Shown here piece after piece: positions 1-64,000 of a stretch of 64,000 nucleotides of DNA. This stretch comes from Branchipolynoe longqiensis (taxonomy: Eukaryota > Annelida > Polychaeta > Phyllodocida > Polynoidae). The DNA is taken from positions 63,204,917-63,268,916 of the forward strand of contig CM059198.1 in the NCBI GenBank assembly GCA_030323885.1, written 5' to 3'. The notes beneath the pieces were generated by a model that did not search any database, was not told the DNA's origin, and saw only the letters and a program-made list of their open reading frames with translations. Position numbers and translations under genes: made by a program. The stretch's first letter is position 1. Every line of letters starts with the position of its first letter.

Positions 1-183
1 CTTATTAAGCATGTGTTGCTACAGAGAAATGAATGCTGAGTTAAGTTAATATAGCATAAGTTAGTAATTTTAAAGCAGAATTACTTCGAACTAAAGTAAG
101 GTAGATTATAGCGATTAACCTAATATATTTATTTATCTCAGTGAAATGGCAGAAACACAAAACCATCAGATTATGCAACTTTA
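1..183. mobile_element. GCATAGTCCGAT MITE, right part
   Basis: The stretch ends in ACCATCAGATTATGCAACTT followed by TAA, a diverged form of the terminus shared with copies at 36.9, 41.1, 45.3 and 51.1 kb. The internal phrase TAATATATTTATTTATCTCA also matches. The left end is unclear or outside the window. Confidence 0.6.
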
Positions 184-799
184 ATGTCACAGATGTTTTT
201 TTTTGGTGATTTGTTTATTTTATTTCTAAGATAGATATTCTGTGTGCAGAAATACAGACATTGAATTTCCTGTTGAGAGAACCGGAAAGAATGATGGAGT
301 GGTTAGGGCTGCTGCTTTCCTAGGTAAAGGATTCACCCTGTACTCACAGTACACGGGTGAATACCAGCCCTGTATAAAGGCTGTCGAAAAAGCGGGGAAA
401 TGAAATAAGAGCCTAAATTTACAATCTAAGCAGCAACATTTATTCTTTATATCTGTCTTCATATTTCCCTCTACGTTTGAGTTTGAAAAATATAATAAAA
501 CATATAGTTTAATAGAATTTAAAGGTGAAATAGACGGCATTCTATGGCCGCCATTTTGTCTTTTTGCATTCTCTCCCATTTCACCAAATCTGTGCTGATA
601 TAAGTACCCAATTGATACTGGAGGCAGGCATTCTACTTCCTGTTCCATACTAAAGCTATTTTCACCCGTATTTACACTACCTTGTCATTCATGCATGTAC
701 TACAAGTACAGGGTGAATCTTTTATCTACTGCTTTCCATGTGGGATGTGGATTCGGTTCACCCCTTTGGCAACGCCTTAGAAAATACGTCAACAAATAA
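184..799. other. Unassigned AT-rich spacer
   Basis: No recognisable gene or repeat. The longest open frame (226-648, minus) has no domain-like features. A GCCGCCATTTTG string at about 547-558 matches the YY1 core on the minus strand, without other promoter support. Short related segments containing GGGTGAAT occur near 335-360 and 710-720. Confidence 0.4.
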
Positions 800-1018
800 C
801 ACTTGTCAGTACCTAGTCTGCCACTCGGCATTACTAAAATAGAACAAGGACTGATTGGCCATGTGTCAAGATAATCCACCTGAGGGCATACCAATCATGC
901 TGCCAATGACAATCTACCACAGCGGGGCAGCACTAAAAACTCACCATCATTGTGCATTGTCACAAATTGGTACCCGTCCTGATGAGACATCAGAAGGTGT
1001 TAGGGCATAACACCTCAA
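800..1018 (+). mobile_element. SINE-1 copy, diverged
   Basis: The body matches the consensus in order (ACTTGTC...CGGCATTA...AAGGACTG...GGGGCAGCACT...GTGCATTGTCACAAAT...GGTACCCGTCCTGATG). It is one of the most diverged copies, with no clear tRNA head or CAAC tail, so probably old. Confidence 0.65.
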
Positions 1019-1169
1019 TTCTTTACTGACACTCGTTATGAGGCTGCAGAAAAGGTAATTATTCTGATGCAAGGGAGGTTTAGAATTTCAGAATTTACTT
1101 CCCACTTCAATTTAGTATGTAAACCATGCAAACAATTTTTGTAAATTTCATATACCTGTAACACTTAAC

Positions 1170-1752
1170 TGCCTGTCACACCTTACCGGATTGAGTACCG
1201 GACACAAACAGACAAAGAATTTGCTAGTCCGGTGGTGTTCGGTATCAAAATGTACCGAAATGTGTCGACGTGTTGCGCTTTCCACCAGACGAAACGGACG
1301 CTAAACGGACAAGGAAAGTACATTAACGAATACCCACCAGACGATAACCGGATGACAACCGAATGTCAAACGGACGGACTGGACATGTACCGAACACGCA
1401 CCGGACTGTCATGGATGCGCCAAAAACTTATACTGACCGAATTCCCACAACACCATCAACGGACTCTGCAGGAAGCAAACCGGAGAGGTAACGGATGGGT
1501 ACCAGACATGTACTGGACAAATTGGACTAACCGGACTTAAAACGGACACCAACTGTACACGTCAGTCCGGTGGTGTCCGATACAAGTTTTGTGCATGTTC
1601 AAAACTTCCCACCATACACACCGGACACCACCGGAGAGAGAAAGGACACGCCGGATGCGTACCATATATAAAACGGATATTGACGTATTTCACCAGACAG
1701 TGTCCGTTTTCTATCCGGTACCCCAATCCGGTAAGGTGTGACAGAGCCTTTA
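1170..1752. mobile_element. Non-autonomous TIR element, GTCACAC group, CCGGA-rich interior
   Basis: A perfect 21-bp inverted repeat closes the element (1173-1193 against 1725-1745; it includes CTGTCACACCTTACCGGATT), with a TA just outside the right end. The interior is saturated with CCGGA/CGGAC and complements, roughly one every 20 bp. A near-palindrome at 1584-1607 (core TTTTGTGCATGTTCAAAA) recurs in other members of this group. No transposase is present. Confidence 0.8.
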
Positions 1753-1868
1753 CGGTCGCAAGACCAGTGCCACGGCACTGACAAAATATATACATGGATA
1801 AAATTAATTTACTCAAACATTTTTTTTTTTTTTAAAGTTATCACTTATGCTTTGGGATGCGTGTGTAG

Positions 1869-2357
1869 ACGTATTTCATGTGACGTCAGCATATATAATT
1901 AGGTCAGTGCGCGAACAACTTGGCTGCAAAACTACACCCGGTTGCACTGCAAACTCAACGGAAAAATGAAATATCTCTAAAACCGCACCACCTAGAAACA
2001 AACCGTGTGGCACACAAACAGATAACATGTTTACCGAACAGATTATATTAAATGTATATCATTTATTGGTCTCTATTTCTATTAATTTTGAATACAATTT
2101 AAGTTTTGCACTGCGCCTATTGGCAAACGCAGTCACTGTCAACATCATCTATTCAGTAGAGCCAGCGGCATCACACGCAAGCACGTGATTGTGGTCGTGC
2201 GCGTTTGTTTTGCAACAATCCAAAATCTTCATACAGAAAAAGTGAAATATCTCTAAAACCGCACCACGTAGAAACAAACCGCTTGGCACGCAATCAGATA
2301 TAACATGTTTACCGAATATACAACATAATTCATAGCGATATTTAATAATATAATATA
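1869..2357 (-). mobile_element. CRE-TIR element, inverted truncated copy
   Basis: The left end carries TTTCATGTGACGTCA, matching the TIR of the copy at 21,351. The interior holds two repeats of a module containing TGAAATATCTCTAAAACCGC and TAGAAACAAACCG, the reverse complement of the 21.4-21.8 kb module. No clear right end was found; the next recognisable repeat is the SINE-1 at 2376. Confidence 0.7.
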
Positions 2358-2375
2358 ATATAGTTCTGCCGCTCA

Positions 2376-2701
2376 TCTAACCGGACGTGCAGGGTTCCCG
2401 TGTGGGAGATCTGGGTTCGATTCCCAGTTGAGTCAAACCAATGACTTATAAATTTGCTACTTGTCACTACCTAGCCTGGTGCTTGGCATTAGTAGGATAG
2501 GGCAAGGACTGGTTAGCACAGCATCAGGATAGTGTGACTGTGTGGGATATCTGGTCATGGTGCTAGCGGACCAGGTCTGCCAGTCGGGCAGCACTATTAA
2601 AGTCACTGAGAGTGTGCATTGTCATAAGTCGATACCCATCCTGATATGACCTTAGATGTTGCCAGGACATAAACCTCCAAGAAACTAACAACAAACAAAC
2701 A
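2376..2701 (+). mobile_element. SINE-1, near full length
   Basis: The tRNA-like head contains a good B box (GGTTCGATTCC at about 2413), followed by the full body and a tail with AACAACAAACAAACAAA. The A-box half is poorly preserved. Confidence 0.85.
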
Positions 2702-3232
2702 AAGCCGATGATCTCTACATACATAATAAATGATACATTACATATATAACGTAGTGAGCCTTAACCCTCCTACTCGTGCCTTGGCTAGGGGCCTGAGTCA
2801 CAGTGGGTGGGCATCAATATTGGGATGCCAGTTTATTACCCATCATGCCCCGCTGGTGGGTGTCACATCGAATCATTTCCCATGAAAAAAAAAGTGTCAT
2901 TTTCTAATTAAGCACAGTGACAAGGATTGCGGCTTAGCCTGGTATTTGGCAATTATTTTGTTTTGTTTTTGTGAGTTGTCTCTCCCCCCCCCCCCCACCC
3001 CCCCTCCCCCCACCCCGGTTTGTCTCCCTGTAATTCTGCCTTATTGCTTTCCACAGAGGCATGATGGGTAACAAGGTCCACAGTTATTTCAATATAGAGT
3101 AACTCGATTTCTGTATATAGGGTATACATTATATATCACATTGTAACGAGGTTTTACTCTATATATAAATAAATATATATATATGCAATGAAATCCTAGT
3201 ATAAATTATAATGTGGCCATTGTTATGTAGTA
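2702..3232. other. Unassigned spacer with homopolymer C tract
   Basis: No gene signal. A near-uninterrupted C run lies at about 2984-3015. ATGATGGGTAAC at 3061 and a reverse-complement-like string near 2838-2850 may be a diverged repeat pair. The 3120-3190 stretch is AT-rich with TATATA runs. Confidence 0.4.
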
Positions 3233-3493
3233 TATGAGACTGTTTCAAAAGGTGCTAAGCAATATGGGACAAACCTTTATCATTGTAACGATCAACATTC
3301 TATCTGCTTATGCATTTGCTCAGGGTAAACAGATTTGTTTTCTACATGGTCTTTCATAATCCCAATAGAATACATATTGATTTGAAGCAAATGTCCTTTT
3401 GTTTTCAGTGTAACCATTTCTGTGCTGTTTTGTGTCAATCGTTACAATTGACAAAAAAAAAGAAGAGTTATAACCTTTTGAGACAGGCTCATA
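3233..3493. mobile_element. 261-bp TATGAG MITE
   Basis: Imperfect TIRs: TATGAGACTGTTTCAAAAGG on the left and the complement of TATGAGCCTGTCTCAAAAGG on the right, with TA next to both ends. A second copy of exactly the same length is at 62,244-62,504. No coding capacity. Confidence 0.8.
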
Positions 3494-3519
3494 TAAGAAA
3501 ATTTGCCAGGGAAGGTGGG

Positions 3520-3522
3520 AAG

Positions 3523-3554
<32 letters not shown>

Positions 3555-4500
3555 AGTGAAGAGAAGATATAGATATAGATATATAGAGAAGATAATAGAT
3601 GTAGAGAAGATATATCCTGTAGAGGTAGATATATAGAGAAGAAATATAGAGAATATATATAGATAATCGAGATATATAGAGAATATATATGTAAATATAG
3701 AGAATATATATAGAGAAGATATATAGAGAAGATATATAGAGAAGATATATATAGAAGATATATAGAGAAGATATATAGAGAAGATATATAGAGAAAATAT
3801 ATAGAGAAGATATATAGAGAAGATATATAGAGAAGATATATAGTGAATATATATAGAGAATATATATAGAGAAGATATATAGAGAATATATATATAGAGA
3901 AGATATATAGAGAAGACATATACAGAAGATATATAGAGAAGATATATAGAGAAGATATATAGAGAATATATATAGAGAAGATATATAGAGAATATATATA
4001 GAGAAGATATATAGAGAATATAGATAGAGAAGATAGAGAGAGAAGATATATAGAGAATATATATAGAGAAGATATATAGAGAAGATATATAGAGAAGATA
4101 TATAGAGAAGATATATAGAGATGATATATTATTAGAGAAGATGTACTAGAGAAGATGTATTAGTGAAGATATATTAGAGAAGATATATTAGAGAAGATAT
4201 ATTAGAGAAGATCTATTAGAGAAATATATTAGAGAAGATATATTAGAGAAGATATATTAGATAACATATATTAGAGAAGATATATTAGAGAAGATATATT
4301 AGAGAAGATATATTAGAGAAGATATATTAGAGAAGATATATTAGAGAAGATATATGAGAGAAAATATATTAGAGAAATTATATTAGGGAAGATATATAGA
4401 GAAATTATATTCGAGAAGATATATAGAGAATATATATGTAAATATACAGAATATATATATAGAGAACATATACAAAGAAGATATACAGAGAAGATAGTAG
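3520..4500. repeat. GAAGATATATAGA tandem array
   Basis: About 1 kb of units such as GAGAAGATATATA (13 bp) with drift to GAGAAGATATATTA after about 4130. The long minus-strand open frame here is an artefact of the stop-free repeat. Confidence 0.9.
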
Positions 4501-4656
4501 TCCATCTATGATCTAGCGCTGATGATCCCAGGACCACTTCACTGCATTTGAAACCTTTAGGGGGGAAACTGTGCATATGACAGGGCCGAACGCCTCGGAG
4601 GACTAATGTAATAGGGAGTTAACGCGACGTCTAGCCTCGCTCTCGTCAGGTGGCAG

Positions 4657-4806
4657 CACTGCACTCCACAGCATACCACAGCACACCACAGCACACCACA
4701 TCACACCACAGCACACCACACCACAGCACACCACACCACAACACACACCACAACACACACCACACCACACCACACCACACCACACCATACCACACCACAC
4801 CACACC
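4657..4806. repeat. CACCA/CAGCA pentamer array
   Basis: Tandem ACCAC/AGCAC pentamers with a few heptamer slips. A CA/CG alternating tract (4926-4965) follows 120 bp later. Open frames through it are repeat artefacts. Confidence 0.85.
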
Positions 4807-5092
4807 GGTCGACGCACCCTCCCCTTTACCCATCGCTCTAAAACCGTGCATAAACCCATGTCGCCCGACGTAATAAATATGCAAATGAGCCAGTCCACAG
4901 CCATTGTAGGAGAGTGTCGACTCTCGCACACACACGCGCGCACACACACGCGCACACACGCGCGGGTGCGCCATAACGTGCCATAATGCGCATGCAAGCA
5001 ATCTCCCATCGCAATTTTGGATTTATACATGGTAGTAAACGTGATGTTTTTTTCTCCCTTCCTTCTTCCCACCCACCCTTTTTTGTGAGTCC

Positions 5093-7950
5093 TACTGTAC
5101 TATTAAATTGCCCCCGTCTCGATCCTGCAGTATTACTAAGTTTCCCCCATCCTGTGTCGTCCAGTATGGCTGAGTTGCCTTCTTTTCCCATCTCGCAGTA
5201 TTATTGAGTTGTCCCCTACCCCCATCCTGCAGTCTGACTGAATTGCCCCCTTTTGTCTCATGCAGTCGAGTGAGTTGCCTCCTGTCCTTGTCCCACCATA
5301 GTACGGAGTTGTCCCCTTTCCCCGGTCCTGCAGTATGACTGAATTTCCCCTTGACACTATCCTGCAGTATGAGTGAATTTCCCCTTGACACTATCCTGCA
5401 GTATGACTGAATTTACCCTTGACACTATCCTGCAGTATGCCTGCATTTCCCCTTATCTCCATTCTGCAGTATGACTGAATTTCCCCTTGACACTATCCTG
5501 CAGTATGACTGAATTTCCCCTTGACACTATCCTGCAGTATGACTGAATTTCCCCTTGACACTATCCTGCAGAATGACTTAATTTCCCCTTGACACTATCC
5601 TGCAGTATGACTGAATTTCCCCTTGACACTATCCTGCAGTATAACTGAATTTCCCCTTGACACTATCCTGCAGTATGACTGAATTTCCCATTGACACTAT
5701 CCTGCAGTATGACTGCATTTCTCCTTGACACTATCCTGCAGTATGACTGCATTTCACCTTGACACTATCCTGCAATATGACTGCATTTCCCCTTGACACT
5801 ATCCTGCAGTATGACTGAATTTCCCCTTGACACTATCCTGCAGTTTGACTGAATTTCCCCTTAACTCCAGCCTGCAGTATGACTGAATTTCCCCTTAACA
5901 CTATCCTGCAGTATGACTGAATTTCCCCTTGACACTATCCTGCAATATGACTGAATTTCCCCTTGACACTATCCTGCAGTATGACTGAATTTCCCTTTAA
6001 CTCCATCCTGCACTATGACTGAATTTCCCCTTGACACTATCCTGCAGTATGACTGAATTTCCCCTTAACACCTTCCTGCAGTATGACTGACTTTCCCCTT
6101 AACACCATCCTGCATTATGACTGAATTTCCACTTAACACTATCCTGCAGTATGACTGAATTTCGCCTTGACACTATCCTGCAGTATGACTGAATTTCGCC
6201 TTGACACTATCCTGCAGTATGACTGAATTTCTCCTTGACACTATCCTGCAGTATAACTGAATTTCACCTTGACACTATCCTGCAATATGAGTGCATTTCC
6301 CCTTGACACTATCCTGCAGTATGACTCAATTTCCCCTTGACACTATCCTGCAGTATGACTGAATTTCTCCTTGACACTATCCTGCAGTATAACTGAATTT
6401 CACCTTGACGCTATCCTGCAATATGACTGCATTTCCCCTTGACAATATCCTGCAGTATGACTGAATTTCCCCTTAACACTATCCTGCAGTATGACTGAAT
6501 TTCCCCTTAACTCCATCCTGCAGTATGACTGAATTTCCCCTTAACACTATCCTGCAGTATGACTGAATTTCCCCTTAACACCATCCTGCAGTATGACTGA
6601 ATTTTCCCTTAACTCCAGCCTGCAGTATGACTGAATTTCCCCTTAACACTATCCTGCAGTATGACTGAATTTCCCCTTGACACTATCCTGCAATATGACT
6701 GGATTTCCCCTTGACACTATCCTGCAGTATGACTGAATTTCCCCTTAACACTATCCTGCAGTATGACTGAATTTCCCCTTAACACTATCCTGCAGTATGA
6801 CTGAATTTCCCCTTAACACCATCCTGCAGTATGACTGAATTTCCCCTTGAAACTATCCTGCAGTATGATTGAATTTCCCCTTGACACTAGCCTGCAGTAT
6901 GACTGAATTTCCCCTTGACACTATCCTGCAGTATGACTGAATTTCGCCTTGACACTATCCTGCAGTATGACTGCATTTCCCCTTAACACTATCCTGCAGT
7001 ATGACTGAATTTCCCCTTAACTCCATCCTGCAGTATGACTGAATTTACCCTTAACACTATCCTGCAGTAAGACTGAATTTCCCCTTAACTCCATCCTGCA
7101 GTATGACTGAATTTCCCCTTAACACCATCCTGCAGTTTGACTGAATTTCCCCTTAACACCATCCTGCAGTATGACTGAATTTCCCCTTAACACCATCCTG
7201 CAGTATGACTGAATTTCCCCTTAACACCATCCTGCAGTATGACTGAATTTCCCCTTAACTCCATCCTGCAGTATGACTGAATTTCCCCTTAACACCTTCC
7301 TGCAGTATGACTGGATTTCCCCTTAACACTATCCTGCAGTATGACTGAATTTCCCCTTAACACCATCCTGCAGTATGACTGAATTTCCCCTTAACTTCAT
7401 CCTGCAGTATGACTGAATTTCCCCTTAACTACATCCTGCAGTTTGACTGAATTTCCCCATAACACCATCCTGCAGTATGACTGAATTTCCCCTTAACTAC
7501 ATCCTGCAGTTTGACTGAATTTCCCCATAACACCATCCTGCAGTATGACTGAATTTCCCCTTAACTCCATCCCACAGTATGACTGAATTTCCCCTTAACT
7601 CCATCCTGCAGTTTGACTGAATTTCCTCTTAACTCCATCCTGCAGATTGACTGAATTTACCCTTAACACCATCCCGCAGTATGACTGAATTTCCCCTTAA
7701 CTCCATCCTGCAGTATGACTGAATTTCTCCTTAACTCCATCCCGCAGTATGACTGAATTTCCCCCTTTTGTGTGTTGCGGTATGAGTGCGTTGCCCCCTG
7801 TCCTTGTCCCACAGTATTACTGAGTTGCTCCCTTTCTCCATCCTGAAGTACGACTGATTTGCCCCTCTCTGTCCTTCAGGTGTACTAAGTTGATCCCTTC
7901 TGCATCCTGCACTTGTATTGAATTACTCCCTTCTGAATCCTACAGTACTG
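5093..7950. repeat. 34-bp minisatellite with diverged flanking units
   Basis: The core runs from about 5322 to 7760, roughly 72 units of 34 bp containing CCTGCAGTATGACTGAATTT (a PstI site per unit). Left units mostly carry TTGACACTAT; right units mostly TTAACACCAT or TTAACTCCAT. Units at 5093-5321 and 7761-7950 are strongly diverged. The length is not a multiple of three and no frame stays open. Confidence 0.95.
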
Positions 7951-7958
7951 CTGCCTAA

Positions 7959-8646
7959 ACACCCTGTCACACTACGACGTGACGACGTCAGCAGAGGGAG
8001 AACGTGAAAAACGTCGAACTTCTCGGCATAGTATGCAAATTTGGGCACAAGTTGAACGTGGATGCAGTGTAGTTGACGAGAGCGTAATGTCGGTAAAGTG
8101 TAGTGATATTGTCATTCAATGAGAGAGAACAACATAATTACACTCAGGGAACGTTATGAGCATTATTCCCTTGCCAGAACTACGTTGCTTTACGTTATGT
8201 GACATTACAGACGTCATGACACTGTGGCGAAACGCTGAACGTACATTGGACATACGTTCGGCGTACGTTCTCCTGACATTCTCCTGATGTTCCCATTACG
8301 CCACGTGGACGTTTCCACCGGCGTTAATGTGGGTTAACATAGTGAAACGTAGTAGAACGTAGTGAGCAGCTTTTGACTAACGTCCGTTTAACGTCATTGA
8401 CATTCGCTGAATGTATAAAGAACGTACGGCGAACATAAACCCTTACGTTTGAGTCACATCAAAAGTTTTGAACAGGTTCAAAACCTTGACGCGCACCGAC
8501 GTAACACGATGTAACGTAATGTAGCTCGACGTCAGTCTAACGTCATTCTGACGTCATCATAACGTAACCCAACATACGTCAACGTAATGACGAAAAGTGC
8601 CCACATCAGGCTTATGTTGGCTCGTTACGTCATAGTGTGACAGGGG
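7959..8646. mobile_element. Non-autonomous TIR element, GTCACAC group, ACGT-rich interior
   Basis: Ends are AACACCCTGTCACACTACGA on the left and the complement of CCCCTGTCACACTATGACGT on the right; TA flanks both (7957-7958, 8647-8648). The 688-bp interior is crowded with AACGT/ACGTC/ACGTA in both orientations. AGTTTTGAACAGGTTCAAAA at about 8464 is the group's core palindrome. No protein is encoded. Confidence 0.85.
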
Positions 8647-8982
8647 TATAAAATCTGGAGACTTCCTCTCATCCTCCGATCGATACAGTTTGGTGATGGT
8701 TTTCTTTGCCTGTTTTCTGAGCTCTAATTAGTGCGGTACTGCCAGGACAAGAATTGTGGTCTTTCTTTTTCCATTTCATCGGGGCAGAGCAATTTAATGG
8801 ACCTATAAAGACCTAATTTATAGGGAAAAGTAATATTATTTTGGACAATGATCTACAACAATCTCCAAAATACCCTTGTAGTGTTGATAGGTGTTCTGCT
8901 ATTGCTAAATAATCATTATTTACTGTTCTAATCATCTATTTTAAAACCAGATGAAGCATGCGCATTCCAGTATCCCACCACC

Positions 8983-9560
8983 CTACCGGGCGTGGTGGCC
9001 GAATCGGTAGAGCGCATTCCTCGTGTGTAGTCGATCGGGAGTTCGGTTCCCGGTCGAGTCAAACCAAAGACATAACAATTTATGTGTATGTATAAATGTT
9101 TACCTTTATGCAAATATTATATGAGCGGTGATGGTGAATCTATTGTGTGCTGATTCTGGAAGTTTCTATGGTACAGCTAGAGTGACTTGGATCCCTGTTG
9201 CATGTTGGGGCAGGTAAGCAAAGGCAACTGGTCAGCAAGTGCTTCCTCTCCTAACACCGGGTGGTCACTTCTACCTGATGTTTTTCTTTAATAAAGATTG
9301 GGATCTTAGAGGCTAGCCAGAGCCAGATAATACTTGTCGCTTCCTAGCCTGGCCCTCACCATTAATATGGTAGGACAAGGACTGGTTACCTCAGTGTCAA
9401 GCTAATGTGATTGAGTGGGATATCGGGTCATGTTGCTGGTGGCCTGATTTCCGTGTGGGGCAGCACTGTAAAGTTGCCATGAGTGTGCACTGTCACATCT
9501 CGGTACCCATACTGATATGACCGCAAATGTTGCCAGGATGTAAAACTCCAACAAACCAAG
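8983..9560 (+). mobile_element. SINE-1 interrupted by a dispersed repeat
   Basis: The tRNA-like head (8983-9060, GGTGGCCGAATCGGTAGAGC) and start of the body are followed by an unrelated 245-bp block. The SINE body then resumes at about 9328 (ATACTTGTCGCTTCC) and ends AAACTCCAACAAACC. The break lies between AATTTAT and ATACTTGTC of the consensus. Confidence 0.8.
9082..9325. repeat. Dispersed repeat of unknown class
   Basis: About 80-85% similar by eye to 61,890-62,135, including TGAATCTATTGTGTGCTGAT, CAGGTAAGCAAAGGCA and GGTCACTTCTACCTGAT. Here it splits a SINE-1 copy; at 62 kb a SINE-1 3' part also follows it. No terminal repeats, tRNA boxes or coding signal seen. Confidence 0.7.
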
Positions 9561-9660
9561 AGGAGAACCCTGTGGATGAGGGAGGGTGCGTGGGGAGCAA
9601 CTGGAAAGTGACAGATTACTCTTGAGGCTGTGTTATTTTTGTTAAGTAGTTTTAATTCAC

Positions 9661-9873
9661 TGGTTAGTTGTTGGAGTTTTGCGTCCTGGCAACATCTAAG
9701 GTCATATCAGGATGGGTACTGATTTGTGACAGTGCGCAATCATGGTGCTTTATAGTGCTGCCCCAGTGGGAAATCAGGCCTCCGGTACCATAAATAACCC
9801 AATATCCCACTCAGTCACATTATATTGACACTGAGCTAACCAGTCCTTGCCCTATCCTGTTAATTAGTATTGT
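9661..9873 (-). mobile_element. SINE-1, 5'-truncated
   Basis: Starts with the complement of the CAAC tail (TTAGTTGTTGGAGTTTTGCG) and runs to the complement of TTAATAGGATAGGGC; the tRNA head is absent. Confidence 0.85.
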
Positions 9874-9943
9874 GTCGAGTTTTAATTGAAATAACACTCA
9901 GTGAAAAAAATCCCATCCCCAACTTACACCATTTAAAGATGTA

Positions 9944-10250
9944 TCATTGTCATTGTGGTGTTCTCTGTGGCGGTGTGGTTAGAGTGTCTGACTTTTTTCT
10001 AGGTCGGACTCCTAATCTGAAGGTTGGTGGTTCGATTCCCCATGCCCCCACCTCTGCCAATTTGGATTTACACCGCTGTGTATAACTTACAGCGTCATCA
10101 AAGGCCGGTTACTCTCATACCATGTATATGTGGTGTGGAGGTTAAAAATCCCGTGGGTTGGTAAAAGTGTAGACTCAGGCTTTCTATCGAAAAACCGTCT
10201 AATGGTGAAAACAAGTCTATTCAGACTTATCCATGATAGGCAGTATAAAT
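9944..10250 (+). mobile_element. SINE-4 (tRNA-Arg-like head)
   Basis: The head contains GGCGGTGTGGTTAGAGTGTC (A-box region), an anticodon-loop-like CTCCTAA and a perfect B box GGTTCGATTCCCC. A T-rich insert (ACTTTTTTCTA) sits at the anticodon arm. The body follows through CACCGCTGTGTATAACTTAC and TTTAACCTCC-like complements. The second copy is at 59,188-59,424, minus. Confidence 0.75.
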
Positions 10251-10264
10251 CTTCAAGAAAAAAG

Positions 10265-10385
10265 AATTGCATATACATCAAATCAATAGATGTCATTGAT
10301 GTGTGTCATCGGTGTATGTCATTGATGTGTCTCCTTGATATATCCCATCCATGTCTCACTGATGTGTCAATGATGTGTCAGTGAT
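10265..10385. repeat. TGATGTGTCA-type degenerate tandem repeat
   Basis: About ten imperfect units of TCATTGATGTGT or TGATGTGTCA. Non-coding. Confidence 0.7.
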
Positions 10386-10465
10386 GTGACTCAGCCGGGA
10401 TTAGAACCCGCACCCTCCCTTGCTGTAAGCGAGCGCTTTAGCGATTCGACCATCCCATCCACTCT
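10386..10465 (-). mobile_element. tRNA-like SINE head, third subtype
   Basis: On the minus strand it reads GGATGGTCGAATCGCTAAAG, then a variable arm, B box GGGTTCTAATCCCGG and GAGTCAC. It resembles SINE-1 heads in ending with GAGTC but has no body attached. It is not a good tRNA: the stems are poorly paired. Confidence 0.55.
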
Positions 10466-10523
10466 ACTGCAAAATGTAATGATGAATGCCACCCCTTGAG
10501 CCCTCCATCCCCCCCACCCGGAC

Positions 10524-10866
10524 CAGGTGGGATGGCCGAATGAGTTGAGCGTCCCGTCTCCTGTTTTGGGAGATTGGGGAATCCGAACACTGATCGAGTC
10601 AAACCACAATGACTTCAAAATTGATACGTGTTGCTTCCTAGGGATGCACTCGGCATTATTAGGATACAGCAGGGACTGGTTGGATCAGTGTCAGGATAAT
10701 GTGACTGAGTAGGATATGAGGTCATGGTGCTGGCAGCCTGGTCTCACAGTGGGGTAGCACTCTAAAGTTGTCATGAGTACCCACTGTCGCAAATCAGTAC
10801 CCGTCCTGATATGACCTTAGATGTTGCTGGGACATAAGACATTAACAAACAAACAAACAAACAAAC
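10524..10866 (+). mobile_element. SINE-1, B-type head
   Basis: Head GGTGGGATGGCCGAATGAGT, TGAGCGTCCCGTCTCCTGTT, then TCGAGTCAAACC, full body and AACAAACAAACAAAC tail. The head belongs to the subtype with TGAGCGTCCCGTCTC rather than AGAGCGCAGGCCTCC. Confidence 0.85.
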
Positions 10867-11111
10867 CCCCCCCCACACACACACACATACACACCTACCC
10901 CGCTGTTACAGCTGTCGGGATTAACACGCTTGGTATTCTGTGAATGTTGATGCGGGGATCGGACAAAGCCTGAGTAACTTCTCCTGCACCAACTCTTCAT
11001 AATAGCACCCCCCCTCCCTCTCAGTGGTCGGGGGGCGGGGGGAGAGGGCGGTTGCGGGGGGAGGGGAGGTCGAGTCTGCCTGGGGAGGAGCAAGATGCAG
11101 TACCAACTGTT

Positions 11112-11420
11112 CACACCGAATCGGTAGAGCGCAGGCCTCCCATGCGGGAGATCGCGACTTTGATTCCCAGTCGAGTCAAACCAATGAATTACAAAATTGA
11201 TACTTGTCGCTTCGTAGCTTGGCACTTGGCATTAATAGGATATGGCAAGGACTGGTTAGCTTAGTGTCAGGATAATGTGACTGAGTGGGTTACTGGGTCA
11301 TGGTGCTTGTGGCCTGATTTTCCAGTGGGGCAGCACTATAAAGTTGCCATGAGTGCACACTGTCACAAAGTCAGTACCCATCCTGATATGACCTTAGATG
11401 TTGCCTGGACGTAAAACAAG
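11112..11420 (+). mobile_element. SINE-1, A-type head
   Basis: CGAATCGGTAGAGCGCAGGC (A box) and TTTGATTCCCAGTCGAGTC (B box) lead into a complete body ending GACGTAAAACAAGC. A C/G-rich tract (11,005-11,065) lies just upstream. Confidence 0.85.
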
Positions 11421-11740
11421 CAACCATTATTATTGAATTGTAAAATAAAATAGCCTGTGATGCCTCTGCCACCTTTCCAGTATACCCTTTTGTTTAGTTT
11501 TTGTTCGTTTTCACTTTCAGTGAGGAATTATGAGTGGTACAAACCCTAAAGGTCAGCTACATACTGACGTACGAACACACACACTAACACAATAAAACAC
11601 AGCTCCAACAGAGAGACTTGCCGGCGCGATGAGAGCACTGACGGTCACGTGATGGCAATTCAGATCACGTGGTATATCTGTCGAGAACTTTGGCATTGAC
11701 ATAGAGATGAGTCATGAATACTGTAAACCTGTCCCTTCCC
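11421..11740. other. Unassigned spacer
   Basis: No gene or repeat recognised between the SINE-1 copy and the C-rich tract. Two ATCACGTG-like strings occur near 11,648 and 11,666 (GTCACGTGA, ATCACGTGG), E-box-like but unsupported. Confidence 0.35.
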
Positions 11741-12520
11741 CCCCCCCCCCACCTCCATCGCACGCATATCCTCCACCCCCCCCCCCCCGCCCACCTCCCA
11801 CCTCGAGTCTCCTGTTCTTGCCATCCCCTCCTCTCCCTCTTGTCTGCTCTCGTCTGCTCTTGTCGGCCGTTGTCAGCTCTCGTCTGTTCTAGTCTGCTTT
11901 CGTCTGTTCTCATCAGCTCTCGTGTGTTCTAGTCTGCTCTCGTCTGTTATGGTCTGTTCTCGTCTGTTCTAGTCTGCTCTCGTCTGTTCTAGTCTGCTCT
12001 CATCAGCTCTCGTCTGCTTTCGTCTGTTCTAGTCTGCTCTCGTCGTCTCCTGTCTGTTCTAGTCTGCTCTTGTCAGCTCTTGTCTGTCTCCATTGCTCTA
12101 GTCTGCTCTTATCTGGTCTAGTCTGCTCTCGTCGGCTCTTATGTGCTCTCGTGTCTTCTTGTGTGTTCTAGTCTGCTATTGTGTGTTCTACTCTTCTCTT
12201 GTCTGTTGTAGTCTGATCGTGACGGTTCTCGACAGCTCTCACCTGCTCTTGTCTGTTCTAGTCTGCTCTCGTCTGTTCTAATCTGCTCCCGGCGGGTCTT
12301 GTCTGTTCTAGTCTGCTCTTGTCAGCTCTGGTCCACTCTCCTCTGCTCTCGTCTATTCTCGGGTGGTCTTGTCTGTGCTAATCTGCTCTCATCGGCTCTC
12401 GTATTGCTTTCGGCTGTTCTAGTCTGCTCTCGTCGGCTCTTATCAGTTATTCTCTGTTCTAGTCTGCTCTTCTCGGCTCTCGTCTGCTCTAGTCGATTCT
12501 TGTGTCCTCTCGAGTGCTTG
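11741..12520. repeat. C-rich tract and TCTGTTCTAG/TCTGCTCTCG minisatellite
   Basis: Poly-C and CCACC runs (11,741-11,800) lead into about 70 decamers alternating TCTGTTCTAG and TCTGCTCTCG, effectively a 20-bp dimer unit. Strand composition is strongly pyrimidine-rich. Open frames here are repeat artefacts. Confidence 0.9.
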
Positions 12521-12529
12521 GGGTGATAG

Positions 12530-12675
12530 TGGGGGAATGGTCATGGTGCTGGCGGCCTGGTCTCCCAGTGGGGCAGCACTATAACATTGCAATGAGTGGT
12601 TGGTTGGTTGGTTGGTTGTTGGAGTTTTACGTCCTGGTAATATGCCAGGATGTAAAACTACAACAATCAACAAAC
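12530..12675. mobile_element. SINE-1 fragments with 3' tail foldback
   Basis: A plus body fragment (GGTCATGGTGCTGGCGGCCT...) is followed by a tail in both orientations: TTGGTTGTTGGAGTTTTACG, a short spacer, then GGATGTAAAACTACAACAAT. Together they form an imperfect hairpin of two SINE 3' ends. Confidence 0.75.
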
Positions 12676-12699
12676 CAACCGTACCCTCGTCCTTCCACA

Positions 12700-12820
12700 C
12701 GCCAACACCCCAGACCCAGACATTTCCCCAGACACACCCAGAGACGCGCATGTATCCACGCACACCCACACGCACACGCACACGCAAATGTATACGCACG
12801 CGCATGCGCGTACGGACACC
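12700..12820. repeat. CACACG-rich low-complexity stretch
   Basis: ACACCC and CACACGCACACG units with ATGCGCGTACG at the end. It lies just before the assembly gap, so the array may continue into it. Confidence 0.6.
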
Positions 12821-12860
12821 AGTGTGTCTAGGTCCTGACTCTAACGACCCCCGCAAGTGA

Positions 12861-13360
12861 NNNNNNNNNNNNNNNNNNNNNNNNNNNNNNNNNNNNNNNN
12901 NNNNNNNNNNNNNNNNNNNNNNNNNNNNNNNNNNNNNNNNNNNNNNNNNNNNNNNNNNNNNNNNNNNNNNNNNNNNNNNNNNNNNNNNNNNNNNNNNNNN
13001 NNNNNNNNNNNNNNNNNNNNNNNNNNNNNNNNNNNNNNNNNNNNNNNNNNNNNNNNNNNNNNNNNNNNNNNNNNNNNNNNNNNNNNNNNNNNNNNNNNNN
13101 NNNNNNNNNNNNNNNNNNNNNNNNNNNNNNNNNNNNNNNNNNNNNNNNNNNNNNNNNNNNNNNNNNNNNNNNNNNNNNNNNNNNNNNNNNNNNNNNNNNN
13201 NNNNNNNNNNNNNNNNNNNNNNNNNNNNNNNNNNNNNNNNNNNNNNNNNNNNNNNNNNNNNNNNNNNNNNNNNNNNNNNNNNNNNNNNNNNNNNNNNNNN
13301 NNNNNNNNNNNNNNNNNNNNNNNNNNNNNNNNNNNNNNNNNNNNNNNNNNNNNNNNNNNN
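12861..13360. other. Assembly gap of 500 Ns
   Basis: Exactly 500 N bases, a conventional scaffold gap size, so the true length is unknown. Frames drawn across it are meaningless. Confidence 0.99.
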
Positions 13361-13444
13361 ACTGGTGCACTCATCAACTATTTGTCACCACATAGAATGG
13401 AATAGAGAGCCAAATTTAATAGAACCTGTTAGTGTTACCAGCCC

Positions 13445-13708
13445 CATTTGGAGACCAGACCAGCAGCAGCATAACCTGATTTCCCACTCAGTCACACTAT
13501 CCTGACATTGAGCTAACCAGTCCTTGCCCTATCCTATTAATGGTGAGTGTCAGACTAGGAAGCGGCAAGTATCAATTTGATAAGTCATTGGTTTGACTCG
13601 AGCGAGAACAAAAGTCCTGACCTTCCACACGCAAGGCCCTGGGAATCAAACTCCTGACCTTCCACACACGAGGCCTGTGCTCTACCTATTCGGCCACTGC
13701 ACCCTTTT
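13445..13708 (-). mobile_element. SINE-1 with duplicated head
   Basis: The minus-strand body from the GGTCTCC region to CAAACCAATGAC is followed by two partial copies of the A-type head (both with the complement of GGAAGGTCAGGA) and the A-box complement CCTATTCGGCCACTGC. The 3' end is truncated. Confidence 0.8.
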
Positions 13709-14030
13709 CCTAGTAGAGGACAACATTCCATCAGAGATTCTATAGCATTCAATGCACCATCCCATGGAACGCCCCAGTTGATGATTTATGACTGATGATT
13801 TATGATTGATGGGCGATTGTATACCATGTGACCCACGAAGGCCATATTCACACTAAAAAAGGGAGTAGAATTAATATGGCACTCTGCTTCTTTTTCTCTC
13901 TCTAGAAAGTAACATGTGTCAAACGACGGTAAAATGTATGTTAAAAAAACCAGCCTAATCACGGAACATTACCACCAATCAAATCGCCTCAAAACGTCAC
14001 TTCCGGTAACATCCCCTCCCCCTATGGATA

Positions 14031-14423
14031 TGGGAGTTTTATGTCCTGGCAACATCTAAGGTGATATGAGGACAAGTACCCTCGCGGGAGCTTATTCGTA
14101 ATTGTCAATAAAAATGTTTTTAAAGTACCGACTTGTGACAGTGCACACTCATGGCAACAGTATAGTGCTTCCCCACTGGGAGACCACGCTGCCAGCACCA
14201 TGACCTGATATCCCACCCAGTCAGTCACATTATGCTGACACTGAGCCAACCAGTCCTTGCGATATCCTAATAATGCCGAGCGCCTGGCTAGGAAGTGACA
14301 AGTATCAATTTGTACGTCATTGGTTTGACTCGACCGGGGTTCTTCTAACCCATGGATTTGAATCCCACGATCAACCAAAATGGGAGATGGATGCTCAACT
14401 TATTCGGCCATCCCGTCTGGTAT
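14031..14423 (-). mobile_element. SINE-1, B-type head, carrying a 42-bp insertion
   Basis: Full minus copy from GGGAGTTTTATGTCCTGGCA to the head complement ACTTATTCGGCCATCCCGTC. It is interrupted at 14,081-14,122 by a short insertion flanked by AAGTACC on both sides. Confidence 0.85.
14081..14122 (+). mobile_element. 42-bp micro-retroinsertion
   Basis: CTCGCGGGAGCTTATTCGTA then AATTGTCAATAAAAATG with a T-rich end, bounded by a 7-bp TSD AAGTACC (14,074-14,080 and 14,123-14,129). It shares GGGAGCTTAT and AATAAAA with short insertions at 25,545 and 29,612. Confidence 0.7.
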
Positions 14424-14467
14424 CTAGTGGGTTGAAGCAAAAGTAGGAGTAGGAGTGCATTGAAATG

Positions 14468-14549
14468 TGCATACATACATACATACATACATACACACAC
14501 ATACATACATACACACACATACATACATACATACATACATACATACATC
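14468..14549. repeat. (CATA)n microsatellite
   Basis: About 20 CATA units with occasional CACA. The ORFs over it are artefacts. Confidence 0.95.
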
Positions 14550-14728
14550 ACATGATTCCACAAGAAGATGACTGCAGCAAACAAGTTTTCATGGAGTCAT
14601 TACAAAATTATATAATTATATTTCGCTCTAAAATTTGGCCAGTATAAATCGAGGTTCAGTACAGTAATTACTCTATAGTCACTATTACCACCCCCCACCC
14701 CCCCCCCCCCCCAGTCACACACCACACC

Positions 14729-14885
14729 AGTTTGTTTGTTTGTTGGAGTTTTATGTCCTCGCAACATTTAAGGTCATATCAGGACGGGTACCGACACCCA
14801 CTTTTGAAAGTGCGCATCACTCATGACCACTGGGAAATCAGGCCGCCGGCACCACGACCCGATATCCCACTCAGTCACAGTATTC
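14729..14885 (-). mobile_element. SINE-1, 5'-truncated
   Basis: Tail complement TTTGTTTGTTTGTTGGAGTT, then body to CCCACTCAGTCACAG. AT-rich sequence with several ATTCC(A/G)ATTA units follows (14,880-15,060). Confidence 0.8.
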
Positions 14886-15185
14886 CAATTATACACAATA
14901 TTCCGATTAAACACATTATTTTCACGAAGCACAATATACCGATTAATAGCCCGGCTATTCATAGAATCCATCTCCAGTTCGCTATCAACATTATCAGTAT
15001 TCCCAACATTGACAGTATTATCAGTATCATTATACACCAAGCGCGCTATATATATTAGTGACACTTGGCGCGGCATGATTCAACATTAGCGGTTGCCGGC
15101 TGGTGATTTATTGCTAAACCAGGTCCATGTCATTTCCAGCTTACTCGCTCGTCCGTGTGGGTGAAAGCATCCTCCCGGTCCTAAC

Positions 15186-15955
15186 AAGGCGGGCTCACGG
15201 TGGGTGGAGGAAGGGGGGAGGAGGGAGGGGGAGGAGGGATAGGCGGAGAGGGATAGGTGGGGGGGGGGGGGAGGTAGAGGAGCGAGGAAGGGTAGGTTAG
15301 GGGAGGAGGAGAATGGGGGAGTTAGCAGTGGAGAGGGCGGTAGAGGAGGGGGGAGGGGAGAGGGGGGGAGAGGGGGGAGAGTAGGTGTAGAGGTGTAGAG
15401 GGGACGTGGAGAGGAAGGGGGGGGGGGTGATGGGATAGCGGAAAGGGAGGAGGGAGAGGATGGAGAGGAGGAGAGGAGGGGGTAGACTGGGTAGGGAGGA
15501 AATGGGGAGAGGAAGAGCGAGAGGAGAGGGAAAGGACGGGAGGAGGGGAAAAGGAGGAGAGGATGGAATAGGGGATGAAGCGGGAGAAGGGTAGGAGGGA
15601 TAGGGATAGGGAGGGCAGCGGAGCGGCAGAGCGGGTAGGAGGGGTGTGGGGTAAGGGAGAGATGAGGGAGAGATGAGGGAGATGCGGGAGAGATGAGGGA
15701 GAAATGATGGAGAGATGAGGGAGAAAGTGGAGGGGGGTATGGAGGAGAGTAGAGAGGGGGATAGGAGAGGGACACGGGGAGGCGATGGAGCGCAGGCAGA
15801 GGGAGAGAGGAGAATGAGAGAGGAGAGGAGAGTGGGGTGAGGAGAGAGGAGAGAAGAGAGAAGAGAGAGGAGAGAGGAGAGAGGAGAGGGGAGAGAAAGG
15901 AGATATGAGATATGAGAGAGGAGATAGGAGAGGGATGGAGAAGAGAGGGAGGGAC
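15186..15955. repeat. Polypurine (GGGA/GAGA) tract
   Basis: About 770 bp, over 90% purine on the plus strand, built from GAGGGA, GGAGAG and GATGAG units. The two 230-aa minus frames are Pro/Ser/Leu-only translations of this tract. Confidence 0.9.
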
Positions 15956-16416
15956 ATTACAAACAATACAAGAGTGATGGGTTTACCGATAACAAAAAAA
16001 AGGAAAAAGAACAAAATACAAGAACCAGCTCAAACCCTCGAAAATTGCAGCCCATCCTCAAAATAATATTACTAGCAATGTATTCTCGCTTGCGCCAGTA
16101 CCATTTAGTAAAACTGCACTTGTCTCTAAACAATTCAGTAGTGACAACGTAGGACACTCCCAGATGATATAATTACACAACCCTGGTGGGTGCGGGCCCC
16201 GTCAATACTACTGTACCCTTAAAGCCAGTCCACCACCAGCTGAGTAGGGAGCCAGTAAGGATATCTATCACTGCTAGAGAGTTGTTGCACAAGAAAACAA
16301 CAACACAACTAAAAACAAATCAAATACTCTCACATGCACTCAATTCAACTCCTGAACCCATCGCAAATGTGTTGTATATTTTATTATACCAATATTATTA
16401 TTACCAATTGAGCAGT
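15956..16416. other. Unassigned spacer
   Basis: Ordinary AT-rich sequence without recognisable gene or family repeat. Short frames here have no homology-like pattern. Confidence 0.35.
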
Positions 16417-16885
16417 TGGTTGGTTGGTTGTTGGAGATTTACCTCCTTGCAACATGTAAGGTCATACCATTGATTGATGATTGATTGATTGGTTGCTTGC
16501 TTTACATCGTTTGGACAGCATAGGCCATATTCACGGCGAGAACTGTTTGTTTTTTATTCAGACCATCACTTTTACATGTAAAAGCATACAATCAATTATG
16601 TGTCAAAAGGTCATATCATGATGGGTACCGACTTTTGACAGTGTGCACTCATGGTGACTTTATAGTGCTACCCCACTAGCCCCTCAGCACCCTGACCTGA
16701 TCTCCCAGTCAGTCACATTATCCTGACACTGAGCCAACCGGTCCTTTCCCTATCCTATTAATGTCGAGCACCAAACTAGGAAGCGACAAGTATCAATTTT
16801 GTACGCATTGGTTTGACTTGACCGGGAATCAAACTCCCCATCTCCCACATAACACTGCGCTCTACCGATTTGGCCACCGCGTCCG
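16417..16885 (-). mobile_element. SINE-1 (A-type head) split by a LINE 3' end
   Basis: The tail complement (GGTTGGTTGGTTGTTGGAGA) runs to AAGGTCATA at 16,466. The copy resumes after the insertion at 16,607 and ends at the head complement CTACCGATTTGGCCACCGCG. Confidence 0.85.
16467..16606 (-). mobile_element. I-type LINE 3'-UTR fragment
   Basis: 140 bp of the LINE 3' end in minus orientation: the complement of the (AATC)n tail, GGCCATATTCACGGCGAGAA and TTTTACATGTAAAAGCATAC. The TSD AAGGTCATA is at 16,458-16,466 and 16,607-16,615. Confidence 0.85.
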
Positions 16886-17361
16886 GTCTGGCAACACTAT
16901 AAAGCTGTCATCGGTCCACACTGTCCCAAGCAAGTCGGTCCTTATCCTGATGACTCTAGTAGTGCCAGTGCGTAAAGACCCGACTAACATACTGGTGAAT
17001 TTGACATATAGTCAGCTCTGGTTAATCCGACACATTCTGTCGGATAGCAAATTGTCGGATTAACCAATTTAGACTATTTCATGGTCATTTGTGTTATTGT
17101 TATAAACATAAAAAAAGCCTATGTGTGACTGAATCAAACACCTAAGAACAAATCTACATTTATTACAGATAAACATACATATTGTAGTAGTCTGTGTAAA
17201 AGTACAACGTCTGAACACTTTGACTTCTCGATACTGAATGCTTTATTCACCGTCCAGGGCTCTGAACCACCGGCTAAACTTTCTATGACGTCATCTCATT
17301 AACATAGTCCTTTGTTCTCTCTCAATGCCTGGATCCCATTATGCATCTCATTAGCATATAT

Positions 17362-17859
17362 TACAGTCTGCACTGACCTCTCAGGCAAGTAACCACATAG
17401 ACATGTAGGCATGGATGGTGGTGATATCAGGGAGCCTAGGTGGTGTTATGGTTAGCACACTGGCCAGGAATGCAAAGATATGTGGGTTCGAGCCCTGCTC
17501 TAGGCACAATATTTCCCATTTTCATCACCCCCAGGACACTGGTTGCCGTGACCGTGATCCTATACAAGCTACACGCTGTATGGTTGTTGAACCTACAATG
17601 TGTATGTCTGTGTAAGTGCATTGCCTGTATGTATGTAATTGTAAGCATTAAAAGACTTACAATTCCAGGGGGATGAGTGTAGTAGTGTGCACTGACCTCT
17701 CAGGCAAGTAGCCACATATACAGGTAGGCATGGGTAGTGTGGTGATATCAGGGAGCCTAGGTGGTGTAATTGTTAGCACACTGGCCCGGAATGCAAAGAG
17801 ATGTAGGTTCGAGTCCTGCTCTAGGCACAATATTTCCCATTTTCATCACCCCCATGACA
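17362..17859 (+). mobile_element. TRIM-like LTR element with tRNA-Gln-like LTR (copy 1)
   Basis: Two direct repeats, 17,362-17,538 and 17,678-17,859, flank a 139-bp internal region. The 3' repeat starts TGTAGTAG and ends ATGACA. The internal region opens CTGGTTGCCGTGACC (TGG, primer-binding-site-like) and ends CCAGGGGGATGAG (polypurine-like) right before the 3' repeat. ATAT flanks both sides (17,358-17,361; 17,860-17,863). Total length 498 bp, identical to the copy at 30,982. No coding capacity. The alternative is a tandem SINE dimer, but TG/CA ends, equal lengths and 4-bp flanks favour LTR-type integration. Confidence 0.7.
17434..17505 (+). other. tRNA-Gln-like cloverleaf inside the 5' LTR
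   Basis: 72 nt. Acceptor GCCTAG pairs with CTAGGC. D arm GGTGTTATGGTTAGCAC differs by one base from the tRNA-Gln type. B box is GGGTTCGAGCCC. The anticodon arm is decayed, so it is a Pol III promoter-like relic rather than a working tRNA. Confidence 0.7.
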
Positions 17860-18160
17860 ATATCAATCATTCACAGTAACATTATTTGATATTTTAAAAC
17901 TTCGACAAACTGGACTGCACAGCGTGGTTCTGAGAATAGTGATGCAGAGTCTGGAACCACTCTAGTCGGGTACTTTCCAACTTAACTGGCAGGGTCTATT
18001 AGATGTGAGAATTGCCACTGAAAGAAGGTCTAAATCCGGGATATTAGTGCTAATTCATGTTTGATGGATTTCAAGTGTCGGATTAACCAGAGCTATAGGC
18101 ATGTTTGTTACAAAAAAGCATTGTCAGTGTCGGAAAGCGAGTGTCGGATTAACCAGAGTA

Positions 18161-18689
18161 ATCAGCGGTGAAAAGAAGTATTAACACACTTATCCGCTAT
18201 GAGCAGGGTAAAGAATAATAATAATATTTTGGGCGGTTTTCTTTGTTAATTTAGCAATTTGAAATTTAATCTACATAAAAAGTAAACTTAATAGAACCAG
18301 TCGCTCTTGCAAGTCGTGCAAGCATATCATGTCCAGTATTCATGTGTGCACACCAAGTTCATTGTGCATGGTGCCCCAAATTTGGCCATTTATATTTAAA
18401 GTGAATTAGACTATAAAAATCAATGCATTTTTTCCAAATTAGCATGCCAGAAACTCTTGACTATGCGACTAATGTTTGCCATTTATGATAAAATCTATCT
18501 TTAAATTTGGGAGATACAGAAAACCATCGAATAGTGAATATTGAAAGTCGCGTAGAAAACATGCACCCTTTTTGAAGGGGAGGCACTATATTAGAAAGGC
18601 TTCAGATATGGCGGTCGGAGGGATAGTGTTGATCAATATGGAAAGATGGCGGCGTGACATCACGTCACGGACACATAGCGGGAAGCCAT
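18161..18689. other. Unassigned spacer with YY1/CRE-like cluster
   Basis: AT-rich sequence without family repeats. At 18,640-18,668 AAGATGGCGGC (YY1 core) is followed directly by GTGACATCACGTCAC (CRE/ATF-like). It could be a decayed end of the CRE-TIR family or a real regulatory site. Confidence 0.4.
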
Positions 18690-19265
18690 CATGGCACAGT
18701 TACCTCAATTATCGCCCACAACATCACAGCACACCAACCCATCACAGTACAACTACCTCAATTATCGCCCATCTCATCCCCACACAAATACCTCAATTAT
18801 CGCCTACCTCAATTATCGCCCATCCTATCACGGTGCATCTACCTCAATTATCACCCATCTCATCCATGTACAACTGCCTCGATTATTGCCCACAACATTA
18901 TGGCACAGCTACCCCAATTATCGCCCATCTCATCCCTGTACAACTACCTCATCTATCACCCACCCCATCACAGCTACCTTATTTATCGCCCACTTCGTCA
19001 CAGTACAACTACCCTCAATTATCACCCATCTCATTCCACTACCTCAATTATCGCCCACCTCAATCACAGTACAGCTACCTCAATTATCGCCCACCTCAAT
19101 CGCAGTACATCTACCTCAATTATCGCCCACCCCATCACGTAATAACTACCCCAATTATCACCCATCTGATTCATGCACTGCTACCTCATCTATCGCTAAA
19201 CCCATCACAATACAGCTACCTCAATTGTCGACCATCACATGACCGTACATATACCTCATTTATTT
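18690..19265. repeat. CTCAATTATCGCCCA tandem array
   Basis: About 17 imperfect units of 30-36 bp built on CTACCTCAATTATCGCCCA(T/C) plus CATCACAGTACA. All three forward frames stay open for 160-230 codons, the signature of a stop-poor repeat rather than a gene. Confidence 0.85.
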
Positions 19266-19547
19266 AACAACCTATCATGGTACAGCTACACCAGCCCATA
19301 CACCCCCATAATGTCTAGCCATTTCCACCTCCACCAATGAGTGCATGCGAGTGATTTGGGAAGTTCTGTGGTAGCTACTAAGGTTACACACAAACAAGTA
19401 TGGACAGCACACAGGTTGATAGTGCTGCCCCACGGAATTACTATTCTATCAGAGATGTGATATTACCACTAGCACATAACTTCATAGTGCTGCCTCAATG
19501 AAATGCCATTCGGTTGGCATTAACTGGACATATAAAAAAAAAAGGAC

Positions 19548-19740
19548 AGTGCTGCTCTCCTGAGATACAGCTCTGGCACCATCATATGTGATATGAATAT
19601 GATATATGATATGATTGCCCACCAACATTGCACTATTCTGACACTGTGCCAACCAGTCCTTGCCCTATCGCTATTAATGTCCAGCATCAGGCGAGGCAGC
19701 GATACATGATGCAGACATATGCCAACTCTTTGGTTTGAAT
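19548..19740 (-). mobile_element. SINE-1, diverged
   Basis: Recognisable by CACTATTCTGACACTGTGCC, AACCAGTCCTTGCCCTATCG and TTGGTTTGAATTG. Head and tail are missing. Confidence 0.65.
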
Positions 19741-20460
19741 TGTCTAGCAGTCGAAGACCCAGGAAGCACAGCAGTCACCTTACCGCTATCCTGACCAGAC
19801 CCCGACTTGTGTGTTCACAAAAGCTCGCACACTTCACCATAGACAGTGTTGCTGGTCTATTCAAAGCACTCACAACCTTACATAGTGAGGTAGCATTATT
19901 TACGTCCCGATGTGAATTGCCATATCCACAAGTAAGCATGCTCAAAATCCATCATATGCAAATGACTATTTCACAAAATTCTATTTTGATTATGCGAATA
20001 TTCTTTTGTAACAAGAACTAAATTTTAAGAATCTATTATTATTATTAGAATCTATTATTATTATTATTAGAAAAAAAAAGAGAAATTATGCATAGCCATT
20101 CCATATGGCCTGAAAATCTGAGGAAATCGGAATGGTTGACAGGTTTATATGAAGTATATGCATGGCAACGCCAGCCAGCTGTGTATTGGATGCCACGCCC
20201 CCCCCCCCCACCACCACCATGCCCCCCACCACCACGCTCCTCCCCACCACCACCACCTCAATGGTAGAAAGTCAAAGCTGGTAAGACAGCCTTAATGCTG
20301 GATTAGCACAGTGTCCGGCTCTTAGGCCTGCTGGGTAAGATCATAGCGGACTTCCGGTTGGTTTAATAGTTCAGGTATGGTAGACACCACAATTACATTC
20401 AGACAGTGACGGGTGAAAATAGGAATGCACCGGGGTGCATCCGAATACATGTACACATGT
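19741..20460. other. Unassigned spacer
   Basis: No gene. Contains an (ATT)n run (20,035-20,070) and a CCACCACCA-rich stretch (20,200-20,260). Confidence 0.35.
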
Positions 20461-20494
20461 AAACTTCAGTTCAAATTGAGAGAAGAGAGACGGG

Positions 20495-21120
20495 CGGGAT
20501 ACGCGGGTGGGGGGGGGGAATAGGAGAGACGAGGAGAGGAGAGACGAGGAGAGGAGAGGAGAGGAGAGGAGAGGAGAGGAGAGGAGAGGAGAGGAGAGGA
20601 GAGGAGAGGAGAGAGGAGGGGAGAGGAGAGGAGAGAGGAGAGGAGAGGAGGAGTGAAGGGAGAGGAGAGGAGCGGAGAGGAGAGGAGAGGATAGAAGTGG
20701 ACAGAAACAGAAAGAGGAGAGAAGAGGAGAGAATAGGTTGGTTGTTGGGTTTTACATCCCGGCAACATCTAAGGTCATACCAGGACGGGGTAGATAATAT
20801 TAGATAAGAGGATATAAGAAGAGAAGAGAAGGAAACAACATATATTTGATCAGAGAAAATCGAAGAGAATAGAAGATAATATGAGAGGATATAAGAGAAT
20901 GGAAGAGAATGGAAGAGAATGGAAGAGCAGAACAGAGAAGAAAAGAGAAGAAAAGAGAAGAACATAGAAGAAAAGAGAAGAAAATAGAAGAAAAGAGACG
21001 AGAAGAGAGAAGAAAAGAGACGAGAAGAGAGAAGAGAATAGAGAGAAGAGAGAACAGATAAGAGAGCCAGGGGATAAAAAAGAAGAGAGACTACAGAACA
21101 GAAAAAGAGAGAACGGACAG
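20495..21120. repeat. GGAGA/GAAGA polypurine arrays
   Basis: GGAGA pentamers (20,525-20,720), a short SINE-1 tail fragment (20,740-20,795, minus) and then GAAAAGAGAA units. Minus frames across it are artefacts. Confidence 0.85.
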
Positions 21121-21350
21121 AAAAGTATTTTCCCATTAGCCTGTCAATTTCTTCACGTCAATGTCGCTCCCTTTTCTTCCAATTAAAAAGCCTAGAACAG
21201 GATCTGGTAAGAAGACACCTTTCCTGATATAAAACAAAGACTCCCCCCCCCCCTTACCCCCACACACACTCCCCCCCCCCCCCAAACCCAAAACTAATTC
21301 CGGCGCACTGTGAGCATGCGTCAAGAGCCCTCAGCTAGTGGTGAGGACCT

Positions 21351-21902
21351 ATATAGGGTATTCACGTGACGTCATCAACCGGAAGCGCAGCCATTTTGGC
21401 GATATAAACAACCCATAGAGTTTGCCGGTACGCGCAGTGCAAAACGTCTATTTCATTCAAAATTAATAGAAATCCAGAACCCTAACCATATCAATTTAAT
21501 ATAATCTATTCGGTGAATATGTTTTCTATATGTGTACCACGCGATTTGCTTCTAGGTGGTGTGGTTTTAGAGATATTTCACTTTTTCTGAATGAAGATTG
21601 CTCACGACCATTGAAAATACCGGTATGCGCAGCGCAAAAGTGTAGTTTTATTCAAAATTAATAGAAATCCAGAACTCTAACCGTATCAATTTAATATAAT
21701 CTTTTTGGTAAACATGTTTTCTATATGTTTAGCGAGCGATTTGTTTCTAGGTGGTGTGGTTTTAGAGATATTTCACTTTTTCTGTATGAAGATTGCTCAC
21801 TGCCATTGACAATGCATTGATCAGGTTGGGTTTGTTATTGTGGTTGTATCTCCACAATGGCCGCACTTCGGTTTAGCGTGATGTCAGTGCATACCCTATA
21901 TT
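21351..21902. mobile_element. CRE-TIR non-autonomous element
   Basis: Imperfect TIRs TATAGGGTATTCACGTGACG and the complement of TATAGGGTATGCACTGACAT. The left TIR region contains a perfect CRE (TGACGTCA), CCGGAAG (ETS-like) and GCCATTTTGG (YY1-like). Inside are two tandem copies of a module of about 197 bp (21,422-21,618; 21,619-21,811). No transposase. It abuts the next element at 21,903. Confidence 0.75.
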
Positions 21903-21903
21903 A

Positions 21904-22555
21904 CAGTATAACCCCGTTAAACCAAATTTGAAGGGACCCTAGAAATTTCTTTGGATTAACCAATCATTGGTTTAACCGAGTTTTGACTTTGACTTAGCTG
22001 TGGCAAAAACGGGGGTGCATTATGAATGTACAATGTATGTGGACACTATGGTTATTGTGTTTTATATATATACATTTTAACCCCATTAAACCAACCTCAG
22101 TTAAATCAAACCTTCGGTTAATCCAAACTTTTTTCAGCGACCTGACAAAATACTGCCATTTATCATATAAAAAAGTCTCAGGTGACCTTAAAACCACATG
22201 GAAGTTTGGTTTAACCGTACCGGAAGTGGCCAGCCCATATGCATGACGCGGTGTTAGCGAGCCAAAACTGGTTTTGGCAGGGATTTCTAGGTTGGCGATG
22301 AAAACTCAGTACGCAAGGAGCGGTGTTAGCACAAACACACCGAGTGTAAGCTAACACCATGCCATGCATACGGGCTGGGCAGTGAGGGTCCAACAATTTT
22401 GTTTGGATTAACCGATACTTTGGATTAACCAACTTTGATTTAACCAACTTTTTTATATGATAAATGGTAGTATTTTGCTGGGCCGCTGACAAAAGATAGA
22501 ATTAACCGATCGTTTGGTTTAACCGAGCTTGGTTTAACGGGGTTGTTCTGTACTG
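21904..22555. mobile_element. pogo/Tigger-like element with nested inverted repeats
   Basis: Left CAGTATAACCCCGTTAAACC and right complement of AACCCCGTTAAACCAA, with TA at both ends (21,902-21,903; 22,556-22,557). Inside, TTTATCATATAAAAAAGT (22,156-22,174) pairs with ACTTTTTTATATGATAAA (22,448-22,466), and several TTAAACCAA/TTGGTTTAA units lie in opposite orientations. A 149-bp element of another family is inserted at 22,230-22,378. Confidence 0.7.
22230..22378. mobile_element. Short CATATGCATG TIR element
   Basis: Ends CCAGCCCATATGCATGACGC and the complement of CCAGCCCGTATGCATGGCAT, plus GGTGTTAGC/GCTAACACC. GGATTTCTAGGTTGGCG and ACACCGAGTGT match the larger element at 31,901-32,631. Confidence 0.75.
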
Positions 22556-22671
22556 TATTAGGGGGTTCCGTCTGACACGCCTAATGGCAGCCCAGCAGAC
22601 GGCCGCCCTATGACACAGCACTTCCTGTTACACCTAACCCTGCTGCTGATCACATGAGACGCCGTGGTTGG

Positions 22672-23301
22672 CCGCAGCCGGGTGGTCAAGTCGGCACAGC
22701 GCAGGGCTTCCGTGCGGGAGGGATATTAGGAGTTCAATTCCCGGTGGAGTCAAATGAAAGGAAAGTTTGTTTTATTTAACGATGCCTCCAGAGCACATTG
22801 ATTTTTATCATCGGCTATTGGACGTCAAACATATGGTCATTCCGACATTTTTCTTTGGAGGAAACCAGCTGATACCACCTTTCTGATAAGGCTACTCTTT
22901 ATATGCACTTTCCCACATACAGGACAGCACATACCACAGCCTTTGTTGAACTAGTTGGGGTCCACTGGTTGGAACAGAAAATAGCCCAAATTGCACATGG
23001 GTCCACTGAGCAGGATCGATTCGATGACTTACACTTACCGCCTGAGCTATGCCCTGCTCCCTGAGTAAAATGAATGACTTACAAAATTGATACTTGTCTC
23101 TTCCTAGTATTAATAGGATAGGGTAACGACTGGTTTGTTTAGTGTCAAGATAATGTGACTGGGTGGAATATCAGGTCATGGTGCTGGCAGCCTGGTTTCC
23201 CCGTGCAGAAAAACTATAAAGTTGCCAAGGTGTACACTGCCACAAGTCACTTCCCGTCCTGATGTGACCTTGCATTGCCAGGACATAAAACTCCAACAAC
23301 A
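22672..23301 (+). mobile_element. SINE-1 split by a SINE-3
   Basis: The tRNA-like head (CGGGTGGTCAAGTCGGCACA...CAATTCCCGGTGGAGTC) is followed by SINE-3 at 22,759-23,063. SINE-1 then resumes at AATGACTTACAAAATTGATA and ends AAACTCCAACAACAG. Confidence 0.85.
22759..23063 (-). mobile_element. SINE-3, near full length
   Basis: Minus copy: complement of tail TTAAATAAAAC first, then ATTGATTTTTATCATCGGCT, ending at the complement of the tRNA head (GGGAGCAGGGCATAGCTCAG). TSD AGTCAAATGAA / AGTAAAATGAA (22,748-22,758; 23,064-23,074), one mismatch. Confidence 0.85.
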
Positions 23302-23526
23302 GTGGTATGGTTATTATTGCAACTGATAGTTTAACTTATGCACTAACAAATTGTACTGTACGCCCGGAAGTCCAGTGCTCTGACGCTGACAAAAGGCATT
23401 ATTTACTGAATAAACTACATTTTAGTGTGGTTTTTAAAATAAATTAACAAAAACACAACAACGAACTATGAGATTAATAATACTAGATTACATGTTACAG
23501 GCTAGATTTGTACATGTGGATGATTT
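23302..23526. other. Unassigned AT-rich spacer
   Basis: No gene or family repeat seen. Confidence 0.35.
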
Positions 23527-23903
23527 CAAAGACCCTATAATACAAAGACGGCTCACTCCCTATCTCTCCCATGGTAATGTAAATTTTGCAGTGCCACCTT
23601 GTGGTGGGTTTGATCAGCCCGGCTTCTGGTTGGTGTTTCACATGTAAACTCATACAATTATATTATACATGAGATAGGTAAGTATGAATACACATCAATA
23701 TATAATTGCTATGAACAAATACACATCATCATCAGCATCATCATCAACATCATCACACATCTTTCACATTCATATATACATTTATACATATAATATAGCA
23801 AGTGTTTAACCAAGAGAACAGCCAGCGCACCAAGTGGTGGGTTTGATCATTTTGATTACACAGTACAGGCTGAACGAGCCGTCTTAGTATTATAGGGTCA
23901 TTG
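23527..23903. mobile_element. CAAAGACCC MITE, copy 1
   Basis: 377 bp with TIRs CAAAGACCCTATAATACAAA and the complement of CAATGACCCTATAATACTAA, and a perfect 7-bp TSD ATGATTT (23,520-23,526; 23,904-23,910). Inside: GTGGTGGGTTTGATCA twice and a CATCAT repeat. Over 90% identical by eye to 33,191-33,574. Confidence 0.9.
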
Positions 23904-23910
23904 ATGATTT

Positions 23911-24410
23911 GTAGCTAACTTTAGCCCTTCGCTTGACTCGGGTGGAAAGTTAAACCCACAACCTTGTGCACTGGAAACCAACCAGTGCTCTCCCAGTCAG
24001 CCACTCAGGTCTTGTGGGTGCGGCGATCTCAGTCACGTGATTTCTTTTTGGTTGCGGTTTTGTTTCAGGCCTATTATTTTCTTTACCCTTCGTGAACTTC
24101 GTGCAACACATGGATCAACTTCCGCAAGATGTAAACAAGGAGATTTACTGTTCCTTTTCGGAACACATGGTCACTCCTATTCCTACTCAGAGTCATACAG
24201 GGCTATTGCCAAAATGAGGCGTTCCATTTGTGTAAATAAATATATATGGTCAACATTTGACTGAACAGAACAGGTTCGCAGCTACCGGAAGAGCGCAAAG
24301 AAATGGTTCTCTGGAAATGATTTATTTCAGGTTATATTTGTCGGTTTAACAAATGAGTTGTTAGACAGTTGAATTTAAAGAATGTTGCAACCGTCTAGTG
24401 GAGACACTGG
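23911..24410. other. Unassigned spacer
   Basis: No recognisable coding exon. The 75-codon frame at 24,037 has no domain-like pattern. Confidence 0.35.
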
Positions 24411-24429
24411 CGAATTGGACAAGTCTGGA

Positions 24430-26262
24430 CTGGTGGTGAGCCCAGTCTAGAATAGCAGTGATCCCGGTCTAGCAGTTGTCCGGGTCTCGCAGTGAGGCCA
24501 GTCTAGCAGTGAACCAAGTCTAGCAGTGAACCAAGTCCAGCAGTGAACCCAGTCCAGCAGTGAACCCAGTCTAACAGTGAACCCAGTCTAGCAGTGAGGC
24601 CAGTCTAGCAGTGAGGCCAGTCTAGCAGTGAGGCCAGTCTAGCAGTGAGGCCAGTCTAGCAGTGAACCCAGTCTAGCAGTGAACCCAGTCTAGCAGTGAA
24701 CCCAGTCCAGCACTTAACCCAGTTTAACAGTGAACCCAGTCCAGCATTGAACCCATTCCAACAGTGAAGCCAGTCCAGCAGTGAGGCCAGACTAGCAGTG
24801 AGGCCAGTCTAGCAGTGAGGCCAGTACAGCAGTGAGGCCAGTATAGCAGTGAACCAAGTCTAGCAGTGAACCCAGTCTAGCAGTGAACCCAGTCTAACAG
24901 TGAACCCAGTCCAGCATTGAACCCATTCCAGCAGTGAGGCGAGTCTAGCAGTGAGGCCAGTCTAGCAGTGAGGCCAGTCTAGCAGTGAACCCAGTCTAGC
25001 AGTGAACCCAGTCTAGCAGTGAACCCAGTCCAGCACTTAACCCAGTTTAACAGTGAACCCAGTCCAGCATTGAACCCATTCCAACAGTGAAGCCAGTCCA
25101 GCAGTGAGGCCAGTCTAGCAGTGAGGCCAGTCTAGCAGTGAGGCCAGTACAGCAGTGAGGCCAGTATAGCAGTGAACCAAGTCTAGCAGTGAACCCAGTC
25201 TAGCAGTGAACCCAGTCTAACAGTGAACCCAGTCCAGCATTGAACCCATTCCAGCAGTGAGGCGAGTCTAGTAGTGAGGCCAGTCTAGCAGTGAGGCCAG
25301 TCTAGCAGTGAGGCCAGTCTAGCAGTGAGGCCAGCCAGTCTAACAGTGAGGCCAGTCTAGCAGTGCACCCAGTCTAGCAGTGAGGCCAGTCTAGCAGTGA
25401 ACCCAGTCTAGCAGTGAACCCAGTCTAGCAGTGAGGCCAGTTTAGCAGTGAACCCAGTCCAGCAGTGAATCCAGTCTAGCAGTGAGGCCAGTCCAGCAGT
25501 GAATCCAGTCTAGCAATGAGGTCAGTCTAGCAGTGAGGCAAGCCTGAATATTCGGGATTATATGCTATGGACAGTATAAATACAGCCTCAATAAAAAATT
25601 TAAAAAAAGTTAAATATCTAGCAGTGAGGCTGGTCTAGCAGGGCTCCTGGTCTTATAGTAAGCCCGGTCTAGCAGAGACCCTTGTCTGGCAGTGAGGCCT
25701 GTCTAGCAGTGAATCAAGTCTAGCAGTGAATCCAATCTAGCAGTGAGGCCAGTCTAGCAGTCAATCCAGTCTAGCAGTGAACCCAGTCTAGCAGTGCTCC
25801 AGGTCTAACAGGAAACCCAGTCTAGCAGTCAATCCAGTCTAGCAGTGAACCCATCCAGCAGTGAAATCAGTCCAGCAGTGAACCCAGTCTAACAGTGAAC
25901 CCAGTCTAGCAGTGAACCCAGTCTAGTAGTGCTCCAGGTCTAACAGTAAACCCGTTCTAGCAGTAAGCCTAGTCTAGCCATGAGGCAGGTGTAGCAGTAA
26001 ACCCAGTCTAGCGGTGCTACTGGTCAAACAGTAAACCCAGTCTAGCAGTGAACCCCCAGACTAGCAGTCACCCCTAGTCTTGCAGTTACCCCAGTCTAGC
26101 GATGAGGCTGGTCTAGTAGTGAACCCAGTCTAGCAGTCACCCCCAGTCTAGCAGTGAACCCAGTCTAGCAGTCACCCCAGTCTAGCAGTGACCCCGGTCT
26201 AGCAGTGACCCCGGTCTAGCAGTCACCGCGGTCTAGCGATGAGGCTGGTCTAGCAGTGAGAC
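24430..26262. repeat. 17-bp minisatellite with higher-order structure
   Basis: About 105 units alternating AGTCTAGCAGTGAACCC and AGTCTAGCAGTGAGGCC. A landmark unit (CAGCACTTAACCCAGTTTAA) recurs at 24,711 and 25,034, an offset of 323 bp, exactly 19 units, so part of the array duplicated as a block. A non-repeat insertion lies at 25,540-25,616. Confidence 0.95.
25545..25616 (+). mobile_element. Micro-retroinsertion inside the 17-bp minisatellite
   Basis: Contains TATTCGGGATTATATGCTAT, GGACAGTATAAATACAGCCT and AATAAAAAATTTAAAAAAAG. It matches 29,612-29,686 (ATACGTTATGGGCAGAGTAA, ATACCTCGTAAATAAAA). No certain TSD within the repeat. Confidence 0.6.
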
Positions 26263-26994
26263 TTGAGCCCCAGCAGCTAACAGGTAACAGCTCTGAGCAG
26301 CTCGTCCATGATGGCGTGCCTGAGGGCACTTTAAAAGAAGCAACTCACCAGGGTCGGGCAGACAGCAGGGGGCACCGGCATTTGTCACAGCACCGGGGGA
26401 GGGGGCACCAACACCTCACCGGTAGTTTTATGATTCATTTAAATACAACAAATAAACCCCATAAATATACTCAGCTGTTAGTGTCACCAACAGCAACCAA
26501 CAATAATGTCAAAGTCAGCAAGTTTGTTTAAAAAAAAAACTAATGTCAGACATATCAGCGTCATGAATGTCGTGTTTCAATACAACACTACTAAACGTCA
26601 ATTTAAAAAAAAAAAAAAAGTATTAGTACCACATAACATGGAAATTTAGGCCTCAACACAAATTATATCTGCACCAAACTTGTAACTATTATTTCACGCT
26701 GCAGTATATATTTGTATTATTTGTTCAGTTTTCCGGATAAGATATTGTTTAATGCAGCAACGATGAACTGTTTGGAGAGAGCTCTAGGGAAGATATTGGT
26801 CTGCTCCGTTCTGCTCAGAGCAGCTCGATTCACAAACGGGCAAGCGGTGACGCACAGCTCTTTGGCCAATTCACCCTGATACAACGATGGACCCCCCCCC
26901 CCCCCTCCAACACACACATTCAACAGGACATCCATCCCACGGGAAGACACCCGTCTTGTACGTCTCCCATTACATGCAATCAGAAATATAATGG
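26263..26994. other. Unassigned spacer
   Basis: No gene signal; contains A-rich runs (26,600-26,620) and a C run (26,890-26,906). Confidence 0.35.
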
Positions 26995-27345
26995 CAAGGG
27001 AGAAGGAGAGGAGAGAGGATGGGGAGAGGAAGAGAGGGAGAGAGGTGGAGAAGGGGGGAGAGAGATGGAAGGAGGGGGTAGAGCGGGAGAAAGGGGAGAG
27101 CGGGAGAAAGGGGAGAGAGGGAGAAAGGGGAGGGATGGAGAAGGGGAGGGAGAAGGGGAGGGAGGGAGAGGGAGAGATGGAGGGAGAGGGACGGGGAGAG
27201 GGGGAGAAAGGGGAGAGAGGGAGAGGAGAGAGAGAAGGGGAGGGAGAGAGAAGGGGAGGGAGAGGGGGAGGGAGGGAGAGAGGGGGGGGGGAGGGAGGGG
27301 TGAAGAGAGCGAGAGAGACGGGGAGCAAGAGAGGATATCAAGAGG
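26995..27345. repeat. Polypurine GGGAGA tract
   Basis: About 350 bp of GGGAGA, GAGAAAGG and GGAGGGAG units on the plus strand. Open frames on both strands are artefacts. Confidence 0.9.
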
Positions 27346-27604
27346 AAGTAGACAGCTGAGACTGAGAGCCGTGGAGGTAGGGATGGAGGGAGGAGAGGTT
27401 AAAACAATGGTTTAGAATCACGCGTGGGAGTAGATGGGATGGGAGGGGGGTGGCGTGTGAGCCTGAGTCTGGTAACTAAATAGGCCGCCTTAACCCACCC
27501 AGGCTGACTCCGGAATAACGCGCCTGAAGGAACCACACGGACGCTGATGTAGAACGCCCGAAACTAGCTCATCGCCAGGAGGGTCACAGCACCTCGGCGG
27601 TGTT

Positions 27605-28010
27605 TTGTTTGTGTTAGTGTTCTGTTAGTGCTTTGTTTGTGTTTTGTTTGAGTTTGTTTGCGTGTCCTTGTTGTTTACCTGTGTTTTGCCTGTGTTTGTC
27701 TGTGTTTTGTCTGTGTTTTGTTTGTGTTCTGTTTGTGTTCTGTTAGTGTTTTGTTTGTGTTCTGTTAGTGTTCTGTTTGTGTTTTGTTTGAGTTTGTTTG
27801 CGTTTCCTTGTGGGTTACCTGTGTTTTGCCTGTGTTTGTCTGTGTTTTGTCTGTGGTTTGTCTGTGTTTTGTTTGTGTTTTGTTTGTGTTCTGTTTGTGT
27901 TCTGTTAGTGGTTTGTGTGTGTTCTGTTAGTGTTCTGTTTGTGTTTTGGTTGTGTTCTGTTTGTGTTTTGGTTGTATTTTGGTTGTATATTGGTTATGTG
28001 TTGCTTGTGT
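27605..28010. repeat. TGTGTTTTGTT/TGTGTTCTGTT array
   Basis: About 35 degenerate 10-12-bp units. A segment of about 120 bp (27,640-27,760) recurs at about 27,785-27,905, indicating a block duplication. The V/C/F-rich frame is a repeat product. Confidence 0.85.
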
Positions 28011-28237
28011 AATTCCAAAATGATCAAATATCTCAAGTGGGGGTAAAATCTATCAAAAGACAAAGGCAAAAGGTTTACCAATGGTGATACAATCCAGCTG
28101 TCATCTTGAAAAACTCGTTGACAGTTAAGTCGACTGGTGGTTAGTCCTAAATCTAGCATTCCTCACGCGCGAAATGCGACATGCAAATGCGACAAAGAAT
28201 GGAAAAGCATCTAAGTGAATAGGGGTGCTTCCATGCC

Positions 28238-28276
28238 TCCGAATGTGAATGTGAATGTGAATGTGAATGCGAATGC
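28238..28276. repeat. (GAATGT)n hexamer repeat
   Basis: Six GAATGT/GAATGC hexamers. Confidence 0.85.
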
Positions 28277-28611
28277 GGCAACTGAATCGGTCCCTGTAGC
28301 CATCGGTGCGGTATGCAAATGCTGCTGCGTTTGCCGTAGAAACCAATACTGTTCCTTCACAAATTTGGAGGAAAAACCCCAACAAATGTTGGGGGTTGGC
28401 ATATATCTAGGCCGCATATACGACATTCGCATGCCCCATAACGCGTATAAGGAATCTTAGCTTTAGAGATGCAGGAGCTGCACCCTGTCGGCCATTCCAA
28501 GTACTAGCGGCCAGATAGTCACAAAGCACCGCCCCTATGACACATCGGTCCACCCACCCGCCCTGTTTTTTGTATATAACCTCAATTTGTGTTTATTTTG
28601 TAGTTTGCTGA

Positions 28612-29195
28612 ACATTCCTGTCCTGGCGATATCTCAAGTCATATAAAAAAGTTTGTTTTATTTAACGGCGCCTCTAGAAGATTGATTTTCATCAGCTATT
28701 GGACGGCAAACAAATGGTCATTCTGACATTTCTTTGGAGATAACCCACTGCCGCCACATAGGCTACTCTTTCCGATAAGCAGCAAGGGGTCTTTGATATG
28801 CACTTTCCTACAGACACAACAGCACATATAATATAATACCACATCCTTTGATGAAACAGTTGTGGACCACTGGTTCAAATGGAAAATAACCCAAACTGCG
28901 AATGGGTCCACTGAGCAGGATCGATTGGATGACCCACACCATCACAGGTGGACACTACTGCCTGAGCTACGTGCCGCTCCCTTTAAGGTCATAACAGGAA
29001 GGTAACACTAACAGTGTGCGCAAACCCACATTTCTGTTATTCTGGGGTGAGTGACATTCTAACCATTAGCCTGTCTAGACTTAATAATGCTGCTCCACAG
29101 GGAAACAGAGCCACGAGCACCATCATCTGATATCCCACTCAGTCATGTTATCCTGATACTGAGCAAACCAGTATGTGTCCATCCTATCAATGCTT
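28612..29195 (-). mobile_element. SINE-1 split by a SINE-3
   Basis: A 3' piece (CTGTCCTGGCGATATCTCAA) precedes SINE-3 at 28,644-28,984. The body then continues (AAGGTCATAACAGGAAGGTA) to CCAGTATGTGTCCATCCTAT. Head missing; another minus SINE-1 abuts at 29,197. Confidence 0.75.
28644..28984 (-). mobile_element. SINE-3, full length
   Basis: Complement of tail (GTTTGTTTTATTTAACGGCG), body, and the complement of the tRNA head ending GCTACGTGCCGCTCCC. Flanks AAGTCATA and AAGGTCATA show insertion at the same SINE-1 site used by LINE fragments at 16.47 and 44.52 kb. Confidence 0.85.
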
Positions 29196-29196
29196 T

Positions 29197-29465
29197 GTTG
29201 GGATTTTACATCTTATCAACATCTACGGTCATATCAGAATGGATACCGAGATGTGACTGTGCAATCATAGCAACTTTATAGTGCTGCCCCACTGGTAGAC
29301 CCAGCCAGAGGGATCCCACTCAGTCACATTATCCTTCCTTCTGTTACAATACGGACCTAACGAGTCCTTGCCATATCCTACTAATGCCAAGCGCTAGGCT
29401 GGTTCCCAACAAGAATCAATTTCGTAAGTCATTGACTTGACTGGGGCGGAGTTTGAACCAAGGTA
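29197..29465 (-). mobile_element. SINE-1, diverged
   Basis: TTTGTTGGGATTTTACATCT through AGTCATTGACTTGACT and part of the head (GGCGGAGTTTGAACC). Confidence 0.75.
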
Positions 29466-29611
29466 TCATTACTCAGACTAGACAAAAAAAACTGGAAAAT
29501 TACAAAAAAAACTAACATAGGCTATTACTAACAACCAAAATTGCAGAAGGCTGACCCGAGCAGACACAGGTAAACACTCCTGGGCAAAGGAACAGATCAA
29601 GACAGCTGTCC

Positions 29612-29686
29612 AGCATTGAAAACAAGCACCCTGACAGGAGCTTATACGTTATGGGCAGAGTAAATACCTCGTAAATAAAAAAAATT
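29612..29686 (+). mobile_element. 75-bp micro-retroinsertion
   Basis: Bounded by a 9-bp TSD CAGCTGTCC (29,603-29,611; 29,687-29,695). Contains GGAGCTTATACGTTATGGGC, GAGTAAATACCTCGTAAATA and an A-rich end. Probably an extremely 5'-truncated retroelement end. Confidence 0.75.
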
Positions 29687-29807
29687 CAGCTGTCCCATTT
29701 GGTCGCCACTGTTGCTGGCAACGAAGCTCTCTATGAGAAAACACAAATGGGTCAGCTAATTACACATGCCATGGGACCCGCCTGGTGGCGCCACCGCTGA
29801 ACTGCCT

Positions 29808-30188
29808 GGCTGGTTGGTTGTTGGAGTTTTATGTCCTGGCAACATCTGAGGTCATATCAACATCTAAGGTCATATCAGGATGGGAACCGACTTGTGACAG
29901 TGCTGGTTGGTTGGTTCGCATTCATGGCATCGTAATAGTGCTGTCCCAGTGGGAGACCAGGCTACCAGCACCATGACCTGATATCCCACTCAGTCACATT
30001 GTCCAAACACTGAGCCAACCAGTCCTTGCCCTATCCTAATAATACCGAGCACCTGACTAGTAAGCGACAAAAATCAATTTCTAAGTCATTGCTTTGACTC
30101 GACCAGAGTTTGAACCCATGGATTCGAATCCCACGATCTACCAAAACTAGAGACGGACGCTCAACTCATTCGGTCACCCCCCCTGGTG
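29808..30188 (-). mobile_element. SINE-1, B-type head, with internal duplication
   Basis: Full minus copy. Near the tail AACATCT(A/G)AGGTCATATCA occurs twice. The B-type head complement (ACGATCTACCAAAACTAGAG...CAACTCATTCGGTCACC) is complete. Confidence 0.85.
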
Positions 30189-30391
30189 GATGGGAGATGA
30201 TGGCAAGTTGATGGTGGGGTGGGGTGGGAGTGTGGGGGGACCGTATCAAATAGAGGCAGACCAGTGCGTTGCATTAGGTGGGTGACTAGGGGAGCTACAA
30301 CACCTGACCTTGGCGTGACCTCTAATGACACCGTGCCGTGAGGACCGGATGTATGTTTCACTAACACAACACCCAACTACACACACTCCAT

Positions 30392-30609
30392 TGTGGTGGT
30401 CTGCGCTGAACCACATAGAGAGGTGGGTGTGGGTAGGGTGATTGCATTAGAAAGCTTAGATAGCCTAATAGTCAGGAATGGCAAGAAGTATGGGTTCGAA
30501 ACCTGATCTAGGTGCAAAGTTTCCCATTTGCATCAAGGTCATGACACTGATGCCGTGACCAGAATCTTGTAGAAGCTACATGTTGCATCATTGGGGAACC
30601 TACCTTTTG
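30392..30609 (+). mobile_element. TRIM-like element, old 5' portion
   Basis: Diverged 5' LTR (30,392-30,546; TGTGGTGGTCTGCGCTG ... GGTCATGACA) followed by internal sequence CTGATGCCGTGACCAGAATC to GAACCTACC. It is broken by a minus-strand copy at 30,610. Confidence 0.6.
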
Positions 30610-30981
30610 TGTCATAGGGGTGATGAAAATGGGAAATATTGCACCTAGAGTGGGACTCGAACCCACATCTCTTTGAATTCCGGGCCAATGTGCTAACCTT
30701 TACACCATCGAGGCTCCCTGAGAAAGTGATATCACCACACTACCCACGCCTACCTGTCTATGTGGCTCCTTGCCTGAAAGGTCAGTGCAGACTACTACAC
30801 TCGTCCCCTTGGAATTGTAAGTCTTTTACTGCTTACAATTACATACATACAGGCAATGCACTTACATATACATATACATACACATACAGTAAAACCTCCC
30901 TAACCGATCACCTCCACAGATCGACCACTCCCCTATATCGATCGCTTTATTTGGTTCCCACCAATACCATTCTAACCATAT

Positions 30982-31479
30982 TGTCATGGGGGTGATGAAA
31001 ATGGGAAATATTGCGCCTAGAGCGGGACTCGAACCCACATCTCTTTGCATTCCGGGCCAGTGTGCTAACCATTACACCACCTAGGCTCCCTGATATCAAC
31101 ACACTACCCACGCCTACCTGACTATGTGGTTACTTGCCTGAGAGGTCAGTGCAGACCACTACACTCGTCCCCCTGGAATTGTAAGTCTTGTAATGCTTAC
31201 AATTACATACATACAGGCAATGCACTAACACATACATACACAGGGTAGGTTCAACAACCATACAGCGCAAAGCTTGTACAGGATCCTGGTCACGGCACCA
31301 TTGTCATGGGGGTGATGAAAATGGGAAATATTGCGCCTAGAGCGGGACTCGAACCCACATCTCTTTGCATTCCGGGCCAGTGTGCTAACCATTACACCAC
31401 CTAGGCTCCCTGATATCAACACACTACCCATGCCTACCTATGTGGTTACTTGCCTGAGAGGTCAGTGCAGCCTACTACA
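30982..31479 (-). mobile_element. TRIM-like element B, full length, minus
   Basis: Direct repeats 30,982-31,163 and 31,302-31,479 flank a 138-bp internal region. Read on the minus strand: TGTAGTAG start, ATGACA end, primer-site-like TGGTGCCGTGACCAGG, and CCAGGGGGACGAG before the 3' repeat. ATAT flanks at 30,978-30,981 and 31,480-31,483. Length 498 bp. The two LTRs are nearly identical, suggesting a recent insertion. Confidence 0.75.
31335..31406 (-). other. tRNA-Gln-like cloverleaf inside the LTR of copy B
   Basis: 72 nt on the minus strand: acceptor GCCTAG/CTAGGC, D arm GGTGTAATGGTTAGCAC (as in tRNA-Gln), T arm GTGGGTTCGAGTCCCGC. Anticodon arm not canonical. The same module is in the other LTR (about 31,015-31,086). 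Confidence 0.7.
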
Positions 31480-31900
31480 ATATTATAACTCCCTAAACCG
31501 ACCACCTCCCTAAATGGACCACTTAAAGTCGCTCCCAAAGTCGGTCGATTTAGAGAGGTTTTACTTTAGTACGCTCTACAACCATACAGTGCAGAGCTTG
31601 TACAGGATCATGGTCATGGCCACCAGTTGTAAAACATTCCGATTTACGGCATCGGGGGGAATGCAAATGTTGTATTACTGATCAGGTGTACGTGACCAAG
31701 CCATGTATGTATATATATGTAGGTGCTGGTGGTGCCTGAGTGGGATGTAAATAGACATAGTCGCGCTGGCAGGGCTGGGTGTAAGGGCACTCAGGGCCTT
31801 CCCCCCCCCCCCTCCCTCTCTGCTGGGTAGGATCACCCCACTCAGGGTCAAGGTTGGTGGTGGCCAGGGGGCCACACAGCTTGGTGGTGGTGGGCAGATC

Positions 31901-32631
31901 CCAGGGGCCATATGCATGGAGCAGTGTTAGGATGCAAAACGCGTTTAGAGCGGGATTTCTGGTTTAGCGCGGACAAGTTGGTATGCATGGAGCAGTGTTA
32001 GGCCTAACACCGAGTGTTTAAACTCGGAAATTCTAACTCCGATCATATCTGGTTTACTGCGGTGTTAGGGTCAGGATGGAACCCAAATCTACTCAATGCT
32101 ATCATATTTAACAAAATTACATACGCAATAAGTGAAATTGAATCAAATTAACCATAAAAACGAAGCGATATTAACGCAGCAGCCGAATTGGCGGCGATAT
32201 TAATACTTATATTTTCGAATCGACGAACGTAAAGTAAAGAAATCGCCGCCGGCGCCGCATCGCTGGAGTGGCGCTGGCGTCGATTTGTTTACTTTACGTT
32301 CGTCGATTCGAAAATATAACCATTAATATCGCCGCCAATGCGGCTGCTCCGTTAATATCGCTTCGTTTTTACGGTTAATTTGCTTAAATTTCACTTATTG
32401 CGTATGTAATTGTGTTAAATATGATAGCATTTAATAGTTTTGAGCCTAATACATGGCTACAAATGCAGAGGGATTTCCCAAATCTATAAATACATTCACA
32501 TTTAGCTAACACTCACCGTTTAGGCCGCCATGCATACGTTTTCGACGCCGCCGATAAACGGTGATAGCTATCCAGTGTTAGAGCGATAACACCACACGCC
32601 TCTAACACTGCTCCATGCATATGGCCCCTGG
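31901..32631. mobile_element. 731-bp CATATGCATG TIR element with long internal palindrome
   Basis: Perfect 30-bp terminal inverted repeats (31,901-31,930; 32,602-32,631; containing GGCCATATGCATGGAGCAGT). Inside, arms of roughly 150 bp (about 32,096-32,242 and 32,286-32,432) are near-complementary, e.g. TATTTTCGAATCGACGAACG against CGTTCGTCGATTCGAAAATA, around a GC-rich loop of about 45 bp. No coding frame. Confidence 0.9.
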
Positions 32632-32932
32632 TAGCCATGGGGACCAGGAATGCTGGATCCTTATTGGTAGGGCAAAGAATGCTTGTTTCCCAATGGGGGA
32701 AAGGGGTGGGGTGATACTCTACAATGAACACCTGTAACCATATAAATAATAAACCAGAGGGCTTGACTTTCTCTCTTCCTTTACACTTGATACTCGTCCT
32801 TTCTCTTTATCTGTATTGATTTAACTATAGCCTGCCTACACAACCACATATTCGAGTCCTAGTCTTTACATAATTGGTGACCACGACGAGTGGTAAATCT
32901 ATTAGTCGAGTAGTGGATTCAACTTTACACAG

Positions 32933-33112
32933 TGTCGTAGAGGGTGATGCAAATGGGAAATATTGCACCTAGATTGGGACTCAAACCTACATCTCTTTGC
33001 ATTCTGGGCCAGTGTGCTAACCATTACACCACCTAAGCTCCCTGATATCAACACACTACCCACGCCTACCTGTGTATGCGGTTCCTTGCCTGAGAGGGCA
33101 GTGCAGACCAAT
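32933..33112 (-). mobile_element. Solo LTR of the TRIM-like family
   Basis: One 180-bp repeat unit with the tRNA-Gln-like module (GGTGTAATGGTTAGCAC complement at about 33,017-33,033) and no internal region on either side. Slightly diverged; no clear TSD. Confidence 0.7.
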
Positions 33113-33190
33113 ATATATGTAAGGGAATTACCCATCTGTCTTACCCTGTGTGCATCTGTAAGTGCATGTGTAATCGTGAGTGTGTCTAAT

Positions 33191-33574
33191 CAAAGACCCT
33201 GTAATACTAAGACGGCTGACTCCCTATCTCTCCCATGGTAATGTAAATTTTGCAGTGCCACCTTGTGGTGGGTTTGATCAGCCCAGCTGCTGGTTGGTGT
33301 TTCACATATAAACACATACAATTATATTATATATGAGATAGGTAAGTATGAATGCACATCAATATGAAATTGCTATGAACAAATGGACATCGTCATCAGC
33401 ATCATCATCAGCATTGTCATCATCACACATCTTTCACATTCATATATACATTTATACATATAATATAGCACCTGTTTAACCAAGAGAACAGCCAGGGCAC
33501 CAAGTGGTGGGTTTGATCACTTTGATTACACAATACAAGGCTGGGTGAGCCGTCTTAGTATTATAGGGTCTTTG
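33191..33574. mobile_element. CAAAGACCC MITE, copy 2
   Basis: 384 bp with TIRs CAAAGACCCTGTAATACTAA and the complement of CAAAGACCCTATAATACTAA; 7-bp TSD GTCTAAT (33,184-33,190; 33,575-33,581). Same interior as 23,527-23,903. Confidence 0.9.
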
Positions 33575-33631
33575 GTCTAATCAACAACATATGGATGTGA
33601 AACATTTAAAAGCAGTAGGACTCTGGGGAGG

Positions 33632-33952
33632 CTTGTTTGTTTGTTGTTGTTTTATGTCCTAGCAACATCTAAGGTCATATAAGGACGGGTACCAACTTGT
33701 GACAGTATGCACTCATGGCGATTTTATAGTGCTTCCCCACTGGGAAATCAGGCCGCCAGCACCATGACCCGATATCCCACTCAGTCACATTATCCTGACA
33801 CAGAGATACCCATTCCTTGCCCTATCCTAATAATGCCGAACACCAGGCTAGGAAGCAACACATATCATTGGTTTGACTCGACCGGGAGCAGAACTCGCGA
33901 TCTTCCACACGCGAGGGCTGTGCTCTACCGATTCGGTCACCGCGCCCGGTAT
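33632..33952 (-). mobile_element. SINE-1, A-type head, full length
   Basis: From GTTTGTTTGTTGTTGTTTTA to the head complement TGCTCTACCGATTCGGTCAC, followed by CGCGCCCGGTA. Confidence 0.9.
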
Positions 33953-34107
33953 CCTGGGTAGCCTCGCAGGCAAGAAGCCAAATAGACATGTAACTGTGAA
34001 TGGGTTAGGGTTAGGATGCTCACCCCGGAATGGCAGAATTATGGGTTCGTGTGCCGTTCTTAACACAAGGTTCCCTTTGTTTGCAATGGCTGCAAAAAAA
34101 TACTAAC

Positions 34108-34373
34108 TGGACTGTACCACCTCATATAGTTTACTAAATAAATTCTATCAATTATTAATAAAAGTTTTCTTTTTCTATGGGAATTTGTTTCCCTTGACCA
34201 CAAATATATGATTGTGAGCTTTCTAATTTAATGAGTGTCTATTGGCACATAATTGATTGTCTGCTTTTACATGTAAAAGCGATGGTTTGAACAAAAAACA
34301 AACATTTCTCACCGTGAATATGGCCTATGCTACTGACACGGCGTAAAGCAACCACCAATCAATCAATCAACCA
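34108..34373 (+). mobile_element. I-type LINE 3'-UTR fragment
   Basis: ACTGTACCACCTCATATAGT, then GTGTCTATTGGCACATAATT, TTTACATGTAAAAGCGATGG, TGAATATGGCCTATGCTACT and tail ACCACCAATCAATCAATCAA. Same sequence as the UTR joined to coding sequence at 44,521. Confidence 0.85.
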
Positions 34374-34442
34374 AATTATTTTGAGATATATACGGTTTGA
34401 GTAAAACCCGCACAAGAAAGCTGCTGGGAAAACTGCCTTTTT

Positions 34443-34778
34443 GGGTGGTTGGCTGTTGGAGGTTTATGCCCTGGCAACATCTAAGGTAATTTCAGGACGG
34501 TTACCAAGTTGTGACACTGTGCACTCATGGCAACTTTATAGTGATGTCCCACTCGGAGATCACCAGTACCATGACCTGACATCCCACTCAGTCACATTAT
34601 CCTGACACTGAGCCAACCAGTCCTTGCCCTATCCTTAAAATGCTGAGTGCCAGGCTAGGAAGTATCAATTTTGAAGTTATTGTCTTGACTCAACCAGGGT
34701 TCGAACCCATGGGTCCGAATCGCACGATCTACCAAAATTGGAGACGGACGCTCAGCTCATTCAGCCATCCCATCTGGT
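34443..34778 (-). mobile_element. SINE-1, B-type head, full length
   Basis: Tail complement GGTTGGCTGTTGGAGGTTTA through body to the B-type head complement GCTCATTCAGCCATCCCATC. Confidence 0.9.
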
Positions 34779-34858
34779 ACTGCTTTAAAACAAAAATGAA
34801 ACAGTAAGGGGGTGGGGTGCGTGTGGGTGAATTGTAGGTAAAGTAGCTCGCAGGCTGA

Positions 34859-36054
34859 GCAGGACCGACCACTGTACATGGTATTTGTCGATTTCACTAA
34901 GGCATTTGATGCAGTCGGGAGGACCGGGCTATGGCAGCTACTGAGGAAGTACGGATGCCCAGAGAAGTTCACAACTATGATCGAGGCTCGACATACAGGA
35001 ATGATGGCGAACGTTAGTGCTGGAGGGGAAGTCTCGGAATCGTTTGGGGTTACCAATGGGGTCAAGCAAGGTTGTGTACTAGCCCCCACGCTCTTCTCCA
35101 TCTTCCTATCAGCAATGCTAGACGAGGCTTTCTGAGAAATGGGGGATGGCATCTATATACAGTCCAGACAGAGCGCTGACCTATTCAATGTCGCACACCT
35201 CAGAGCGAAGACCAAGACTACTCAGATACGGTGAGAGATACTATTCGCAGATGACAGTGCACTGGTTGCCCACTCTGCTGAAGAGACCCAGAAAATAGTG
35301 GACGCTTTCTCCGATGCATCAAAGAAGTTTGGCCTGAAAATTAACATCAAGAAGACGGAGGTGCTGTACCAACCCAACTCTACAAGAACCCGAGAGGAGG
35401 AGATCATGGTTGACGGAAACAAGCTGAACTCTGTTCCGGAATTCACCTATCTCGGAAGCACTATATCAAGTGATGGACGCATTGATGCTGAGATACAGAG
35501 GAGGATGGCCAAGGCTAGCGCATCTTTCGGCCGACTACGCCAGAGACTCTGGAACAACCACCATGTGTCCATTCGGGTCAAAGGTAAGATCTACCGCGCA
35601 ATCGTGCTATCCACCCTACTATACGGAGCCGAGGCCTGGACAGTGTACAGACAGCAGGTGAAAAAGCTGCATGCCTTCATGATGCGACATCTGCGTTCAA
35701 TCATGAGGCTAACCTGGAAGGACAAAGTGACAAATAAGGAAATACTCGAACGGATGGGGCTGCCCTCTATGGAAGATCTTCTGATCAAAAAGAATCTCCG
35801 GTGGACTGGACACCTCATGAGGATGTCATCAGACAGGCTACCAAAGCAGATCCTCTATTCTCAACTGTCTTCTGGCTACAGAAAGAGAGGGCACCCCCGT
35901 CTCCGGTTCAAAGATACCATCAAGAGAAACCTGAAGCTGAGAGACATTAAGACCGACTCATGGACGCAACTCTCACAGCAGAGAGCTAAATGGAGAGCGG
36001 CAGTCAAGTAATGAAAGCAGTCTTTGTCGCATCGCGACCGACAGCATGATGATG
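34859..36054 (+). mobile_element. 5'-truncated RTE-like non-LTR retrotransposon
   Basis: Flanked by a 14-bp TSD with one mismatch: AGCTCGCAGGCTGA (34,845-34,858) and AGCTCGCAGACTGA (36,055-36,068). It holds the C-terminal half of a reverse transcriptase ORF and a short 3' UTR ending ATGATGATG, a microsatellite-like tail typical of RTE-class elements. Length 1,196 bp. Confidence 0.85.
34860..36011 (+). pseudogene. Reverse transcriptase remnant, RTE-like
   Basis: One reading frame spans 34,860-36,011 but contains two TGA codons (35,133 and 35,232). Visible motifs in order: FVDFTKAFD (RT motif A), NGVKQGC (motif B), FADD (catalytic motif C, 35,244-35,255), KLNSVPEFTYLGS, then a C-terminal region with LLYGAEAWTVY, LRWTGHLMRM and a tryptophan-rich end. 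The endonuclease domain and N-terminal RT are missing. The order fits RTE-clade ORFs; RTE-X or a sister clade is possible. It cannot make an active enzyme. Confidence 0.85.
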
Positions 36055-36060
36055 AGCTCG

Positions 36061-36356
36061 CAGACTGACCTGAGATTGGAATTAAACGGAAGTGCATTTT
36101 GTTCCAGGAGGGTATGCTGGGATTGGACACAAACATGCATCCAATACCTCCCCTCTCCCACTTCCACCACCAGAGGGCTGATACCTTATTAAGATAAAAG
36201 AACAAGAGTCAACACACACACAGACACACACACACTTGTTTATGCCTTCTGTACCGTATTGTTTTAAATTCTCAAATCTCAAACAGGATTTCTGCATTCC
36301 AGTTGTGAATTAACAATTAAATTGGGGGGTGGGGGGATAATTATTTCCCGCTAAGG
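36061..36356. other. Unassigned spacer
   Basis: No gene. Contains a short (CA)n run (36,212-36,234) and a G run (36,325-36,337). Confidence 0.35.
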
Positions 36357-36757
36357 TTCGTTGGTTGTTGGGAGCTTAACGTCCTGGCAACATCTAAGGT
36401 CATATCAGGACCGGGATTCCAGCTTAGGATTCACAACTTTGCTGTTTGCTTGCTTGTTCACAACATCTAAGGTCATATACGGACGCGAACCGACTTGTTG
36501 CCCTGGCAACATCTAAGGTCATATCAGGACGCGTGACAGTGCACACTCAAGTAACTTTATAGTGCTGCCCCATTGAGATACCCGACCGCTGGCACCATGA
36601 CCTCATTACCCACTCAGTCATATTATCCTCACACACAGCTAACAATTTGTAACATACCAAGTACTTGGACTATCCTAATAATGCGGGCGGCCATGCTAAG
36701 CATCAATTTTGTTCATTGGTTTGACTCAGCTGGGATTCAAACCCGGATCTACTAGAA
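36357..36757 (-). mobile_element. SINE-1 with repeated 3' segments
   Basis: The tail region AACATCTAAGGTCATAT appears three times (36,390, 36,463, 36,508) before the body continues to TTGACTCAGCTGGGATTCAA. Looks like repeated partial insertions or template switching. Confidence 0.75.
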
Positions 36758-37147
36758 CTAGCTCCAGGTATGTATTCAGAACTTGTTCCAGTAAAGGATT
36801 CAGAACTGCTTTCAGGGAATGATTCAAAACTCTTTGCATCTGCATTATATTTAAATATCCATTTTTTTTTTTTTTTTTAAAGTTGCACTGTCCGATACAG
36901 TTTCAAATTTTGAAAAAAACAAAACACTCACCTAGATTTGATTGTGCATATCTAACTTAGGTACTGATGCACTTATGGCGCATTTGTTGCCAGATAGAAG
37001 GGTGTTTATAAGTCAATTTAGTAGACACTGTTACTGCTGAAGCCTATGGTATGAAGAGTTTTGGCATGCCTACCAAAATTAATTGTGCATGTTTGTGCTT
37101 CAAATATCTCCAAAGTTAGCCATTTAAAATGAAAGTCCCCACAAACT

Positions 37148-37301
37148 AATACCGCAGTCACACTACAGCTTGCGACCACTTTGCGACCACCTTAGACCAA
37201 AGAACCCACACTCACGAGTGATGGATGACATAGGTGAGTATGGGTTCTTTGGTCTAAGGTGGTTGCAAAGTGGTCGCAAGCTGTAGTGTGACTGGGGTAT
37301 T
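37148..37301. mobile_element. 154-bp near-perfect hairpin element, GTCACAC group
   Basis: Arms of about 66 bp, nearly complementary (left AATACCGCAGTCACACTACA; right complement AATACCCCAGTCACACTACA), with a loop of about 20 bp. TA lies at both ends and the host MITE sequence continues across it. It has GTCACACTAC termini like the larger elements at 7,959 and 57,299. Confidence 0.85.
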
Positions 37302-37364
37302 GAGCAAGGTAAATTATAAAAATAAATTTAATATATTCATCTCAGAAATATAGCTCAATCTCAA

Positions 37365-37541
37365 AACCATCAAACAGCTTTTTAAAATGCATAGTGTCTA
37401 TTGACACATAATTGATTGTATGCTTTTGCACTCTGTAAAAGCGAATGTTGTATATATATATTTTTTTTAACAATTCTCGCCGTGTATATGGCTTATGCTG
37501 CCGACATGGCGTGAAGAAACCACCAATCAAATCAAATCAAA
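37365..37541 (+). mobile_element. I-type LINE 3'-UTR fragment
   Basis: GTGTCTATTGACACATAATT, CTTTTGCACTCTGTAAAAGC, ATATGGCTTATGCTGCCGAC and tail CCACCAATCAAATCAAATCA, inserted near the right end of the MITE. The UTR palindrome has an extra CTC. Confidence 0.8.
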
Positions 37542-37867
37542 TCGGACTATGCAACTCTAGCAACAGATGACCCCAAACTGCGAATGTTAGTAAAACGGGG
37601 ATTTAAATTAGAATCGGCGTGCCTTAAATAAATATTTATTAAGGTGAGTCAGTCGGTGTAGCCGCCGAGATCAGGGTGCACTTTGTTTGTTTGCGGAGAG
37701 ATTGAGTATTTATTTTATTACTTGAAATCCACATCACCTCGACCACGTGACCACGTGACCACGTGATCGGGAGAGGTGGGGTCAGGACGCTGTATCCATT
37801 GGGTACTGGAGGACAAACTCGGGCAACGCGGCGCACCCATAATTCACTCACCATTTTGGCCAAAAGA

Positions 37868-38215
37868 TTGGGAGTTTTACGTACTGCCAACATCTAAGGT
37901 CATATCAGGACGGGTAGCGACTTATGACAGCGCACACTCATGGCAACTTTATATGTTGTTGGAGTTTTACGTCCTGGCAATATGTAAGGTCATATCAGGA
38001 CGGGTAGCGACTTGTGACAGTGCACTCTCGTGGCGGGTTTATAGTGCTGTCCCACTGGGAGACCAGGCTGCCAGCACAATGACCCGATGTCCCACTCAGT
38101 CACATTATCCGGATGTCAGTCATTTTTCCTATCCTATTAATGCCGAGCGTGTAGGTAGGCAGTAACAAGTATCAATTTTAAAAAGTCATTGGTTTGACTT
38201 GGTTTGACTTGGCTG
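37868..38215 (-). mobile_element. SINE-1 fragment plus SINE-1 copy in tandem
   Basis: A 3' fragment (37,868-37,951) is followed directly by a second tail complement TGTTGTTGGAGTTTTACGTC and a body to TTGGTTTGACTTGGTTTGAC. Both are minus. Confidence 0.8.
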
Positions 38216-38271
38216 GTTAGGCAACTATAATTCTGGGAAAAGGCCTAACGCCCAGGTCGACCCGGCTCTAG

Positions 38272-38505
38272 GTTGGTTGATTGTTGGAGTTTTACATCCG
38301 GGCAACATCTACGGTCATATCAGGACAGGTACCTACTTGTGACAGTGCTCACTCATGGCAAATTAATAGTGCAGCCCCACTGGGAGATCAGGCCGCCACG
38401 CACCATGACTCGACATCCCACACAGTCACATTATCATGACACTGAGTCAACCAGTTCTTGCCCTATCCTAAAAATGCCGAGCGCCTCGGCTTCAGGTTCT
38501 GACGC
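38272..38505 (-). mobile_element. SINE-1, 5'-truncated
   Basis: GGTTGATTGTTGGAGTTTTA to CCTAAAAATGCCGAGCGCCT; the following GGCTTCAGGTTCTGACGC is shared with the copy at 39,246-39,440, so it belongs to a larger duplication. Confidence 0.8.
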
Positions 38506-38689
38506 ATGGACTCTCTCACTACTCCCACCACCACCGCCCACCACCCACCCACCACCACCGCCCTCCGGACAAAGTCTACCGGTAGAAACGAGGTAGGGTT
38601 GTTAAAAAAAAATTAAAAATTAAAAAAAAAACCTCAATAAAACAAACAAAACTCAGTTTTACTCAAATCAAATGGTCGTACTGCGTGAT

Positions 38690-38930
38690 GGCCCTATCAC
38701 ACTATGGCGTATTGCAATTTGCATCAGCATATGCAGAACATATGAAATAAATTTCAAATTGTTGGCGCCTTGGCATGCGATGCCTTATGACAGCGTTTAC
38801 CAGCATGCTCTTAACGAACACTACTTATGCCAAATGTTCTCATAACATATCTCAGCGTACAGCAACCTGTTTCCACAAAATCACATACATATGCATATGC
38901 TGAGGCTATATGGCGTAGTGTGACAGGGCC
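38690..38930. mobile_element. GTCACAC-type TIR segment in duplicated unit 1
   Basis: Left GGCCCTATCACACTATGGCG, right complement GGCCCTGTCACACTACGCCA, 241 bp. Sequence right of it (TTATTCCATCGCCAGAAGTA) resembles the interior of the 7,959 element, so this may be an internally rearranged larger element. Confidence 0.7.
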
Positions 38931-39600
38931 TTTAAATAAGTTATTCCATCGCCAGAAGTAGATCTTTTATGTCTAAATATGTCAAGACACATTGGAGAAA
39001 TGTCAGACATAGGTTAGACATACGTTAGAAGTTATTCAATATGCGGGCTGTACCTTGTCACCGCTGGACTTACAACTAACGTACTTCAACTTATGTCTAA
39101 TGTACATCTGACGTAAATTGAACATACATAAAATGTATGTCTAATGCATAAAACTAAAACACATGCTGTAATACATTGACAATTTTGAATATGTTAAATA
39201 AATGACTGAGCCTTGGCGTGCAATGCCAAATGACAGTGTTTACCAGCATCTACGGTCATATCAGGACAGGTACCTATTTGTGACAGTGTTCACTCATGGC
39301 AATTTTATAGTGCAGCCCCACTGGGAGATCAGGCCGCTGGCATCATCACCCAACATCCCAGAGTCATATTATCCTGACACTGAGCCAAACAGTTCTCACC
39401 CTATCCTAAAAATGCTGAGCGCCTCAGCTTCAGGTTCTGACGTATTGGCTCTCTCACTACTCCAACCACAGTCGCCCGCCCACCACCCACCACCACCACC
39501 GCCCTCGGGGCAAAGTCTACTGGTAGAAGGGAGGTAGGGTTTAAAAATCCCACAATAAAACACAAACAAAACTGAAACTAAATGGTCTAATGCATGATGA

Positions 39601-39832
39601 CCCTGTCACACTACGGCGTATTGCATGAGTATATGCCCAACATATGAAATAAATTACAAATTGTTGGCGCCTTGGTGTGCGACGCCATATGACAGAGTTT
39701 ACCAGCATGCTCTTAACGAACACTACTTATGCCAAACATACTCATAACGTATCTCAGCATACACCAACCTGTTGCCGCAAAATCACATACATCTGCATAC
39801 CCTGAGGCTATATGGCATAGTGTGACAGGGCC
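39601..39832. mobile_element. GTCACAC-type TIR segment in duplicated unit 2
   Basis: Left CCCTGTCACACTACGGCGTA, right complement GGCCCTGTCACACTATGCCA. A degenerate third right end lies at about 40,250-40,270. CAATTTTGAACGCGTTTAAA at 40,080 is a decayed form of the group's core palindrome. Confidence 0.7.
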
Positions 39833-40474
39833 GTTAAATAAGTTATTCCATCACCAGACGTACTCTTATACGTCTAAATACATCAAGACACATTGGAGAA
39901 ACGTCAGACATAGGTTAGACATACGCTAGAAGTTAGTCAATAATCGGGGTGTACGTTCTCACCGCTGGACTTACGACTAACGTACTTCAACGTATTTCTA
40001 ACGTACATCTGACGTATATCAAATGTATATATAGCATATGTCTAACAAATAAAACTAAAACACACACTGTCATACATCAACAATTTTGAACGCGTTTAAA
40101 AAAAATGTCTGCACCTTGGCGTGTGACGCCAAATGACAGCGTTTACCAGCATGCTCTTAACGAACACTACTTATGCCAAACATAGCCATAACGTATCTCA
40201 AGGTATACCAACCTGATGGTGCAAAATCAGATACATCGGCATATGCTGACGCTATACTACTTGTGAAGGGGTCTTGAGTCTACCGCCCCATTCCCCGCCC
40301 CACCCCACACCGCCCCCACTTAAAACTACGTAAACTAGCATGATATTATGCAGGATGTGGAAGGCTGGTACCCAGGGAGAAAACTTATGTTTTGCATGAA
40401 TATCAGACGCATAAAATCTATCCATTGATGGAAAATCTGTTATTCCCTTCAAGCATCACCACTACCCTCCTACT

Positions 40475-40785
40475 AACTGAATTAGAGGGCCCGTCTCCCG
40501 TGTCGGTATACCGTGGGTTCGAACCCTGGTCGAGCCAAACCAATGACTTAAAAATTGATACTTGTCGCTTCCTAGCCAGGCACTCGGCATTATTAGGATA
40601 GGGCAAGGACTTGTTGGCTCAGTGTCAGAATAATGTGACTTGAGTGGGATATCAGGTCATGGTGCTGATGGCCTGGTTTCCCAGTGGGGAAGCACTATAA
40701 AGTAGCCATGAGTGCGCACTCTCACAAGTCGGTACCCACCCTGATAGACCTTAGATGTTGTTAGGATGTAAAACAAGAACAAACA
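40475..40785 (+). mobile_element. SINE-1, B-type head
   Basis: CCCGTCTCCCGTGTCGGTAT and GGGTTCGAACCCTGGTCGAG (B box) lead into a complete body ending GGATGTAAAACAAGAACAAA. Confidence 0.85.
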
Positions 40786-41070
40786 CTAACTCATATTTTT
40801 ATTGATTTATTTTTTAATCTAGATAAGTAGTATCCTGTCTACTCCCTCCCCCCTTCTTAACTACCAATCCTGTTAGTACTTCATATATACACCAAGGGTG
40901 GTCTCCCCCCCCCCCCCCCACCCCCAAATCAACTACAATATTTTTTTAATTTCAGACGAGTATCGTACTGGCTACTCCCTCGCTACAATTTAGAACACGC
41001 TCTCTTATTAAATTTGAGATAAACCTGTTGTGTTATTTAAATTGCGCTTATTTAATTTAATTTTTTTGTA
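40786..41070. other. Unassigned spacer
   Basis: AT-rich, with a C run at 40,907-40,925 and a repeated phrase (TAGTATCCTGTCTACTCCCT / GAGTATCGTACTGGCTACTC). Confidence 0.35.
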
Positions 41071-41127
41071 TTAAAGTTGCATAGTCCGATAGTTTTGAGT
41101 TTGTTTCTGTCATTTTGCTGAGATAAA

Positions 41128-41352
41128 AAGAAAGTGTCTTTTATTTAACAACACCTCTAGAGCACATGGATTTTTATCATCGGCTATTGGATGTCAAACA
41201 TTTGGTAATTTTGACACATTTATTTAGAGGAAACCCTCTGCTGCCACAATTTCCGATGAGCAGCAAGGGGGTCTTTTATATGCACTTTCCCACAGACAGG
41301 ACAGCACATACCACAGCCTTTGATGAACTAGTTGTGAACCACTGGTTTTTTT
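41128..41352 (-). mobile_element. SINE-3, 5'-truncated
   Basis: TSD CTGAGATAAA (41,118-41,127; 41,353-41,362). Runs from the tail complement (GTCTTTTATTTAACAACACC) to GTGAACCACTGGTTTTTT; the tRNA head is missing. Confidence 0.9.
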
Positions 41353-41429
41353 CTGAGATAAATATATTGGCAAACACGCCAAAACCGACACCATTGGCTT
41401 CTACACTAACATGCTCTATTAAATTGGTT

Positions 41430-41490
41430 GGGTTTGTTTGGTTGTTGGGGTTTTACATCTTGGGAACATCTAAGGTCATATAAGGTCGAG
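41430..41490 (-). mobile_element. SINE-1 3' fragment, 61 bp
   Basis: TSD AAATTGGTT (41,421-41,429; 41,491-41,499). Contains only the SINE tail and last 40 bp of body, an extreme 5' truncation. Confidence 0.85.
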
Positions 41491-41679
41491 AAATTGGTTT
41501 GGTATACTCTTCTATATGACAAGAAACACTTCGTATTCAATTAGATATGTAGAATATAATCTAGAAGATTTTTTCGATTTGAAAAAAAAAGGATGTTTTC
41601 ATCGGACAATGCAGCTTTAAATCAGACACACACATTATAGCACCCATCCCACTCTTTTAAGCCTGTCCTTCATTTACAG

Positions 41680-41880
41680 ATCGCGCAGTAACGGCGGCAG
41701 GAGCCCATTGGCCGGCTATTTGCCAGCGGTAGTTCGTCTGCGCGTAATCGCGCGCCCACCGTGTCCGGGCCCCGAGGCTCGCGCACCCTTCCTGACCTGA
41801 CCACACAAATATAAATACTAATTTGCGCCACCAGGCCAGTCGGCCGGAATGTCACGTGACCGGGTGAAAGGCGTCGCATA
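41680..41880. promoter_or_regulatory. CpG-rich single-copy patch (possible promoter)
   Basis: GC-rich with many CpGs in an AT-rich setting, CCCATTGG (CCAAT-type), ATATAAATA (TATA-like, about 41,809) and GTCACGTGAC (E-box palindrome, about 41,850). ATAAATACTAATTTG recurs at 43,444, so part may be repetitive. No exon found nearby. Confidence 0.3.
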
Positions 41881-41994
41881 CATTTCTTGTTTCGCTCCTT
41901 TTTCTTGTTCCTTTTTTGGTGTTTGCTTCTTGGGGTTTTATATTCGAGCAATATCTTAGGTCATAGGCCGACCAGGATGGGTATAAATACATGC

Positions 41995-42332
41995 TGAGGA
42001 GAAATAAAGGAAATGAAGGGAAGAGAAGGGGAAGGATAGGAAATGAAAGGAAAGGAAGAGAAGAGAAAGGAAGAGAAGGGAAATGAAGATAAGGGAAAGG
42101 AAGGGAAGGGAAAGGAAGAGAAGGGAAAGGACAGGAAGGGAAAGGACAGGAAGGGAAAGGATAGGAAGGGAAAGGAAGAGAAATGAAGACAAGGGAAAGG
42201 AAGGGAATGGAATGGAAGTGAAGGGAAGGGAAAGGAAGAGAAGAGAAGAGAAGGGAAATGAATGGAAGGGAAAGGATAGGAATGGAAGGGAAAGGATAGG
42301 AATGGAAGGGAAGGGAAAGGATAGGAAAGGAC
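41995..42332. repeat. GGAAA/GGAAG purine array
   Basis: Pentamer units GGAAA, GGAAG, AGGAA. Continues at 42,521-42,640 beyond a SINE-1 insertion. Confidence 0.9.
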
Positions 42333-42520
42333 AGTTTGTTTGGTTCTTGGAGTTTTACATCCTGGCAAGATCTAAGGTCATATCAGGACGGGTACCTACT
42401 AGCTAGGAAGCGACAAGTTTCAATGTTGTAGGTCATTGGTTTGACTGGACTGGGAATTGAACTTCTGACCTTCCGCACGGGAGGCCTGCGCTCTACAGAT
42501 TCGGCCATTGCGTCCGGTGA
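42333..42520 (-). mobile_element. SINE-1 with internal deletion, inside the purine array
   Basis: Tail (GTTTGTTTGGTTCTTGGAGT) to GACGGGTACC, then directly TAGCTAGGAAGCGACAAG and a complete A-type head complement (CGGCCATTGCGTCCGG). About 170 bp of body is missing. GAAAGGA-type sequence lies on both sides. Confidence 0.85.
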
Positions 42521-42639
42521 AAGGAAATGAAAGGAAAGGACAGGAAATGAAAGGAAAGGGAAAGGGAAAAGGAAAAGGAAAATAAAGGAAAAGGAAAGGA
42601 AAGGAAAGGAAAGGAAAAGGAAAAACAGAAAAAAAATGA

Positions 42640-43139
42640 ATAAAAGAAAAAGCTTTGTCGCAGATAAGACTCGAAATCAAGACATCCACAGAAGGCCATA
42701 CACACCTTGACATAATTTTGGAGTCGTTTCGTGGCAATTCTTAAAGCGATTTTAATGTTGGGTCCAGAAGCTAGAGAGGTACTAATATTAATGGTAGCTT
42801 TATAGCTCTTTCTTTTGGTTGTTGTTGAGACATGGTTACAGAAAACAGTAGCAATCTAATATATTTTGATTCATGACGATTTTACACTGTGTTGGCAAAT
42901 CAAATCCAAACTCACAGGGAAAAGTGATATTTTACTTTGTCATTGAAAATAACAACGTGCATACAAAATATCCAGTAAAATTCTGGTCAAATGTCACGAC
43001 AGGGATGAATTATATATAAATAACACACTAATTTTAAAATAATATTCTGGAGTCCATTTGCAAGGAGGTGTGTGTGGGGGTGGGATGGGAGCTGTTTATT
43101 ATACCGACAGCAAATTTCCAGGAAAAAGTAGAGCACCAC
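42640..43139. other. Unassigned spacer
   Basis: AT-rich; no gene or family repeat recognised. Confidence 0.35.
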
Positions 43140-43393
43140 GCAATGACATAACAATTTATACTTGTCACTTCCTAGCCAGGCGCTTGGCATTATTAGGATA
43201 GGGCAAGGACTGGTTGGCTCAGTGTCAGAATAATGTGACTAAGTGGGACATCAGGTCATGGTGCTGGTGACCTGATCTCCCAGTGAGGCAGCACTATAAT
43301 ACCACCATGAGTTCCCACTGTCACAAGGCGGTACTCGTCCTGATATGACTCTAGATGTTGCCAGGATGTAAAACTCCAACAACCAATCAACCT
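43140..43393 (+). mobile_element. SINE-1, head missing
   Basis: AATGACATAACAATTTATAC through body to AAACTCCAACAACCAATCAA. Confidence 0.9.
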
Positions 43394-43499
43394 TGTTGCA
43401 TCGACACACATAGAACTGACCCATTTCTGATGAAAACACCACGTATAAATACTAATTTGTGCCGCATGGTGGCGCGCGCGCATTTCCCCCCTCCCTCAC

Positions 43500-43800
43500 T
43501 CCCACTCCATTCACCCCGATGTCCCGCGGGTGCAATGCCCGCCCCCCCCCCCACCCACCCACCCACCCACCAACCGAACCAGCCTCGTTCTCAAAACCGG
43601 AAGCTCCTCTGTCCAATGTTTGCTTCCACACGCCGGAAGGCCGTGCCGTACAAAGTGAAAACCCCGCAGGACCGCGCCTGGCGCCCCCAAGGTCGGTCTA
43701 ATGGCGTCGCCCAAAGTCATTACCGCTGTGACCTTCCAGGGAGTCATTATCTCCATGCGAGTACATCATGGCATTTTGCTAACCTGCTGAGAAGGGTTTG
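43500..43800. other. GC-rich unassigned patch
   Basis: C runs and CCCA repeats (43,538-43,570), then about 200 bp of single-copy-looking CpG-containing sequence. Frames on both strands are open for about 80 codons without domain-like content. Confidence 0.3.
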
Positions 43801-43819
43801 TTCCGGTGTTGTTGGGTTT

Positions 43820-43892
43820 TTGTGGAGTTTTTCTTTCTTTTCTTTTCTTTCTTTCTTTCTTTCTTTCTTTCTTTCATTCTTTCTTTCCTTGT
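43820..43892. repeat. (CTTT)n microsatellite
   Basis: TTTCTTTCTTT tract directly upstream of a SINE-1 copy. Confidence 0.9.
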
Positions 43893-43906
43893 TTATACCT
43901 TGAGCA

Positions 43907-44252
43907 GATGTGGTGGCCTAATCGGTAGAGCGCAGGCTACCCCTTCCAGTAGATCGGGGTTCGATACCCGGTCCAGTCAAACCAATGACATATAACAAAT
44001 TATACTTGTCGCTTCCTAGCCTGGCGCTCTACAATAACCAGTTAATAGGATAGGACGAGGACTGGTTAGCTCAGTGTCAGGATAATGTGACTGTGGGGGA
44101 TATCGGGTCATGGTGCCGTGAGCCTGGTCTCCAAGTGGGGCAGCACTCTTAAAAATTGCCTTGAGTGTGCACTGTCACAATTCGGTACCCATCCTGCTGT
44201 GACCTTAGATGTGGCCCGGATATAAAACTCTAACAACCAATCAACCTTCTTT
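43907..44252 (+). mobile_element. SINE-1, A-type head, full length
   Basis: GGTGGCCTAATCGGTAGAGC (A box), GGGGTTCGATACCCGG (B box), full body, and CTCTAACAACCAATCAACC tail. Confidence 0.92.
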
Positions 44253-44520
44253 CTTTTCTTTCCACCCAGTAGTCACCGGTGCTCGTGTAATTGGATACTG
44301 GAGCGCCACCTACACTGCTCACACGACCTGGCGACAATTCGGGGTGTGAAGGGGGTTAGGGGGGTGGGGGGGTTGTAGGAAATGCCAATGGACTGTCCCG
44401 ATTCGGAGATGTGGCGTTGTCGTGCTTCGTACTATAACGTGGATGAAAGTCCAAATTGGGATAGGGGAGGGGTTGGTTGGTTGTTGGAGTTTAACGTCCT
44501 GGCAACCATCTAAGGTCATA

Positions 44521-44694
44521 GGCCACTCGTGGCTAACAGATGTTTTCCTGCTGAAGGGGGACCCTCCCCCTGAATGTATTGAATGTCAGTCCCCACTGAC
44601 AGTCAAGCATATTTTACTAAACTGTGTTGATTTTATGGCACTGCGCCAACATTTTTATACTGCAAACAGCATGCATGACCTTTTACTAAAGTAA
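44521..44694 (+). pseudogene. ORF2 C-terminus of an I-type LINE
   Basis: The encoded tail contains PPPECIECQSPLTVKHILLN followed by C, i.e. C-x2-C-x7-H-x4-C, the zinc-knuckle-like motif that closes ORF2 in I/Jockey/R1-type LINEs. A TAA stop precedes the UTR. Reverse transcriptase and RNase H regions are absent because of 5' truncation. Confidence 0.75.
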
Positions 44695-44958
44695 AACAAG
44701 ACATTTTAGCCTTTTTGAGGGCAGCTGGTCTGTACCACCTCATATAGTTCATTAAAACAATTTTTACTAATTAATTATTTCATCTATTTTATTTAATTAT
44801 ATGATTTTGAGTTTTTTTAATTCATGTGTCTATTGACACATAATTGATTGTATGCTTTTACATTATAAGTAAAGGACTTGGTTGAATAAAAAACAAACAA
44901 TTCTCGCCGTGAATATGGCCTATGCTGCCCACACGGCATAAAGAAACCAGCAATCAAG
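44521..44958 (+). mobile_element. 5'-truncated I-type LINE
   Basis: 438 bp with an 11-bp perfect TSD CTAAGGTCATA (44,510-44,520; 44,959-44,969). Contains the last 57 codons of ORF2 and the complete 3' UTR (CTGTACCACCTCATATAGTT, GTGTCTATTGACACATAATT, GAATATGGCCTATGCTGCCC, tail AAGAAACCAGCAATCAA). It links the dispersed UTR fragments at 16.5, 34.1, 37.4 and 46.1 kb to a coding LINE. Confidence 0.88.
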
Positions 44959-45026
44959 CTAAGGTCATATCTCGACGAGGGGGAGGGGGTGACAAACACA
45001 TAATAGGGGTGGGGTGGGGAGTGGGG

Positions 45027-45825
45027 GAAAGGCCGTGCATAGTCCGATGGCTTTGAGTTTCTGTCATTTTCTAAGATTAATATATTAGTTTGATCGGTAC
45101 GATCTAGATCACTTTAAGTTGAAGTAACTCACATTTAAAATGAATAACATTGGAGATATTTGAAGTGTAAACATGCTAAATTAATTTTGGCAATCACACC
45201 AACACTCGGTCATCATAGGCTTCAGCAACAACATATTCTAATAAATTCACACATAATTAATTCCCTTTCCTGCTTAAAGCTGCATAGTCCAATCATTTTG
45301 AATTTCTGTATTTTTTCCGAGATAAATATATTAGATCGATCACTAGTATCTACTTTACATTAGTTCAAAGTTACTTTTATTTTAAATGGTAAACCTTTTA
45401 GATATTTTGAGTGCAAACATGGAAAATTAGTTTTGGCAAGCTTGCCAAAACTCTTAACACCATAGACTTCCTCAGTAACAGGTTCCGATAAATTGACTCA
45501 GTATTGACTTCTACGCAGAAACAAATGCTTAATAAGTGCATCAGTACCTAAGTTAGGTATGTAAAATCAAATCTAGATAATTGGTTTGGTTTTGACAATT
45601 TGAAATTTCATCGGACTATGCAGCTTCAATAAGGGCATCATTATCTCAGTTAGATATGTACGATCAAATTTAGATAATTGGTTTGGTTTTGACAATTTGA
45701 TATTTCATCGGACTATGCAGCTTTAATAAATGCATCATTATCTCAGTTACAGATGTACGATCAAATATAGATAATTGTTTTGGTTTTGAAAATGTGATGC
45801 TTTTATCGGACTATGCAATAGTGTG
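45027..45825. mobile_element. Cluster of GCATAGTCCGAT MITEs with three tandem right ends
   Basis: A partial copy (45,027-45,270) carries a full copy (45,275-45,628; TTAAAGCTGCATAGTCCAAT to complement end ATCGGACTATGCAGCTT). Then two more right-end blocks of about 97 bp follow (45,629-45,727; 45,728-45,825), each ending in ATCGGACTATGCA. AAGCTTGCCAAAACT lies at the centre of the full copy. Confidence 0.85.
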
Positions 45826-46083
45826 CAGTATTTCATGCACATTCTTTCCCTGTATCACATTATTTCCCTGTATCACATTCTTTCCCTGTATCATTTCACT
45901 TCAACGGGGATAAAAGTCGTCTGCAGCAAAAACTGCGGAAAACAAGCCGGAATTATTACACTGAGGGCGGATCTTCTCCCATAGATTTAGCACTGCGAGG
46001 GAATCGCGGAAAGATACCGGAAGTCAGGTTTCAACTAGCCGTGTTGTGATTGTATTATCACCCATACCCAACACTTTCTTGTT
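45826..46083. other. Unassigned spacer
   Basis: Three short TATCACATT(A/C)TTTCCCTG units (45,850-45,900); otherwise no features. Confidence 0.35.
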
Positions 46084-46096
46084 TAGGTTTTATGTT

Positions 46097-46311
46097 TGAT
46101 TGAGAAATGTTTGTTTGTTTATTGTTTATTTATTCTTCAAACCATCGCTTTTACATGTAAAAGCAGACAATCAATTATGTGCCAATAGACACTCATTAAA
46201 TTTAAAAAACTCACAATCATACATTGATGGACGAGGGAAACAAATTCCCGTATAAAAAGAAACGTTTTATTAATAATTGTTAGAATTTATTTAACAAATT
46301 ATATGAGGTGG
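46097..46311 (-). mobile_element. I-type LINE 3'-UTR fragment inside a SINE-1 remnant
   Basis: TSD TAGGTTTTATGTT (13 bp; 46,084-46,096 and 46,312-46,324). Minus orientation, with ACCATCGCTTTTACATGTAA and the complement of ACCACCTCATATAATT. The TSD is SINE-1 3' sequence. Confidence 0.88.
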
Positions 46312-46324
46312 TAGGTTTTATGTT

Positions 46325-46973
46325 CTAGCTACATCTAAGGTCATATAAGAACGGGCTTCGAACCACCAAACTGTTGGCATATACATCTCATTTAACAAAA
46401 AATTGTTTAAAGTTATTCGGTGAATATAATAAAATCCTGGACATCCGCGAAGCCGCAGAGATCTTTCATCCCTGCTTCAAAGACCTCCAACATTTTCATG
46501 CCGGTGTATTCAGTCTTGGCCAGGTTGGATTTAACTTTACCTTGCCTGGTGGGTTTTGAACCCCCCCCCCTCCCATTTTAGATACAGATCTTAGGGTGAT
46601 GTTATAATCTACTTTATTTTTAGTAACATTTAATATAGAAGGCTAGGAAAGGTTTACTCCAACCTGAGCAAGACTCTAAATATCGGAATGAAAATGCTGG
46701 ATCTAAGAGATGCTAGTGTCAGAGAAGGGGGGAATTTGCATTTAGATGTGAAACTGAAAGTAAATGTATGGGCGTGTATTCAACTCATAGATCATGAGGA
46801 ATAGAATGGTAGTGTTTATATATAACAAAATAAAAAAATAAAAAAATATATATAAAACAAACCCACGAGAAACTCGACATCACGTTGGGCAAATATATGC
46901 TAGAACATTGGTCGGACTTTGTACTTTGTGTTTTGTTTGGTATGGGGAGCCCAACATAAACCAGGAAAGAATA
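46325..46973. other. Unassigned spacer
   Basis: SINE-1 remnant at its start, then no recognisable feature; frames are short and unremarkable. Confidence 0.35.
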
Positions 46974-48540
46974 GAGAGACCGGGGAAGCGGGGAAGTGAG
47001 GGGCGGGGTACAGAGTGGGGGGGGGGGGAGTACGGAGAGGGGGATGAGGTTAGAGGGGGGGAAGGGGAGAGAGAGAGAGGGGAAGTGGGGAGAGTGAGGA
47101 GGGGTGGTTACGGGGATGAGGAGGGGGGGAAGGGGTAGAAAGGGGCAGGGGAGGGGGGGAAGGGGTAAGAGAGGGGAAGGGAGATAGAGAGGGAAGGGGC
47201 AGAGGGTGTGGAGAGGGGAGGGGGTGGAGAGAGGGGAAGGGGTGGAGAGAGGGTAAGGGGTGGAGGGGGTAAGGGGTAGGAGAGAGGGGAAGGGGAGAGG
47301 AGGGGAAGGGGGGGAGGGGAAGGGGAGAGGGGAAGGGGAGAGGGGAAGGAGGGAGAGGGGGAAAGGAGAGGGGGAAGGGGAAGATAGGGGAAGGAAGGGG
47401 AGGGGAAGGGGAGAGAGGGGAAGGAAGGGGAGAGGGGAAAGGGGGGAGGGGAAGAGAGGGAAAGGGGAAGGGGGGGAGGGGGAAGGGGAAGGGGAGGGGA
47501 AGGGAGGGGAAGGGGAGGGAGGGGAAGGGGGGAGGGAAGGGGAGGAGGAGGGGGGAGAGGGAAGGGGGAGAGAGGGAAAAGAGGGGAAGAAGGGGAAGGA
47601 GTGGAAGGAAGGGAGAGGGGGGAGGGGGGGAGAGGGGAGGGAGGAAGAGAGGGAAGGGGAGGGAGGGAGAGGGGGGGAAGGGGGGAGGAGGGGGGGAGGG
47701 GGAGGGAGGGAGGGGAGGGATGGGGGGGGAGGGGAAGGGGGGGAGGGGAAGAGGAGGGAGGGAAGGGGAAGGGGAAGGGGGGAGAGGGGAAGGGGAGGGA
47801 GGGGGGAGAGGGGAGAGGAAGGGAGAGGGGAAGGGGAGGGGGGAAGAGGCTAAGAAGGGGAAGGGGGGGGGAAGGGGTAAGAGAGGGGAAGGGGAAGAGA
47901 GGAAGGGGGGAGAGGGGAAGCGGGGGAGGGGAAGGGGGAGAGAGGGAAGGGGAGAGAGGGAAGGGGGGAGAGGGGAAGGGTAAGAGAGGGGAAGGGGTAA
48001 GAGAGGGGGGGAAGAGGGGGAGAGGTAAGAGAGGGGAAGGGGAAGAGGGGGGTAAGGAGGGAAGGGGGGAAGGGGAAGGGGAAGGGGAAGGGGGAGAGGG
48101 GAAGGGGGGAGAGGGAAGGGGAGAAGGGGAAGGGGGGGAAGGGGGAAGGGGAAGGGGGAAGGGAAGGGAAGAGGGGAAGGGGAAGGGGGAGAGGGGAAGG
48201 GGAAGGAGGGGAAGGGGAGGGAGAGGAGAAGGGGGAATGGGGGTGAGAGAGGGCAATTGGGGAGAGAAAGAGAAAGGGGAGAGAGGGGAATGGGGGAGAG
48301 GGCGGGGGAGACCGAGGCCGAGGGAAGGAGGCGGAGAGGAAGGATGCGGAGAGGGAGGAGAGAAGGGGAGGTGAGTGCGGGAAGGGCAAACAGGAAGGGG
48401 GAGGGGGAAAGAGGATTGAAAAGGGAGAAAAAGATACAAGGATACATAAACTTAAAGGCAAAGAGCAAGGAACAGATCTAGATAGAGAAAGATGGGATCG
48501 GGTGGGGGGGGGGGGGCGGGGGAGGGAGGGGAGAGACAAA
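46974..48540. repeat. 1.5-kb polypurine tract
   Basis: Well over 90% purine on the plus strand, of GGGGAA, GGGGAGA and GAGGGG units, rarely broken by GTAA. The 443- and 472-aa minus-strand frames consist almost wholly of Pro, Ser, Leu and Phe because pyrimidine-only codons contain no stop. Not coding. Confidence 0.95.
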
Positions 48541-48790
48541 CTGAGAACGAGAGCAAATAACATAGCACTAAGGGACTAAGTCTGCTCAGTATCGAAACGC
48601 CAGGCTGTGAAAGGACACAACAAACAGAATGCCATGTATTTAGGTGGCTTCGTGAGTCACTTGATGGATCCAATATGGCGGCTGCGCCCCCATTGCCACT
48701 CGATTAGTCAGACATCAGACGCACCCCTTCACTTGCAGTGCAATTCGGAAACTTTTCTCCACCCACACCTCCGGCCTTCCTCAGTCATCG
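48541..48790. other. Unassigned patch with YY1-like site
   Basis: CCAATATGGCGGCTGCGCCC at 48,668 contains the YY1 core AATATGGCGGC. No exon or TATA box seen. Confidence 0.3.
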
Positions 48791-49083
48791 GCCACGGTGG
48801 CCAAATCGTGGGTCTCGCGTGCAGGAGATCAGAAGTTTGGTTCCCGGTCGAGTCAAACCAACGACTTATCAAATTGATACTTGTCGCTTCCTAGCCTGAT
48901 GCTCAGCATTAATAATAGGATAACGCAAGGACTGGTTAGCTCAGTGTCAGGATAATGTGACTGAGTGGGAAATTGGGTCAGCTGATTTCCAGTGGGCAAG
49001 CAGAATAAAGTCAGCATGAGTGTGCACTGTCACAAGTCCTGATATGACCTTAGATGTTGCCAGGACGTACAACCAACCAACCT
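48791..49083 (+). mobile_element. SINE-1, A-type head, small deletions
   Basis: CCACGGTGGCCAAATCGTGG, GGTTCCCGGTCGAGTC, body, and GACGTACAACCAACCAACC tail. Confidence 0.88.
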
Positions 49084-49543
49084 TCCCTCCCTACAATCTC
49101 CACCACAGGCCCCTCTCAGGCCGCTCGCTATCCAAGTCTGTGTCAGTGTCTGGCGGGTATTCTGGGGGCAGTCCAGATAGCAGTGAACCGAGCACCAACA
49201 CCAGACACCCTTCCACGCTGCCACACTGCCCGTGGATCGGACAAACACAACAAACAGGCGTGCCGACACCTAAATCATATTGAAACGCCGTCGGCAGCGG
49301 TAGACGTTCATCATTTAGCAAGCCTTGGTTGGCAGCGTTGAGTTCTCCCAGGCGCAATGGGTTGGTGAGAGAGTTGCTATCAGGTTTTTTGTTAAACCCT
49401 CTTATCAAAACAAAGCCCGCCCTCCACTCACATTCAGTAGGGCTTCCAGTAGGTTACACCTCATATCGGTACCAGGGGCGGGGCTATGGCGGTGGGCTGG
49501 GGTGAGGTAGGGAGGGGGAGGGGGAGGGGGCGGGGGAGGGGGA
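49084..49543. other. Unassigned spacer
   Basis: Single-copy-looking sequence with moderate GC. Several frames of 80-105 codons overlap on both strands, none with recognisable motifs. A G-rich tract lies at 49,505-49,543. Confidence 0.3.
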
Positions 49544-49808
49544 AGTTTGTTTGTTGTTGTTTGTTTGTTGTTTTACGTCTGGGCAACATCTAAGGTCATA
49601 TCAGGATGGGTAGCGACTTGTGACAGTGCGCACTCATGGTGACTTTATAGTGCTGCCCCACTGGAAGAACAGGTCGCCAGGACCAGGACCTGATATCCCA
49701 CTCAGTCCCATTATCCTGATACTGAGCCGACCAGTCCTTGTCCTATCCTATTAATGCCGAGCGCCAGGCTAGGAAGGGACAAGTATCAATTTTTAAGTCA
49801 TTGGTTTA
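49544..49808 (-). mobile_element. SINE-1, head missing
   Basis: GTTTGTTTGTTGTTTTACGT to AGTCATTGGTTTACTGAG; continues into CAACTTAACAGAACCTG, which is also next to the copy at 51.5 kb. Confidence 0.85.
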
Positions 49809-49914
49809 CTGAGTCAACTTAACAGAACCTGGTGGTGGATGGAAGCAAAATGTGGACGGTGGAAGCGCTACAGAGAAGGTGTGAAGTTTCTTAATATTTC
49901 ACATTTGTTTCTTG

Positions 49915-50125
49915 GTATTGGTGCCCTAGCAATACCTAAGGTCATATCAGGATGGGTGCCAAACTTGTGGCAATGTACACGCACGATGACTTTATAGTGC
50001 TGCCCCATTGGCACCATGATCAAATATCCCACACAGTCACATTATCCAAATACTCTGCTAACCAGTCCTTGTCCTATCCTATTAATGTCGAGCCCCATGC
50101 TAGGTAGCGAGAAGTATCAACTGTT
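49915..50125 (-). mobile_element. SINE-1, 5'-truncated
   Basis: GGTGCCCTAGCAATACCTAA to GAAGTATCAACTGTTA. Confidence 0.85.
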
Positions 50126-50128
50126 ATG

Positions 50129-50290
50129 GGTGAGAGGTAGCGAGGGAGAGAGGGAGAGAGGTAGCGAGGGAGAGAGGTAGCGAGGGAGAGAGGGAGAGAG
50201 GAAGGGAGGGAGAGAGGGAGAGAGGGAGAGAGGGAGAGAGGGAGAGAGGGAGAGAGGGAGAGAGGGAGAGAGGGAGAGAGGGAGAGACAA
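50129..50290. repeat. (GAGAGAGG)n array
   Basis: GGGAGAGA octamers with GTAGCGAG variants at the left. Confidence 0.9.
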
Positions 50291-50362
50291 ATCCAGGGAG
50301 TTAATACTGATCAAGCGATTATTAAAAAGATTTGTCCATAATTTGGTGGAGTTATTCACTAG

Positions 50363-50554
50363 GTGAGGTACTCCAGACTGGACCTGCGACACAACTTTTT
50401 CAGCTTTAGGGTGGTTGACCTGTGGAATGACCTGCCGGAGAGTGTCGTAGCAGTGGAATCGGTGAACTGTTTCAAGTCCCGACTGGATGCATACTGGTCA
50501 AGCATTACATATATCTTGGAGCCAGTGACATTTGCTATGATCCACCATATCTGA
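50363..50554 (+). pseudogene. C-terminus of a CR1/L2-type LINE
   Basis: The frame reads RYSRLDLRHNFFSFRVVDLW, then NDLPESVVAVESVN and CFKSRLDAYW. This LR-x-N-FF-S-x-RVV-x-LWN-x-LP pattern with a distal FK-x-RLD-x-W is the C-terminal signature of CR1/L2/Rex-type ORF2. An in-frame TAG lies just upstream and the RT domain is missing. Confidence 0.75.
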
Positions 50555-50689
50555 AGAACTGTCTCCACTTCTATTAATTAAGAGCGGCTAACAGGTCCAA
50601 GGGCTATTATAGCTATATCCTATTGATTAATACACACCAATACCAACACTACCATCACCCACACACAGACGCCAACAGCACCCATGAGT

Positions 50690-50800
50690 TCTAACCGAGC
50701 GGAAGCAGTAATCGTCAACAGGACTGCGCATGCCCAGAACACAGAAGCTTCGGCGGGCTTTTCCGGCGAGACATTCGCATGCGCACTACTGCCCTGAAGA
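50690..50800. promoter_or_regulatory. Possible NRF-1-type promoter patch
   Basis: Two NRF-1-like sites (CTGCGCATGCCC at 50,724; CGCATGCGCAC at 50,776) within about 60 bp, in CpG-containing sequence. No adjacent exon recognised. Confidence 0.3.
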
Positions 50801-51046
50801 TCCAGCATCCGCTCCCCTCTCATCCCCCCCCCCCGCCCCAAACACACACATTGCTGTTACCCAGAATGCACCTCCTCTCCACAGCCTCGACGTGCCTGCA
50901 ATTCCTCAATTAGCTCCACAGCACCACTCCCATTCTGTAGGCGCTAATTGCGGACGTGAACAACCGCTGGGTGGTAGGTAGGTAATTATGTCCATGCCTT
51001 CATATTTTTCGTACTTCTCAGAGCAGATAATAGATATGCTATTAGC
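50801..51046. other. Unassigned spacer
   Basis: C run (50,825-50,834) and a TAGGTAGGTAAT stretch; nothing else. Confidence 0.35.
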
Positions 51047-51145
51047 CTTAAAGCTGCATAGTCCAATGAAATATCAAATTTTCAAAACCAAACCAAATAT
51101 CTAGATTTGATTCTACATATCTAACTTAGATCCTGATGCACTTAT

Positions 51146-51493
51146 TAAAGTTGCATAGTTTGATGATTTTGAGTTTCTGAAATTTTCTGAGATAAATACA
51201 TTAGGTTGATCGTTATTATGTACCATACTTGAAGTAACTTTTATCTTAAGTGGCTAACTTTTGAGATATTTGAAGTGCAACCATGCAAAATTAATTTTGG
51301 CAAGCTTGTCAAAACTGACCCCATAGGCTTCTGCAGTAACAGGTTCTATTCAATTGCCTCGGTATTCCTTTATGTGTGGTGACAAATGTTTAATAAGTGC
51401 ACCAGTATATACGTTAGATATGTAGAATGAAATTTAGATAATTGTTTTGTTTTTGAAAATTTGATATTTTCATCGGACTATGCAGCTTTAAGC
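51146..51493. mobile_element. GCATAGTCCGAT MITE, full inner copy
   Basis: 348 bp, TAAAGTTGCATAGTTTGATG to ATCGGACTATGCAGCTTTA, with TA at each end. Central GCAAGCTTGTCAAAACT. Confidence 0.85.
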
Positions 51494-51513
51494 AGTTATT
51501 TCTGCATAGAAGG

Positions 51514-51775
51514 TTTTGTTTGTTTGTTATTGTTTTACGTCCTAGCAACATCTAAATTCATATCAGGATGGGTACCGACTTGTGACAGTGCACACTTATG
51601 GTGACTTTATAGTGCTACCCCACTGGAAGATCAGGCCACCAGCACCATGACCTGATATCCCACTCAGTCACATTATCCTGACACAGAGCCGACCAGTCCT
51701 TGTCCTATCCTATTAATGCCGAGCACCAGGCGAGGAAGCGATAAGTATCAATTTTTAAGTCATTGGTTTACTGAG
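51514..51775 (-). mobile_element. SINE-1, head missing
   Basis: GTTTGTTTGTTATTGTTTTA to AGTCATTGGTTTACTGAG. Ends at exactly the same place as the copy at 49,544. Confidence 0.85.
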
Positions 51776-52077
51776 CCAATTTAACAGAACCTGTTTCTGC
51801 AGATTGGTGCAGCTTGCCAAAACTAATTTGACATCTATGCACTCAAAATATCTCAAATGTTTACCATTTAAAATAAAAGTAATTTTGAACTAATGTAAAG
51901 TAGATACTAGTGATCGATCTCATATATTTATCTCATAAAAAATACAGAAATTTGAAACCATCGGACTATGCAACTTTAAGGTTTTAACCAAATTCAACTG
52001 CTACAGTTACCTGCCGGTTTGTCTTGTTTGCTATGCTAATAATGTACTTCGCATCACCTAGTACCATACCCAATAAG

Positions 52078-52390
52078 TTTAGCATCCGTCTCCCGTTTTG
52101 GTATATCGTGGGATTCCAACCCATGGATTCGAACCCTGACCGAGTCACACAAATGACATAAAAAGTGTATGCTTGTCGCTTCCTAGCCTGGCACTCAGCA
52201 TTATTAGGATAGGGTAAGGACTGTTTGGATCAGTGTCCGGATAATGTGACCGAGTGGGATATCTGGTCATGGTGCTGGTGGCCTGGTCTCCCAGTGGGGC
52301 AGCATTATAAAGTTGCCATGAGTGCGTACTGTCAGAAGTCAGTACCTATCCTGATATCACCTTAAATGTTGTCAGAGAATGTGAGGCAAA
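52078..52390 (+). mobile_element. SINE-1, B-type head
   Basis: GCATCCGTCTCCCGTTTTGG, GATTCGAACCCTGACCGAG (B box), full body; tail truncated after TAAATGTTGTCAG. Confidence 0.85.
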
Positions 52391-52427
52391 TAAAAGTGAT
52401 CCTGCCCGAGTGAAAGTCTAAAGCCTA

Positions 52428-52854
52428 AAGCCCTGGTTACATACACGATAGTGAACATAGTATAGATTAATGTGGGTCAAATATGGTGTAAGTACGTTAA
52501 AATATGGTGAAAGATGTTAAGGTACGGCAGGTTTTGGTATGGATAAATACGTCTCAGCACAGATGCCGGTATGTTCAACTACGTTTAACGTATGTTAGCC
52601 TCCCCTACGGTCAACTACGTTCAAGTACGCTAGAGTACATTAAGGGTACGGAGCCTTCGGCACAGTATGTTAGCCTCTAACGTAGCACTCTTTTGAACAT
52701 GTCCAAAGATTAAATCGGAACTCACGGCCCACCCATGTTATTACCAAGATAGCATGACGGAGAGGTATGGATGCCGGTAAATTCAACTATGTTCAACTAC
52801 GTTAGCCTCCACTATGTTCAACTACATCCACTGACGTGTATGTGACTGGGCCTT
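52428..52854. mobile_element. TIR element related to GTCACAC group, TACGTTCAACTACG-rich
   Basis: Left AAGCCCTGGTTACATACACG, right complement AAGGCCCAGTCACATACACG, TA at both ends. The interior repeats TTCAACTACG, ACGTT and TTAGCCTC variants. CTTTTGAACATGTCCAAAGA at 52,690 corresponds to the group's core palindrome. Confidence 0.75.
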
Positions 52855-52856
52855 TA

Positions 52857-53176
52857 GCAAGAATATTGTGCCTTTCTTGACGGGGTCGGAGGGATTCTAT
52901 ATGGCTCTCCGTGCTTATGCTGACTGCTGCGTTTCAGCCAACAAACCCCTACACATACTTGCAGCCACAAGAACACCAAAGCAAAAAGTAGACAAAAACT
53001 CGCCGTCCATTGCTCCAGATGACACTCAATTGAGTTCTGGATGTCGAATATGTCGCTACTGCATCCGAAACGCATCTTTTTGGCCACCAGGTGGCGTCTG
53101 GGTAGCTACACACCAAGCAATGGTGGCAGTCAGCCAAGCAGGACAGGCGTCCATACATCAAGCACTGGCAAAAAGT
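52857..53176. other. Unassigned, possibly single-copy
   Basis: A 103-codon plus frame (52,868-53,179) and 70-77-codon minus frames overlap. None has a recognisable motif, and splice-site context is unclear. Reported without function. Confidence 0.3.
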
Positions 53177-53598
53177 TAGTTTGTTGTTGTTGTTTTACGT
53201 CCTGGCAAAATCCAAGGTCATATCATGACGGGTACCGACTTGTGACAGTGTGCACTCATGGTGACTTCATAGTTGGTTTGCTTGTTGGAAATTTACATGC
53301 TGGCAACATCTAAGGTCATCTTGACGGGTACCGACTTGTGACAGTGCACACTCATGGTGACTTTATAGTGCTGCCCCAGTGGGAAATCAAACCACTGCCA
53401 CCATGACCCAATATCCCACTCAGTCACGTAATCCGGAGAGTTAGCCAGTACTTGCCCTATCCTATTAATGCTGAGCACCAGGCTACTAGGTGATAAGTAT
53501 AAATTTTGTAAGTCATTGGTTTGACTCGACTGGGAAATGAACTCCCGAGATTCCGCACAGGAGGCCTGCGCTCTAGCGATTCAGCCACGGCGTCCAGT
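53177..53598 (-). mobile_element. SINE-1 fragment followed by a full SINE-1
   Basis: 3' part 53,177-53,274, then a second tail (GTTGGTTTGCTTGTTGGAAA) and a complete body with A-type head complement (CTCTAGCGATTCAGCCACGG). Confidence 0.88.
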
Positions 53599-53751
53599 CA
53601 TTGATAAAGTTGGCATGCATTACTATTACTTGTATTAGTCGGATCCATGGATCAGCCATCCTCTTAGTTTAACCAGAAATATCCAGTGCACGGCCTCTTT
53701 GACACATATATCGAGAACCTATCAGTATCAGGTTGATATTGATATTGATAT

Positions 53752-54015
53752 CAATATTTGTCGCTTCCTAGCCTGGCACTCAGCATTAACAGGAAATGAC
53801 TGGTTACCCCACTATCAGGATAATGTGACTGAGTGGGATATCAGGTCATGGTACTGGTGGCCTGGTGCTATAAAGTTGCCATGAGTATGCACTTTCACCA
53901 GTCAGTACCCATCCTGATATAACGTGAAATGTTGCCAGGACGAAGAATTCCAACAACCCCCTAACCCTTAGATCTTGCCAGGACGTCAAACTCCAACAAC
54001 CAACCAACCAACCTA
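53752..54015 (+). mobile_element. SINE-1, head missing, with repeated 3' end
   Basis: TTGTCGCTTCCTAGCCTGGC to AATTCCAACAACCCC, then a second 3' end (GATCTTGCCAGGACGTCAAA) with (CCAA)n tail. Confidence 0.85.
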
Positions 54016-54023
54016 ACTACGTC

Positions 54024-54135
54024 AGGACAGCGACTTCATAGTGCTGCCCCACACCACCAGCACAGTGACATATAGTCACACTCAGTCGCATTACCCTGAC
54101 ACTGAGCCAACCAGTCCTCATTCCATCCTATGCAT
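54024..54135 (-). mobile_element. SINE-1 fragment
   Basis: GCGACTTCATAGTGCTGCCC to CCAACCAGTCCTCATTCCAT. Confidence 0.75.
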
Positions 54136-54700
54136 AGACTACATCACGGTTCCAGCGGCGCGGTGCATTGTGGGATGCATCAGAGCAAAACAAAGCCACG
54201 AGAAGCACATGGCACATGCTAATACGCTGGGTGCAGCTATGAAATGTGCCTAGTTTCAGCTCATCTCAGCTCTTGTTTGAAACATAGAATACCAACTAAA
54301 AAAATGTATATAATAAATTAAGATATTAATCTTTTATCCAGTATTGCATTTACATCAATATAACCAGCACATCTTATGCCATGTGCATTTAGATTTACAC
54401 AAATCTAGGCACTCAGACTAGTGTTAGAGCCATAGGCAGTGTCAGTTTTATTTATTTTATTCATGTTTTTATTTATATTCAATGGTTCATGGAGAGTTGT
54501 GTCTTAAACATATGCATTATATTATTATATTGCATCCTTCCAGCCATGTTTATGCCAAATTGTTATGTATTTCTAGTTATTTTGAATGAAATGCCAGTTT
54601 TGCCCTACGCGTATCGGCAAACTCAATGGGCGTACGCCTTTGCTTTGCTCCCAACACCATTTTCAGCGCATGCGCAGTCAGAACCATGATGTAGTCAATT
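54136..54700. other. Unassigned AT-rich spacer
   Basis: No gene recognised; short hydrophobic frames only. Confidence 0.35.
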
Positions 54701-54704
54701 ACTA

Positions 54705-54955
54705 ATGCTAGGTACACACCTACCGTTTTTCCGCACCCACCTACTGTATACGATCTAAAACTGCCCAAAAGTCGTGAGGTGTGCACTCCCCTAGCACACC
54801 TACCGATTGCGATTCGCGACTTTTTAGGGCTAAAAGCGCTTCCTTACGATTGCAATTCACGATTCGAAAAATGAATCGGCCCGTTTTCAGTTTTAAGCGG
54901 GTCGGGTCACAAATTTTAGTGCGCGAATCGTAAACGGTAGGTGTGAACCTAGCAT
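54705..54955. mobile_element. 251-bp TIR element, GATTCG-rich interior
   Basis: TIRs ATGCTAGGTACACACCTACC and complement ATGCTAGGTTCACACCTACC, 24 bp with one mismatch. The interior repeats GATTCG, CGCGACTTTT and variants in both orientations. Composition style matches the GTCACAC group though the outer bases differ. Confidence 0.78.
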
Positions 54956-55132
54956 AATGCCGACTGCCAGCTAATTTTGCAGTCAGTGAGAGAGAACAAA
55001 TGTATGGCTGACCCTCGATCTGGGATGCCGACTGGACTAGGTCACTGTTTGACTGCTGGCAACTATCTGCTCAGGTAACACCTGGCACTATTTAATTAAT
55101 GAATTAGTTGGCGCTGTGGGAAAGAGGGGCAG

Positions 55133-55380
55133 CTGTGGGAAGGAAGGAAGAAAGGAAGGAAGGAAGGAGATGGGAGTTGTCATGGAGACGGTGGAGGGTG
55201 TGGAAGGGGGGGGGGGGGCTGAGAGGAATCGCATGCTGCAGGAGGTGTGGGAAAAGTGGGGGTTTGGAGTCTTTGGACAGAAAGACCAGACATGTAACTG
55301 TCAGAGGTATGTGCATCCACGTATGTGTATGTGTGTATGTGTGTATGTGTGTATGTGTGTATGTGTGTGTGTGTATATAT
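55133..55380. repeat. (GGAA)n, poly-G and (TATG)n microsatellites
   Basis: GGAAGGAAG at 55,137-55,170, a G run at 55,207-55,218, and TGTGTATG units at 55,324-55,380. Frames through them are artefacts. Confidence 0.85.
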
Positions 55381-55414
55381 CGGGGGTGGAGGGTGGGAGA
55401 GAAAAGGAGAAACA

Positions 55415-55675
55415 AAGCAAACAATTTGTTTTATTTAACACCGCCTCGAGAGCACATTGATTTTTATCATCGGCTATTGGGCGTCAAACTTATGGTCATT
55501 CTGACATATTTCTTTGGAGGAAACCCACTGTTGCCATATAGACTACTCTTTCCGATAAGCAGCAAGGGGTCCTTTAAATGCATTTCCCCACAGCCTTTGA
55601 TGAACCAGTTGTGGACAACTGGTTGGAACGGAAACTAGCCCAAACTGCAAAGGAGTGCACTGAGCAGGATCGATC
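55415..55675 (-). mobile_element. SINE-3, 5'-truncated
   Basis: TSD GAAAAGGAGAAACA (14 bp; 55,401-55,414 and 55,676-55,689). From the tail complement (TTTGTTTTATTTAACACCGC) to CTGAGCAGGATCGATC; only the tRNA head is missing. Confidence 0.92.
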
Positions 55676-55704
55676 GAAAAGGAGAAACAGTGACAAATTC
55701 CTAA

Positions 55705-55880
55705 CCAACATCTAACAGTTATATCAGGATGGGTGCCAACCGTTGCCCTATCCTAATACAGCCAATCACCAGGCTAGGTCGTGACAAATGTCAGTTTAGT
55801 AAATTATTGGTTTGACTCGGTTGGGGCTGGAACCCATGTCCTTCTGCGGTCTTACCGATGAAGCCATCCCATCTGGTCGG
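55705..55880 (-). mobile_element. SINE-1 with internal deletion, B-type head
   Basis: ATATCAGGATGGGTGCCAAC joined directly to GCCCTATCCTAATACAGCCA, then the head complement ending AGCCATCCCATCTGGTC. Confidence 0.8.
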
Positions 55881-55884
55881 ATAG

Positions 55885-56230
55885 CGAGAGAGATGGTCCC
55901 AGGGCGGGTGAGACTGAGAGAGATGGTGACAAAGACGGTCACACAGAGTGTGAGAGAGATGGGTCACACTGAGAGTGAGAGAGATATGGTCCGAAAGAGT
56001 GTGAGAGATATGGTCCGAGAGTGTGAGATATGGTACGAGAGTGTGAGATATGGTACGAGAGAGTGTGAGAGATGGTCCGAGAGAGTGAGAGATGGTCAGA
56101 AAGGGGGAGAGAAAGGGTGACATCCACTGAGAGAGATCGTCCGAGAGAGTGTGAGAGATGGTCAGAAAGGGGGGGGGGAGGGGGACATCCACTGAGAGAG
56201 ATGGCCCGAGAGATTGTGAGAGAGGGCTTT
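55885..56230. repeat. GAGAGATGGTCCGAGAGTGT array
   Basis: Degenerate units of 20-24 bp with GAGAGATGGTC and GAGAGTGTGA. ORFs over it are artefacts. Confidence 0.85.
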
Positions 56231-56279
56231 TTGGCTGTGTTTGTTGGGGAGTGGGAATGTGGGTGGGGAGATGGGGTGC

Positions 56280-57080
56280 TTTTGCCTGTGTGTTGGGAAT
56301 GGACATGTTGTGGGGGGGGGGGGGGGAACCGTGGGTGACGGTTGAGTCGTTAGGAAATGTGGGTGTGTTGCTTTGGGCTGTGCGCGTGCGTCTGTGTTGG
56401 GGAGTGGATGTGGAGGTAGGTGTGGCGGTGCAGGATGTGTGTGTTGGGCAGTGGGAATGAGAATGGGAATGGCGGGGGTGGTGGGAGAGAGGGTCGGAAT
56501 GGGGGTGCAGGGTGTGTGCTTTGGGATGTGTATTGGGGAGTGGGAATGGAGGTATGGCATGATATGGTATGCGAATGGCAATGGGAATGGAGGTGGGTGT
56601 GAGGGTCGGTGTGGCGGTGGAGGGTGGGTGCGTTCGGTTGTGTGGTCGTGTCTGTAGGGGAGTGTGAATGGAGGCGGGGTGGGGGGGAACGGCAGTCCAG
56701 GGTGGGTGCTTTGGGCTGTGTGGTGTGTGCTGGGAGTGGGAATGGAGGTGGAATGGCGGGGAGGGTTGGTGTGGGTGCTTTGGGCTGTGTTGGGGGGTGG
56801 AAGGGATAGGGGTGGGAGAGGAGAGCGGGCGGGGGTGAACGGCAGTGTAGGGTGAGTGTTTTGGGATGTGTTGCGGGTGGGAGTAGAGGTGGGGGTGGGG
56901 GGGGGGGGGGGGGGGGGGGGGGGACTGACGGTGTTAGGTGTGCGCTTTGGGCCTGTGCGCCCGTGTGTTGGGGGGGGGGGGGGGGGGGGGGATTCAACAA
57001 AGGGGGGGGGTGAGATGGCGGTACAAAGTGGGTGCTTTGGGCGGGGGGGGGAGGGGGGGGGGGGAGGCGGGGAGATCCAG
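56280..57080. repeat. G-rich degenerate array with homopolymer G runs
   Basis: Imperfect units of 60-90 bp containing GTGCTTTGGGCTGTG, GGGAATGGAGGTGG and TGTGTTGGGGAGTGGGAATG. Poly-G runs up to about 25 bp at 56,896-56,922 and 56,971-56,990. The 338-aa minus frame is a repeat product. G-quadruplex-prone and error-prone to sequence. Confidence 0.85.
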
Positions 57081-57298
57081 GCCCCTTCATTATGGATGGA
57101 GGCATGACGGGCTGCCACACCAGGGGTCGCCACTGTCGTCATCACAGCCGGACGCCAGACCCCTGTCGGCGCGAGCATGCGCAGTCCGTATGTTGCGTGA
57201 GAACTGATTGGTTACAGTTGTGTCCAGCGTGTCAATAATTAAGGCGTGGTCCGAACCCCACGCACCTGGCGGCCAACACAGTCACCAGCCTCAGCCTA
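57081..57298. other. Unassigned spacer
   Basis: GC-moderate, contains GCATGCGCAG (NRF-1-like, about 57,174). No gene. Confidence 0.35.
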
Positions 57299-58120
57299 AA
57301 GGCCCTGTCACACTACGACGTTTCTCACGAACGCGCTTCGACGCGTGGCGACGTGTTGCATTTTTGGACGAACCGTCGGTACACGTCCGGCACGTTACCG
57401 GCGCGTTACCGGCGCGTCGGTACATAGCAACGTGTGAATGGAAACGTCGGCGCGCGTCGGCGTGCGTCGAGGCGCGTCGAGGTTTTGTGCATGCACAAAA
57501 CTTTGGACGCGCGGCGACGCGCGCCAACGGGTTGGAGGGCGCGTTACGGACGCGTTCGCAACACGTTGAAACCCGTTGCCGGAGCGCCGGCGGAACGCTG
57601 ACATCGCGTTGAGCAATGTCGCTTAACGTTGGCATTTTTTTCACCAAATTGCGACCGTTCCGTCGGCGCGACCGTAGCGTCCCATCAACGTGTTGTGGGC
57701 GCGCCATTGGCGTTGCTCCAGCGTTTCTCGGCGCGTTGGACGTGTTGCCGGCGCGCCTGGATGCATTGGCCGCGCGGTGTGGACGCGCTGCGGGCGCATC
57801 CTAACGTGTTGCTGGCGGGTATGTACGCGTTGACATGGTAAGAACCCGACACCAACGCGCCGTCAACGCGCCGACAGCGCGCCGACAGCGCGCCGACAGC
57901 GCGCCGATGGCGCGCTGGGAACCCGCTGGCGGGACGTTGACATGCTCTTCAGCCGCGCGCCGAAGCCCATTGGCCGCGCGCTCATAGCACGCTACTAACA
58001 CGCTGCGCCGCGTCAAACTTTCTCCCAAAGCGCCGAAGAGATCGACGCGTTCCGACGGGTTGCAAATATTTTGCGCGTTGCCGGCGCGCCGGCGGAAACG
58101 TCGTAGTGTGACAGGGCCTT
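57299..58120. mobile_element. 822-bp TIR element, GTCACAC group, CGCG-rich interior
   Basis: Perfect 26-bp TIRs (57,299-57,324 and 58,095-58,120; starting AAGGCCCTGTCACACTACGA) with TA on both sides. The interior is extremely CpG-rich, built from ACGCGT, GGCGCG, GCGCGTT and complements. GTTTTGTGCATGCACAAAAC (57,482-57,501) is a perfect palindrome and the best form of the group's core. No transposase. Confidence 0.9.
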
Positions 58121-58255
58121 TAGCCTCTGCCCCCAGTCAAAACACCAGCGATCTTTTCTTGTAACCAATAATTGTGTAGGAATCACGCAACCAATGTAAA
58201 CCAACCGTGTGTATTCATAACTTATAAGGCAGTGATAGAAATGAGCAAAATTCTT

Positions 58256-58621
58256 CACTTATAGATAGGACAAGACAAGTCTGGCGTGATTTTTACTTGT
58301 CCGCCTGAATTTTCACTTTTCCGCATTTGGCATCTCATATGTGTACGTGCATGCGTGTATGTATGTATGTATGTATGTATGTATGTATGAATGTATGCAT
58401 GTATGCATGCATGTATGTACGTATGTATGTATGCATGTATGCATGAATGTATGAATGTATGAATGTATGTATGTATGTATGCATGTATGCATGCATGTAT
58501 GTATGTATGTATGTATGTATGTATGTATGTATGTATGTATGTCTGTATGTCTGTATATCTGTATGTATGTCTGTATATATGTATGCATGTCTACCTGTAT
58601 GTATGTATGTGTGTATGTATG

Positions 58622-58652
<31 letters not shown>

Positions 58653-59097
58653 TGAAAAGCAAAGAAAATCCCCAAACTGCATGTTTTTCTACCCACAATT
58701 TTCACTTGTCCAACAGAAAAGCTGAAGCCATATCCCACTTGCTTGTCCGTGCCTACTCTCAGGTGGCTTGGACATGCGTTATTTCTAACACTGTATGGCT
58801 GCCCACTTCCTGCCATTCATTTGAATGTAACTAACTCAGCATTCGAAATAAGGCTTGTCCGGGCCAGGTGATGACAGTAGGCACGGACAAGCAGAATATG
58901 GCTTCAGCTTTTCTGTTGGACAAGAGAAAATCTTGGGCTGAAAAAGATGTATTTCACGATTTTGTTTACTTTCCGTTATATGTATGTAATATATAACGGA
59001 AAGAATATATATTACAGATGGCAATTTTGGAACGGTGAAAATTCAGACCGACAAGTAAAAATCACTCCAGACTTGTCCTGACTCCTATGGACAAGTG
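58256..59097. mobile_element. 842-bp foldback element with (ATGT)n expansion
   Basis: The outer arms pair at about 80-85% (left GTCTGGCGTGATTTTTACTT; right complement GTCTGGAGTGATTTTTACTT). A second inner arm pair matches (AACAGAAAAGCTGAAGCCAT at 58,713 against its complement near 58,896). An (ATGT)n tract at 58,350-58,652 sits in the left arm, and a TATAACGGAAAG palindrome (58,965-59,005) in the right arm. Confidence 0.8.
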
Positions 59098-59187
59098 AAA
59101 ATTTTGTTTGTTTGTTGGTCCATTAGTTGTTTAAGAAGGGGAAATTTCAGTCATAGACAACTGGTCTTCCTAATTCCACTGCTGGTC

Positions 59188-59424
59188 GATAGAAAGCCCG
59201 AACCTACACTTTTACCGACCCAAGGGATTTTTAACCTCCCACACCACATAGACATGGTATGAGAGCAACCGGCCTTTGATGACGCTGTAAGTTATACACA
59301 GCGGTGGAAATCCAAATTGGCAGAGCTGGGGGCACGGGGAATCGAACCTCCGACCCTCAGATTAGGAGTCTGATGTAGAAAAAAGTCAGACACTCTAACC
59401 ACTCCGCCACAGAGAACGCCATGC
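59188..59424 (-). mobile_element. SINE-4, minus copy
   Basis: Same body and tRNA-Arg-like head as 9,944-10,250: complement of GGCGGAGTGGTTAGAGTGTC, CTCCTAA loop and GGTTCGATTCCCCGTGCCCC. The TTTTTTCTACATC insert at the anticodon arm is present here too. Confidence 0.8.
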
Positions 59425-59513
59425 TTATTTCCATCACTGAGAACCATCTCACCACTTTGAGCCATGTCATTTCCTCTGATATTACTATTGGCGCCCTCCA
59501 ATCGACAGTACTA

Positions 59514-59895
59514 GGCGCGGTGGCCTAATCGGCAGAGCACAGGCCTCCCATGCGGAAGGTCAGGAGTTTGGTTCCCGGTCGAGTCAAAGCAATGAATTTA
59601 AAATTAATACTTGTCACTTACTAGCATGGCGCTTGGCATAAATAGGATAGGGCATGGACTGGTTAGCACAGTGTCAGGATAATGTGGGATATCAGGTCCT
59701 GATATGACCTTAGATGTTGCTAGGACGTAAAACAACAACAAACACAACTATCAGGTCATGGTGCCATCGGCGTGATTTCCCATTGGGGCAGCACTATAAA
59801 TTCACCATCAGTGTGCACTGTCACAAGTCAGTACCCGTCCTGATATGACCATAGATGTTTGTAGGACATAAAACAACAACAACCAACCAATCGAC
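59514..59895 (+). mobile_element. SINE-1, A-type head, with duplicated 3' section
   Basis: Head GGTGGCCTAATCGGCAGAGC, body to GGATATCAGGTC fused to CTGATATGACC and a tail. Then TATCAGGTCATGGTGCCATC resumes and ends with a second tail AACAACAACAACC. Confidence 0.85.
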
Positions 59896-59908
59896 AGTCG
59901 TAATTTAG

Positions 59909-59995
59909 TCTTGAAGCTGCATAGTTCAATAACATCTTCAAAAACAAAGCACATGCCTACATTTGAACCAATATAACCAACTTAGTACTAATCAC
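59909..59995. mobile_element. GCATAGTCCGAT MITE, end fragment
   Basis: TTGAAGCTGCATAGTTCAAT and phrases resembling the MITE end; the rest is absent. Confidence 0.55.
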
Positions 59996-60895
59996 ATTGT
60001 AAAGTCGTCAGCTGGAATCTGTGGTTTGTGTAGGCAGGCTATAATGAAAACAATACAGGCAAGAAGAGAAAGGAAGAGGATAAAGAATGAAAGTAGAGAG
60101 AGAGACAATGCCCTCAGGTTTATTATTATATAGTGGTACATGGATCTGGTATGGCATACCACCTGACCATGTTCTCCAATGAGAATCAAGCATTTATAGT
60201 TCCACCAATGAACATGAAGCATTCCTGTGTCACCATGGCTACACTGATCTGCCCACCACCACCATGTGGTGTGGCTGCTTGGCCACCACCTGCCTGAGCC
60301 GAGTGTGTGGCGATCCGTGACTAACAGAGGGGGGGGGAGGTGGTAGTGAGTAGAGCTCCAAGTGCCCCTTACACACTATCTCTACTGCCTCTTTCACACT
60401 ATCTACCTAATACATAATGACTATTGACCATAAGTAAAGGATCACCAGCAACTACATAAATACATTCATGCACCTGGCACTATATACCATTTACCATTAT
60501 AGGCCATTTGCATTCCCCCACCAATGCGTTTTATCGGAATATTTTACAATTTGTTGAGGTACAGAAGGCAATATTAGGTCAACCTGAAGTAAGGATATGC
60601 TGTCAGAATTTCGATGTCCATACCAAAATTAATCTTGCACATTTATATAATATGAAGAGTTCAGGCGCAAAAACCTTGTAAACGCCAATTTAAAAAAATT
60701 AAGTAAAATAAGAGATTTTCACCTGAAGGTAATTTTAATTCTCATGAATGCCACTTTATTGTAATGAGATGGTTATGGAGGAATGGACCAAAAATTAGGT
60801 ATGCAAAAAAATGAACCTTCTGAAGGTTTTACTCTCATGTTCATCTCAATTTTCACATTGATGTTTACGGGGTTTTGCGATTGAACTCTTCATAT
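59996..60895. other. Unassigned spacer
   Basis: About 900 bp without recognisable gene or family repeat. Nothing supports coding. Confidence 0.4.
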
Positions 60896-61414
60896 TGTAG
60901 TTGGCTGCACTGACCTCTCAAGTAACCACATAGACAGGTAGGCGTGGGTAGTGTGATGGCATCAGGGAGCCTAGGTGGTGTAATGGTTAGCACACTGGCC
61001 TGGAATGCAAAGAGATGTGGGTTCTAGTCCCGCTCTAGGCGCAATATTTCCCATTTTCATCACCCCCATGACACTGGTAGCCGTGACCCTGATCCTGTAC
61101 AAGCTACGTGCTGTATGATTGTTGAACCTGTATGATTGTTGAACCTACCCTGTGTAAGTGCATTGCCTGTATGTATGTAATTGTAAGCATTAAATGACCA
61201 TTTAAAAGACTTACAATTCCAGGGGGACGAGTGTAGTAGGCTGCACTGACCTCTCAGGCAAGTAACCACATAGACAGGTAGGCGTGGGTAGTGTGTTGAT
61301 ATCAGGGAGCCTAGGTGGTGTAATGGTTAGCACACTGGCCCGGAATGCAAAGAGATGTGGGTTCGAAGCCCGCTCTAGGCGCAATATTTCCCATTTTCAT
61401 CACCCCCCATGACA
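60896..61414 (+). mobile_element. TRIM-like LTR element with tRNA-Gln-like LTR (copy 3)
   Basis: LTRs 60,896-61,073 and 61,232-61,414. The internal region opens CTGGTAGCCGTGACC and ends CCAGGGGGACGAG before TGTAGTAGG. It is slightly longer than the 498-bp copies because of a small internal duplication (GTATGATTGTTGAACCT twice). Flanks ATAT / ACAT, one mismatch. tRNA-Gln-like module in both LTRs (GGTGTAATGGTTAGCAC). Confidence 0.72.
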
Positions 61415-61889
61415 ACATGTAGACATGCGTGTACCTTAAAGCAAAGTTTGAAGCGCGTGGGGAGAGACCTTCGGAGTCGGTTCCCAGGCGGCGGGAAGCA
61501 GAGCGTGTCCGGTTACCGGGGGGGGGGGGGGGGTGCAGTTGGGAAGCGATGTGTGTCCGGACAGCTATACCAAAAAACATGAAGGATTATTCTTTATTTA
61601 TATACACATAATAAATTATATAGCCCATATATGTATATTATTATTTTCTGGCTTCTGGTGACTTACCGGAGGGAAGCGATAGGAATGCGCGTGTCTTAAT
61701 TAAAAGAACCTCACCTGGAGAGAAAACATACAAGAACACCGTCAGTAAAATCTAAAAATAACATTTATATATAAGATAATATATCTAATATATACATATC
61801 TATTGATAATGATATAAAATACATAGTATAAGATATATATATATATATATATTTATATGATTATAGATATATATGTGATGTATAAGCAT
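61415..61889. other. Unassigned spacer
   Basis: G run (61,519-61,533) and AT-rich (TATA)n stretch (61,770-61,880). No gene. Confidence 0.35.
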
Positions 61890-62135
61890 TATGTGTATGT
61901 ATACATGTTTACCGTTATGCAAGTATTATATAAGCAGTTCAGGTTGAATCTATTGTGTGCTGATTCTGGAAGGTTCTGTGGGGTACAGTTAGAGCGGCTT
62001 GGAGCCTTATTGCTTGTGGGGACAGGTAAGCAAAGGCAGCTGGTCAGCAGGTGCTTCCTGTCCCACTACCCGTTGGTCACTTCTACCTGATTTTTTCTTT
62101 TCTTTGGGGGGTCTTCGGGGCCAGCCAGAGTCTAT
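61890..62135. repeat. Dispersed repeat of unknown class, second copy
   Basis: Matches 9,082-9,325 over most of its length. A SINE-1 3' piece follows about 20 bp later. Confidence 0.7.
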
Positions 62136-62156
62136 TTTCTCAGTCCATTTACATAT

Positions 62157-62230
62157 ATGACTGTTACATGTCGGTACCCGTCTTGATATGAGCGTAAATG
62201 CGCTTCCAGGATGTAAAACTCCCAACAACG
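62157..62230 (+). mobile_element. SINE-1 3' fragment
   Basis: TGTCGGTACCCGTCTTGATA to GGATGTAAAACTCCCAACAA. Confidence 0.8.
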
Positions 62231-62243
62231 AACCGGCCAAGTA

Positions 62244-62504
62244 TATGAGACTGTCTCCAAAGGTGCTAAGCAATATGGGACAAAACTTTGTCCATTGTAA
62301 CGATCAACACACTATCTACTTGTGCATTTGCTCAGGATAAACTGATTTGTTTTTACATGGTGTTTTATAATCACAATAGAATACACATTGATCTGAAGCA
62401 AATGTCCTTGTGTTTTCAGTGTAACCGTTTCTGTGCTGTTTTGTGTCAATCGTTACTATGGACAAAAAAAACGAAGAGTTAGCAACTTTTGAGACAGGCT
62501 CATA
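62244..62504. mobile_element. 261-bp TATGAG MITE, copy 2
   Basis: TATGAGACTGTCTCCAAAGG to the complement of TATGAGCCTGTCTCAAAAGT; about 88% identical by eye to 3,233-3,493. Confidence 0.82.
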
Positions 62505-63097
62505 TGTCTCGTCCTCAGCATTATTAATACTATTACTACTATAGCGCAGATAATACAAGTATATTTAATCGGAAGCTTTCACACCTTATTATATTCTTAT
62601 ATATAAGTCATGTACTATACTGATCTGTTATTAAATTGTTCACCTATTATGCAACCGGGCCGATTCTGTCGCCCCCTGCCTTCAAACTCTGTAACTTCCC
62701 TAGTGGCATTCACTCACTCTGCCCGCGCTAAATAATGCAATATCTAATATTTCTATGTATATATACATATTAATCGATTTATAAGATATATATTATAAGA
62801 TGTAAATATAAATGTTCCGCCAGTGGGTGTGGCACGAGCGGGGGTGGGGGGGTACACCCCTACACAACTCCCCGACAGCTGGCCGGGGGGGGGGGGGGGC
62901 ACTCCACCAATGCGCCAATGGAGGAAGTAGCAAAATATATATGTTCCCTTAGCATTTATACTTGCATAATGCGTTAGAATCACATATGTGGTTATATCAA
63001 CGTATATAACTAGGCCTATTCTTTACAAACTGGGTTAGACATATCTGAAGTTTACCAGCTGATGTAAAAAGACTAGGATAATGTATGCAATGAGACT
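62505..63097. other. Unassigned spacer
   Basis: AT-rich with two G runs (62,840-62,850; 62,885-62,900). No gene. Confidence 0.35.
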
Positions 63098-63500
63098 GTT
63101 GTTTTTGGTTGAGGGTTTTACCCCATGGAAACATCTGCGGTCATATAAACATGGGTACTGAATTGCCATAATGTGCACTCACGGCAATATTTGTTTGTTT
63201 GTTGTTGTTTTACGTCCTAGCAACATCTAAGCTCATATCAGGGCGGGTACGGACTTGTGAGAGTGTGCACCCATGGCAACTTTATAGTGCTGCCCCACTG
63301 GAAGACCAGGCCACCAGCACCATGGCCTGATATCCCACTCAGTCACATTATCCTGACACTGAGCCAACCAGTCATATCCCTATCAGATTTCAGAGTTGGG
63401 CAGCACTATAAAGTTGCCATGAGCATGCACTTTCACAAGTCAGTACCTGTCCTGATATCACCTTAGATGTTGCCAAGACGTAAAATGCCAACAACCAACA
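63098..63500. mobile_element. SINE-1 fragments in head-to-head inverted arrangement
   Basis: A minus fragment (63,098-63,190) and a minus 5'-truncated copy (63,189-63,375) are followed by a plus 3' half (63,390-63,500; GGGCAGCACTATAAAGTTGC to CCAACAACCAAC). About 110 bp of complementary sequence can fold back. Confidence 0.82.
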
Positions 63501-63581
63501 TCCGTTATAACCCCCATTGCATGACCCAGCTATCATTAACCAAACCTCAGCACTCATACACCTGTGTATACAAGAGGGAGC

Positions 63582-63895
63582 AGGACGTAGCTCAGGCGGT
63601 AGCGTGTCCACCTGTGAAGGTGTGGGTCATCATATCGATCCTGCTTAATAGACCCATTTGCAGTTTGGGCTATTTTCTCTTCAAACCAATGCTCAACAAC
63701 TGGTTCCTCCAAGGTTATGGTATGTGCTGTCCTGTCTGTTATGTGGGAAAGTGCATATAAAAGACCCCCATGAAATCGGAAAGAGGGTGGCGGGAGCGGG
63801 TTTCCCCCCAAAGAAATATGTTTACATGCTTGACATCCAATAGCCGATGATACAACTCAATGTGCTCTAGAGGTGTCGTTAAATAAAAATAAGCT
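63582..63895 (+). mobile_element. SINE-3, near full length, plus strand
   Basis: Head GGGAGCAGGACGTAGCTCAG and GCGGTAGCGTGTCCACCTGT (A-box region TAGCTCAGGCGGTAGCG), body, and tail GTCGTTAAATAAAAATAAG. This copy defines the head and tail of the family. Confidence 0.88.
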
Positions 63896-64000
63896 TTCCA
63901 TTTTTGCCCTGTATGTGTACACACACACACTGTCTTTGTCATAGGCACACATCAAATGTTTGCTCACACACATCCACTTACACACGAGCCAGCGAACCAA

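What the first reader, a model, noticed from the sequence alone, without database searches (positions are those of the whole stretch)
17362..17859. TRIM-like LTR element with a tRNA-Gln-like Pol III promoter inside its LTR
Direct repeats of about 180 bp begin TG and end CA. A TGG-starting 15-mer resembling a primer-binding site follows the first repeat, and a purine run (CCAGGGGGATGAG) precedes the second. Flanks are ATAT on both sides. Each repeat holds a 72-nt cloverleaf-like module whose D arm closely follows tRNA-Gln. Plant Cassandra TRIMs carry 5S rRNA promoter sequence in their LTRs; a tRNA-carrying animal counterpart would be notable. I do not know of a described one, and cannot check.
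Basis: partly seen in the sequence, partly recalled or inferred. Interest (0 to 1): 0.9.

Follow-up and report, generated by a model that had tools for sequence, protein, structure and literature searches.

The report
tRNA-carrying mini LTR retrotransposon (Helenus type)
This is a genuine half-kilobase jumping element with a tRNA-like promoter in its repeated ends, a kind first described in 2024, and the surrounding genome keeps rare fossils that point to the host tRNA that started its copying and to a larger element it probably copies alongside.

Summary
Window 17362-17859 is LTR (177 bp) - internal (139) - LTR (182) with ATAT on both sides, a PBS, a PPT and a tRNA-like module in each LTR. 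Three related loci lie in the window; one holds three LTRs through nesting, not tandem repetition. In the genome, 36 of 49 distinct complete sampled loci carry exact 4-bp TSDs (about 3 expected by random pairing), centred on a palindromic target. The PBS complements the 3' end of the host's tRNA-His (18 of 18 nt in window locus B). It is not a SINE.

The kind is already published: Helenus (Kojima 2024, PMC10886601), TRIMs with a tRNA-derived sequence in their LTRs and 4-bp TSDs in animals. So this is a new member of a known kind.

New here: copies of the tRNA-His primer fused to this family's LTR (L097, L099), and a larger retrotransposon family with 333-340-bp LTRs sharing the LTR start, tRNA-His PBS and 4-bp TSDs. 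One insertion (L031) joins that LTR, a whole tRNA-His copy and the TRIM between ATAG repeats, making it the likely helper.

The parts
17358..17361 (.). left target-site duplication ATAT of locus A
   Evidence: 4-bp TSDs in 36 of 49 other genome loci
17362..17538 (+). 5' LTR of locus A (start diverged, ends CAGGACA)
17434..17506 (+). tRNA-like module in 5' LTR (Pol III box A and box B)
   Evidence: Rfam RF00005 35.1 bits; box conservation
17518..17523 (+). ATTTTC: the T4 run after the module, candidate Pol III stop (R-region end in the model)
   Evidence: T4 in the tail of 137 of 142 LTR sequences
17539..17677 (+). 139-bp internal region
17540..17558 (+). primer-binding site, TGGT(T)GCCGTGACC..., complement of host tRNA-His 3' end with one extra T
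17665..17677 (+). polypurine tract CCAGGGGGATGAG
   Evidence: CCAGGGGGACGAG in at least 48 of 59 sampled internals
17678..17859 (+). 3' LTR of locus A, TGTAGTAG...CATGACA
17755..17827 (+). tRNA-like module in 3' LTR
17860..17863 (.). right target-site duplication ATAT
30982..31479 (-). locus B, young two-LTR copy (LTRs 31302-31479 and 30982-31163, internal 31164-31301), TSD ATAT; PBS 18 of 18 to host tRNA-His
30888..31565 (-). MITE-like element (arms about 31480-31565 and 30888-30981) into which the young copy of locus B is inserted; uninterrupted relatives in L039 and L016
30610..31627 (-). older copy of the family broken by the MITE-like element: internal pieces about 31566-31627 and 30800-30887, 3' LTR 30610-30799
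30409..30603 (+). older, 72-75% identical relative (LTR part plus PBS region), opposite strand
32930..33116 (-). locus C, single LTR
60896..61414 (+). locus D, two-LTR copy (LTRs 60896-61073 and 61232-61414); flanks ATAT/ACAT, TSD not exact

Best explanation
It is a non-autonomous miniature LTR retrotransposon (TRIM) of the Helenus type. A tRNA-derived internal promoter in each LTR would let RNA polymerase III start near the tRNA-like module of the 5' LTR and stop at the T4 run after the module of the 3' LTR, giving an RNA with a repeated end (R) of about 90 nt (inferred). Host tRNA-His anneals to the PBS and primes minus-strand DNA (complementarity shown; use shown indirectly by LTR-tRNA fusions). 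The PPT primes the plus strand (inferred). An integrase supplied in trans joins the TGT..ACA ends to AT-rich palindromic targets with a 4-bp duplication (TSDs and target motif shown; enzyme inferred). The likely helper, or at least co-traveller, is a larger retrotransposon family with 333-340-bp LTRs that start TGTAGTAGTCTG (one of the TRIM's own start variants), end CATTACA, and have a tRNA-His PBS and 4-bp TSDs (shown in the copies read); a chimeric insertion of the two suggests that their cDNAs met during reverse transcription (inferred from L031 and L090).
For: 4-bp TSDs in 36 of 49 distinct complete loci; shuffled pairing gives mean 3.1 and at most 9 of 49 in 2000 trials; TSD centre TA in 22 of 36 against 11% in the flanks; flanking bases follow ATR-NTAN-YAT. 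Relatives of the MITE-like element without the insert have one AATAT where locus B has ATAT-element-ATAT. LTR-LTR identity averages 98.4% in 29 two-LTR loci with TSDs, 5 of 29 identical. Of 58 internals, 5 match host tRNA-His 18 of 18 and 49 match 16-18 of 18 once one extra T is allowed. Mean minor-allele frequency over 142 LTR sequences is 0.9% in the box A stretch and 4.0% in the upstream part; T4 occurs in 137 of 142 tails, elsewhere in 2 of 142 LTRs and in 2 of 64 internals. TRIM LTR fused to 36 nt (L097) and to a 69-of-75 copy (L099) of tRNA-His. Helper LTR + T + 75-nt tRNA-His + TRIM with ATAG on both sides in L031. Of 12 helper LTRs fetched, 6 have exact 4-bp TSDs and 4 are followed by a tRNA-His-type PBS.
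Against: No transcription data; the T4 in the 5' LTR would have to be read through for a full template. Most PBSs carry one extra T against tRNA-His (49 of 58). Five of the 36 TSDs are TATA in AT runs, where a match is weak evidence. Apart from the start bases (other TRIM variants differ at one or two of the 12) and the end CAT(G/T)ACA, the helper LTR has no similarity above chance to the TRIM LTR. The one helper copy read internally has an aspartyl-protease-like stretch only (E 4e-4, below the curated cut-off) and no RT or integrase match; stretches from two other copies had no plus-strand frame of 100 aa. Helper PBSs match tRNA-His for only 11-15 nt in the three measured. Random pairing gives a 4-bp match about 6% of the time, so ATAG around L031 alone is modest evidence; L090 has no matching TSD.
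Confidence: 0.87

Rival explanations
1. Two tandem copies of a tRNA-derived SINE (or a tandem repeat), moved by LINE machinery.
For: A tRNA-like promoter; 9 of 49 loci are arrays of 3-5 LTR units (L002, L005, L012, L017, L019, L046, L050, L062, L066).
Against: Constant 4-bp TSDs with a palindromic motif, PBS and PPT at the right places, LTR ends TGT..ACA; 34 of 49 loci have exactly two LTRs and the three-LTR window locus is a nested insertion. In the less biased LTR-only sample 12 of 22 have two LTRs, 5 one, 5 three or more, one of these being the nested window locus.
Confidence: 0.02
2. A TRIM transcribed by Pol II, in which the tRNA-like module is a passenger without promoter function.
For: Promoter activity was not tested; the two helper LTRs printed carry a CAATAAA stretch, so the helper is probably Pol II-driven.
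Against: Of the LTR parts compared, the box A stretch varies least, and T4 runs are nearly absent outside the tail; [quoted passage not shown]
Confidence: 0.12
3. The 333-340-bp-LTR family is only a neighbour with the same PBS type; L031 is a later joining of two insertions, and another family mobilises the TRIM.
For: 701 exact 18-nt tRNA-His PBS-like sites (followed by a base other than C) exist; of 20 that I chose from the 100 listed, 4 were TRIM-type, 11 another repeat and 5 neither, none with the helper's LTR end. No RT seen in the helper.
Against: Shared LTR start, one-base spacer and 4-bp TSDs, fused primer tRNA in both, ATAG on both sides of the L031 chimera, and a second recombinant, L090.
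Confidence: 0.25

Closest known systems
Helenus (TRIMp3), Kojima 2024, PMC10886601
   Same: Short TRIM, tRNA-derived sequence in each LTR, PBS and PPT, 4-bp TSDs in animals, tRNA-His among the bivalve and vertebrate primers, conserved boxes A and B, tandem arrays reported for one fish family.
   Different: Sequence could not be compared with the published consensuses (supplement not open here). Not found in the main text (figures not held): a target motif, primer-tRNA fossils, or chimeras with a helper. Species here unnamed.
Cassandra (plant TRIM with 5S rRNA in the LTR), PMC7215508, abstract and outline seen
   Same: Pol III promoter inside the LTR, TRIM layout, tandem arrays sharing LTRs.
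   Different: tRNA-like, not 5S: all 8 Rfam matches in the window are tRNA.
biv-TRIM (bivalves), PMC6934838, part 1 of 5 of the text read
   Same: Animal TRIM with terminal direct repeats, solo and tandem forms.
   Different: Repeats 202-218 bp, internal 77-80 bp, PPT mostly GGGGAGA, no unambiguous PBS; here 182, 139, GGGGGACGAG, clear tRNA-His PBS.
tRNA-derived SINE (SINE2)
   Same: tRNA-like promoter.
   Different: No LTRs, PBS, PPT or constant 4-bp TSD in SINEs (recalled).

Membership tests
Helenus | TRIM: two LTRs, about 1 kb or less, no coding capacity | tested here: met
   503 bp in most two-LTR copies, LTR 182, internal mostly 139
Helenus | tRNA-derived sequence in each LTR | tested here: met
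   Rfam RF00005 in both LTRs of loci A and D and in three of B; not above the gathering score in the single LTR of C
Helenus | PBS after the 5' LTR and PPT before the 3' LTR | tested here: met
Helenus | 4-bp TSD (animal members) | tested here: met
   36 of 49 loci
Helenus | box A and box B conserved | tested here: met
   (GGTTCGAGTCC in 124 of 142 LTR sequences)
Helenus | mobilised by Gypsy-superfamily element (animals) | tested here: inconclusive
   candidate helper with tRNA-His PBS and 4-bp TSD; only a weak aspartyl-protease match
Helenus | Pol III transcription | not testable with these tools
   no RNA data
Helenus | sequence relation to published consensuses | not testable with these tools
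Cassandra | 5S rRNA sequence in LTR | tested here: not met
   no 5S match at gathering score in the window
SINE2 | no LTRs, TPRT-type variable TSD, 3' tail | tested here: not met
biv-TRIM | 202-218 bp repeats, 77-80 bp internal, PPT GGGGAGA | tested here: not met

The most novel reading that the evidence does not exclude
A Pol III-driven TRIM and a Pol II-driven helper with unrelated LTR bodies share only the LTR termini, PBS/primer and TSD size, and their cDNAs meet in one reverse-transcription complex; insertions in which the whole primer tRNA-His has been copied, alone or bridging helper and TRIM, are fossils of that encounter. Mosaic arrays inside one TSD (L066, L002) would then be later cDNA recombination into resident copies.
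Probability: 0.55. Interest if true: 0.7.

Novelty: new member of a known kind. Interest (0 to 1): 0.5.

Why it matters
Kojima 2024 states that it is not known how a TRIM's dependence on its helper is maintained and that no helper is indicated for Cassandra. Here an abundant, young family (10648 first-look candidates, 40 scored), a candidate helper family and LTR-tRNA fusions sit in one genome, so helper identity, primer use and Pol III start can be tested directly. Such LTRs also inflate tRNA gene predictions: the six tRNA-Ser genes that ARAGORN calls in this window are all LTRs of this family.

Tried and rejected
SINE dimer: rejected by TSDs and PBS/PPT. Tandem-array reading of the three-LTR locus B: rejected, nested insertion. 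Functional tRNA: none of four folds is a cloverleaf. tRNA-Gln origin: inconclusive (six human tRNAs and one host tRNA compared; the first run failed on a script error). Viral and prokaryote collections: no exact match to a 28-mer of the module. First PBS-extension pattern had a two-base spacer and gave 0; with a one-base spacer 12 hits, control 0. That pattern presupposes the LTR-tRNA junction, so its 12 hits are not an unbiased sample; the less biased hint is that 3 of 6 fetched (of 16) tRNA-His matches abut a repeat element at an encoded CCA. Extensions of 22-27 nt (L090, L092, L096) could be PBS variants and are not counted as fossils. Integrase-like motif read by eye in L095: Pfam finds nothing; one search gave 4 unnamed hits. 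L102, fetched as a possible helper interior, holds a run of N and frames on the other strand, and was dropped. Organism: the cytochrome oxidase search did not complete; the LINE fragment gave one named fish hit at 79% among 120 listed of 1238, which does not identify the host. Papers: nine searches. Only one search was aimed at genomic fusions of LTR and primer tRNA; it listed 12 of 22 papers, none with such a title, and the library is partial, so I do not claim that such fusions are unreported.

Full report
Observation. Reading the window and self-comparison confirm a direct repeat of about 180 bp with a 139-bp spacer at 17362-17859, with TGG after the first repeat, a purine run before the second and ATAT on both sides; the TG..CA ends are intact in the second repeat, and the first has lost its start. 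Rfam finds tRNA in both repeats (35.1 and 46.0 bits, gathering score 29). The window holds three further loci: B (minus strand, three LTRs), C (one LTR) and D (two LTRs). Rfam reaches its gathering score in B and D but not in C.

The three-LTR locus is nested, not tandem. In B an older copy is split by a MITE-like element whose ends are AGTAAAACCTC and its complement; a younger copy (30982-31479) is inserted in that element between two ATAT. Related elements without the insert in L039 and L016 read straight through a single AATAT.

Genome sample. The host assembly has 1.85 Gb in 1914 contigs. The whole element gave 46 matches, the tool scoring 40 of 10648 candidates; the LTR alone gave 41, scoring 40 of 521. 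I examined 60 fetched loci, 30 from each query. Six were repeats of an already counted locus and five were truncated, which includes window locus A itself because its LTR start has diverged; 49 remained. Of these 34 have two LTRs, 6 three, 5 one, 3 four and 1 five (window B counts here as three). Exact 4-bp TSDs flank 36 of 49; random pairing gives a mean of 3.1 and a maximum of 9 in 2000 shuffles. Five of the 36 are TATA in AT runs and weak on their own. The TSD centre is TA in 22 of 36 (11% in flanks), and the neighbours follow ATR-NTAN-YAT. In the LTR-only set of 22 complete loci, 12 have two LTRs, 5 one and 5 three or more. Of the five single-LTR loci, L048 and L051 look solo (L051 with exact AAAG, L048 CAAG/CAAA), L044 follows a PPT and L045 and L056 precede a PBS. 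Within 29 two-LTR elements with TSDs, LTRs are 95.6-100% identical, mean 98.4%. Ten arrays were compared, one of them truncated (L065): L050 and L062 have identical internals; L066, L065, L002 and L017 mix units as different as separate elements (9-13 substitutions; separate elements average 4.8%, about 7); L005, L012, L019 and L046 lie between. L066 and L002 have one TSD around the whole array.

Primer. Six of 16 tRNA-His-like matches in the host genome were fetched. The complement of the tRNA-His 3' end with CCA is TGGTGCCGTGACCAGGAT; window locus B has it 18 of 18. Over 58 internals (one of 59 left out for length): 5 exact, 49 at 16-18 of 18 with one extra T, 2 at 16-17 ungapped, 2 poor.

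Promoter. Over 142 LTR sequences (the reference included, and LTRs of window loci A and B present twice) the mean minor-allele frequency is 0.9% around box A, 1.9% around box B, 2.1% over the tRNA-like module, 4.0% upstream and 2.4% in the tail. T4 lies in the tail of 137 of 142, elsewhere in the LTR in 2 of 142, and in 2 of 64 internals. In the model R runs from the module to T4, about 90 nt; the 5' T4 must then be read through. Pol III use is inference.

Primer fossils. Three of the six tRNA-His matches carry an encoded CCA and abut a repeat element: the helper LTR in L031 and L033, an unidentified repeat in L032. A pattern of CA, one base and 22 nt of tRNA-His complement gave 12 places, control 0. 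All 12 were read. Nine extend at least 33 nt into the tRNA, some with mismatches; of these, two follow a TRIM LTR (L097, 36 nt; L099, 69 of 75 identical, sitting in a MITE-like element), six follow the helper LTR (L031, L093, L094, L095, L098, L100) and one follows neither (L101). Three extend 22-27 nt (L090, L092, L096) and may be PBS variants. Neither L097 nor the next 0.9 kb shows a 3' LTR, and no clear TSD was found for L097 or L099. That reverse transcriptases normally stop after 18 nt at a modified tRNA base is recalled knowledge.

Helper candidate. L031 and L033 carry a 335- and a 340-bp LTR that starts TGTAGTAGTCTG, one of the TRIM's start variants (others differ at one or two of the 12 bases), and ends CATTACA. 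L031 reads ATAG - helper LTR - T - 75-nt tRNA-His copy (74 of 75) - last bases of a TRIM LTR - TRIM internal - TRIM LTR - ATAG. L033 has helper LTR, tRNA-His copy (73 of 75), CATTACA and a 5-bp match GGTGG. L090 has a TRIM-type 5' LTR, about 510 nt of other sequence, a PPT and a helper-type 3' LTR (78% identical) but no matching TSD. The helper LTR is abundant and young: the 40 scored of 2358 candidates are 99-100% identical to the query. Of 12 fetched, six are single LTRs with exact 4-bp TSDs, four are followed by T and TGGTGCCGTGA (one of these runs into N), and two follow a PPT-like CTCTAAGGGGGGCAG. Exact runs to tRNA-His are 11, 15 and 11 nt in the three tested. A stretch of one copy (L116) has four plus-strand frames of 100 aa or more; one of them has a weak aspartyl-protease match (E 4e-4, 21.4 bits against a cut-off of 28.2), and a partial helper LTR follows. 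Stretches from two other copies had no plus-strand frame of 100 aa. RT and integrase were therefore not seen.

Known kind. Kojima 2024 (PMC10886601; all six parts of the main text read, supplement and figures not) defines Helenus as TRIMs with tRNA-like LTRs, 4-bp TSDs in animals, bivalve primers including tRNA-His, and Gypsy-type helpers inferred from PBS similarity. The anatomical features tested here are met. Table 1 there lists six animal phyla; the species here is unnamed, so whether the host group is new cannot be told. What is added is the target motif, the primer fossils, the helper candidate and the chimeras.

Noticed in passing
L032 710-2297: A palindrome of about 1.6 kb with a complete tRNA-His copy at its centre, arms 96% alike, of another element whose copies read GGTTAAAC-TGGTGCCGTGACCAGGAT; looks like a self-primed fold-back from the tRNA acceptor stem.
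   Followed up: partly
L068, L069, L071-L073, L075, L077, L079, L080, L083, L084, L086, L088: A different repeat carries an exact 18-nt complement of tRNA-His after GGTTAAAC and, where read on, before (T)AGTAAGGAGTG or a near variant; 11 of the 20 sampled 18-nt sites, plus L068 and L069. What it is remains open.
   Followed up: partly
L069 1379-1834 and 2116-3999: A NADAR-domain frame beside an endonuclease/reverse-transcriptase frame of a LINE (Pfam).
   Followed up: no
L038, L058, L061, L064: Four TRIM copies share the same flanks on different contigs, as if carried in a duplicated or mobile host segment (counted once).
   Followed up: no
window 17638-17663 and homologous places: The internal region has an inverted repeat ATTGTAAG...CTTACAAT just before the PPT, also present in loci B and D (by eye).
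   Followed up: no
window 16815-16885 (-): A further tRNA-like stretch, probably a SINE, about 0.5 kb from the element (by eye).
   Followed up: no
window 59327-59408 (-): A marginal Rfam tRNA match (29.3 bits, gathering 29) outside the loci described.
   Followed up: no
window 35235-36011: LINE reverse-transcriptase fragment (PF00078).
   Followed up: partly
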